From NCBI GenBank assembly GCA_013314815.1, contig JABUEY010000028.1:1-36481 (forward strand): a DNA stretch of 36,481 bases, given 5' to 3'. Source of the DNA: Syntrophobacteraceae bacterium (GTDB lineage Bacteria > Desulfobacterota > Syntrophobacteria > Syntrophobacterales > Syntrophobacteraceae). The notes beneath the pieces were generated by a model. That model made no database searches. It had not been told where the DNA came from and was given only the letters and a program-made list of their open reading frames with translations. A program made the translations under genes and the position numbers. Shown one piece after another: positions 1-36,481 of the stretch (position 1 is the stretch's first letter; every line of letters begins with the position of its first letter).

Positions 1-132
1 AAGCATCTTGCAGACTTCTCCTCGCCTGCCGGTGGTTGGATTTGGCAATCAACCAACTCGCCCTTGGGCATCTGGTGGATAGCCGTCGCGCCAACTCGAA
101 TGTTATAAATCGATACGACACGGTCTCGAAGG

Positions 133-259
133 CGGGAATGACGTTGTTGATGGGAATGACGATGTTGATAGGAATGACCTTGTCATGCCGAATGACGTTG
201 TGATTGCATCGATCCTTTGCGAGAAAGGCACCCGGTGGTACTCGTTTGCCGGATGAACC
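133..259 (-). repeat. Mosaic intergenic repeat, copy A
   Basis: Read on the minus strand, this begins with GGTTCATCCGGCAAACGAGT, then a GGGTGC...CGCAAAGGATCGATG module, then four degenerate units of about 18 bases of the form ATCAACAACGTCATTCCC. The same modules in the same order occur near 7.2, 9.6, 12.1, 16.3 and 34.8 kb. No open frame is conserved between the copies, so it is called a non-coding repeat. Nothing is recognised in bases 1-132. Confidence 0.75.
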
Positions 260-304
260 AAAGATTGCCGGATAATCGGTTCCGCCGGGTTGTGGGGTAG
301 GTGG

Positions 305-439
305 TTACCAGAGTTGCCGGTCGAGAGGGAGCTTCTTTCGGTCCCTGCATTCCGTCCTGCCCTGCAGGAACTCGCGCAGAAACACTCCCAGTAGAATCCC
401 GAGAACAAGTCCGGATGCAAAGGCAAGCCAGATGGTCAT
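305..439 (-). CDS. Small single-pass membrane protein
   Basis: A 44-residue frame starts with ATG nine bases after a strong GGAGG ribosome site (CTGGAGGTAGGGAAAG) and ends at TAA. Residues 3-21 (WLAFASGLVLGILLGVFL) form one hydrophobic helix, followed by a basic and polar tail (REFLQGRTECRDRKK). Gly10, Gly14 and Gly18 form a GxxxGxxxG zipper of the kind that packs helices in membranes. Two overlapping longer frames on the same strand have no ribosome site and an unlikely composition, so they are treated as shadows. The gene stands alone, followed by repeat copy A. Function is unknown. The start signal, the hydrophobic block and the clean stop make it a plausible real gene; conservation was not tested. 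Confidence 0.6.
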   Translation of the reverse strand: MTIWLAFASGLVLGILLGVFLREFLQGRTECRDRKKLPLDRQLW

Positions 440-1946
440 CTTTCCCTACCTCCAGCGGTATCAAAGAAATGTTTAAGAACAGGAAGTGCTGAAAGGGGCA
501 ATCGGCTCGCGAAGGTTGATGTGTGAGCTGGACGAGTCCGAGAAAAGACCGTATTGCCCGGCAAGAGTCATGGATTTCCCACTGCTCCTGTATGTAGAAC
601 TTTGTGGTTTGAAAAGTCAACAGGGATTTTTGGGTTGAATCAGGCTTTCCATGTGAATACTGGAGGTTAGCCGATTGAAGAAGATTAGCCGTGTCGACCG
701 TAAAGGAATAGGAATCCTGGATCGAACAGGATTACATAGAGTGCGGCATGAACATGTGAGGACTGTGGACTGATGGTTCAGTCTTGATCCGCGGAAACGA
801 CTGGTATCGATGTTGTCGGATGGCACGTGGTGTATGACAGGATCGGGTCTTGCGCGGTATGGGACACGTCTTCAGTATACTGTTGTGGAAAAAAGTACAT
901 TTGGCGACAGCAATGATTTCTAAAAGAACACCCGGCATTTTTCCCATGTATTCCCGCAGTTGGGGAGAAGCTTGATTTCTCGGAAAAGTTCTGGTTTCTG
1001 ATTTTCAAATCATATGTTCTAGTACTGTTGCATCCATCTGGAAGTGAAATAAGTGGAAACATGGTCTTGTATACGATTTTCCCTATTGAACTTTTTGGAA
1101 TTTAAGTCGAGAATGGAGTCCTTCCGGCAAGTTGAAGGATTCAAGCCGATATCATTAATGGTTTGAAGCCGATTTGCAATGTTCTTTTTTGAGCTTTTCG
1201 GGGGGCCGTCGAGGATGAAGAGGCTGTTGCCGTGATGTGCGCGGAAGAGGCTGATCTGCTGAAAGGCCGCGAAATTCTTTGCAGTCGTCGACAGGGTTCG
1301 TGTTTTACTGGAAACGGACGCAACTTCTGGACACCGCAGGATCCATCCAGGGAGTAATGGACCAACCTGTTGTATTTCAATGGATTGTTTCGGTCGATGG
1401 GAGGGGATGAATCGGTCCGGTTGAATGGAAAAAACCCGCAAAGTTCAGGTGAAACGCTCAAGTTTTTTTCTTGACAATCCATATTGCTTCGACTAAAAGT
1501 GGTGCCATGCTACAAAAGCATATCGCAAGAAACAGGTCGATGTAGTTAATCTTTTGTATCTTAACCAGTTGACGTATCATCTAATCCGGTTTCATTGACT
1601 TAGGGGTATCTCTGGAATTCACAGCGGTATGAAGATGTTGAGCGGGTTTACTGGTTTCTGTTATGTTCGGGTTGTCGGTGCCGGGTCGCCGTAGGGCGTC
1701 CGGTGCCGATTGAATCATGGTCGATCGCTTACGACAGGTGTCTGACGAAAGTTTCGCTTTTTGACGCTTGGGGGTGGACCGGGCCGGCCGGCAAAGAGTC
1801 ATGAAGAATCCAAAAAAGCAGGCCGGCAAGTCAACAGGTCAATCAGGTGAAGGGAGGTGATCGAGGGGCTCAGTGCTAAGCAAGGTTTTTGAGCTTGTAA
1901 GAAGCGGCCGTTTTTGATTTTCTGATTTGTTTGGAGGAGGAAAGGT
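440..1946. other. Gene-poor stretch, no supported gene
   Basis: About 1.5 kb, visibly more AT-rich than its surroundings, with only short frames lacking ribosome sites. A TTGACA-17-TAAAAG pair at 1471-1499 is a weak promoter candidate on the plus strand, some 450 bases ahead of the exported-protein gene. Frames on the minus strand at 1019-1482 could be decayed coding sequence, but no family is recognisable. Confidence 0.4.
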
Positions 1947-3257
1947 ATGAGGAAATTTACAGTTTTTGCAATGGTGGCGGTATTCGTGATCGCAGGATTT
2001 GCCAGCCTGGCAAGTGCCGCTCCGAATGTCACCATGCCCGGCAAGAGGGGAAGCTTGCTTGTTTTTCCCAAGATAGAGGTGAGGGCTCAACTGGATCCTT
2101 CCGATGGAAGACTGCTGTATCAGACCGACACCTTTATCACCATCGGTAACGATGCCAACAGGCCCGTGACCCTGCAGTGCATCTGGAACTGGCCGGTGAT
2201 CGATGAGGGCTACAAGCAGAAATGCTGCGACGTGGAAAACTTCACCATCGACCTGACCCAGGAGCAGGTGGTGTACTTCAGCGCCGGCACGGGTTTTGCC
2301 AATGTTCTCGGATCGAAGATCTTCGAGACGGTCAATGCGCTTCCTCCCGCAGCCAGCGGAATCGGCAGCCTGTACTGCTTTGCCATCGAATCCCTCACCA
2401 AGAAGAAACCTATTTCCCACAACAGGCTCTATGGCGAGGCGACGATTGCCAGGTTTGCAGAAGTCGAGGACAACGGCATCTCCATGATGCAGTACAATGC
2501 CTGGCCTTTCTGGGCATACGCCGATGTGGGCAAGGTCATGGACAGCAAGGATCCCAACGATCCCACCAAGCTGATGCTGACCGGAAAATCGGGCGCCTAT
2601 GATGCATGCCCCGATTACCTGACCTTCAACTTCATTGCCAGGCAGTCCCTGCCCGGCAGCGAGAACCTTCCCGGCAGCGAGAACCTTCCGTTCATCGGAA
2701 CCCAGCTGAACCTGGTGCCCTGCACGCAGGACCTGAGGGAATTCCAGTACAACCAAGACGATCCGATCACTCCTACCCGGACCCTCGCGGTGTTCAAGAT
2801 TTACAACGCCAACGAGCAGTCGAGGTCTGGAACCCAGGCTTGCATTAAGTGCTACTTCGAGCAGATTCTTGGTGTGAAGTCGACGGAGGATCCCGCGATT
2901 CCCAGCCTGTACAATGCGTTCCGCTACATCAAGGGCGACAACTTCAACTACCTGGTCGGCCTGGCGGCGGGCGGTCTTGGAACGCTGGTCGGTCGTGCGG
3001 AAGTCCAGGGCTACGCTGCAAAGCCCAACGATCCGGATCCCGCAGGAGATCTGTGTAGGGACGGCAAGACAGTCAATACGGGTCTTCTCGGTGTGAAGTT
3101 CGATTTCATCGATGTTGCCGGTGGTGAAGGTGGTGGATATCCCGACGGCGGATTGATGTCCCTCAATCCGGACGGCATTCCCGAAGCTACGGGCGCCAGC
3201 AGCCTGACCGGTGTGGGCAAAGAAGCCGCTACCATCAGGTGGTCTCCCGAGGGTTGA
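1947..3257 (+). CDS. Exported protein of unknown function
   Basis: A 436-residue protein with a clear Sec signal peptide: MRKF, a hydrophobic core to about residue 20, and an ASA cleavage site near residue 24. The start has a strong ribosome site (GGAGGAGGAAAGGT). The mature protein has few charged clusters, many Asn, Gly and Pro residues, and several cysteines, including a CC pair near 95 and CIKC near residue 300, which could form periplasmic disulfides. Residues 236-247 contain PGSENL twice in tandem, from an exact 18-base duplication. No catalytic motif or known domain is seen. It is followed by a good terminator, so it is probably a single-gene transcript. The frame on the opposite strand at 1839-2756 lacks these signals and is a shadow. 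The role is unknown; an envelope or secreted structural protein is a guess. Confidence 0.85.
   Translation: MRKFTVFAMVAVFVIAGFASLASAAPNVTMPGKRGSLLVFPKIEVRAQLDPSDGRLLYQTDTFITIGNDANRPVTLQCIWNWPVIDEGYKQKCCDVENFTIDLTQEQVVYFSAGTGFANVLGSKIFETVNALPPAASGIGSLYCFAIESLTKKKPISHNRLYGEATIARFAEVEDNGISMMQYNAWPFWAYADVGKVMDSKDPNDPTKLMLTGKSGAYDACPDYLTFNFIARQSLPGSENLPGSENLPFIGTQLNLVPCTQDLREFQYNQDDPITPTRTLAVFKIYNANEQSRSGTQACIKCYFEQILGVKSTEDPAIPSLYNAFRYIKGDNFNYLVGLAAGGLGTLVGRAEVQGYAAKPNDPDPAGDLCRDGKTVNTGLLGVKFDFIDVAGGEGGGYPDGGLMSLNPDGIPEATGASSLTGVGKEAATIRWSPEG
2652..2687 (+). repeat. In-frame 18-base tandem duplication
   Basis: The 18-base unit CCCGGCAGCGAGAACCTT occurs twice, perfectly, in codon register inside the exported-protein gene, giving PGSENL-PGSENL. 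Its length is a multiple of three, so copy-number change would keep the frame open. Confidence 0.9.
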
Positions 3258-3317
3258 TAAAACGCTCAGTTGATCGGTCTGTGAGTAGTTGAGTTTTTTG
3301 TAAGCAGAGAGTAAATG

Positions 3318-3355
3318 TAAGAGGGGCAGGAGTACATGTATTCTTGCCCCTCTTA
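3318..3355 (+). terminator. Rho-independent terminator after the exported-protein gene
   Basis: TAAGAGGGGCA pairs with TGCCCCTCTTA around a short loop, giving an 11 bp stem extended by a few imperfect pairs, followed by TTATTATTTG. It lies 60 bases after the stop at 3257. The rest of the 3258-3565 gap holds no other supported feature. Confidence 0.85.
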
Positions 3356-3565
3356 TTATTTGAAGACCGATGACAGGTGGATGACCACCCCGAGATGAAG
3401 CGTGATTCGGGTTAAGCAGGCCATTGACATGGAAGGGTTATGCCGGTGAAGGCGTGCATCCGGCAGGCGGCGACCGCCGGCAGGGTTCACACCTGCGAAG
3501 GTATGGCCTGCAATGCAGTTCACCGGGAAACGGTGGAATCGATTGATCCAGGAAGGAGCATTGGA

Positions 3566-4357
3566 ATGAGGAAGAGGCTTGCAGTGATCGGCTTTGTGTG
3601 CCTTTGCGCTGTCCTTGCGGGCATGCATACGGCTTGGGCGGCCCGGGACGACAGGGATGCTCTCAAAAAGAGAGTGGACAGATATTGGGCTGCGCTGATG
3701 AAGGACGACTGGGCCCAGGTGTATGAGTCCCTGGACCCTGGGGAGAAGGTATACGTTTCGCTGGATGAGTACGTGAACAGTCAGAAGGAAAAAGACGGGT
3801 TCGACTATCACAGCTATGACATCAGGGAGATCGATATTCTGGATGCCTTCGGCTGGGTGGATGTCGTCTTTGAGGTTTCTGTGAAGAAGTATCCGGCCAT
3901 CCCGGCGAAGACCGTAAAGAGAACCCATATCTGGCAGAAGAAGGACGGCGAATGGTACAGGACCGCCACGAATCAGCTGCTTGTCCCGTGGACACCGCCC
4001 CGGGACAGGCTTCTCGATGAAGAGAAAGCCCTCAAGGGGCGGGCTGCCAGGTACTGGGATGCGATGGTGCGGCAGGATCATGCCGTCCTGTACGAATTCA
4101 TTCCTCCCGACGTGAGGGCGGGTATGTCCATGGAGGAGTTTTCCCAGACGAAGCCCATGAATATCTACGTATCGGCCGAGGTCGGGTGGGCCGAAGTGCA
4201 ACGCGCCAATGCGGGGCATGGCGAAGTGAAGGTCACCATCAGCACGCGGCCCAACGATCCGCATCTTTCCAAGATGCAGCCCGAGGTTCGTGAGGTCGTG
4301 GACCCGTGGGTCAAGATCGACGGTAAGTGGTATCGGGTTATCGATGGAAAGGAATAA
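3566..4357 (+). CDS. Exported protein with two copies of one domain
   Basis: 263 residues. The start is chosen at the ATG after GGAAGGAGCATTGGA because it gives a clean signal peptide (MRKRLAVIGFVCLCAVLAG, cleavage near TAWA-AR); the longer upstream frame has no such signal. Two similar halves follow. Residues about 30-135 begin ALKKRVDRYWAAL and end KKDGEWYR; residues about 143-260 begin ALKGRAARYWDAM and end KIDGKWYRV. This looks like a tandem NTF2-like or SnoaL-like fold, typical of small periplasmic ligand-binding modules; the fold is inferred from the helix-then-strand pattern only. It lies 16 bases before the FG-GAP gene and probably shares its transcript. Function is unknown. Confidence 0.8.
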   Translation: MRKRLAVIGFVCLCAVLAGMHTAWAARDDRDALKKRVDRYWAALMKDDWAQVYESLDPGEKVYVSLDEYVNSQKEKDGFDYHSYDIREIDILDAFGWVDVVFEVSVKKYPAIPAKTVKRTHIWQKKDGEWYRTATNQLLVPWTPPRDRLLDEEKALKGRAARYWDAMVRQDHAVLYEFIPPDVRAGMSMEEFSQTKPMNIYVSAEVGWAEVQRANAGHGEVKVTISTRPNDPHLSKMQPEVREVVDPWVKIDGKWYRVIDGKE

Positions 4358-4373
4358 ACCTGGAGGTCCAACC

Positions 4374-5771
4374 ATGAAGATATCTTCAAGAAACTGTTTT
4401 TTCTCGTGCGTGGCGGTCCTTGCCGCGGCTCTCATTCTCCTGCCGCGGGTATCGTATGCATCTGCCGCCCAGGACAAGGGCGACAGGAAGCTTCAGTTTG
4501 CCATATCGTCGACAAAAGGATTGCCCGAGAAGGGCTTCTGGAAAAGTGTACCGGTGTTCGAAGATGTCAACAAGGACGGCTGTCTGGACCTGGCTTCCAC
4601 TGAACGGCTGGGTGAAGGTGCAAGGGTGTGGCTGGGGGACTGCAAGGGCAACTGGGTGGATTCGTCTGAAGGGCTGAAGCTGCCGTCCAAGTCCTGCGGA
4701 GGTGGAGTCGCCTTCGGCGACGTGAACAGGAACGGCATACTGGATATGGTGGTGGCGGACCATTGCCTCGGGATTTTCGTTTACCTTGGAGACGGAAAGG
4801 GCAAATGGCAGGAGGTGGTCGGCGGACTGGCTCCGGAAGTATCCAAAACTGCCCCTTCGAACAACGACGATGATGCGGATGACCGGAAGAGCGAGAAGTT
4901 CCTGGGAGCCGAAACCTTGGCCGTGGCCGATGTGAATGGAGACGGTTTTGTCGATATTGTTGCAGGCGCTGCGGATTCCGGCGGGTTTACCGTTTATTTT
5001 GGAGACGGAACGGGGAAGAACTGGAAGGAATCCAGGGGAGACGACGGACTGCCCAGTTTCCAGGATCCGGAACCCGGCGATCTGTACCAGGCCGGCTGGG
5101 TCAATCACCTCATTTTGCGCGATGTGAACAAGGACGGCCACCTGGATGTCGTTGCCGCCTATTACTATGGGCCCCGCGTCTGGCTCGGTGACGGCAAGGG
5201 AAAGTGGAAACTGTACTCGGAAGGCCTTCCGACCCCGGCTGTGGGCGGCATCTTCAGAACAGTCGATACCGGTGACGTGAACGGCGATGGGCTCATGGAT
5301 ATCGTGACGGCCAACGAGGTGAACGGAGTCGAGATCTATCTCCAGACCGCCGACGGCACCTGGGACGGGCCTCACGATCCGCTTCCCGGCCTACGCGGCG
5401 GGGTTCGAGGTGTGGTGCTCGGGGACCTCGATGGAGACGGGCACCTGGATGTCCTGGCCAGCGGGGCCTACGAGATGAATTACGGAAGCAATTTCGGCTT
5501 GTTCATCGCCAGGGGCAACGGAAAGAACGGTTGGGTGGAAGTGGAGAACACCGGTCTTCCCAGGACCGGGCTTTCGCTCGACTGGGGCGTAGCCGTCGGG
5601 GATGTCAACAAGAACGGGATGCTGGATATAGCCGTCAGTACAGGGGGGATCGTTGGAGAACTGCCGCAGTGGATGCAGCGGAGAATGTCGGCGGAGTCTC
5701 ACCTGAAAACCATGCCCGAACTCGAGCTTCCCAGGGTCCAGGTGTGGTTGAACCAGGCGGGGAAGAATTAG
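4374..5771 (+). CDS. Exported FG-GAP/VCBS repeat protein
   Basis: 465 residues, starting at ATG after TGGAGGTCCAACC, with a signal peptide ending near SYASA (residue 31). Seven calcium-binding DxDxDGxxD-type loops are visible at about residues 64, 116, 186, 250, 301, 351 and 410, for example DVNKDGHLDV and DLDGDGHLDV. Each is followed by a VWLGDGKG-like strand. This is the pattern of FG-GAP/VCBS repeats that fold as a beta-propeller; seven copies match a complete propeller. Such proteins act outside the cytoplasm in adhesion, polysaccharide binding or scaffolding. There is no anchor or catalytic domain. It is translated from the same probable transcript as the gene 16 bases upstream. The specific ligand cannot be told from the sequence. 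Confidence 0.88.
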   Translation: MKISSRNCFFSCVAVLAAALILLPRVSYASAAQDKGDRKLQFAISSTKGLPEKGFWKSVPVFEDVNKDGCLDLASTERLGEGARVWLGDCKGNWVDSSEGLKLPSKSCGGGVAFGDVNRNGILDMVVADHCLGIFVYLGDGKGKWQEVVGGLAPEVSKTAPSNNDDDADDRKSEKFLGAETLAVADVNGDGFVDIVAGAADSGGFTVYFGDGTGKNWKESRGDDGLPSFQDPEPGDLYQAGWVNHLILRDVNKDGHLDVVAAYYYGPRVWLGDGKGKWKLYSEGLPTPAVGGIFRTVDTGDVNGDGLMDIVTANEVNGVEIYLQTADGTWDGPHDPLPGLRGGVRGVVLGDLDGDGHLDVLASGAYEMNYGSNFGLFIARGNGKNGWVEVENTGLPRTGLSLDWGVAVGDVNKNGMLDIAVSTGGIVGELPQWMQRRMSAESHLKTMPELELPRVQVWLNQAGKN

Positions 5772-5827
5772 AGCGAACGATCCGCAACGCCGAACCGAAC
5801 TATCCCCCCTCGATTTGGCCTTCGAGT

Positions 5828-5865
5828 CCAGTGCCTGGACACTGCCCCAGTGCCTGGACACTGCC
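5828..5865 (+). repeat. Perfect 19-base tandem repeat with inverted half-sites
   Basis: CCAGTGCCTGGACACTGCC occurs twice head to tail, 57 bases after the FG-GAP gene and 62 bases before the SurA-DsbA gene. Each unit contains CAGTG-N6-CACTG, so the pair could form hairpins or present alternating half-sites to a DNA-binding protein. Confidence 0.85.
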
Positions 5866-5927
5866 GCCGGGAGAGGGGGGGATTCGATTGAACTCATCTC
5901 GGGAGGCGGCGCAACTGAGCAAGGATC

Positions 5928-7073
5928 ATGATCTCGATGAAATCACAATCGATTCTGTTTCACGGGAAGCCCCCTGTCTTTGCGAGGGCATGGCGTCTTC
6001 TGTTCTGCGGGCGAAGCCTGCGCAGCCTGCTGCCGATCCTTGCAGCGGCTTTTCTTCTGGCGTACTCCGTGATGGGATGCGCAGGCTCCCATGCCTTGGC
6101 CTCAGACAATCCGTCAGGTAATGTCGTGGCGACCGTCAACGGCAAAACCATCACCGAAGAGGAACTGGAAGCTCCGTTCTCGACACGTATCTACCAGATG
6201 AGAATGGAAATCTACCAGATGAAGCGCCAGTACCTCACCGAGCTGATTGCCGAGATGATTCTGCAGAAAGAAGCCGACGAGCGCAAAATGCCGCTCGAGA
6301 CCTTTGTGAAGGAAGTCGTGCTCGCGGGAGAGAGTGCGGTCGGCGAAGAAGAAATCCAGCAGTATCTGAGGGCGAACCCGGATATCCAGAAGAGCTGGCA
6401 GGGGTCCCGGGAGGATCTGAACACACAGGTCAGGGCTCAGCTCAAGAATCAAAAAGACTATCGAAGACTGATGGAATACGCCAACAAGGTGAAATCCAAA
6501 AGTACGGTGTCCGTCCAGTTCAAGGAACCGCCCCTGCCCCGGGTGAATGTGGAACCGGGAGATTCTCCCGCCATGGGTCCTGCGGATGCCCCACTGACGA
6601 TCATCGAATTCTCCGATTACCGCTGCCCTTCCTGCCGCCAGGTTCATGCCACGGTCAAACAGCTCAGGGAAGCCTACAAGGGGAAAATCAGGTGGGTCTT
6701 CAAGGACTTTCCACTGGGAGGAAACGAGGTTTCGATCAAAGCCGCCCAGGCTGCACGCTGTGCTGGAGAGCAGATGGTTTACTGGCAGTACCAGGATCTG
6801 CTCTTCAACAGCAAAGAGGAACCTACCCCGGACAATCTACGGGCCATTGCCAGGTCTCTCAACCTGAAGATGGACAAGTTCAACGCCTGCATGGACAGTG
6901 GAAAGTACATCGACCAGGTGATGACGGATGCCCAGGAAGGAAACAGGATCGGCATCGACCGGACTCCTTCCTTCATATTCAACGGGAAGCTGTTTCCCGG
7001 CGGCCCGACCATGGAACGATTCAAGGAGATCATCGAGGAGGAGCTGAAGAGTGCCGCCGGGCGGAAGGGATAA
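5928..7073 (+). CDS. Membrane-anchored SurA-like/DsbA-like fusion, thiol-disulfide or chaperone protein
   Basis: 381 residues. A hydrophobic segment at about 32-50 ends in VMGC (Cys51), which could be a lipobox, so the protein is likely a lipoprotein or signal-anchored, facing the periplasm. Residues about 65-190 resemble the N-terminal chaperone domain of SurA/PrsA-type proteins (NGKTITEEEL, then long helices). Residues about 208-378 are a DsbA-like thioredoxin fold: EFSDYRCPSC with active site CPSC at 233-236, and the cis-proline loop RTPSF near 344. The family is known for oxidising or isomerising disulfides of exported proteins. The start at 5928 has AAGGA only two bases away; ATG at 5937 has better spacing and is equally possible. 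It follows three exported cysteine-containing proteins, which could be its clients; that link is inference. Confidence 0.85.
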   Translation: MISMKSQSILFHGKPPVFARAWRLLFCGRSLRSLLPILAAAFLLAYSVMGCAGSHALASDNPSGNVVATVNGKTITEEELEAPFSTRIYQMRMEIYQMKRQYLTELIAEMILQKEADERKMPLETFVKEVVLAGESAVGEEEIQQYLRANPDIQKSWQGSREDLNTQVRAQLKNQKDYRRLMEYANKVKSKSTVSVQFKEPPLPRVNVEPGDSPAMGPADAPLTIIEFSDYRCPSCRQVHATVKQLREAYKGKIRWVFKDFPLGGNEVSIKAAQAARCAGEQMVYWQYQDLLFNSKEEPTPDNLRAIARSLNLKMDKFNACMDSGKYIDQVMTDAQEGNRIGIDRTPSFIFNGKLFPGGPTMERFKEIIEEELKSAAGRKG

Positions 7074-7408
7074 GGTTCATCCGGCAAACTCCCATGAGCC
7101 GTAAGCCTGTAACCAACTATGAAAGAGGGAAAAAACCGTTAATCAGCTGATCTCTAAAGAAAACGAGCCTAACAGTACCGGCATTTTCTCATAAGCGAGT
7201 ATCTCCGGTGCTCATCCTGCACAGGATCGATGGCATGACAACGCCATTCGGACTGACAAGGTCATTCTTCGGCATCACAACGTCACTGCCGCGCGTATCC
7301 CAACGTCATTGGGCATGATAACATCATGTCCGAGAATATCCCAACATAATGCCTGAACATATCCCAACGTCGAATGACGTTGTGACACCGAACAACGTTG
7401 TGGTTCGG
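7074..7408 (+). repeat. Mosaic intergenic repeat, copy B
   Basis: It begins GGTTCATCCGGCAAACTCCC just after the SurA-DsbA stop, then has CATGAGCCGTAAGCC, CAGCTGATCTC, AACAGTACCGGCATTTTCTC and GGATCGATGGCATGACAACG modules shared with copies C and D. A run of degenerate AACGTCATT and CATATCCCAACGTC units follows. The 3' end holds an inverted repeat CCGAAC...GTTCGG (7388-7408) around CAACGTTG. This copy fills the gap between two convergent genes; no frame is supported in it or in 7409-7490. Confidence 0.8.
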
Positions 7409-7490
7409 AGAGACGATTTTGCAAAATCAAGATCGGCATACCACACCAGGATCAGGAGACCGGGGTGCCCTCTGTCGAACCGCCTGGATG

Positions 7491-8456
7491 TTAATAGACT
7501 ATTCCGTGCAGATCCATCTGCTGATGGACGAAATCTATGGTGGCGTATAATTCGCCCGCAAAGTCAGGAGTGCACAGGAGCATGGCTTCCTGGAGAACGG
7601 TGTTCAGGAGGCCGGCCACTTCGGCACCCTGGGCAACCTGGATACCGTGGACACCCAGGGCGTCACGAGCCAGGCGGGGGAGGAGCTGGGCGAGCAGGCT
7701 GGTGGAATCGGCTGTTTTCTGCATGAGAATCTTGCCATAGATGGTCATCAGGCTCTTGAACTGGAGCTCTCTCGCTATGATGATCTTGGCGGCATCGAGT
7801 TGAGAGATCCGCAGCGCCTGCGCGACGTCCTGTGAATAGGCCTTCACCAGGAGAGCGGGAAACTGGGATGTGCGAAAAGTGGCGGCATAGAGGATCTTTT
7901 GGCCGATGGCAGGGTCGATATCCTTGACAAGCAGATCGACGGCGAGTTCCACGAAGCCATGGGCAAGTTCCAGGGAGGCGGCGTCCAAGGTGGCTTCAGG
8001 ATACTTTCCGGCCAGAACCCGCTCCAGTTGCTCTTTCACGAACGGCGCCAGCAGGCGTGCCTTGGCGATGACATACCCTTCCGTTTCACCGAAAGTCTGT
8101 CCTTCATGGTGAGCCGTAAAATCCGCCCCCCACAGATCATTGTGACTGGCCAGCCCGAAGGCGACAGGCCATTCCATGCCGCGCCTGGCTTTGAGCCACA
8201 GCTTCTCGGGCTGATCGTGAGTGAGTTCGTAAAGCGAGGCGATCCCGGTTCCGCTGCCCAGCACGCTGTTGAAAAGATCGGCCGCCATGGCTCCGTACAT
8301 CTCGTTGGAGTTCATAAGGCCACGAGACTCGCCGATGTGATCGGCGATGTATGCATGCGTAGCAGATCCCCATGCGTGAACTTCCGCCTTCGGAAGGAAG
8401 GCGGGCAGCCAAAGAAGCAGGACAAACGCTGAGATCACGGTTCTTTTGGTTATCAT
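7491..8456 (-). CDS. Exported zinc-dependent phospholipase C-like protein
   Basis: 321 residues from the ATG at 8456, which has a GGAGG site nine bases upstream; longer upstream frames have no signal peptide. Residues 1-28 are a signal peptide ending EVHA, so the mature protein would begin with Trp29. This recalls zinc phospholipase C and S1/P1 nuclease families, where the N-terminal Trp is a zinc ligand. Further likely ligands are His34 (SATHAYIA), His80 and the motif HNDLWGADFTAHH at 105-117 with Asp and His residues. The C-terminal 150 residues are helical and not recognised. The likely role is hydrolysis of phosphate esters or phospholipids outside the cytoplasm; the substrate is unknown. 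It is a lone minus-strand gene convergent with the SurA-DsbA gene. Confidence 0.75.
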   Translation of the reverse strand: MITKRTVISAFVLLLWLPAFLPKAEVHAWGSATHAYIADHIGESRGLMNSNEMYGAMAADLFNSVLGSGTGIASLYELTHDQPEKLWLKARRGMEWPVAFGLASHNDLWGADFTAHHEGQTFGETEGYVIAKARLLAPFVKEQLERVLAGKYPEATLDAASLELAHGFVELAVDLLVKDIDPAIGQKILYAATFRTSQFPALLVKAYSQDVAQALRISQLDAAKIIIARELQFKSLMTIYGKILMQKTADSTSLLAQLLPRLARDALGVHGIQVAQGAEVAGLLNTVLQEAMLLCTPDFAGELYATIDFVHQQMDLHGIVY

Positions 8457-8834
8457 CGGCACGTCCTCCGACTTAAGGGTGCACGCAAACAGGCGCGCCC
8501 CCGGTGCACACGGCTGCACACTCGCTCCGGAGCGTTCTGCGGCCAGCAGGGAATTTCCTGCACAGCAGGAATGATCCGGAGTCATGCGGAACAAAGTCCG
8601 TGGAACCGGCAAGGCATGCTCCAGGATACGACATGCCAATACCTTTACATCACGATTCGAGCGCTGTCCATCGGAAGATACCATGCAAGGCTTCCGCGAC
8701 GCAAAAATACAGCTTCGGAAGCGGCTGTCCATGCCGATCATGTTTCCTGGTCCGACAGACTTGTACTTGCCACTCAGGAATCTTTAAGGCCGGTTCGTGA
8801 ACTGCCACTGCCATCAGGAGGGGGCCGGAGATCC
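8457..8834. other. Intergenic stretch without a supported gene
   Basis: It lies between the phospholipase-like gene and the next minus-strand gene. It contains an imperfect palindrome GCAGGGAATTTCCTGC followed by a second GCAGGAA near 8540-8570. Frames here have no ribosome sites. It should hold the promoter of the phospholipase-like gene, but no convincing boxes were found. Confidence 0.4.
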
Positions 8835-9047
8835 TCAGCCTTCCTCCCGCCACCACCCTTTTCTTATATGGGCTTCCCGTTCCTTTACCGCAAGCTGCCT
8901 GATCTTGAAGGCCGAATCTCTCACAACCCCGTAAAGTATACCGCAGCCCGAATCCTCCCTCTGTGCATCGCCGGCGTCGGCTATTTCGATCATCCGGTCC
9001 ACAAGCTCGAAGATCTTCCGAATATTGTCGTTGCACTGCCTTGTCAC
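8835..9047 (-). CDS. Small conserved protein of unknown function
   Basis: 70 residues if translation starts at the GTG at 9047, which follows a strong GGAGGTGG site. An upstream ATG at 9098 has no ribosome site and would add a low-quality 17-residue extension. The body IRKIFELVDRMIEIADAGDA, then GCGILYGVVRDSAFKIRQLA and a basic end (KEREAHIRKGWW), looks like two amphipathic helices with a small glycine-rich turn. I recall similar short proteins from other anaerobic deltaproteobacteria, but no function. It lies downstream of two small metal-binding protein genes on the same strand and may be co-transcribed with them. Confidence 0.65.
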   Translation of the reverse strand: MTRQCNDNIRKIFELVDRMIEIADAGDAQREDSGCGILYGVVRDSAFKIRQLAVKEREAHIRKGWWREEG

Positions 9048-9157
9048 GACGGAATTCCACCTCCGTATCGAAAACACTCTCCCCGGGGTCATATCCATCC
9101 ACCGGAGAACACTCTCAGATCACATGGACCGAAAGAATGTTTCTCAGTGTGCGGCGG

Positions 9158-9343
9158 TCATTTCAACTCGTTTCCGGCCTGTTTCTTCGTGAGCCGCAAT
9201 GGTCTCCAGGAAATGCTGTCACATACCTCGCAGCGTGGCAGCTTTTCCCCCTCCTCTCGGCATTCGTGTTCGTTAGCGCAGGCATTGCATCGATAAACTC
9301 CGGGAAGTACTTCTGTGCCGGCAGGTATACGTTCTCTTTCCAT
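9158..9343 (-). CDS. Small zinc-ribbon or rubredoxin-like protein
   Basis: 61 residues with an excellent ribosome site (CAGGAGGTGAAGT). Two knuckles are visible, YRCNAC at residues 19-22 and PRCEVC at 38-41, with an additional Cys28. This gives a CxxC-x15-CxxC arrangement expected to bind one zinc or iron ion. The aromatic and basic end (SISWRPLRLTKK) is typical of small zinc-ribbon proteins that bind nucleic acid or partner proteins. It sits 110 bases upstream of another small gene and downstream of the rubredoxin gene. Whether the metal is iron (electron transfer) or zinc (structural) cannot be told; zinc seems more likely. Confidence 0.75.
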   Translation of the reverse strand: MERERIPAGTEVLPGVYRCNACANEHECREEGEKLPRCEVCDSISWRPLRLTKKQAGNELK

Positions 9344-9504
9344 ACTTCACCTCCTGAAAGCCGTGTAAACAGGGCAAACAATCCGGACCACAATTCGCCC
9401 GGGGGGGGGTTGCGGAGGCCTGGAGGCATTGCCGGAAAGGGGAGGAATATGCAATTCAGTATTAAATGGCATGATAACCGTTTTCGCAGCTTTTCATTGG
9501 GATC

Positions 9505-9815
9505 ATCCGGCAAACTTCCATGGGCCGTGGACTCACAAACAACTATGAATATGGGTCGACCCCGGATCAGGCTCCGGTTGAAGGACAAACCCGAACCAGG
9601 ACGATAATGCCAGACCATGCACATAAACTCCTCATCAGCTGATCTCGCATAAACGGGCCAAACAGTACCGGCATCTTTTCATCAACGAGTACCCCCGGTG
9701 CTTTTCAACAAGCATGCGGTGCTTTCACGCAAAGAATAACGTTGTTGTGGGATCGAAGTTTTCGCGAGTGTATTCCACCTTTCTGCGACAACTGTCCGGG
9801 TACGCGTTTATGAGA
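9505..9815 (+). repeat. Mosaic intergenic repeat, copy C
   Basis: It starts CATCCGGCAAACTTCCATG, followed by CCGTGGACTCAC, CAGCTGATCTCGCAT, CAAACAGTACCGGCATCTT and CGGTGCTTTCACGCAAAG modules. It ends in TGCGACAACTGTCCGGGTACG, which is shared with copy E near 35.1 kb. A 52-codon frame starting at 9450 (GGGGAGGAAT then ATG) runs into this repeat but is not kept open in the sister copies. Just upstream is a run of nine G at 9401-9409. The whole 9344-9977 gap has no other supported gene. Confidence 0.75.
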
Positions 9816-9977
9816 ATGAACCTTTCATTGTTCATGGTCCGAAAAAGCCTTTGCCGATGTGCTCGTCCATGCATTCACCTGTATTTTCAAAGAACAGCGT
9901 CCGGACCTGGCACGGATTGACCAGACGGATATGTAGACACCCTGTAATAAGATACCACTCGACAAAGACCGTGCACG

Positions 9978-10187
9978 TCAAGATTTCTGTTCCGCGGCGG
10001 ATCCCGGGCCTCGCAAAGGCCGAAACATCTTCTTCCCGGCTCCGCATACCGGGCATTTCCAATCGTCAGGCAACTCGGAAAAGCAGGTTCCCTTGGGGAT
10101 CCTGCCTCTCCGGTCTCCGCGGTCGGGATCGTACATGCATCCGCAGTTGACAACCTGGCATTGATAAATTTCTTCAGGACCTGCCAT
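9978..10187 (-). CDS. Rubredoxin with CX4C first knuckle
   Basis: 69 residues after AGGAGGAGAAAATCC. It has the rubredoxin landmarks: YQCQVVNCGCMYDPDRGD, then IPKGTCFSELPDDWKCPVCGAGKKMF in segments. The second knuckle CPVCG (Cys45, Cys48) is normal. The first is C10-x4-C15 instead of the usual CxxC, with an extra Cys17. A rubredoxin with widened first-knuckle spacing has been described in Desulfovibrio desulfuricans (Rd-2), so this is probably a functional iron site with altered properties. It would carry single electrons in the cytoplasm, for example in oxygen or peroxide defence. It lies downstream of a sigma54 activator gene on the same strand, 333 bases away. Confidence 0.88.
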   Translation of the reverse strand: MAGPEEIYQCQVVNCGCMYDPDRGDRRGRIPKGTCFSELPDDWKCPVCGAGKKMFRPLRGPGSAAEQKS

Positions 10188-10520
10188 GGATTTTCTCCTC
10201 CTGTCGTGTCTGCCCGGCGTCCCGCCAGCAGGGGCTGTGATGGGCTGAATGCAGATGTGTCCAATGTAATTGAATGGATACTATCCAAAAGGCGTGCCAG
10301 GACCGTGGGCTGCCGAACAACCCCCGGAATGCTCGAATCTCCCTGGTTCATGAATGGGTCGGAAGGAATCCATTCGTTTTTCGACGGTCGGCTTCGATAC
10401 AGGGACGAAGTGAAGGATCGAAGACGGGCAGACGGGGGGTGGTCCGGCAACTGGTTCGGGTAAAGTGCAGGCCGCAGGTTTATGAAAGTGTACCGGGATG
10501 GATCGTGAGACACTTCTGTT
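10188..10520. other. Intergenic stretch between activator and rubredoxin genes
   Basis: No gene is supported. I looked for a GG-N10-GC sigma54 promoter ahead of the rubredoxin gene and found none with correct spacing. The segment presumably contains the rubredoxin promoter. Confidence 0.35.
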
Positions 10521-11849
10521 TCATGGTACATCACCGGATTCCGCAAGAAAGCGATAGAGCGTTGCTCGGCCGACACCGAGGAGTTTCGCCGCCTTCGATT
10601 TGTTCCCTCCGCTTTGGCGGAGAGCAAACGCTACGGTTTCAGTATCGAGCTTCGGGTGAGGGCCTTTGCGGGGCGGGTCGGTCAGCATTTCCCGAGGGAG
10701 ATTTTCAGGGTGGATGAGTCTGCCCCTGGAGGTGACGATGGCGAAGTGGATGGCATTCTGCAGTTCGCGGACGTTGCCGGGCCATGAATAATTCATCAGG
10801 ACGGACAGGGCCGCCCTGGACAACCCCGCGGATTTCTGTCCGCGCCTGGCAGCCTGTTCGAGGAAGTGGGCAGCGAGCAGTGGAATGTCGTTCTTCCTTT
10901 CTCTCAAGGGAGGCAGCCGGATGGGTACCACGTTCAGTCGATAGTACAAATCTTCGCGGAACTGGTTCTTTTCCGTCTCCCGTTTGAGATCCCTGTTGGA
11001 AGCGCTGATGATCCTGACGTCCACGGACAGCGTTCTCTCGCCTCCCACGCGTTCGAAGGTGCCTTCCTGCAGGACTCGCAGCAGCTTCACCTGCATCGGC
11101 CTGGGCAGTTCGGACACCTCGTCGAGGAAGATCGTCCCGCCGTGGGCGAGTTCGAAGCGTCCCTTCTTGTCTCGGACCGCACCCGAAAAGGCCCCACGGA
11201 CATGTCCGAACAGTTCGCTTTCAAGCAGTCCTTCGGGGAGTGCACCACAATTGATCGGCACGAAGGGCGCGCCGCTCCGGCGGCTTTCATTGTGAATCGC
11301 TGCCGCTACCAGTTCCTTCCCCGTGCCTGTCTCGCCAAAGATGAACACCGGGAAATCGTTGACGGCAACGTCCATGATCTGTTCGAACACCTGGAGCATC
11401 TTATGGTCTCTGCCGATAATTCCGGCAAAGCTGGTGAGTTCACCGAGGCGGATCTGGAGCCCAAGCAGGTCGGTCAGGTCTCGAAAGGATGCCAAAACCC
11501 CCACGAAGCAACCGGTGCCGTCCGTCATGCCCGTTACCGACATTTCGATGTGCCGGGGTTCACCGCCTTTGGTCACGATATGGACGGGATAGGATACATG
11601 GGTCAGTGATCCGGGCGCTTCGCTGCAGAAAGAGCAGCGTTTTCCGCAAAACGGACTTCCGAACACTTCGTGACAGTCCCTGCCCATTACTTCCGACCTG
11701 GAATATCCTGTGATGTTTTCGGCGGCGCGGTTGAAGAAAATCACACGCCTCTGGACATCGTGGGCTATGATGCCTTCCATCAGGTTGTCCAGGATATGTT
11801 CCAGGTTTCTCCTGTCCGCCAGGATGTTCTCGATCTTGAGTTCTCTCAT
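10521..11849 (-). CDS. PAS-AAA+-Fis sigma54-dependent transcriptional activator
   Basis: 442 residues from the ATG at 11849 (CTGGAGGCGGCCAT upstream). Residues about 10-130 are a PAS sensor domain (NLMEGIIAHDVQRRVIFFNRA in part), with a cysteine cluster Cys68, Cys72 and Cys75 (FCGKRCSFC) and Cys59. Residues 140-375 are the AAA+ domain: Walker A GETGTGKE at 172-179, the sigma54-contact loop GAFSGA at 219-224 in place of the usual GAFTGA, and Walker B GGTIFLDE at 237-244. A Fis-type helix-turn-helix ends the protein (GGNKSKAAKLLGVGRATLYRF). It activates sigma54 promoters by ATP hydrolysis; the Cys cluster hints at metal or redox sensing. Targets are not evident; the rubredoxin gene lies next downstream. 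Confidence 0.93.
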   Translation of the reverse strand: MRELKIENILADRRNLEHILDNLMEGIIAHDVQRRVIFFNRAAENITGYSRSEVMGRDCHEVFGSPFCGKRCSFCSEAPGSLTHVSYPVHIVTKGGEPRHIEMSVTGMTDGTGCFVGVLASFRDLTDLLGLQIRLGELTSFAGIIGRDHKMLQVFEQIMDVAVNDFPVFIFGETGTGKELVAAAIHNESRRSGAPFVPINCGALPEGLLESELFGHVRGAFSGAVRDKKGRFELAHGGTIFLDEVSELPRPMQVKLLRVLQEGTFERVGGERTLSVDVRIISASNRDLKRETEKNQFREDLYYRLNVVPIRLPPLRERKNDIPLLAAHFLEQAARRGQKSAGLSRAALSVLMNYSWPGNVRELQNAIHFAIVTSRGRLIHPENLPREMLTDPPRKGPHPKLDTETVAFALRQSGGNKSKAAKLLGVGRATLYRFLAESGDVP

Positions 11850-11995
11850 ATGGCCGCCTCCAGGAAACGGAACCCGATGTGGGCGATGCACCGCAGGCAT
11901 GGGCAATCCAGGATAACCATTTCAGTATACGACAAAAAGGCCGATTAATGAACATCGAGTATGGCGGCGCAGGATTTCGTACGGTGAGAATTCTG

Positions 11996-12200
11996 GTCCT
12001 TCCGGCAAACGCCGTATCCCGACAAATGTCTCACAAAGATGGAATATTCCTACAAGAGTGACATACCCACAGCAGTGATATACACACAATAGTCACATAC
12101 CACCAGCAAGGTCATACCTCAAACAACATGATATCTCATACAACAGTATACCTTTAACACCGTCATTCCCTCGAACTTCACACCGTCATTCCCGCAAAAC
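11996..12200 (+). repeat. Mosaic intergenic repeat, copy F, degenerate array
   Basis: It starts with TCCTTCCGGCAAACGCCGTAT, then about ten degenerate units of 15-20 bases (for example ACATACCCACAGCAGTGATA, ACACAATAGTCACATACCAC). It ends with two clear CACCGTCATTCCC units at 12157-12193. The last unit runs directly into the truncated hicB sequence. The 11850-11995 segment before it shows nothing recognisable. Confidence 0.65.
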
Positions 12201-12315
12201 ATTTGAGGAACTGCTCGGAAATATTTACGAAGCCGTTGAGGGGTGCCTATCAGTGGATATCAAGAAAGTTGGTCCAATGGATCAGAAGACGCGGATCATA
12301 GAAATCACCGTATGA
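12193..12315 (+). pseudogene. hicB: 5'-truncated HicB-like antitoxin remnant
   Basis: A 40-codon frame reads RKTFEELLGNIYEAVEGCLS, then VDIKKVGPMDQKTRIIEITV, and ends at TGA. The EELLGNIYEAVEG helix and the final IIEITV strand match the C-terminal half of HicB-family antitoxins. The expected N-terminal half with its start codon and GC(H)-type strand is absent: upstream of codon AAA at 12196 the sequence is repeat copy F. The stop TGA overlaps the start ATG of the following hicA-like gene by the usual ATGA junction, which supports an original hicBA operon. Without an N-terminus and start site it is very unlikely to make a working antitoxin. Confidence 0.65.
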
Positions 12316-12569
12316 AGAACCTGTCAGGGAGGGAAGTTGCGAAAGTGCTCGAACAGCACGGCTGGCGGTTGTTGCGAATCCAGGGAAGTCACCACATTTA
12401 CGGAAAGGAAGGAAGCATTGTTCGCCTATCGGTTCCGATCCACGGTGGCTGCTGGGGCACAGTTCAAAGCAAGATGACTTACAAGGTCTACGGAAAGTAC
12501 GTGAAGGGAATCGAGGAGGACGCGGGACGAATTCGGGAGTACTTCGCGAATGGTTTCTTTGACTTATAA
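12312..12569 (+). pseudogene. hicA: HicA-like toxin gene, probably frameshifted
   Basis: The frame gives 85 residues. MKNLSGREVAKVLEQHGW, RIQGSHHIYGKEG and VRLSVPIHG match the HicA mRNA-interferase fold, including the catalytic histidine in GSHH. HicA proteins normally continue with a basic loop and a GLLRHLLKQAGL-like helix after VPIHG. Here the frame instead continues GCWGTVQSKMTYKVYG and runs on. In another frame the DNA at about 12450 reads LLGHSSKQDDL, which resembles the missing helix, so a deletion plus frameshift right after VPIHG is likely. No good ribosome site precedes the ATG, which overlaps the hicB remnant stop. Loss of antitoxin and altered toxin together point to a decaying module. 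An alternative is a divergent functional HicA with a new C-terminus. Confidence 0.65.
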
Positions 12570-12575
12570 AGAACA

Positions 12576-12621
12576 AAGACCTCGGCTTTCGCTAACGACC
12601 TTGGCGAAAGTCTGAGGTCTT
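12576..12621. terminator. Long hairpin between hicA remnant and tRNA-Gly
   Basis: AAGACCTCGGCTTTCGC pairs with GCGAAAGTCTGAGGTCTT across a loop of about 11 bases, an imperfect stem of some 17 pairs. It lies between the convergent hicA-like gene and tRNA gene, so it could stop transcription from both sides. T-runs are poor, so the call is tentative. Confidence 0.5.
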
Positions 12622-12654
12622 CGTGCGTAAGGTATTGAAACCTTAGTATTTTTC

Positions 12655-12731
12655 TGGAGCGGGAGACGGGCTTCGAACCCGCGACCCTCAGCTTGGAAGG
12701 CTGATGCTCTAGCCAGCTGAGCTACTCCCGC
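12655..12731 (-). tRNA. tRNA-Gly(TCC)
   Basis: On the minus strand the cloverleaf is complete. The acceptor is GCGGGAG/CTCCCGC (7 bp), the D arm GCTCAGCTGGCTAGAGC, and the anticodon arm TCAGC-CTTCCAA-GCTGA, with anticodon TCC reading GGA/GGG glycine codons. The T arm is CGGGTTCGAAGCCCG, the discriminator is T, and CCA is encoded in the gene. A 77-base gene standing alone. Confidence 0.97.
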
Positions 12732-12744
12732 TCGAAGTGCATTC

Positions 12745-12773
12745 CGTTTAACATGACTGCCTTCACATTTCAA
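12745..12773 (-). promoter_or_regulatory. Candidate promoter of tRNA-Gly
   Basis: On the minus strand TTGAAA, 17 bases, then TAAACG lie 13 bases upstream of the first tRNA base. The position is right for a tRNA promoter, but the -10 match is weak. Confidence 0.35.
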
Positions 12774-13097
12774 TGAAAAACTGAAAGCAGGACAGCGGGC
12801 GGGAAAGGTCATCCGGGCGCGTTGAGGCTCACCGGCCTTATCGGCTCTGGGAGCAGTGCTTCGTCGAGTCGAAGCTGTGCGAACAATACCGACCGAGATG
12901 CCATGACAAACCGTATTCGCCCGCGAACGAAAGAGAGCATGCTTTTTCACTGCTCACTTTCGAAATAGATCTCCTGATTCCTGCCGCTTTTCTGGTATAC
13001 AGGAAGAAGGTTCTTGCTGCCGTGTTCAATCTGCAGCGTCGGCCGAGCCGTGACCAGGAGACCATGCTGTTCGGGTAGCGCAGGAAAGGGAGGAAGT
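12774..13097. other. Intergenic stretch upstream of the dehydratase gene
   Basis: 324 bases between the tRNA promoter region and the next plus-strand gene. No gene, leader or T-box-like element was recognised. It should contain the dehydratase promoter. Confidence 0.35.
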
Positions 13098-14078
13098 ATG
13101 AGCCGTCACGACCAGGAAGTGCTTGCTCAGGTGAATATGCTGGAGATCTTCAAGGCCCGTCGAAACCTCGATCGCGTGCTGAAGAAAACGCAACTGATCC
13201 TTCACAAGAGACTGGCCGATGAGTTGGGAACCATGATCTTTGTGAAGCACGAGAATCACCTGCCCACGAATTCCTTCAAGGTGAGGGGGGCCGCCAATTT
13301 CATGGCGAGTGTCTCCCCTGAAATCCAGAAAAAGGGAATCGTTGTGGCCACCCGGGGGAATCACGGACTCGCCGTGGCCTGGGCCGCCCGGGAAAGGGGC
13401 ATATTCTGCAATGTGGTCGTTCCGGTAAACAACAACCCGGATATCAATGCAGCCATTCTTTCCCATGGAGCTCAACTTATCGAACAGGGCCGCGACTTTT
13501 ACGAAGCCCAGGACTACTGCGAGGAGTTGGCCGAGAATATGGGCCTGTACTACCTGCGGCAGGGGAATGAACCGCACCTGATCACGGGCACGGCCACGAT
13601 GGGGCTCGAGATCTTCGAGGATCTTCCGGATGTGGATGTCATCATTGCGCCTATCGGGGGCGGAACCGGCTGTGCGGCGCTGGCCAGGGTGATTGAAGGC
13701 ATCAATCCCCGGGTGGAATTGATCGGAGTGCAGGCGGAGCGCATGCCGTCGTTCTACCGGTCTTGGAAGAAGGGAAGCAGGGAGACCGTGCCGGCAGCCG
13801 AAACCGTTGCCGAGGGTTTGGCGGCCAGGTCAGTATTTGAAGTCCCTTTCGCAATCCTCAAGGATCGCATGAGCGATGTGGTGCTCCTGACCGAGGAAGA
13901 GCTGCTTGAAGGGGTAAGGATCGCTCTGCGCTACACTCAAAACCTCGCGGAAGTGGCCGGGGCCGCGTCGCTGGCCGCGGCGTTCAGGATAAAGGACCGC
14001 CTCGCGGGAAAGAAGGTCGTTGCACTGATGACGGGAGGCAACCTCAATTTGAGCCTGCTGCCGCAATGCATTCTGTAG
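13098..14078 (+). CDS. PLP-dependent threonine dehydratase/serine racemase-like enzyme
   Basis: 326 residues, starting at ATG after AAAGGGAGGAAGT; the frame is open further upstream but without a start signal. The PLP lysine lies in NSFKVRGA (Lys61), and the phosphate-binding loop GGGTGC is at 187-192. RGNHG (86-90) is the substrate Asn loop. These place it in the fold-type II dehydratase family, which deaminates L-threonine or L-serine to the 2-oxo acid and ammonia. At 326 residues it lacks the C-terminal ACT regulatory domains of biosynthetic IlvA, so it would be a catabolic or feedback-insensitive form, or a racemase. No isoleucine genes are nearby. It is convergent with pyrR, 25 bases away. 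Confidence 0.88.
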   Translation: MSRHDQEVLAQVNMLEIFKARRNLDRVLKKTQLILHKRLADELGTMIFVKHENHLPTNSFKVRGAANFMASVSPEIQKKGIVVATRGNHGLAVAWAARERGIFCNVVVPVNNNPDINAAILSHGAQLIEQGRDFYEAQDYCEELAENMGLYYLRQGNEPHLITGTATMGLEIFEDLPDVDVIIAPIGGGTGCAALARVIEGINPRVELIGVQAERMPSFYRSWKKGSRETVPAAETVAEGLAARSVFEVPFAILKDRMSDVVLLTEEELLEGVRIALRYTQNLAEVAGAASLAAAFRIKDRLAGKKVVALMTGGNLNLSLLPQCIL

Positions 14079-14103
14079 GGAGCGGCGTTATGGGCTGAAT
14101 ATT

Positions 14104-14652
14104 CTACCGCCTGTCGGCTGATTTTTCGAGGACGATGCGGTCGATGCCGTCCTTTTCCATGAGCAGGACGTTGACCTGCTCCTCGGAAACGGTAGTGAGC
14201 TGCATGCCGATGAACTGGGCGCATATGGGCAGTTCGCGGTGGCCTCTGTCCACCAGCACGGCTACCTGGACTCTGCGGGGGCGCCCGTAGTCGATGAGTG
14301 CATCGAGGGCTGCTCTTATGGTGCGGCCGGTATAAAGAACGTCGTCGACCAGGACGACTTCCCTGTCATCCACGCGGAAGGAGAGGTCGGTGGCCCGCAC
14401 GACGGGCTGAGTGTGAAGGCGGGTCCAGTCGTCTCGATAGAGTGTGATGTCCAGGGTTCCGACCGGGACGGAATGGCCGAGTTTCCTGGAAATCAGGGCT
14501 TCGAGCCTTCGTGCCAGGAAAACACCGCCGGTGTGTATTCCGACGAGAGCCAGCCTGTCAGGGTCCGCGGGCTGTTCGGCGATTTCCGTTGCAAGCCTTT
14601 CCAGAGCCCTGCCGATTTCGTCCGATTCCATTACCACTTGAGCGCTGTTCAT
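14104..14652 (-). CDS. pyrR: PyrR: pyr regulator/uracil phosphoribosyltransferase
   Basis: 182 residues, the usual length for PyrR. The PRPP-binding signature VVLVDDVLYTGRT is at 99-111. The family segments GIHTGGVFLARRL (38-50), LDITLYRDD (67-75) and VLVDRGHRELP near residue 133 are all present. PyrR makes UMP from uracil and PRPP, and in many bacteria binds pyr mRNA to control attenuation. In deltaproteobacteria without pyr leader sites it may serve only as an enzyme. It is preceded by a cysteine-rich gene 55 bases upstream, likely the same transcript; no pyr biosynthetic gene or PyrR-binding leader is seen here. Confidence 0.93.
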   Translation of the reverse strand: MNSAQVVMESDEIGRALERLATEIAEQPADPDRLALVGIHTGGVFLARRLEALISRKLGHSVPVGTLDITLYRDDWTRLHTQPVVRATDLSFRVDDREVVLVDDVLYTGRTIRAALDALIDYGRPRRVQVAVLVDRGHRELPICAQFIGMQLTTVSEEQVNVLLMEKDGIDRIVLEKSADRR

Positions 14653-14707
14653 GATGAGCGTCCATCCCTGTGTTGGGTGTCATGGGAGAAAGATGTTGGA
14701 GTGTCTT

Positions 14708-15127
14708 CTAGAACAGCCTTTTAACCCAAACAAGACTGAGGTGGATGTTGATATCGTACTTGCAGAAGCGTTCGATCCCGTTGGGGTCTGACATGTGCTT
14801 GAGATCCAGGAGCCTGTCGAAGTCCTTCTCGATGATGATATTGCAGAAATCGACGGGGATGGAACGCACAAAATCGAGTTCCTCCGGGCTCCACAGTTCG
14901 TCGGCAATATCACCCACGCTGTTTTCGAGAGCGTGATTCCCGCAAACCTTATAGCATGCTCCGCAACTGCATCGATGAATGGAATCAAAATCCGTCGGGA
15001 CGGGATGTCCGTTTTCACAGAAGGGACAGACAATGATATGAGTTTGCATCAGGCGCCTTTCGCTCCGACTCTTGCTGCACGCCACCCGCAGGAGATTCCT
15101 CATCTTCGCGTCATCATGTATGGTCAT
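14708..15127 (-). CDS. Cysteine-rich protein of unknown function
   Basis: 139 residues from the ATG at 15127, preceded by GAGG with good spacing. A second possible start, MQTHIIV at 15049, lies just before the conserved-looking part. Cysteines at 34, 37, 53, 55, 58 and 62 (CPFC...CSCGACYKVC) suggest a zinc ribbon. The rest is acidic and helical (WSPEELDFVRSIP, FDRLLDLKHM), with no known domain. It probably precedes pyrR in one transcript. A TATAAT box on the minus strand at 15280-15285 may belong to its promoter, though no matching -35 is evident. Function unknown. Confidence 0.7.
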   Translation of the reverse strand: MTIHDDAKMRNLLRVACSKSRSERRLMQTHIIVCPFCENGHPVPTDFDSIHRCSCGACYKVCGNHALENSVGDIADELWSPEELDFVRSIPVDFCNIIIEKDFDRLLDLKHMSDPNGIERFCKYDINIHLSLVWVKRLF

Positions 15128-15393
15128 ATTCGGCCTCGTTGACGTCGAGGGGTATACGGCTTTGTACCGGGTCCACCGACGGTTTGCTTTGAATTCTCCT
15201 CGTCCGTCCGGATATCCGGCAGTCTGTAAACGGGTGATATGAGCCCGTTCAAGACGATCCGCCCGAACGTATTCTATGCATTATATAAATTGTTTTCCCT
15301 TGAAATCCAATGGTAACTTTGACATAAAATCGAATGAGCATGGAAGCGAAACGCCGACACCAACCCTCCCGGAACAGGGTACAGTGAGTCTTT

Positions 15394-16080
15394 ATGCCTC
15401 CTGACAAAAAGGGCCGAAAAGCAACAGATAATCGTCCATCTCCGCAAAAAGTCAAGGCCATTCTGGACATCCTGGATCTTCATTACCCGGATGCCCGGTG
15501 TTCCCTGCAGTTCAATAACCCCCTGGAACTGCTCATTGCCACCATCCTGTCTGCTCAATGCACCGATGTGCGGGTCAACCAGGTGGCTCCCGTTCTGTTC
15601 AAGAAATATCCGACAGCCGGGGCGTATGCTGAAGCCCCCATCGAACAGCTCGAAGAGGATATCCGGTCCACGGGCTTTTTTCGCAACAAGGCCAGGAACA
15701 TCAAGGCGTGCTGCGGGATTCTCCATGAACGGTTTGGAGGTGAAGTGCCTGCCGACTTAGACGTGCTCGTTACCCTTCCCGGAATAGGACGCAAGACGGC
15801 AAACGTAGTGCTGGGCAATGCATTCCAGATTCCCGGCATCGTGGTGGATACCCATGTGGCCCGGGTTTCCGCACGCCTCGGGCTCACTTCGCACAAAGAC
15901 CCCGACAAGATCGAACAGGACCTCGTGACCATTATCCCGAAGGAGAAATGGACCGTCTTCAGCCATCAGCTCATCCAGCTCGGCAGGGACCTCTGCCGTG
16001 CGAGAAAACCCATGACCTCCGACTGCCCGCTGCGCAAGCACTGCACGTATGCGCTCGAACACTCCGGGCGCGACGAGTGA
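15394..16080 (+). CDS. nth: Endonuclease III (Nth) lacking one Fe-S cysteine
   Basis: 228 residues. The helix-hairpin-helix LPGIGRKTANVVLGNAF (128-144) carries the catalytic lysine (Lys134), and VDTHV supplies the catalytic Asp152, as in E. coli Nth Lys120 and Asp138. LLIATILSAQCTDVRVN is also standard. The enzyme removes oxidised pyrimidines and cuts abasic sites in base excision repair. The C-terminal cluster loop normally reads C-x6-C-x2-C-x5-C. Here it is Cys201, Thr208, Cys211, Cys217, so the second ligand is replaced by threonine. The active-site residues are intact, so glycosylase activity is still plausible, with a missing or differently ligated cluster. The ribosome site is weak. It is a single gene, followed by repeat copy D. 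Confidence 0.92.
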   Translation: MPPDKKGRKATDNRPSPQKVKAILDILDLHYPDARCSLQFNNPLELLIATILSAQCTDVRVNQVAPVLFKKYPTAGAYAEAPIEQLEEDIRSTGFFRNKARNIKACCGILHERFGGEVPADLDVLVTLPGIGRKTANVVLGNAFQIPGIVVDTHVARVSARLGLTSHKDPDKIEQDLVTIIPKEKWTVFSHQLIQLGRDLCRARKPMTSDCPLRKHCTYALEHSGRDE

Positions 16081-16084
16081 GATT

Positions 16085-16670
16085 TTCTGGTTCTTTCGGC
16101 AAACTTCCATGAGCCGTGGGCTCACAACCAACTATAAAAACGGGTCGAACCGGGATTGGACTCCGGTTAATGGACAATTCCAAACCAGGAAGATCATCGT
16201 GGCCCGAAAAAATGATGCCATGGAGTTCGAGGTGAACATGACCGAGATCAACGTGCGCAATAGACTCTCAGCCAGACCACGCACCGAAGACTCCTGATCG
16301 GCTGATCTCTTTAGAACGAGCCGGACGGTTCGGGCATCTTCTCGTGAGCAAGAGTGCCGGCGGGTGCTTCTAATGCATCCGGTGTTTTCACGCAAAGGAT
16401 CGATGGCATCACAGCGTCTTTCGGCACCACAACGTCATTCCCGCAAAGGCGGGAGTCCAGGAAGGGCATGGTCTGAAAATCGGGGCCAATGATATACATC
16501 AAGAAAAGAGCCTGGAAGACAGATGGATAGAGCAAGGCAATCCCGGGTGGACAGATTCTTACGGCGCGGTCTGCGCCTGGACCGGACTTCCGCCCTGGCG
16601 GCAAGGACGTTTGATTCTTGTATGAATGACGTTCTGATGCCGAATGACCTGGTTGGATGACAGGTCTTGA
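16085..16670 (+). repeat. Mosaic intergenic repeat, copy D, longest
   Basis: Modules in order: TTTCGGCAAACTTCCATGAG, CCGTGGGCTCACAACCAAC, CGGCTGATCTCTTTAGAACG, CGGTGTTTTCACGCAAAGGA, TCGATGGCATCACAGCG, CACAACGTCATTCCCGC. From 16436 on it continues with a CGTCATTCCCGCAAAGGCGG palindrome and AGAGCCTGGAAGACAGATGG, ATAGAGCAAGGCAATCC and GCGGTCTGCGC, which reappear in inverted orientation in copy E. It separates nth from the PP-loop gene on the other strand. No gene is supported in 16081-16784. Confidence 0.8.
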
Positions 16671-16784
16671 ATCCTCCTGCAAACGGAGAGGAGGAGTCCG
16701 CGTGGCAGGGGAGATCTGGAGTGTGCGGAAATTTCGGGATAGGGAGGCTGACGCGGGGCGCTTGTATGGAGCTGGCGTGTCGAG

Positions 16785-17774
16785 CTAGATGAGGAGTCCG
16801 CGGTAGTCTTCTTTTTCGTCCAATTGTTCGGCAAGGAAGCCGGACTCTTCTCCCTTTTTCCAGGCGACGCGCACGGTTCCGAAGCGGGGCGCGTCGCTGT
16901 AGGAAGCGACGATCCGTGCCGCCAGGGCCAGATCCTCCTCCGATTCGACGGTTCCCAGCATCACCCCCGTCGGGCTGGGAAAGTCCGCGGCCCGAAGGAT
17001 CATCAGGTGTTTGCCGGCAAGGAATTCCAGCTTTTCATTGTCGGAACGATTGCGGCCCACAAGGCACATGCCTCCGCCAGGCAGGGCGAAATGGCGTCCC
17101 CACTTGAGCAGCTCCACTTCGCGGGGAGTGGCTTCCGGGTAACGGGCCAACAGTTCCTTGAGCTTCCTGACGAAGCCATCCTTGGTGAGAAGGCAGCCGC
17201 CGCCCGGCTGGGGATATTCCGTAATGCCGTAATGAGCGGCGAGAGCTTCCTGGCGTTTTCGCGAGCGCCCGTGGATGTCGAGCAGTTTTTCGCGGTCCAC
17301 GAGCCCCTCCATCTCGACGATGGTGGGCGGGAGCAGCCTGGCGCTGAGAGGCCGAAGGACGCGTCCGGGGTATCCTGAAAGCTTTTCAACGCTGCGCAGG
17401 GAATCCCGGCGCTGGCTCATGGGGCGCTGCCCGAGCACTTCCCCCGTGAACAGAAAATCAGCGTTTTCCCTTTCCATCACCCGTCCGGCTTCGCGAAGCA
17501 TCAGTGCATGACAGTCGATGCACGGGTTCATGCGGCTGCCGTAACCATAGACAGGCTTTCGAAGCATCTCCAGGTGCTTTTCACTCAGGTCCACGGACAG
17601 GACCGGGATGCCCAGCAGACGGCCTGTCCTGGAAGCCATGTTCCTGCCAAAAAAAGGGGTCGTAAAGGTGATGCCCAGGAGTTCCAGGTCCTGTTCCTGG
17701 AGTACCTTAACGGCGAGCAGACTGTCCAGGCCTCCGGAGAGCAGGCCGATTCCCCTGGCTTTTCTTTGGGTCAT
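16785..17774 (-). CDS. PP-loop ATPase, MnmA/ThiI-like tRNA thiolation family
   Basis: 329 residues from the ATG at 17774 (GAGGTGAT upstream; a GTG at 17786 is an alternative). The ATP-pyrophosphatase loop is SGGLDS at 13-18. Candidate sulfur-relay cysteines are Cys85 and Cys88 (NPCIDCHAL) and Cys194 (PGGGCLLT). FLFTGEVLGQRPMSQRR (108-124) is typical of the MnmA/ThiI relatives common in deltaproteobacteria and thermophiles. Members adenylate a uridine and replace oxygen with sulfur. The C-terminal 120 residues are not recognised and may bind RNA. It lies 44 bases after the LarE-like gene, in the same run. The exact target (tRNA position or another molecule) is not determined. Confidence 0.8.
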   Translation of the reverse strand: MTQRKARGIGLLSGGLDSLLAVKVLQEQDLELLGITFTTPFFGRNMASRTGRLLGIPVLSVDLSEKHLEMLRKPVYGYGSRMNPCIDCHALMLREAGRVMERENADFLFTGEVLGQRPMSQRRDSLRSVEKLSGYPGRVLRPLSARLLPPTIVEMEGLVDREKLLDIHGRSRKRQEALAAHYGITEYPQPGGGCLLTKDGFVRKLKELLARYPEATPREVELLKWGRHFALPGGGMCLVGRNRSDNEKLEFLAGKHLMILRAADFPSPTGVMLGTVESEEDLALAARIVASYSDAPRFGTVRVAWKKGEESGFLAEQLDEKEDYRGLLI

Positions 17775-17818
17775 GACGATGATCACCTCAATTCTTTACG
17801 GGGCTATGAAACGACCTT

Positions 17819-18682
17819 TCACCTGCATTGCGGATCCCGTCTTGCCCGGGAATCGGCCCTGGTACTCTCATCCCAGCTTCCGCTGCGGAACCCCAGGATA
17901 TCGAGGGTCGTATGGATGAAACCCAGCCGGCGGAAGCTCTCGCTGATCCTGGACCTGTCTTCTTCCCGCAGCACAGCGTGGAACGATGCAGCGGGGATCT
18001 CGATGCGGGCCAGGTCGCCGTGGACGCGAACTCTCACCTGCCCGATCCCCATATCCAGCAGTATGGATTCGGCCAGGTCGATGCGCTGCAGAAGGTCGGT
18101 GGTGAGACGGGTTCCGTAAGGAACCCGGGTGGCGAGGCAGGATTGGGAAGGCCGGTTCCAGGTGGAAAGACCCGCAAGGCGGCTGAGCTCCCGGATATGC
18201 TCTTTTGAAAAGCCAGCCCGGCCAAGGGGGCTCACAAAGCCCAGTTCATCCAATGCCTTCCGCCCCGGCCTGTGGGAAAGGTGGTCCTCTGCGTGTGTCC
18301 CGTCACAGAGGATCGAACACCCGCGTTGGATGCCTTGCGTTCTTACGGCGGACATGAGCAGCTTCTTGCAGTGGTAGCAGCGCTCCGGGGAGTTCTCGAC
18401 AATGGACGGTGACGCCAGAGGATCAAGGGAAATCACCTCCGGATTCAGCCCGGTTTCGAGGGCGGCTTCCACGGCCCGGCCGCGTTCCCTGTTTGGCAAC
18501 AGGGTGCCGGCAACAAGAAAAAGATGGACCTCCCGTTCCAGGACCACGTGTACGTACCAGGCCAGCAGGGTACTGTCTACGCCGCCCGAGAAGGCGATTC
18601 CGATGCGGCGGTGGTTCGAGAACAGTTCATCGAGGGCGGCGCACCTCGTCTTGAGTGCTTCCGGCAGGTCATATGGAATCAT
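17819..18682 (-). CDS. LarE-like ATP-dependent sulfur transferase
   Basis: 287 residues from the ATG at 18682; a TTG at 18691 abutting the upstream stop is also possible, and either start implies translational coupling to the DUF39 gene. PP-loop SGGVDS is at 32-37. RCYHCKK (Cys102, Cys105) and SCLATRVPYG (Cys182) match the LarE/ExsB family, in which the cysteine of the SCLA motif can donate its own sulfur. In Lactobacillus LarE builds the nickel-pincer cofactor of lactate racemase with LarB and LarC. No larB, larC or larA is present here, so a different sulfur acceptor is possible. It forms one run with DUF39 and a second PP-loop enzyme. Confidence 0.85.
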   Translation of the reverse strand: MIPYDLPEALKTRCAALDELFSNHRRIGIAFSGGVDSTLLAWYVHVVLEREVHLFLVAGTLLPNRERGRAVEAALETGLNPEVISLDPLASPSIVENSPERCYHCKKLLMSAVRTQGIQRGCSILCDGTHAEDHLSHRPGRKALDELGFVSPLGRAGFSKEHIRELSRLAGLSTWNRPSQSCLATRVPYGTRLTTDLLQRIDLAESILLDMGIGQVRVRVHGDLARIEIPAASFHAVLREEDRSRISESFRRLGFIHTTLDILGFRSGSWDESTRADSRARRDPQCR

Positions 18683-18691
18683 AGGACACAA

Positions 18692-19894
18692 TCAGGCAAG
18701 AGGAACTTCGTTGGCGGTTTCCTCGACCGCCTTGTTTCTCCGGGAGGCCGTGGGCAGCATGTGCTGAGGTTCTCCCAGCAGGAATTCCCCTTTGAGGATC
18801 CACTCCTTCAGCAGTTCGGCGATTTCCTTGGCGCGGACGTAACTCGATAAAGGAACGGTCGGTATTTCCCTGCCTTCCACGGTGATTGTACCCGACTTGA
18901 GCTGAGCGTAGGTCACCTCGCAAAGAGGTTCCGCGCGTGTGAAGCTGTAGTCCTTCACCTGCGTTACGATATCTTCGTCGGATACTCCTGCCTGCACAGC
19001 CAGTTCCTCGTCCAGGACAGGGATGGGTATTCCCAGTCCGACAGACAGGGAGCAGCCGTAGCCGAGAATGCTCACGCCCACGAGCCAGCGCGGAGACATC
19101 TGTTTCAGGTCTCCGAGAACCATGAGGGTTCCCGCGGGAGCCCTCGGTATGCCGTTGGGCAATCGTGCGACACCGGGGTTGTGCTGGGACCCGTGCCAGA
19201 CGACGTATCCCTGGGCGCCGCCCAAAAATATCCGCGTTCCAAGACCCATCGTCCGGTAATACGGGTCGTTCAGAAGCGGGCTCAATTGTCCGGACGTTGA
19301 ATAATTCGCGTTGCCCATGCGGGGTTTGAGGGTCCCCATGTATGTGTAAATGGTCTTTTCGGAAAGGTTGACCGCGCAGTTGTAGTTCTGATAGCCGTTC
19401 CTCGGATTGCAGAGTACGGCATAATTGAAGTCGTCAAGAGTCATGGTCATTTCGACGCTGCGGTTGGGATAGCAGTCCGTCCCGTAACCTTCCGCTCTCA
19501 AGACGACCGTTTTGCCGGCCACCAGGTCCTGAACGACATGACCGCCTCCGTATTCGAAGGTACCGGGGCGGACCTTGTTCAGAGGATCGTCGAGGCTTGG
19601 CTCGGTTACCCCGAGATAGATATCCACGGCGGCCAGTCCCGCAAATACCGGAACATCGTTCAACCAGACCTTGCCGGCCTTGATGGGTGGCTGAGTGTGG
19701 CCGAAGTTGAGGAAGACTCCCGAAGAACACATGGGAGCAAAGGTTCCCGTGGTGACCACATCCACTTCCCTTGCCGCACGAGCCGGTCCTTTCTTTCTCA
19801 GAATACCGACCATCTCTTCCGCCGTGACGACGACAGCCTGGCCTTTTCGTATCTTCTCGTTGATTTCCTGGTAACTTTTCTGTACTGCTCCCAT
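18692..19894 (-). CDS. DUF39/HcyBio homocysteine biosynthesis protein
   Basis: 400 residues from the ATG at 19894 (AGGAGACT just before); ATG at 19918 and an extension to 20092 are possible but less like the family. YQEINEKIRKGQAVVVTAEE at the start, TTGTFAPMCSSG and GGGHVVQDLVAGK mark the DUF39 (HcyBio) family. In methanogens a member acts with a ferredoxin-like protein to sulfurate aspartate semialdehyde to homocysteine, using sulfide. The archaeal protein carries C-terminal CBS domains; this one shows none, ending in a hydrophilic tail. In a sulfide-producing cell a direct sulfide-assimilation route makes sense. It is followed without a gap by the LarE-like gene. Confidence 0.88.
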   Translation of the reverse strand: MGAVQKSYQEINEKIRKGQAVVVTAEEMVGILRKKGPARAAREVDVVTTGTFAPMCSSGVFLNFGHTQPPIKAGKVWLNDVPVFAGLAAVDIYLGVTEPSLDDPLNKVRPGTFEYGGGHVVQDLVAGKTVVLRAEGYGTDCYPNRSVEMTMTLDDFNYAVLCNPRNGYQNYNCAVNLSEKTIYTYMGTLKPRMGNANYSTSGQLSPLLNDPYYRTMGLGTRIFLGGAQGYVVWHGSQHNPGVARLPNGIPRAPAGTLMVLGDLKQMSPRWLVGVSILGYGCSLSVGLGIPIPVLDEELAVQAGVSDEDIVTQVKDYSFTRAEPLCEVTYAQLKSGTITVEGREIPTVPLSSYVRAKEIAELLKEWILKGEFLLGEPQHMLPTASRRNKAVEETANEVPLA

Positions 19895-20128
19895 AGTCTC
19901 CTGAACCCTCTTCTGCATTGGGTGGACCGCATCCGGACCGCCTGAAGGACGAACGCCCTCCCGGAAGGTGTTCCTGCACTTGAAAACTGAAGACGCCGAA
20001 ATCGCCCGGGAAGTCTCCAGGATGAACTCCCGGGCACTCCCGTTCCATGCCGACATGAACTCTACCACAGTATTGAAGCGGCAGGAATTCATATTAGGTG
20101 AAAGATTCCTTCCCCACAGGGGGGAGCT

Positions 20129-20587
20129 TCATGACGTCTGCACGGGGGGCAGGAAGGGTTCGAGGGCGCTGCGCAGATAATCGGGCACAGACCTGGAATG
20201 CCAGTCTTCATCGATGGTCACCAGCGTGACATGTCCCTTCGCCACCAGTTTTTCCCTTTCGACATGGTAGAAATGAAATCCGAATGTCAGGGCCTTGCTT
20301 TTGGCCTGGATGATGAAAACGGCCAGGTTCAACGTATCTCCATATCTCAAGGGGTGGAAAAAGTCGCAGGAGGCGCTGACAATCGGAAGTCCGAAGCCTT
20401 TTTCATAGTTGCGAAAAACATCTCGGGGCTGAAGCCCGAGGCGGCGGAAGAACTCTTCAATTCCCTGGTGACAGTAGCGGAAGTAGGAAGCGAAAAAGAC
20501 GACACCGAAAGGATCCGTGTCTCCAAAACGCACCACGATCGGGACTTCCACGTATTTTGCCGGAGGTGCTTCAGGGAAAAAGCTCAT
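20129..20587 (-). CDS. Hotdog-fold acyl-CoA thioesterase, YbgC/4HBT family
   Basis: 152 residues from the ATG at 20587, which has an AAGGAGG site. The active-site strand FGDTDPFGVVFFASYFRY (21-38) carries the catalytic Asp25 in the TDPxG context typical of 4-hydroxybenzoyl-CoA/YbgC thioesterases. It hydrolyses an acyl-CoA thioester in the cytoplasm; the acyl group cannot be told. CDFFHPLRYGDTL near residue 75 is the second conserved strand. It is preceded by the HTH-ferredoxin gene (57 bases) and followed, after 234 bases, by the DUF39 gene. It is probably part of the same six-gene minus-strand run. Confidence 0.85.
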   Translation of the reverse strand: MSFFPEAPPAKYVEVPIVVRFGDTDPFGVVFFASYFRYCHQGIEEFFRRLGLQPRDVFRNYEKGFGLPIVSASCDFFHPLRYGDTLNLAVFIIQAKSKALTFGFHFYHVEREKLVAKGHVTLVTIDEDWHSRSVPDYLRSALEPFLPPVQTS

Positions 20588-20644
20588 ATTGTCCTCCTTC
20601 TTGTCTGTCTGCCGCAACGGTGAGCAAATGCCTCGACAGTCTCG

Positions 20645-21736
20645 TCATGTCCGGCCTCCTCCCGCCCTGAGTCTCTCGATGCGCTCCATGGCGATCTTCC
20701 TGTAAGTTTCCATCATGTGAGACGGCGGAGCGGACCTCTCGTCATCGGGCTTCAACTGGAGGCGAACAGCCTTTTCCGGGCAGGTAGGCACGCAAAGTCC
20801 GCAGCCGATGCATCGGTCTCGGAGAATCCTTGCCGATTCCCCGGACATTTCAACGGCGTCCATCTGGCAGCGTTCCGAGCAGACGCCACAACCGGAGCAA
20901 AGCTCTGCATCCACCATCGCAAAGTAGCCGGAGGCAACGTATCGCGAGGGGTGAGGGAGGCTCTTCAGGTTCTTGAGGATCTGGCAGCAGCATCCGCAGC
21001 AGACGCAGATGTTGACGACCTTTTGGGAATTGGATGGCTGGAGCACCAGTCCGGTCTTCTCGGCTTCATCGAGTATCGCCACGGCGTCTTCGCGGCTGAT
21101 GGCCCTTCCCAGCCCGTTCTCTTCATAATATTGGGCGCCGATGCCGAAGACAAGGCACGTTTCCAGTGGTCTGCCGCATCCCCGCCCCGTAATGAGCTGT
21201 TCTTTTCTGCAGATACAGGGAGCCACGACGATCTTGTCCTGTTCCATCACGATCTGCATGGCCTGTTCATAAGGCATAACCGCCTCTTCCGCGGGCAGTG
21301 CCCTCGATATCGGAATGGTGCGAAGCTGTGGTGTCCCTGACAGATAGTTCTTTTTGAAAAAATAGGGCAGGTATTCGTTGGTGTCGCGAATCAATTCCGG
21401 GTCGAGGTCGTTCACATGGTATTCCCATATGCCGACAACGAATTGTGCGGCCATGTATCGGGCCTGATTCCCCTTGCGGATTCGGAAGATGAGCCCTTTT
21501 CTGGAAAGGGTTTCGAGATGTTGTGCGGTCTCCAGGGGATCCCGTCCGATGCGGGAGGCAATTTCTTCGGGGCTTTCGGGTTTCATGTTCAGGTGCACCG
21601 CAAGAGCCGCCTCCTCGGGAGTAAACAGCCTGCGCAGGATCCGCATTTCAACTCCCGTCGATGTTCCTGGAAATCCTGCGGGCAGCCGATCGAGATACCG
21701 GGCAAGATCCCGGTATACTGGGTCAGCGTCGTTCAT
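20645..21736 (-). CDS. Winged-helix/4Fe-4S ferredoxin fusion protein
   Basis: 363 residues from the ATG at 21736 (TGGAGGCTCAACGAT upstream). Residues about 35-95 resemble a winged helix (LFTPEEAALAVHL, EEIASRIGRDPLETAQHLET, KGLIFRIRKGNQ). The middle has cysteine groups CICRKEQ (174-180), GCGRPLETC (187-194) and an unusual CVCCGCCC stretch (244-251). The end is a 2x[4Fe-4S] ferredoxin: CSGCGVCSERC (280-290) and CIGCGLCVPTCP (309-320). Family members are common in sulfate reducers and other strict anaerobes, and are usually annotated only as ferredoxins. It may couple redox state to DNA binding or serve as an electron carrier for a neighbour such as the DUF39 enzyme; both are inference. Confidence 0.85.
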   Translation of the reverse strand: MNDADPVYRDLARYLDRLPAGFPGTSTGVEMRILRRLFTPEEAALAVHLNMKPESPEEIASRIGRDPLETAQHLETLSRKGLIFRIRKGNQARYMAAQFVVGIWEYHVNDLDPELIRDTNEYLPYFFKKNYLSGTPQLRTIPISRALPAEEAVMPYEQAMQIVMEQDKIVVAPCICRKEQLITGRGCGRPLETCLVFGIGAQYYEENGLGRAISREDAVAILDEAEKTGLVLQPSNSQKVVNICVCCGCCCQILKNLKSLPHPSRYVASGYFAMVDAELCSGCGVCSERCQMDAVEMSGESARILRDRCIGCGLCVPTCPEKAVRLQLKPDDERSAPPSHMMETYRKIAMERIERLRAGGGRT

Positions 21737-21777
21737 ATCGTTGAGCCTCCATATAGTGGAAAGCAATGGAACCGGAC

Positions 21778-22581
21778 TTACTCCCCTTCGGCTCGATCCG
21801 GCTCGTAAGCCCCAGGGACCCGATCTCCAAAACAGTCGATGTGGCTGCGGAAGTTCCGGATCTCCTCCATGTCAATCTCCGCGGTGATGACTTCTTCCCC
21901 TTCTCCAGCCCGCGCAAGAACGGTTCCCATCGGCGAGACGATCAGGGACGATCCTCCGTAACGCAGGTTTCCCTCCCTGCCGCACCCGTTGCAGCCGAGA
22001 ACGAACAGCTGATTTTCGATGGCCCTGGCCCTCAGCAACAGGGACCAGTGATCGATTCTCGTCTCGGGCCAGAGAGCGGAAAAGCAGAGGATATCCGCGC
22101 CATCGAGTGCCAGTCTCCTGGAAAGCTCGGGAAACCGCAAGTCATAGCAGATCATCACACCCAGGTGCCCGAGACTCGTCGAAACAACCACAGGAGTGTT
22201 GCCGTGAGCGAAATGCTTGTGCTCTCCGTGCAGGGAAAAAAGGTGAACCTTGCGGTAGGCTCCGCGGAGTTCCCCCGTGTGATCCATGACGTAGCTGGTG
22301 TTGAAAATTCTGCCTCCATCCGCTTCCGGCAGGCTCCCCACGATGACCATCCGGCGCTCCACCGCCCACTGCCGGACCTTTTCGAGGAGAAGAGGAGTCT
22401 GCCGAGCCATCGCGGCCAGAGAACGGTACGGGAAACCGCAGGACCACATTTCGGGAAGAACGGCGATCGTGCAGTTCGTGGCTGCAAGATTGTCCAGTGC
22501 TCTTTCAACCTTTACAACATTGCTGTCGATATCCCCCGGGGAAATCGCGATCTGACAGCAGCCCGCAACCGGATGTGGCAT
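21778..22581 (-). CDS. Carbon-nitrogen hydrolase, nitrilase superfamily
   Basis: 267 residues from the ATG at 22581 (AAAGGAG upstream); the longer frame to 22650 lacks a ribosome site. The Glu-Lys-Cys triad is complete: Glu44 in VLPEMW, Lys111 in YRKVHLF, Cys145 in MICYDLRFPEL. The order and spacing fit the omega-amidase/Nit2-like branch, which hydrolyses small amides such as 2-oxoglutaramate or deaminated glutathione. It acts in the cytoplasm; there is no signal peptide. It is the first gene of a minus-strand run, 41 bases ahead of the HTH-ferredoxin gene. The exact substrate is not known. Confidence 0.9.
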   Translation of the reverse strand: MPHPVAGCCQIAISPGDIDSNVVKVERALDNLAATNCTIAVLPEMWSCGFPYRSLAAMARQTPLLLEKVRQWAVERRMVIVGSLPEADGGRIFNTSYVMDHTGELRGAYRKVHLFSLHGEHKHFAHGNTPVVVSTSLGHLGVMICYDLRFPELSRRLALDGADILCFSALWPETRIDHWSLLLRARAIENQLFVLGCNGCGREGNLRYGGSSLIVSPMGTVLARAGEGEEVITAEIDMEEIRNFRSHIDCFGDRVPGAYEPDRAEGE

Positions 22582-22887
22582 GCGGCGGCTCCTTTGCTTC
22601 CGTTCCAGTCGAGAATGGCCTCGGATGCTCGTCTGCGGCCGGGAGCGCAACTGCCGCCGCCTCCCTGCTCGAATTCATTGAAAGAGGTTCGTATGGCGGC
22701 ATCAGGTCCACTCGTGGCCGGTCTGAAACCTGCAGAAAAAGATGGCTCACATGGAACGTAAATGATATAAAAACATATTTCAAGCTCTGAACGATAAGTC
22801 TCCAACAGGAAAGAGAAAGCCGGGAAGGTCGCGGGCGATTTTCAGGCGACGATCACTTTTACGGAACAGGAAGAGAGGAAGTGTTTT
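22582..22887. other. Divergent intergenic region
   Basis: 306 bases between the nitrilase gene (minus) and the next gene (plus). It must hold both promoters, but no clear boxes were found. A 22-codon frame at 22693 has a poor composition and is not called. Confidence 0.35.
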
Positions 22888-23298
22888 ATGTCCGAGAAGG
22901 AAACCCAGGCAGTCGAGCAACAGGCTCCGGCCGCCGAACCGATGAAGAACCCCTACATCGTGAACTTCTGTAAGGTGCTTGTGGAAAAGAAGAACGAAAA
23001 CGTCCAGGGCGACGAACTCAAGCAACTCCTGAACGATATGTATCGTCTTTTCGAAAACATGCTGGGGCAGAACATGATCGATGCTCTCCCCGAAAAATTG
23101 CGCAAGGAATACCTCGAACTCTGCAATGACCTCAGCAAGCTGAGCTATGAAAGAATCGCGGAAATATTCGACAAGAACATTCCTCATTATGAAGAGATCA
23201 TGAAGAAGACCATGAGGCAGTTTGCCGAGATCTTCATGAAGAACAAGGTGTTCAATATCGCGGATTACCCGGTTGCCCTGGAAACGGCCTCTTCGTAA
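22888..23298 (+). CDS. Small helical protein of unknown function
   Basis: 136 residues, starting after GAGAGGAAG. The N-terminal 20 residues are low-complexity (Ala, Glu, Gln, Pro). The rest is strongly helical with Met, Lys and Glu (LKQLLNDMYRLFENMLGQNM, IAEIFDKNIPHYEEIMKKTM). It has no signal peptide or membrane segment and only two cysteines. The regular heptad-like pattern suggests a helical bundle or oligomer. It is not a family I can name. It stands divergent to the nitrilase run and 216 bases before another small gene; it may be an independent transcript. Confidence 0.75.
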   Translation: MSEKETQAVEQQAPAAEPMKNPYIVNFCKVLVEKKNENVQGDELKQLLNDMYRLFENMLGQNMIDALPEKLRKEYLELCNDLSKLSYERIAEIFDKNIPHYEEIMKKTMRQFAEIFMKNKVFNIADYPVALETASS

Positions 23299-23514
23299 CA
23301 AAAGCCGAATGTACCGAGCTCGATTTAAAGACACCGGGTTGTCTTATCCCGGTGCATGCCGCGAGCCGCTCTTGTCTTCCCGATCCCGAATGGTTAAATA
23401 GTCCAGGAATTAAGTGTTCCGCCTCCGCGGCGTGATCGGGGAACAGGTATGCGGCGAGCCGCCCGGGGGAGCGGGAAGGATGGAGTACTGCGGGAACAGG
23501 TTCAGGAGACGAGA

Positions 23515-23781
23515 ATGCAGGAAGACAAAACCATATGTCCGCATTGCGGTAAGAAGATGAACAAGTGGAGAACGCCGGCGTATTCGACATGGACCGCCGA
23601 ATACTTTTATGTCTGTTTTAACGACGAATGTTCCTATTATGTGCGGGGATGGAAGCACATGAAGGAATCCATGGAAGTGGGCTGTTCCTACAGGCATCGT
23701 CTGGACCCGGAAACAGGGGCGACAGGCCCGCTGCCCGTCTGGTCGCCGGATGCCTGTAAGTCGGATATCCTCCCGGATTAG
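23515..23781 (+). CDS. Small zinc-ribbon protein
   Basis: 88 residues from the ATG at 23515, which has an AGGAGA site; a 22-residue upstream extension has no site. Cys8 and Cys11 (ICPHCGKKM) and Cys34 and Cys39 (VCFNDEC) form a CxxC...CxxxxC zinc finger similar to Ogr/Delta-type fingers. YYVRGWKHMK and the aromatic residues after it are typical of short zinc-binding regulators or adaptors. It ends at 23781, with a two-way terminator 46 bases downstream. The role is unknown; nucleic-acid or protein binding is likely. Confidence 0.75.
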   Translation: MQEDKTICPHCGKKMNKWRTPAYSTWTAEYFYVCFNDECSYYVRGWKHMKESMEVGCSYRHRLDPETGATGPLPVWSPDACKSDILPD

Positions 23782-23827
23782 GCTTTCACACTGCCGGCGG
23801 CCCCCTGCGCGAAAGAAGTTGAGCGGT

Positions 23828-23859
23828 AAATAAACCAGGCTCGAGGGCCTGGTTTATTT
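23828..23859. terminator. Two-way Rho-independent terminator
   Basis: AAATAAACCAGGC and GCCTGGTTTATTT form a perfect 13 bp stem around TCGAGG, flanked by T-rich tracts on both strands. It serves the zinc-ribbon gene on the plus strand and the YkgJ-type gene on the minus strand, whose TAA stop lies inside the stem. Confidence 0.92.
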
Positions 23860-24630
23860 TTCCCTGCGCAGTTTGAGTGCCGGTTCGTTGAACAGAAAGA
23901 ACCGGAGCCACTTGAAGCCGAGCGTCAACAGTGATTCATCGTCTGCCAGGGAATCGAGTTCTTCGCGGTCGAATTCAAAAAGCTGCAGAAAACGGCTGCC
24001 CAGGACAAAATCCCTGAGCCTGTCCAGGTTGTAGGCGGACATGAAAAACATCTGCTGTTGTTTGGATGAAAGGGGAGCCCCGTTTCTCAGTGCGGGATGG
24101 GTGACGATCTCCATCCACAGGTTGTTGAAACCATCGTAAGATTCAAGGCCCTGGTCTTCGAGCCATTCGGCCGTCGACCATGCGCGGTCTTCCCGAAATC
24201 CCAGGCAGTGGTCTTCCTTCAAAACGAAAAAATCTTCGATGACTTTCCCGTGAAGACGATGCATCCTGGACGCCCTGGCTATGGGATAGATCCTGCAAGC
24301 CGCGGGGCGGTCGGCATAGACCTGACAACCCGAAGAGGAAACAAACGGGCAGGTCCTGCGCTCATTGTCCGTCATTCTCAGGTAGACAACGGGCAGGTTG
24401 CGCCGCTCATCGCAGGAGGTTTCCGTGTACCGGTCCAGGAATTCGCCGGACTGGATCTGCAGGTGGTTCTTGAGGCGCAGGATATCGTACGGGGTCAGCA
24501 TAAGCCTCAAATCCCGGCAGCATTCGGTGAAACAGGGGACTCCAGGATGGCATGCAAAGGTGAAGCGCCCGTCGACAAGCGGTTGCAGCATGTCCTGGAT
24601 GGATTCAGGAGCGGTTTCTTCGATCTTCAT
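23854..24630 (-). CDS. YkgJ-family CxxxCC protein, second copy
   Basis: 258 residues. The signature is FACHPGVPCFTECCRD with Cys27, Cys33, Cys37 and Cys38, then LTPYDILRLKNHL. A second Cys group (CPFVSSSGCQVYADRPAACR) lies near residues 95-115. This matches the YkgJ (CxxCxxCC) family, thought to bind zinc or an iron-sulfur cluster; its function is not established. It is clearly a paralogue of the gene just upstream, sharing the PCFTxCCRD, LTPYDILRL and YxxRPxACRxYP patterns, so a tandem duplication is likely. The ribosome site is weak, and the gene may be translated by coupling. It is the last gene of the qmo-linked run and ends in the two-way terminator. Confidence 0.82.
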   Translation of the reverse strand: MKIEETAPESIQDMLQPLVDGRFTFACHPGVPCFTECCRDLRLMLTPYDILRLKNHLQIQSGEFLDRYTETSCDERRNLPVVYLRMTDNERRTCPFVSSSGCQVYADRPAACRIYPIARASRMHRLHGKVIEDFFVLKEDHCLGFREDRAWSTAEWLEDQGLESYDGFNNLWMEIVTHPALRNGAPLSSKQQQMFFMSAYNLDRLRDFVLGSRFLQLFEFDREELDSLADDESLLTLGFKWLRFFLFNEPALKLRREK

Positions 24631-24677
24631 TGTTTTCTCACAGAAAGAAGTTCGGCATGTCGCCGCATCCCCGGTTC

Positions 24678-25406
24678 TCAGACAACCTTGTACAATTCTT
24701 CCATCTGGCTTCGAACATAACGAAAAGCAAGGTGGAGCAGGGCTTCATCGTCTTCTCTTACGCGGCGCAGTGTTTCGTCGTCCACGTCGTAGAAGGTCTG
24801 GAATCGAGGATCGTTTACGATTTCGATGAAACGGTCGATGTCGTAGGCAAGGAACAGGACTCTGCCCAAGCCGGGGTTCATCTGCGATGACGGCTGAAAG
24901 TCAGGCGGGACAACCTGCAGAAACGCCCGTTCCATCTCCTCGTAAGGCCTGACTCCCTGGCTTTCCAGCCATGCGCCCACCGTATGAGAAGCGGGTTCGT
25001 TCAGGCCCAGACACCTCTCTTTTCCTGCAATGGGCATGTATTCCCCGCTCCGTGAAGCCACGTCGAGCGGGTACATGCGGCATGCCCATGGGCGGTTGTC
25101 GTATACACGGCATCCTGAATCCGTTACGAACCTGCAGTTGAGCGTCTCGGGGTCCATTTCGAGCTGCACAACGGGGATATGGGTTACCCGGGCCAGGAAA
25201 TGCCGAGTATATCGCTCGAGCACTTCAGTGGAACTGATCTTCAAGGCCCTGCGAAGTCTCAGAATGTCGTAGGGGGTGAGATAGATATTCACGTCCCTGC
25301 AGCACTGAGTGAAGCAGGGCAGGGTATCGTGGCAGGCAAAACGGAACCGCGAATCTTCCGTCAGCACCTGCTGTTCGTTGTCCGGCTGGTTCGAACTCAT
25401 GTCCAT
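24678..25406 (-). CDS. YkgJ-family CxxxCC protein, first copy
   Basis: 242 residues. The start is put at the ATG at 25406 (AGGAAGAGGA), with ATG 25400 nearly as good; a longer frame to 25544 would run into the upstream gene. It carries FACHDTLPCFTQCCRD (Cys25, Cys31, Cys35, Cys36), LTPYDILRLRRAL and CRFVTDSGCRVYDNRPWACR. These are metal-ligand patterns of the YkgJ family. It lies 11 bases after the small cysteine-rich gene and 47 bases before its paralogue, so all three are likely co-transcribed with the Qmo genes. The position suggests a role in metal-centre assembly or redox chemistry of APS reduction; that is inference. Confidence 0.82.
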   Translation of the reverse strand: MDMSSNQPDNEQQVLTEDSRFRFACHDTLPCFTQCCRDVNIYLTPYDILRLRRALKISSTEVLERYTRHFLARVTHIPVVQLEMDPETLNCRFVTDSGCRVYDNRPWACRMYPLDVASRSGEYMPIAGKERCLGLNEPASHTVGAWLESQGVRPYEEMERAFLQVVPPDFQPSSQMNPGLGRVLFLAYDIDRFIEIVNDPRFQTFYDVDDETLRRVREDDEALLHLAFRYVRSQMEELYKVV

Positions 25407-25417
25407 TCCTCTTCCTG

Positions 25418-25681
25418 TTATTTCCCCACCATGGATGCGGTGAACTTCCTGAAATTCGGGTTGCCGAAGATCAGCTTCTGAACGATGGAGAAAGACTGCG
25501 AATCGTTGCAGGCAATGAAGGTGCACATGCAGTCTCGATTGCATCGGCTGCAGTGATAGTCCTCCTCGAGCAAAGCCCCGCAGGAGCAGAAAGGCTCCAT
25601 GACCAGTTCTTCGCCCTCCCAGTGAGCCAGCAGATAGTCCTGCCCACGGCTTTTCAATTCATCGATCGTAATGGTTTCCAA
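25418..25681 (-). CDS. Small cysteine-rich protein downstream of the Qmo-HdrD genes
   Basis: 87 residues, starting at TTG (25681) with AAAGGA upstream; an in-frame stop just before rules out a longer form. Seven cysteines lie within residues 32-58 (CSCG, CSRC, CMC, C), enough for one or two metal sites. The C-terminal third (VQKLIFGNPNFRKFTASMVG) is helical. The family is not recognised, but the gene sits tightly between the HdrD-like subunit and the YkgJ-type genes, so it may be an accessory protein of that complex. Confidence 0.75.
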   Translation of the reverse strand: METITIDELKSRGQDYLLAHWEGEELVMEPFCSCGALLEEDYHCSRCNRDCMCTFIACNDSQSFSIVQKLIFGNPNFRKFTASMVGK

Positions 25682-25774
25682 GCGTCTTTTCCTTTCGTTG
25701 TTTTATGTGTGCCTCTCGCTTCCGGTGGGACAGGGCTCTTTATCCTCGTTCCCGGCGTGACCGCGGTGCTCGAA

Positions 25775-26938
25775 TCATGGGAGAGCCGCGGCCAGGAGTT
25801 CGGCGATGTCCTTGATGTCGAGTACTTCCTGCCTGTCCAGGCTCTTGCATGCATCCGTCAGCATATTGACGCAATAAGGGCATGAGGTGGCCAGGACCTG
25901 GGCTCCGCGATTGCAGGCATCGACGATCCGAAGTTCAGCAAACCTTTCCCCCATGGGAATTTCGGCCCAGATCCGTCCGCCTCCTCCTGCACAGCAGAGG
26001 CTGCGCTCCCTGGTGCGCTCCAGTTCGTTGACCGCGCCGCCGCAGGCCTTTTCCAGAAGTTCCCGCGGAGCATCGTAGATTCCGGAGTGTCTCCCCAGGT
26101 AACACGGATCATGAAAAGCGACGTTCTGTTCCGTCCCCGCGGGGAAGGAAAGCCTTCCATCCTCGATCAACTGCGCCAGCAGCTGCGCATAGTGAACAAC
26201 TTCCCATTCGCCGCCCATTTCGGGGTATTCGTTCTGGAAAGTCCAGAGACAGTGTGGGGATGTGGTGATGATCTTCGCTACCCCTTTTGCTTTGAAGAGG
26301 TCGATGTTCGACTGGGCGAGCTTCTGGAACAGCTCCTCGTCTCCCACCTTGCGCACGCTCTCCGCACAGCAGCTCTCCTCGGCTCCAATCACCCCGTAGC
26401 TCACTCCGGCATGGTTCAGCAGCCGGACTATGCTCCGTGCGATTTTGGTACTGCGCGGATCGTAACAGGAATGACAGCAGACAAAGAGGAAGTATTCCTT
26501 GTCCGGTCCGAATGAAGGGACGTCCAGGCCCTGCTGCCAGTCCACGCGCTTTTCCCGCGGTCCGGACCAGGGATTGCCGTTGGCGTGAGCTCCGCCGAGG
26601 ACGGGTCTGAGGTTTGCCGGGGGCATTCCCGCTCCGACAATGCTCGAACGCATAGCCCTGACGTTGTCGATGATTTTCACGCCACGAGGGCAGTTGGACT
26701 GGCACATGCCGCAGGTGGAGCAGGCGAACAGGGACTTTTCGTCTTCGAATCCTTCCATGCCCATCTGCCCGAGGCGCTGCATGTGCCGGATGTTGAAGTG
26801 TTCACTGGTTTCGCCGGGAACCAGGCGCCACGGACAGAGATTCGTGCACAGACCGCACTGCATGCACCAGTTGATGGTCTCCGCACCCATTTCGGCAATG
26901 TAATCTCTCATTTCAAGAGAAACATTCTTCGGTTCCAT
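25775..26938 (-). CDS. HdrD-like Fe-S subunit replacing QmoC
   Basis: 387 residues. Two [4Fe-4S] motifs stand at the N-terminus: CMQCGLCTNLC (25-35) and CSTCGMCQSNC (73-83). Two CCG-type cysteine domains follow: about 150-250 (CCHSC...ESCCAES) and about 270-375 (DPCYLGRHSG, SLCCAGGGGR, SCPYC). This is the layout of HdrD, or of HdrC fused to HdrB. QmoC of classical sulfate reducers has the HdrC part plus a cytochrome-b-like membrane part; none is present here. The gene follows qmoB by 74 bases with an AAGGAG site, so it should serve as the third Qmo subunit. It would pass electrons between QmoAB and an unknown partner. A similar hdrBC replacement is known in Gram-positive sulfate reducers. Confidence 0.88.
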   Translation of the reverse strand: MEPKNVSLEMRDYIAEMGAETINWCMQCGLCTNLCPWRLVPGETSEHFNIRHMQRLGQMGMEGFEDEKSLFACSTCGMCQSNCPRGVKIIDNVRAMRSSIVGAGMPPANLRPVLGGAHANGNPWSGPREKRVDWQQGLDVPSFGPDKEYFLFVCCHSCYDPRSTKIARSIVRLLNHAGVSYGVIGAEESCCAESVRKVGDEELFQKLAQSNIDLFKAKGVAKIITTSPHCLWTFQNEYPEMGGEWEVVHYAQLLAQLIEDGRLSFPAGTEQNVAFHDPCYLGRHSGIYDAPRELLEKACGGAVNELERTRERSLCCAGGGGRIWAEIPMGERFAELRIVDACNRGAQVLATSCPYCVNMLTDACKSLDRQEVLDIKDIAELLAAALP

Positions 26939-27012
26939 AAGCCGCCACTCCTTGAAGTAGGGTCGAAATCCCGCATGCTTTCGTCGTCGGGACGCGTCGA
27001 GAGAGTCGAATC

Positions 27013-29229
27013 TCAGTATCCTTTATATGGGTTGGGCCCCAACTCTTCGATCCGGGCTGCAAAGCCGTCGAGTATCTCCGGAAGACGATGATAATCGGTG
27101 ATGGAGACCTGTTCGAGGCGCACGCGGTCGGATTCGAGCACGAGCCGGTTCAGGGTTTCCTGGATCTTGGACATCCTTATGTTGGCCAGCTCACTTCCCT
27201 TGATGAAGTGGCACTGGTAATCGTCACCGTGTTTGCAGCCGAGGAGCAAAATCCCGTCGATACCCTTGGAAAGGGCGTCGGCGATCCACACCAGGTTCAT
27301 GGACCCGAGGCACCTCACAGGTATGATACGCACCCAGGGATTATAGGAAAGGCGCCTGATACCGGCCATGTCCAGGGCGGGATAGGCATCGTTCTCACAA
27401 GCCAGCACCAGTATTCTGGGCTTCTCTTCGTACTCGTCGGGCACGTTGATCTTCTTGATCACGTTGCCGATCATACCGACGGAATAGTTCCTGAACGAAA
27501 TGATCCTCTCGGGGCAAGCCCCCATGCAGACTCCACATCGCCTGCATCGTGTCGGGTTGGGCAGCGGATTTGCCTTCTCGTCTTCGTTGATGGCTCCGAA
27601 GGGACATTCCTCGGTGCATCTCTTGCACTGTGTGCAACGCTGCATGAAAAATTCCGGGTAGCTCAGGTCTCCGGATCGAGGATGGACCGCCTTGCCTGCC
27701 GAAAGCATTTCGATGCACTGAATCGCCTTCAGCGCCGCGCCCGTGGCATCTTCAACCGCCTGCGAATAATCCATCGGAGCCCGTACGGATCCAGCGGGGT
27801 ATATGCCCGTACGTCGGGATTCGTAAGGAAAGCAGATAAAATGGGAATCCGGGAAACCATGGCTCAAAGCCGGCAGTTCGGGGCCCTGCCTGTATTGAAG
27901 ATTGAGGATATCGGAAACAAGAATCGTGTCTGGAGCATAAGCGGCTTCTTCCTCGCCTTCCTTGGGTGACTGCGCCTTGAAAGGTTCACCGAAAGAAGTG
28001 ACGGGCACCATACCGTTGGCCAGAACGACCAGGTCGAGGCTTTCCGTCAGGACGGAAGAGCCGGTGAGGACGTCATTGGCGGCAACCACCAGGCCGCCGG
28101 AGCCGTCATCCTCGATCCCTTCGATGTCGCCTCTTATGAAAAAGACTCCTTCTTTCTGGAGTTCCTTGTACAGGAATTCATAGGTGCCGTGGGCACGCAT
28201 GTCCCGGTAGAAGATATAGACGGGAGTCTGTGGATTTTCAGATTTGAAGTACATGGCCTGTTTGAGCGATTCCACGCAGCAGGCCGAAGAACAGTAGGGC
28301 AGATGCCGGGCGTCCCTGGAGCCCGCACAGAGCAAAAAGGCCACACTGCCCACCGGCTGCCCGTTGGACGGTCTTTCGACCTTTCCGGATTTGAACATAA
28401 TCTCGAGCTGGGAAGCCGTGACCACGTCGGGATATTTGGCGAAGCCGAAGGAATCGAGCTTCTCCGGGCTGTAGGGGACAGAACCCGCCGCAAGCACAAC
28501 GGCTCCCACACGTTCCATGGCCTCGCTTCCGTTTTGGCGAATCGTGACGTCGAACATGCAGGGCGCCCCGGCAATGGATGCCACCCGGGAGCCGGTGTAG
28601 ACCCTGATGGAGGGATCCCCGGTGACTTCGGAGGTGAGGGCATCGAGGTTCGGATCCTCGAGTTCAGTGTACGGGGGACGAACGGGAGGCAGCTTATGGA
28701 CGTCCTTGAGATAGCCGCCCAACTGCTCCTCTTTTTCCACCAGAACCACCTCATATCCTGCCCTGGCTGTCTCACGGGCCGCCGTCATGCCTGCAAGGCC
28801 TCCCCCGACCACCAGGACCTTTCTGCTGAGATCGTCGGCAAGGAACGGATCCGGGGGAAGCATTTCCACGGCCTTGACAAGCCCCATGCGCAGGGCGTCC
28901 TCGGCCAGCATCCGGGTGTCTTCTTCCCCCGCGGGATGGCACCAGGCGACCTGTTCTCTCAGGTTGACCCGCTCCATGACCCTGTCGGCGGGAAAGGTGA
29001 AGGAATCGGTCATCACGCGGGGCGAGCAGGCCGCGATGACGATGGTGTCCATGCCCTGGTCCAGGTCCCGGCGTATGATCGAAACACCCTCGTCGCTGCA
29101 CAAAAAGGGATGCCGCCTGCAGGCGGCAACGGAAAACTCGTCTGCAGCCACGGCTTCCAGCGCATTCACGTCAAGAGCGTCTCCAATGCCGCATCCGGTA
29201 CATATATAGACTCCGATTCGTTTTTCCAT
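27013..29229 (-). CDS. qmoB: QmoB: HdrA-like FAD/Fe-S subunit with MvhD domain
   Basis: 738 residues from the ATG at 29229; its GGAGG site lies inside the end of qmoA, and the genes are four bases apart. An N-terminal stretch with CTGCG (10-14), a FAD-binding VVGGGLAGMTAA (140-151), and later a ferredoxin pair (CTQCKRCTEECP and CRRCGVCMGACP, roughly 560-620) match HdrA/QmoB. The last 110 residues, with PVRCLGSMN and LLGCKHGDDYQC, are an MvhD-type [2Fe-2S] domain. QmoB passes electrons within the quinone-interacting membrane-bound oxidoreductase complex, which is thought to feed APS reductase. Length and domains are as expected. It is co-transcribed with qmoA and the HdrD-like gene. Confidence 0.95.
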   Translation of the reverse strand: MEKRIGVYICTGCGIGDALDVNALEAVAADEFSVAACRRHPFLCSDEGVSIIRRDLDQGMDTIVIAACSPRVMTDSFTFPADRVMERVNLREQVAWCHPAGEEDTRMLAEDALRMGLVKAVEMLPPDPFLADDLSRKVLVVGGGLAGMTAARETARAGYEVVLVEKEEQLGGYLKDVHKLPPVRPPYTELEDPNLDALTSEVTGDPSIRVYTGSRVASIAGAPCMFDVTIRQNGSEAMERVGAVVLAAGSVPYSPEKLDSFGFAKYPDVVTASQLEIMFKSGKVERPSNGQPVGSVAFLLCAGSRDARHLPYCSSACCVESLKQAMYFKSENPQTPVYIFYRDMRAHGTYEFLYKELQKEGVFFIRGDIEGIEDDGSGGLVVAANDVLTGSSVLTESLDLVVLANGMVPVTSFGEPFKAQSPKEGEEEAAYAPDTILVSDILNLQYRQGPELPALSHGFPDSHFICFPYESRRTGIYPAGSVRAPMDYSQAVEDATGAALKAIQCIEMLSAGKAVHPRSGDLSYPEFFMQRCTQCKRCTEECPFGAINEDEKANPLPNPTRCRRCGVCMGACPERIISFRNYSVGMIGNVIKKINVPDEYEEKPRILVLACENDAYPALDMAGIRRLSYNPWVRIIPVRCLGSMNLVWIADALSKGIDGILLLGCKHGDDYQCHFIKGSELANIRMSKIQETLNRLVLESDRVRLEQVSITDYHRLPEILDGFAARIEELGPNPYKGY

Positions 29230-29233
29230 GAGA

Positions 29234-30502
29234 CTACCTCCTGAACGTCGCCTGAATGGCCTTGAGAGCTGCAGCGGTGGCATCCTGAACACTTGAAGCA
29301 ACATCAACCGGCTTCTTGACGCACCCGGCGGGGATGATGCCCGGTCCGGCCCGGTCGGGAAGAACAAATCCGTTTTCGTCGCATGCGGTCCGGGAAGGAA
29401 GTGGATCTTCGGCGGTGGATGGAACCATGCCGGTGGCCAGCACCACCAGGTCGAACTTCTCCCTGAGAATCTTTCCCGTGGCCTGGTCTTCAACCTGGAC
29501 GGTTACAAGGCCTGTGGAGGGATCTTCGATGATCTCTCCGGGTTTGCCCTTGATCAGGGTGACCCGTTCGTCTTCCTGGACCCGGTTCGAGAAGGCTTCG
29601 TATTTGCCCAGCGCACGAATATCGATATAGAAGATCGTCGCGCGGGCATCGGGATCCTGGTCCAGCAGGTATGTCGTCTGCTTCAGGGAGGCGAGGCAGC
29701 AGACTCCCGAACAGTAGGGGAGATGGTTTTCGTCTCTTGATCCGGCGCATTGCACGAAGGCGACACTCTTGACGTCGGATCCGTCCGACGGGCGAGCGAT
29801 GCGGCCGCCTGTGGGTCCGCTGTTGGCCGCCAGGCGTTCCATCATCACGTTGGTGATCACGTTCCTGTTCCTGCCGAAACCGTAGTAAGAGATGCGGCCG
29901 GCATCATAGGGCTTCCATCCGGTGGCCCAGATCACGGCACCGACCTTCAGGTCGAAGGTCTGCGGCTGCATGTCGAAGTCCACGGCGCCGTAGGGACATG
30001 CCGACTCGATGGCCTTCGCTTCGGGGCTGCCCACCACCTCCGGCGCAACGACGTAGCGCATGGGGAAGGCGAATTCATGAGGCAGGTAAGCGGACTTCCT
30101 GGAACTCAGGCCGTAGTTGAACGGATCGGGGATCTCGGTTGTCGCCGCCTCAGCGCAAAGACCGCACCCCGTACACTTCTCGTTGACGTACCGGGGATGG
30201 AGCCTTACGGTCACATCGAAGTTCCCGGGTTCCCCATCGATGCTTTCCACCTGGGCCATGGTGAAGAAGCGGATGAGCGGATTGCTGCGAATCCGGCGGA
30301 AGTTGATTTCGAGACCGCAGTTGGGCGGGCAGAGCTTTGGGAAGTACTTGTTCATTCGAGCCACCCGGCCGCCCAGGTAGGGCTCCCGCTCGACGATGTA
30401 CGTTTGAAAGCCCGCCTCGGCGGCTTCTATGGCGGCACTCAGCCCGCTCATACCGCCTCCGACGACGAGAATGCTCCGGTTCGTTTTCAGCGCATCGGCC
30501 AT
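29234..30502 (-). CDS. qmoA: QmoA: HdrA-like FAD/Fe-S subunit
   Basis: 422 residues with a GGAGG site ahead of the ATG. FAD-binding VVGGGMSGLSAA is at 13-24. Cys58 and Cys62 (CPPNCG) and CTGCGLC at 110-116 are cluster ligands, with another ACPYG further on. FVQCAGSRDENHLPYCSGVC is the conserved HdrA-family cysteine block. QmoA is the smaller flavoprotein of the Qmo complex, thought to interact with AprAB. A factor-independent terminator lies between aprA and this gene, and no convincing -10 box was found upstream, so transcription may depend on read-through or a weak promoter. It is followed directly by qmoB. Confidence 0.96.
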   Translation of the reverse strand: MADALKTNRSILVVGGGMSGLSAAIEAAEAGFQTYIVEREPYLGGRVARMNKYFPKLCPPNCGLEINFRRIRSNPLIRFFTMAQVESIDGEPGNFDVTVRLHPRYVNEKCTGCGLCAEAATTEIPDPFNYGLSSRKSAYLPHEFAFPMRYVVAPEVVGSPEAKAIESACPYGAVDFDMQPQTFDLKVGAVIWATGWKPYDAGRISYYGFGRNRNVITNVMMERLAANSGPTGGRIARPSDGSDVKSVAFVQCAGSRDENHLPYCSGVCCLASLKQTTYLLDQDPDARATIFYIDIRALGKYEAFSNRVQEDERVTLIKGKPGEIIEDPSTGLVTVQVEDQATGKILREKFDLVVLATGMVPSTAEDPLPSRTACDENGFVLPDRAGPGIIPAGCVKKPVDVASSVQDATAAALKAIQATFRR

Positions 30503-30633
30503 TGGATTTCCTCCGCGGTTGCTCCCGCTGTTTCAGGGATTCCGAAAAAAGACTTTGAGGGTGCGTTCAGGTCTCGGGCACATGTCAAGGCTTAGAAAGC
30601 TAACTCATATAAGGAGAGAGGACAAGTCGGCAT

Positions 30634-30666
30634 AAAAAAACCTCCGGGTGCAAGAGCACCCGGAGG
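30634..30666 (-). terminator. Rho-independent terminator after aprA
   Basis: On the minus strand CCTCCGGGTGC pairs with GCACCCGGAGG (11 bp, loop TCTT) and is followed by TTTTTTTATG. It lies 22 bases after the aprA stop, and 131 bases before qmoA starts. Confidence 0.93.
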
Positions 30667-30687
30667 CGGATTCTTCACATCCTCACA

Positions 30688-32592
30688 TTACAGGATGTTG
30701 ACCACCGGAACCTTCTTCATGGTCCATTCGCCGGTCTTGGGATCCCAGACGGAGTTCACGAAGCACTTCCAGTTCGCTTCGTCCATGTCGGGGAAGTCGG
30801 CGCGGAAGTAGTAGCCGGGCCAACGGCTTTCCTCGCGGAACATCACGTGGCGCAGGTGGCTTTCGGCTATCCACATGCGGTGGGTGTTCTCCCAGCAGCG
30901 CAGGAGCTCATGGAGATCCTCGGCAGCCAGTTTCTCATGGTCTTCCTTCAGCATGCCGAGCAGCTCGAGGCCTCTGTCGAGGAGTGCCTTGTTGGTGGTG
31001 AAGCAGGCGGAAACCCCGGCGCAGTACTCGTCCATGATCTTCTGGAGACGGAACATGAACATCTTGGGCTTGATGAAGTTGGGGTTGATATCCGGATCGC
31101 TGGACATCTTGGCGAATTCCTGGAACCTGTCGAGAGGAGCCAGGATGGTCTTCTTCATCTGTTCAACTACGGCATCATCGACGGTGGGAGCGGTGTTGTT
31201 GTCGAGGATGTATGCAATGGCGCCCTTGGCGGCGATGCGGCCTTCAGCGTGGGAACCGGAGGAGAACTTGTGGCTGGAGGCTCCGGAGCCGTCGCCTGCG
31301 GTGAAGAGACCCTTGACGGTGGTCATGTGATTGTACACACCGATGGGTTCCCACTGCTTCCTGTACTCGGCAGGCATGGCATCCTCGGGACCGCAAACCC
31401 ACGCACCGGAGGCACCGGAGTGCGAGCCGATGAAGTAAGGTTCGGCTGCCGCGATCTCAGAAGGCTTCTCTTCGGGCTGAATGTTCTGGCCTGCCCAGAG
31501 AATGGCCTGGCTGATGGTCATATCCAGGAAGTCTTCCCATGCTTCGCTCTCAAGTTCCTTCATCTTCTTCTTGAAGGCCTTGGGATCGTCTTTGTACTTG
31601 GCGGCCAAGTTGGCAATGGCTTCTTCAGTCTTCATGAAGATGGGGCCCTTGCCGGAGTAGACGTCTTCCATACCCAGCCAGTTGCGCAGGTTGGCGGGGA
31701 TGGGTTTGGCCAGGCCGTAGGGAGCCCACTTGGGCAGTTCGTTGGCGCGGGTCACCATGTATTCCTCACCCATGGCATTGACTGCACGGGACTTGAACAG
31801 GAGGAACCATGCGCCGACCGGTCCATAACCGTCCTTGAAACGAACGGGGATGAACCGCACTTCCTGGCAGGTCATTTCCGCGCCGGCGCGGATGGTGAAG
31901 TAAGCGGTGGAACCGGCGTTCCAGGGGGGATACCATGCGCGACCGAGACCTTCACCCACCGAACGGGGGCGGAATACGTGGACAGCGCCACCCATGAGGG
32001 CGATGGTCGCCTTGGCCTTGAATACGTAAAACTTGTTCTCGCGCACGCTGAAGCCCACGCCGCCGATGCACTTGTCACCGTCCATGAGGGGCTCGACAAC
32101 GAAAACACGCTCCAGGATCTCGCCCTTGTCGCCCAAGGTGGCCATGGCGTTCTTTGCTGCTTCGGCCACGATCACCTTGTAGGACTCGCCGTTGATCATG
32201 ATCTGCCAGCGGCCTTCGTTTACGTACTCGCCCTGGGCATCTTTCCAGATGGGGAGTCCCCACTTTTCAAAAAGATGAACCGACGAATCAACGTGACGGG
32301 CAATGTCGTAAACCAGGTCTTCACGGGAGATGCCCATGAGATCCTGCCGTACGTACTTTACGTAATCTTCGAGGGTGTTCTTGCCCTTGGCATAGCCAAT
32401 GTACTGGTTGATGGCGGAAAGACCCATGGCGACGGCGCCGGAACGATCCATGGCGGCCTTGTCGACCACGGTTACCTTCAAGCCATGCTTCTTTGCCCAG
32501 TAGGCAGCTTCGAAAGCAGCGCCACAGGCGGACATGCCACCGCCGATGATCAGGAGATCGGTATCGACTACTACGGTTTCAAAATTTGCCAT
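30688..32592 (-). CDS. aprA: AprA: APS reductase alpha subunit
   Basis: 634 residues, a normal length for AprA, with a strong site TAAGGAGGTGACGAT. The FAD-binding motif GGGMSACGAAFEAA is at 17-30, and KVTVVDKAAMDRSGAVAMG is the fumarate-reductase-type flavin fold continued. SHSGASGAWVCGPEDAMPAEY and DGSGASSHKFSSGSHAEGR contain family-typical active-site glycine and histidine residues. AprA uses FAD to reduce APS to sulfite and AMP in the cytoplasm, with electrons delivered through the two clusters of AprB. It lies 21 bases after aprB. A long open frame on the opposite strand (30847-32832) is a composition shadow. Confidence 0.98.
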   Translation of the reverse strand: MANFETVVVDTDLLIIGGGMSACGAAFEAAYWAKKHGLKVTVVDKAAMDRSGAVAMGLSAINQYIGYAKGKNTLEDYVKYVRQDLMGISREDLVYDIARHVDSSVHLFEKWGLPIWKDAQGEYVNEGRWQIMINGESYKVIVAEAAKNAMATLGDKGEILERVFVVEPLMDGDKCIGGVGFSVRENKFYVFKAKATIALMGGAVHVFRPRSVGEGLGRAWYPPWNAGSTAYFTIRAGAEMTCQEVRFIPVRFKDGYGPVGAWFLLFKSRAVNAMGEEYMVTRANELPKWAPYGLAKPIPANLRNWLGMEDVYSGKGPIFMKTEEAIANLAAKYKDDPKAFKKKMKELESEAWEDFLDMTISQAILWAGQNIQPEEKPSEIAAAEPYFIGSHSGASGAWVCGPEDAMPAEYRKQWEPIGVYNHMTTVKGLFTAGDGSGASSHKFSSGSHAEGRIAAKGAIAYILDNNTAPTVDDAVVEQMKKTILAPLDRFQEFAKMSSDPDINPNFIKPKMFMFRLQKIMDEYCAGVSACFTTNKALLDRGLELLGMLKEDHEKLAAEDLHELLRCWENTHRMWIAESHLRHVMFREESRWPGYYFRADFPDMDEANWKCFVNSVWDPKTGEWTMKKVPVVNIL

Positions 32593-32613
32593 ATCGTCAC
32601 CTCCTTAGGGGGT

Positions 32614-33057
32614 TTATTTCTTCAGTGTGGGAAGCTCGGCGGCCCCGGTGGAAGCCGGCTCAGTACAGAGCACGGGGCTCTTGATGTCTTCGGTGCCGGT
32701 ACTGTACCCTGCAAGGGGTTCGGCCTTCCCTTCCTGCGTGGTCCGGATGGGGAACTTGAATCGCTTTACCTGACCGCTGCGGAACTTAACGGTCCACATG
32801 ATATCCTCGGAGCCGCGCAGGGGAACCACTGAAGCTCCCATGGGAACGAAGTCGGCATAGCCTCTCACGTCAACTGCCTGTTGGGGGCAAATCTTCACGC
32901 AGTTGTAGCATTCCCAGCACATTTCGGGTGCCCTGTTCCATGCTTTCATTTTTTCCTTGTCCAGAACCATCAGGTCGTTCGGACAAATGTACATACATGC
33001 TGTCTTGTCCTGCCCTTTGCAGCCATCGCATTTCTCAAGGATTACATAACTTGGCAT
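32614..33057 (-). CDS. aprB: AprB: APS reductase beta subunit
   Basis: 147 residues; the site TACGGAGGTGAAGTT precedes the ATG. Two [4Fe-4S] motifs are visible: Cys10, Cys13, Cys21 and Cys25 (CDGC...CMYIC), and Cys47, Cys50, Cys53 and Cys57 (CWECYNCVKIC). The sequence after VDVRGYADFVPMG forms the beta sheet and the C-terminal arm that wraps AprA in known structures. The final 30 residues are rich in Thr, Glu and Pro. It carries electrons to the AprA flavin. It starts 173 bases after sat ends; that gap contains imperfect inverted repeats (CTGAAA..TTTCAG, CATCTG..CAGATG) that might affect transcription, but no clear terminator. Confidence 0.98.
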   Translation of the reverse strand: MPSYVILEKCDGCKGQDKTACMYICPNDLMVLDKEKMKAWNRAPEMCWECYNCVKICPQQAVDVRGYADFVPMGASVVPLRGSEDIMWTVKFRSGQVKRFKFPIRTTQEGKAEPLAGYSTGTEDIKSPVLCTEPASTGAAELPTLKK

Positions 33058-33230
33058 AACTTCACCTCCGTAAAGTTCATTCTAAGTGCTTCCAGCCGAT
33101 TATTGCCCATTGTGTAAATCCTTTAAAGTCCTGTGTCGCACCTCCCTTCTCATCTGGGCCGCGCCTGCCCGGGCTGGGACCCGGAGCAGATGCGGCTGAA
33201 ATTCCGGTTTCAGTGTACAAAAGGCTTTGC

Positions 33231-34463
33231 TTATTTCTTCTTGACATCACCGGTTGCTGCGCCGTGAAGCTTGATTTCGACCTTCTCTTCGAGACCGGCG
33301 TAGTATGCCTGCAGGACTTTGACGACTTCGGGCCTGGAGAATTCCTTCGGCAGTTCTCCACCTTCCGAAAGAGTCTTTCTCACCATCGTGCCGGACAGGA
33401 GGAGACGGTCTTCCTTGCCATGAGGACATGTTCTCATGGATGCCATGCCGCCGCACTTGAAGCAGTGGAAGGTCCAGTCGATCTTGAGGGGCTGCAGGAT
33501 CAGGCTGCCTTCGGGAATCTCTTCGAAGATCTTCTGGGCGTCAAACGGGCCGTAATAGTCGCCCACACCGGCGTGGTCACGGCCGACGATAAGATGGCTG
33601 CAGCCATAATTCTGACGGAACACGGCGTGGAGCAGGGCTTCACGGGGGCCCGCGTAGCGCATCTCTGCGGGATAGCCGCCCTGGATCACGGTGTCTTTCA
33701 CAAAATAGTTCTCCACGAGCACATCGATGGCCTTTACGCGGACGTCGGCGGGGATATCGCCTGCTTTAAGCTTCCCGACCAGCTGGTGGATATAGAGGCC
33801 GTCCATGACTTCGACGGCAATCTTGGCAAGGTATTCGTGGCTGCGGTGCATGGGGTTGCGCAGCTGAAGGGCTGCAACGGTCTTCCAACCCTTTTCGTCG
33901 AACATCTTCCTGGCTTCGGCGGGGCGCTGATAGATGCCTTTGAACTGGGTGGGGTAGAAGCTTTCACTGATCACCTTGACGGGGCCGGCAAGGTTGATTT
34001 CCTTCTGAGACATGACCTTGGCGACGCCCGGATGACCCTCGGCGTCGTTGGTCCAGAACACGCTCTTGCATTCGTGTTCCTTGTCAATCTTGTACTTTTC
34101 GGTAACCTTCATGGTACCGAGGATTTCGTCGTTTTCGACATCCAGAAGAGCGACTTCTTCGTTGGCACCGATGCTGTCGGCAAGGCTCTTGTCGGCGGAT
34201 ACCGTGATGGGGATCGGCCAGAATGTGCCGTCAGCCATCAGGTACTTGTCACAGACACCCTTCCAGTCGTCATAGCCCATAAATCCATCGAGAGGCGTGA
34301 AAGCGCCGATACCGAGCATGATGAGATCCGAGGCTTCGCGGCTTGTAATCGGGACTGTCTTGAGGGTCTTGGCCTTTTCCTTTTCGGCGGCCAAAGCCGC
34401 GCCTTCGAGCAACAACGGTTTGAGCTTTCTGTCTTTACCATGGGGCGGAACTAGCTTGGACAT
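33231..34463 (-). CDS. sat: Sat: ATP sulfurylase
   Basis: 410 residues with an AAGGAGAG site. [11 protein letters not shown] at 200-210 is the ATP/sulfate-binding QxRNPxHxxH motif, and GRDHAGVG at 294-301 is the second. CFKC and CPHG (Cys334, Cys337, Cys346, His348) form the zinc site known in dissimilatory Sat. The enzyme makes APS and pyrophosphate from ATP and sulfate, the first step of dissimilatory sulfate reduction in the cytoplasm. It is the first gene of the sat-aprBA-qmo block and has a strong promoter. The open frame on the other strand (33213-34454) is a shadow. Confidence 0.98.
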
Positions 34464-34543
34464 TTTTCACTCTCCTTGGATTATGGTTATTGATTCGTAT
34501 CACCTCTCCGTTGCGCGTGCTTGTGCAATCTTTTACGAGGCGC

Positions 34544-34578
34544 ATTATATATAGCTGTGGTATGTCCCTTGTCAAGGG
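34544..34578 (-). promoter_or_regulatory. Candidate sat promoter with palindrome over the -35 box
   Basis: On the minus strand TTGACA (34570-34575) is followed by a TATATATAATG tract that offers -10 boxes at spacings of 16 to 20 bases. The start would lie about 75 bases before the sat ATG. The -35 box sits in the odd-length palindrome CCCTTGACAAGGG (34566-34578), which could be an operator; no regulator is recognised. Confidence 0.65.
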
Positions 34579-34769
34579 AAAAATGAGGCGGTTTGGTCCA
34601 GGTAGAAGAGCATACGAGCGACGCCGGGGCAAGAGCGCGAAAAAGAGCTGCAGCCGGTTTATCTCCGGCCGGACATCTGGGATTGATCGCCGACAATCGA
34701 AGCCTATAGCACGGAACGCAAACATATGCAAGATGAAAAGATGGGTGAAGAAAACAGGTCAATCTTTCG

Positions 34770-35115
34770 GGTTCATCCGGCAAACGAGTACCTCCGGTGC
34801 TTTTCACGCAAAGGATCCGTGGGCATCACACCGTCATTGCCGCGTATACCCCACCGTCATACAAAAAAGGCGGGAACCCAGACCAAGCGCAGATCGCGCG
34901 GCAAAAGTCTCCCCACCCTGGATCGCCTTGCTCTATCCATCTTATCTTCCAGGCTCTTTCCCATTTCCTGAAACCCTTTCGCCCTGCTGAGTTACTTTTC
35001 CTGGATGTCCGTCTTCGCGGGAATGACGACATGGAGATACTGACGATGTTGTGGGGCAGACGTTGTTGCGTGTATTCCGCCTTGGTGCGACAACAGTCCG
35101 GGTACGCGTTTGATG
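34770..35115 (+). repeat. Mosaic intergenic repeat, copy E
   Basis: It begins GGTTCATCCGGCAAACGAGT and CCGGTGCTTTTCACGCAAAG, then CATCACACCGTCATTGCCGC. From 34870 to about 35035 it carries, in inverted orientation, the AGAGCCTGGAAGATAAGATG / ATAGAGCAAGGCGATCC / GGTTCCCGCC module seen directly in copy D. It ends with TGCGACAACAGTCCGGGTACG (35086-35106), shared with copy C. The rest of the 34579-35523 gap has no supported gene. Confidence 0.8.
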
Positions 35116-35315
35116 AAGAACCATTTTTCTGCGCTCCAGCAAGATTTGCCGACATGCAGGCGGCCCGGTAGGTACTTCCTGCCACACCTTAGTTTATTGA
35201 AACCAAATCCTAAATAACGCAAGCGGTCATTACTGCGTTTGTTGTGGCAAGGGTCAGGTCGAATTCGAACAGGGACGGATGGAATGTCGGTATATCTCGA
35301 TTCTCTCCAGCCTGT

Positions 35316-35343
35316 TTGTTCCGCAGTAGTTGAATTGTATAAT
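35316..35343 (+). promoter_or_regulatory. Candidate promoter of the potassium channel gene
   Basis: TTGTTC, 16 bases, then a perfect TATAAT, in a locally AT-rich stretch about 180 bases ahead of the channel gene. The -35 match is partial. Confidence 0.4.
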
Positions 35344-35523
35344 TTTATGTTGTTTGAAGCTTTTGAAATGAATAGACTGATCCAGGTGAATTGGAGCTGA
35401 ACATCCCGCCCTGTGATCTGGGGCGGGTGAGCGAGATTGGCGAGCGACTTTCCACTTTGCGCAGGTTTCCTGTCCGATGGGTAACGCCGTATCCCCGTCG
35501 GTTCTATCGGTTCCAACGGATTC

Positions 35524-36481
35524 ATGGAAGAATCAATGGAAGATGCATGGCTGGCCACAACAGGCCGCCGGATCATCGTGCTCATCATTCTGTCCGTCCT
35601 TCTGATGGCTTTCGGCTCGCTGGGGTACATGATCGTCCAGGACTTCACTCTCATCGAGGCCCTGTACATGACGATCATCACCCTGGCAACGGTGGGGTTC
35701 ACCGAAGTAAGACCCCTGGATGAAAGCGGACGGATTTTTACCATGATCCTGATCCTCATGGGGGCAGGCTTTGTGGCCTTCAATCTGGCCTACTTCAGCC
35801 AGCTTCTGCTGGATGGGGATTTGCTGGAGATCTACCGGAGGCGGAAATTGGAACATCAACTGGACAAGCTGAAAGATCATTATATTGTTTGCGGATACGG
35901 CCAGATGGGGCAGATCATCGTTCAGGAACTGCAGAAAGCCGGGATTCCCCTGGTCTTGATCGAGAATGACGATGCTCTGTTGATAAAGATACGGGAAAAA
36001 CGCATTCCCCATCTCATGGGGGATGCCACGGAAGAAGAGAACCTCGTCGCCGCCGGCGTTCGCAGGGCGAAGGGGCTCGTTTCCGTCGTCAGCAAAGACA
36101 CCGAAAACGTGTTCATTGTCCTGACCGCGAGGGACCTCAACAAGGACCTGATGATCCTGGCTCGATCGGGGACTCCCGGGACCGACAAGAGGCTCTACAA
36201 AGCCGGAGCGGACCGCGTGGTTTCCCCTTTCGCCATTGGAGCGGTCCGCATTGCCCATAATATCCTTCGTCCAACGGTGACGGATTTCGTCGACCTGGCC
36301 CTGTCCGGTGAAGGCATGGAACTCAGCATGGAGGAGATATGCATCCCGGAAGGGGCTTCGCTCGACGGCAAGGAACTCATGCACTCCGGAATCAGGAGTC
36401 GGTACAACCTGATCATCGTTGCCATAAAACGAAGCGACGGGAAGATGATCTACAACCCGTCGCCCCGCGAACTGCTCAAAG
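35524..36481 (+). CDS. Potassium channel with RCK/TrkA domain, cut by window edge
   Basis: 319 codons are visible and the frame is open at the right edge, so the 3' end is missing. Residues about 15-38 are the first membrane helix, the pore helix TIITLATVGFTEV holds the selectivity filter TVGF at 56-59, and a second helix spans about 71-95. An RCK nucleotide-binding domain follows: IVCGYGQMGQI at 121-131 (GxGxxG) with Glu-Asn-Asp after strand two (VLIEND). A TrkA-C domain starts near residue 255. The layout is that of MthK-type channels gated by calcium, NAD(H) or nucleotides. The ATG at 35524 has a weak site; ATG 35536 with GGAAGAATCA may be the real start. It is alone on the plus strand here. 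Confidence 0.9.
   Translation, partial: MEESMEDAWLATTGRRIIVLIILSVLLMAFGSLGYMIVQDFTLIEALYMTIITLATVGFTEVRPLDESGRIFTMILILMGAGFVAFNLAYFSQLLLDGDLLEIYRRRKLEHQLDKLKDHYIVCGYGQMGQIIVQELQKAGIPLVLIENDDALLIKIREKRIPHLMGDATEEENLVAAGVRRAKGLVSVVSKDTENVFIVLTARDLNKDLMILARSGTPGTDKRLYKAGADRVVSPFAIGAVRIAHNILRPTVTDFVDLALSGEGMELSMEEICIPEGASLDGKELMHSGIRSRYNLIIVAIKRSDGKMIYNPSPRELLK

Follow-up and report, generated by a model that had tools for sequence, protein, structure and literature searches.

The window, i.e. the whole stretch of 36,481 nucleotides of Syntrophobacteraceae DNA that was analysed, carries on its minus strand a run of genes, those for APS reduction included, in the order sat-aprB-aprA, hairpin, qmoA-qmoB-hdrD-small7C-ykgJ1-ykgJ2, hairpin. 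APS reduction is a key step in microbial sulfate respiration, and the enzymes involved are usually taken to be just Sat, AprBA and Qmo. The features of the locus, including two genes of the opposite strand, are the following:

33231..34463, minus strand: sat, ATP sulfurylase (from sequence; upstream of aprBA also in related loci)
32614..33057, minus strand: aprB, APS reductase beta subunit (from sequence; adjoins aprA and is kept in related loci)
30688..32592, minus strand: aprA, APS reductase alpha subunit (TIGR02061, 949 bits, cut-off 641.75)
30640..30667, minus strand: terminator-like hairpin between aprA and qmoA (stem of 12 bp with a T run behind it; fold z -7.92)
29234..30502, minus strand: qmoA, HdrA-like flavoprotein (from sequence and position; synteny kept)
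27013..29232, minus strand: qmoB, HdrA-like plus FlpD (PF02662, FAD and Fer4 domains; adjoins qmoA/aprBA in relatives too)
25775..26938, minus strand: HdrD-like protein, 387 aa, Fe4S dicluster and two CCG domains (PF02754, PF13183)
25418..25681, minus strand: small seven-cysteine protein (small7C), 87 aa, TTG start (predicted zinc-ribbon-like, CxCG...CxxC and invariant C58)
24678..25406, minus strand: YkgJ1 (group A), about 242 aa, 8 Cys (PF03692, 40.0 bits; CX5CX3CC)
23854..24630, minus strand: YkgJ2 (group B), 258 aa, 9 Cys (PF03692, 38.5 bits; CX5CX3CC, eight-cysteine type)
23828..23859, both strands: bidirectional terminator-like hairpin of ykgJ2 and the Ogr-like gene (fold z -4.75 on the minus and -4.62 on the plus strand)
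23515..23781, plus strand: Ogr/Delta-like zinc-ribbon protein, about 88 aa (PF04606, 60.4 bits, cut-off 26.3; convergent with ykgJ2)
22888..23298, plus strand: DUF5663 protein, 136 aa (PF18908, 103.6 bits)

The genes hdrD, small7C, ykgJ1 and ykgJ2 are separated by gaps of 93, 11 and 47 nt in turn, and the best start of YkgJ1 is the ATG at 25406, with the ribosome-binding site GGAAGAGGA. The hairpin at 23828-23859 (13 bp, -22.7 kcal/mol) includes the stop codon of ykgJ2; it is absent from the list of a consensus terminator scan, probably because its T run sits within the stem. The hairpin at 30640-30667 between aprA and qmoA is very strong, which suggests that aprBA and qmo form at least partly separate transcripts. 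A sequence-only reading of this DNA had placed three cysteine-rich reading frames behind the qmo-HdrD genes, and all three are present there, on the minus strand and within 23854-25681. It had also taken the two YkgJ genes for paralogues, and this is confirmed by their identity of 38% and by PF03692 scores above the Pfam cut-off of 23 bits in both.

Relatives of the locus occur in Desulfacinum, Desulfosoma and other Syntrophobacteraceae, and the whole module is present in the cultured species Desulfacinum infernum. The order HdrD-small7C-ykgJ1-ykgJ2 is beyond chance, because it is kept in 22 of 25 related loci, with the small protein at about 39-57% identity. The HdrD-like protein of the window (25775-26938) stays below every curated NCBIfam cut-off. 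In relatives among the Syntrophobacteria (L223-L231), a soluble HdrC-HdrB fusion (HdrD-like) stands behind qmoAB and replaces the membrane subunit QmoC, and in other lineages the same place is occupied by weak matches to the HdrD model, which are probably QmoC. Elsewhere in the window, positions 20645-21766 encode a protein in which a possible winged-helix region is followed, near the C-terminus, by two 4Fe-4S ferredoxin motifs; it has a homologue in L105.

The YkgJ branch and its relationship to FliB

YkgJ1 and YkgJ2 belong to a distinct branch of PF03692, whose members are 240-300 aa long and display CX5CX3CC and eight cysteines. In an alignment of 45 proteins (A2), eight cysteines are invariant (C27-X5-C33-X3-C37C38, C93, C101, C111 and C134), and those of CX5CX3CC are invariant in alignments of both 45 and 83 sequences. 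The window proteins pass the Pfam gathering score of the PF03692/YkgJ cysteine-cluster proteins; however, the model of that family covers only 85 positions, and the YkgJ1/YkgJ2 branch differs from the family at large in being long, in its CX5CX3CC motif and in its tie to aprBA. PF03692 was matched in 9 of 14 control genomes, and the source assembly (4.06 Mb) contains three PF03692 genes, two of them in the window.

The YkgJ tandem pair goes back to a single ancient duplication, and its order has been kept since. In a FastTree phylogeny of 191 proteins, a single branch (support 96) divides all 51 first tandem genes from all of the second genes, and one change of tandem position is the minimum that this tree requires. 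YkgJ1 of the window is nested in the clade of first genes (group A) and YkgJ2 in that of second genes (group B). Group A also includes the single YkgJ copies that other phyla have in aprBA-Ogr-YkgJ operons.

The sole characterised member of PF03692 that we found is FliB. In Salmonella, it is a SAM-dependent protein lysine methyltransferase (flagellin lysine N-methylase), with eight conserved cysteines and an essential [4Fe-4S] cluster whose ligands are in a CX4CX3CC motif (PMC8598068). A profile-profile comparison of A2 with a FliB alignment, built from NF038110 matches in Desulfotomaculia, gave a probability of 90% (E 1.6e-6), and the cysteine-rich part alone reached 93.6% (E 2e-7). FliB and the YkgJ branch have eight conserved cysteines each in a homologous cysteine-rich region, in which the first cysteine, C-X3-CC and the cysteines of CPF, GC and CR/K-x-YP/FP are in register, whereas the eighth cysteine is offset and the spacing of the first differs (CX5CX3CC against the published CX4CX3CC). 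FliB is also longer (about 370-400 aa, against 240-300 aa in the YkgJ branch), and only the latter is linked to apr/qmo. The C-terminal parts of the two profiles gave no significant match (p 0.035-0.15, with one of five column-shuffled controls scoring higher), so that a homology of the C-terminal halves, which had been suggested by eye, is unsupported by profile comparison. With the NF038110 model of FliB (cut-off 85 bits) the window proteins gave no match; only four of the 45 branch members have any match to it (best E 0.0016) and none reaches the cut-off. On these comparisons, we regard the YkgJ branch as homologous to FliB in the cysteine domain, yet we do not class it as FliB.

A sequence search of solved structures with YkgJ1 gave no match. 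The AlphaFold model of YkgJ2 (pLDDT 94.0) and the structure model of the small seven-cysteine protein (pLDDT 93.3) were built only from window and genome-contig sequences, and fold searches of solved structures with them yielded no credible match (best Z 2.3 for YkgJ2; best VIA Z 5.1, Tex, for the small protein). The lack of a fold match for such models is no proof of a new fold and would neither favour nor rule out any mechanism.

Association with APS reductase and membership of the gene set

Among 395 Desulfobacterota genomes, 156 possess both the YkgJ branch and aprA, 5 aprA only, 11 YkgJ only and 223 neither (A2 profile at E < 1e-50 for YkgJ; TIGR02061 at E < 1e-150 for aprA). For Desulfotomaculia, a class sampled around one Desulfotomaculum genome, the corresponding figures in 113 genomes are 64, 9, 3 and 37, counted by hand and with three genomes of fragmented aprA scored as aprA-positive. 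Fisher tests of the YkgJ branch against aprA were extreme, but they ignore shared ancestry. In other phyla, aprA exceeded the cut-off in 14 of 15 genomes, all of which had been chosen for carrying the YkgJ branch; the aprBA carriers sampled are bacteria other than sulfur oxidisers. Several exceptions among the Desulfobacterota are incomplete assemblies. Those that are fairly complete and apparently real comprise aprA without YkgJ in G081 and G156, and YkgJ without aprA in G282, G245 and G399. Many genomes of the Desulfotomaculia encode, in addition, a second full-length AprA-like protein that scores about 350-470 bits, well below the aprA cut-off.

The YkgJ branch and aprA are also often physically linked. 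A YkgJ-branch gene is located within about 10 kb in 36 of the 80 aprA loci sampled across the phylum, with two copies in 8, although some of these loci were shortened by contig ends; by our estimate, about 2% would be expected by chance, given one to four copies per 2-5 Mb genome. When named genomes were scanned with YkgJ sequences only, about 42 of the best 79 loci contained apr/qmo genes (43 were flagged, one of them on a weak match). The arrangement aprA-Ogr-YkgJ, within the aprBA operon, occurs in Zixibacteria, Bacteroidota, Kryptoniota, Ignavibacteria and Acidobacteria, and other recurring arrangements are aprA-YkgJ-qmoA, QmoC/HdrD-YkgJ, and YkgJ divergent from aprB. Part of the window's own family has a second, divergent aprBA with a separate YkgJ pair directly behind it (L099-L102, L280); the AprA of these loci is about 53-54% identical to that of the window, and at least one genome, G022, possesses both kinds of aprBA. 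Desulfovibrionaceae have a single YkgJ copy, with none near aprA in the five loci read, and several copies in Bacillota are unlinked to apr/qmo. The distribution that would speak against an accessory role, in which most homologues would be remote from qmo/apr, without synteny and in organisms that do not reduce sulfate, was looked for and is not what we found; instead, the YkgJ branch follows aprA across phyla and is often linked to apr/qmo.

Of 191 loci, 58 have an Ogr-like gene; YkgJ is present in 53 of these and apr/qmo genes in 48, and in other phyla the Ogr-like gene is situated between aprA and ykgJ. The DUF5663 gene adjoins it in 16 loci. The convergent small gene of the window matches the Ogr/Delta zinc-finger family well above the cut-off of PF04606, yet it is cellular and linked to aprBA, not to phage late genes. 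In several phyla, the aprBA operon includes a conserved cellular gene for a zinc ribbon of the Ogr/Delta type, a type known from phages.

The cross-phylum core of the set consists of YkgJ-A/B and the Ogr-like zinc-ribbon gene. Narrower in distribution, the seven-cysteine protein is an add-on and not part of this core, because in the wider phylum (matches in 32 of 395 genomes) strong matches are confined to a handful of families, and because G031 (L098) has a YkgJ pair behind HdrD without small7C. It is encoded in 26 of 40 genomes searched and in 41 of 56 genomes of its class. No Pfam or NCBIfam family was matched by the 87-aa protein, a sequence search of solved structures gave only weak matches to CDCA7 (E 0.26), and a nucleotide-pattern scan of genome contigs with this protein alone as query found no relative, the full alignment having diverged too far for a scan of this kind. 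Among the invariant positions of the protein are C32, C44, C47 and C58, with C34 nearly invariant, a pattern that would fit a zinc ribbon with an additional cysteine. The idea put forward in the sequence-only reading, that APS reduction has an accessory set not described before, is therefore well supported, whereas the membership it proposed (the seven-cysteine protein and two YkgJ proteins) has to be revised: the Ogr-like gene, which lies just outside the region it had singled out, belongs to the core, and the seven-cysteine protein does not extend beyond Syntrophobacteria and a few other families. The roles which that reading suggested (assembly, protection or electron transfer) stay conjectural.

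Possible roles in APS reduction

Because the YkgJ pair and APS reductase occur together in many bacterial phyla, the two tandem eight-cysteine proteins probably help to build or modify this enzyme. On balance, we lean towards seeing YkgJ1 and YkgJ2 as dedicated accessory factors of AprBA-Qmo, together with the Ogr-like zinc ribbon and, in the lineage of the window, small7C, acting through Fe-S maturation or protein modification. From the sequences, we infer that YkgJ and the small proteins bind metal. By analogy with the similar motif of FliB, each YkgJ would hold an Fe-S cluster on CX5CX3CC and might act in the cytoplasm on apo or nascent subunits of AprBA or Qmo, where it could either deliver or repair the many [4Fe-4S] clusters of these enzymes or modify one of their side chains by a FliB-like methyl transfer. 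The small zinc-ribbon proteins (Ogr-like and seven-cysteine) may be adaptors through which the client is bound. In its most specific form, YkgJ-A/B would be a [4Fe-4S]-dependent, FliB-like methyltransferase acting on AprBA or Qmo, and APS reduction in most sulfate-reducing bacteria would then need an overlooked post-translational modification; we regard this as conceivable but doubtful.

The YkgJ proteins might instead be Fe-S proteins that carry electrons to Qmo or AprBA, e.g. as the proposed second donor in Qmo confurcation. Their genes are contiguous with those of redox subunits, CX5CX3CC resembles a cluster-binding motif, and Qmo may require a second electron donor (PMC4215793; PMC10553843). 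However, the one studied relative, FliB, is a methyltransferase and thus a modifying enzyme, and the copy number and position of YkgJ vary, unlike those of fixed subunits, with many copies unlinked. For these reasons, we think that Fe-S maturation or a FliB-like modification is likelier than electron transfer, which appears rather unlikely. A service to sulfate respiration as a whole (to Dsr, or as a general Fe-S supply under sulfide), which would bring YkgJ near apr/qmo only through gene clustering, also seems unlikely to us. It would agree with the occurrence of solitary YkgJ copies, and aprA and dsr usually co-occur in sulfate-reducing organisms, but it is specifically with apr/qmo that YkgJ is repeatedly linked, in distinct arrangements, and a clustering of the neighbours of solitary copies revealed no recurrent partner family around the 20 loci read.

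It is quite improbable that the Ogr-like zinc finger and YkgJ form a regulatory module which senses iron, sulfide or redox state and controls the expression of apr/qmo. Ogr/Delta proteins are activators of phage transcription and the PF04606 score is far above the cut-off, but the similarity is restricted to the zinc ribbon, and a place within the aprBA operon across phyla would be less usual for a regulator. Finally, YkgJ could be a generic metal-chelating protein without a function in APS reduction, its linkage reflecting lineage inertia. PF03692 is indeed widespread, as the control genomes show, and our association tests were uncorrected for ancestry, but the association with aprA holds in two separate phyla, and linkage to apr/qmo was regained repeatedly, in unrelated phyla and in differing gene orders, which argues against mere inertia. 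This explanation is already disfavoured, and we consider it very improbable.

Dedicated accessory factors of AprBA-Qmo remain our preferred reading. A gene family that follows aprA across phyla and returns to its operon suggests an overlooked accessory step, and this bears on the production of active AprBA-Qmo in foreign hosts, on distinguishing decayed apr loci from functional ones in metagenomes, and on what PF03692 proteins do more widely. In D. vulgaris, qmoD is reportedly the promoter-distal gene of qmoABC (Zane et al. 2010). Like the YkgJ genes of the window, it is an uncharacterised gene that ends a qmo operon, but no YkgJ copy adjoins aprA in the five Desulfovibrionaceae loci. No function for the YkgJ branch was found described in the literature; subscription papers lay outside the search, so an earlier notice is possible. 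In the accessible part of a large synteny study of apr/qmo (PMC10504309), no such accessory genes are reported. The available text on Ca. Thermonerobacter gives the order sat-aprBA-hyp-hyp-qmoC, with two conserved hypothetical genes for which it states no family, function or wider pattern (PMC6338057); their place corresponds, by position alone, to that of the Ogr-like and YkgJ genes in L258, L259 and L262.
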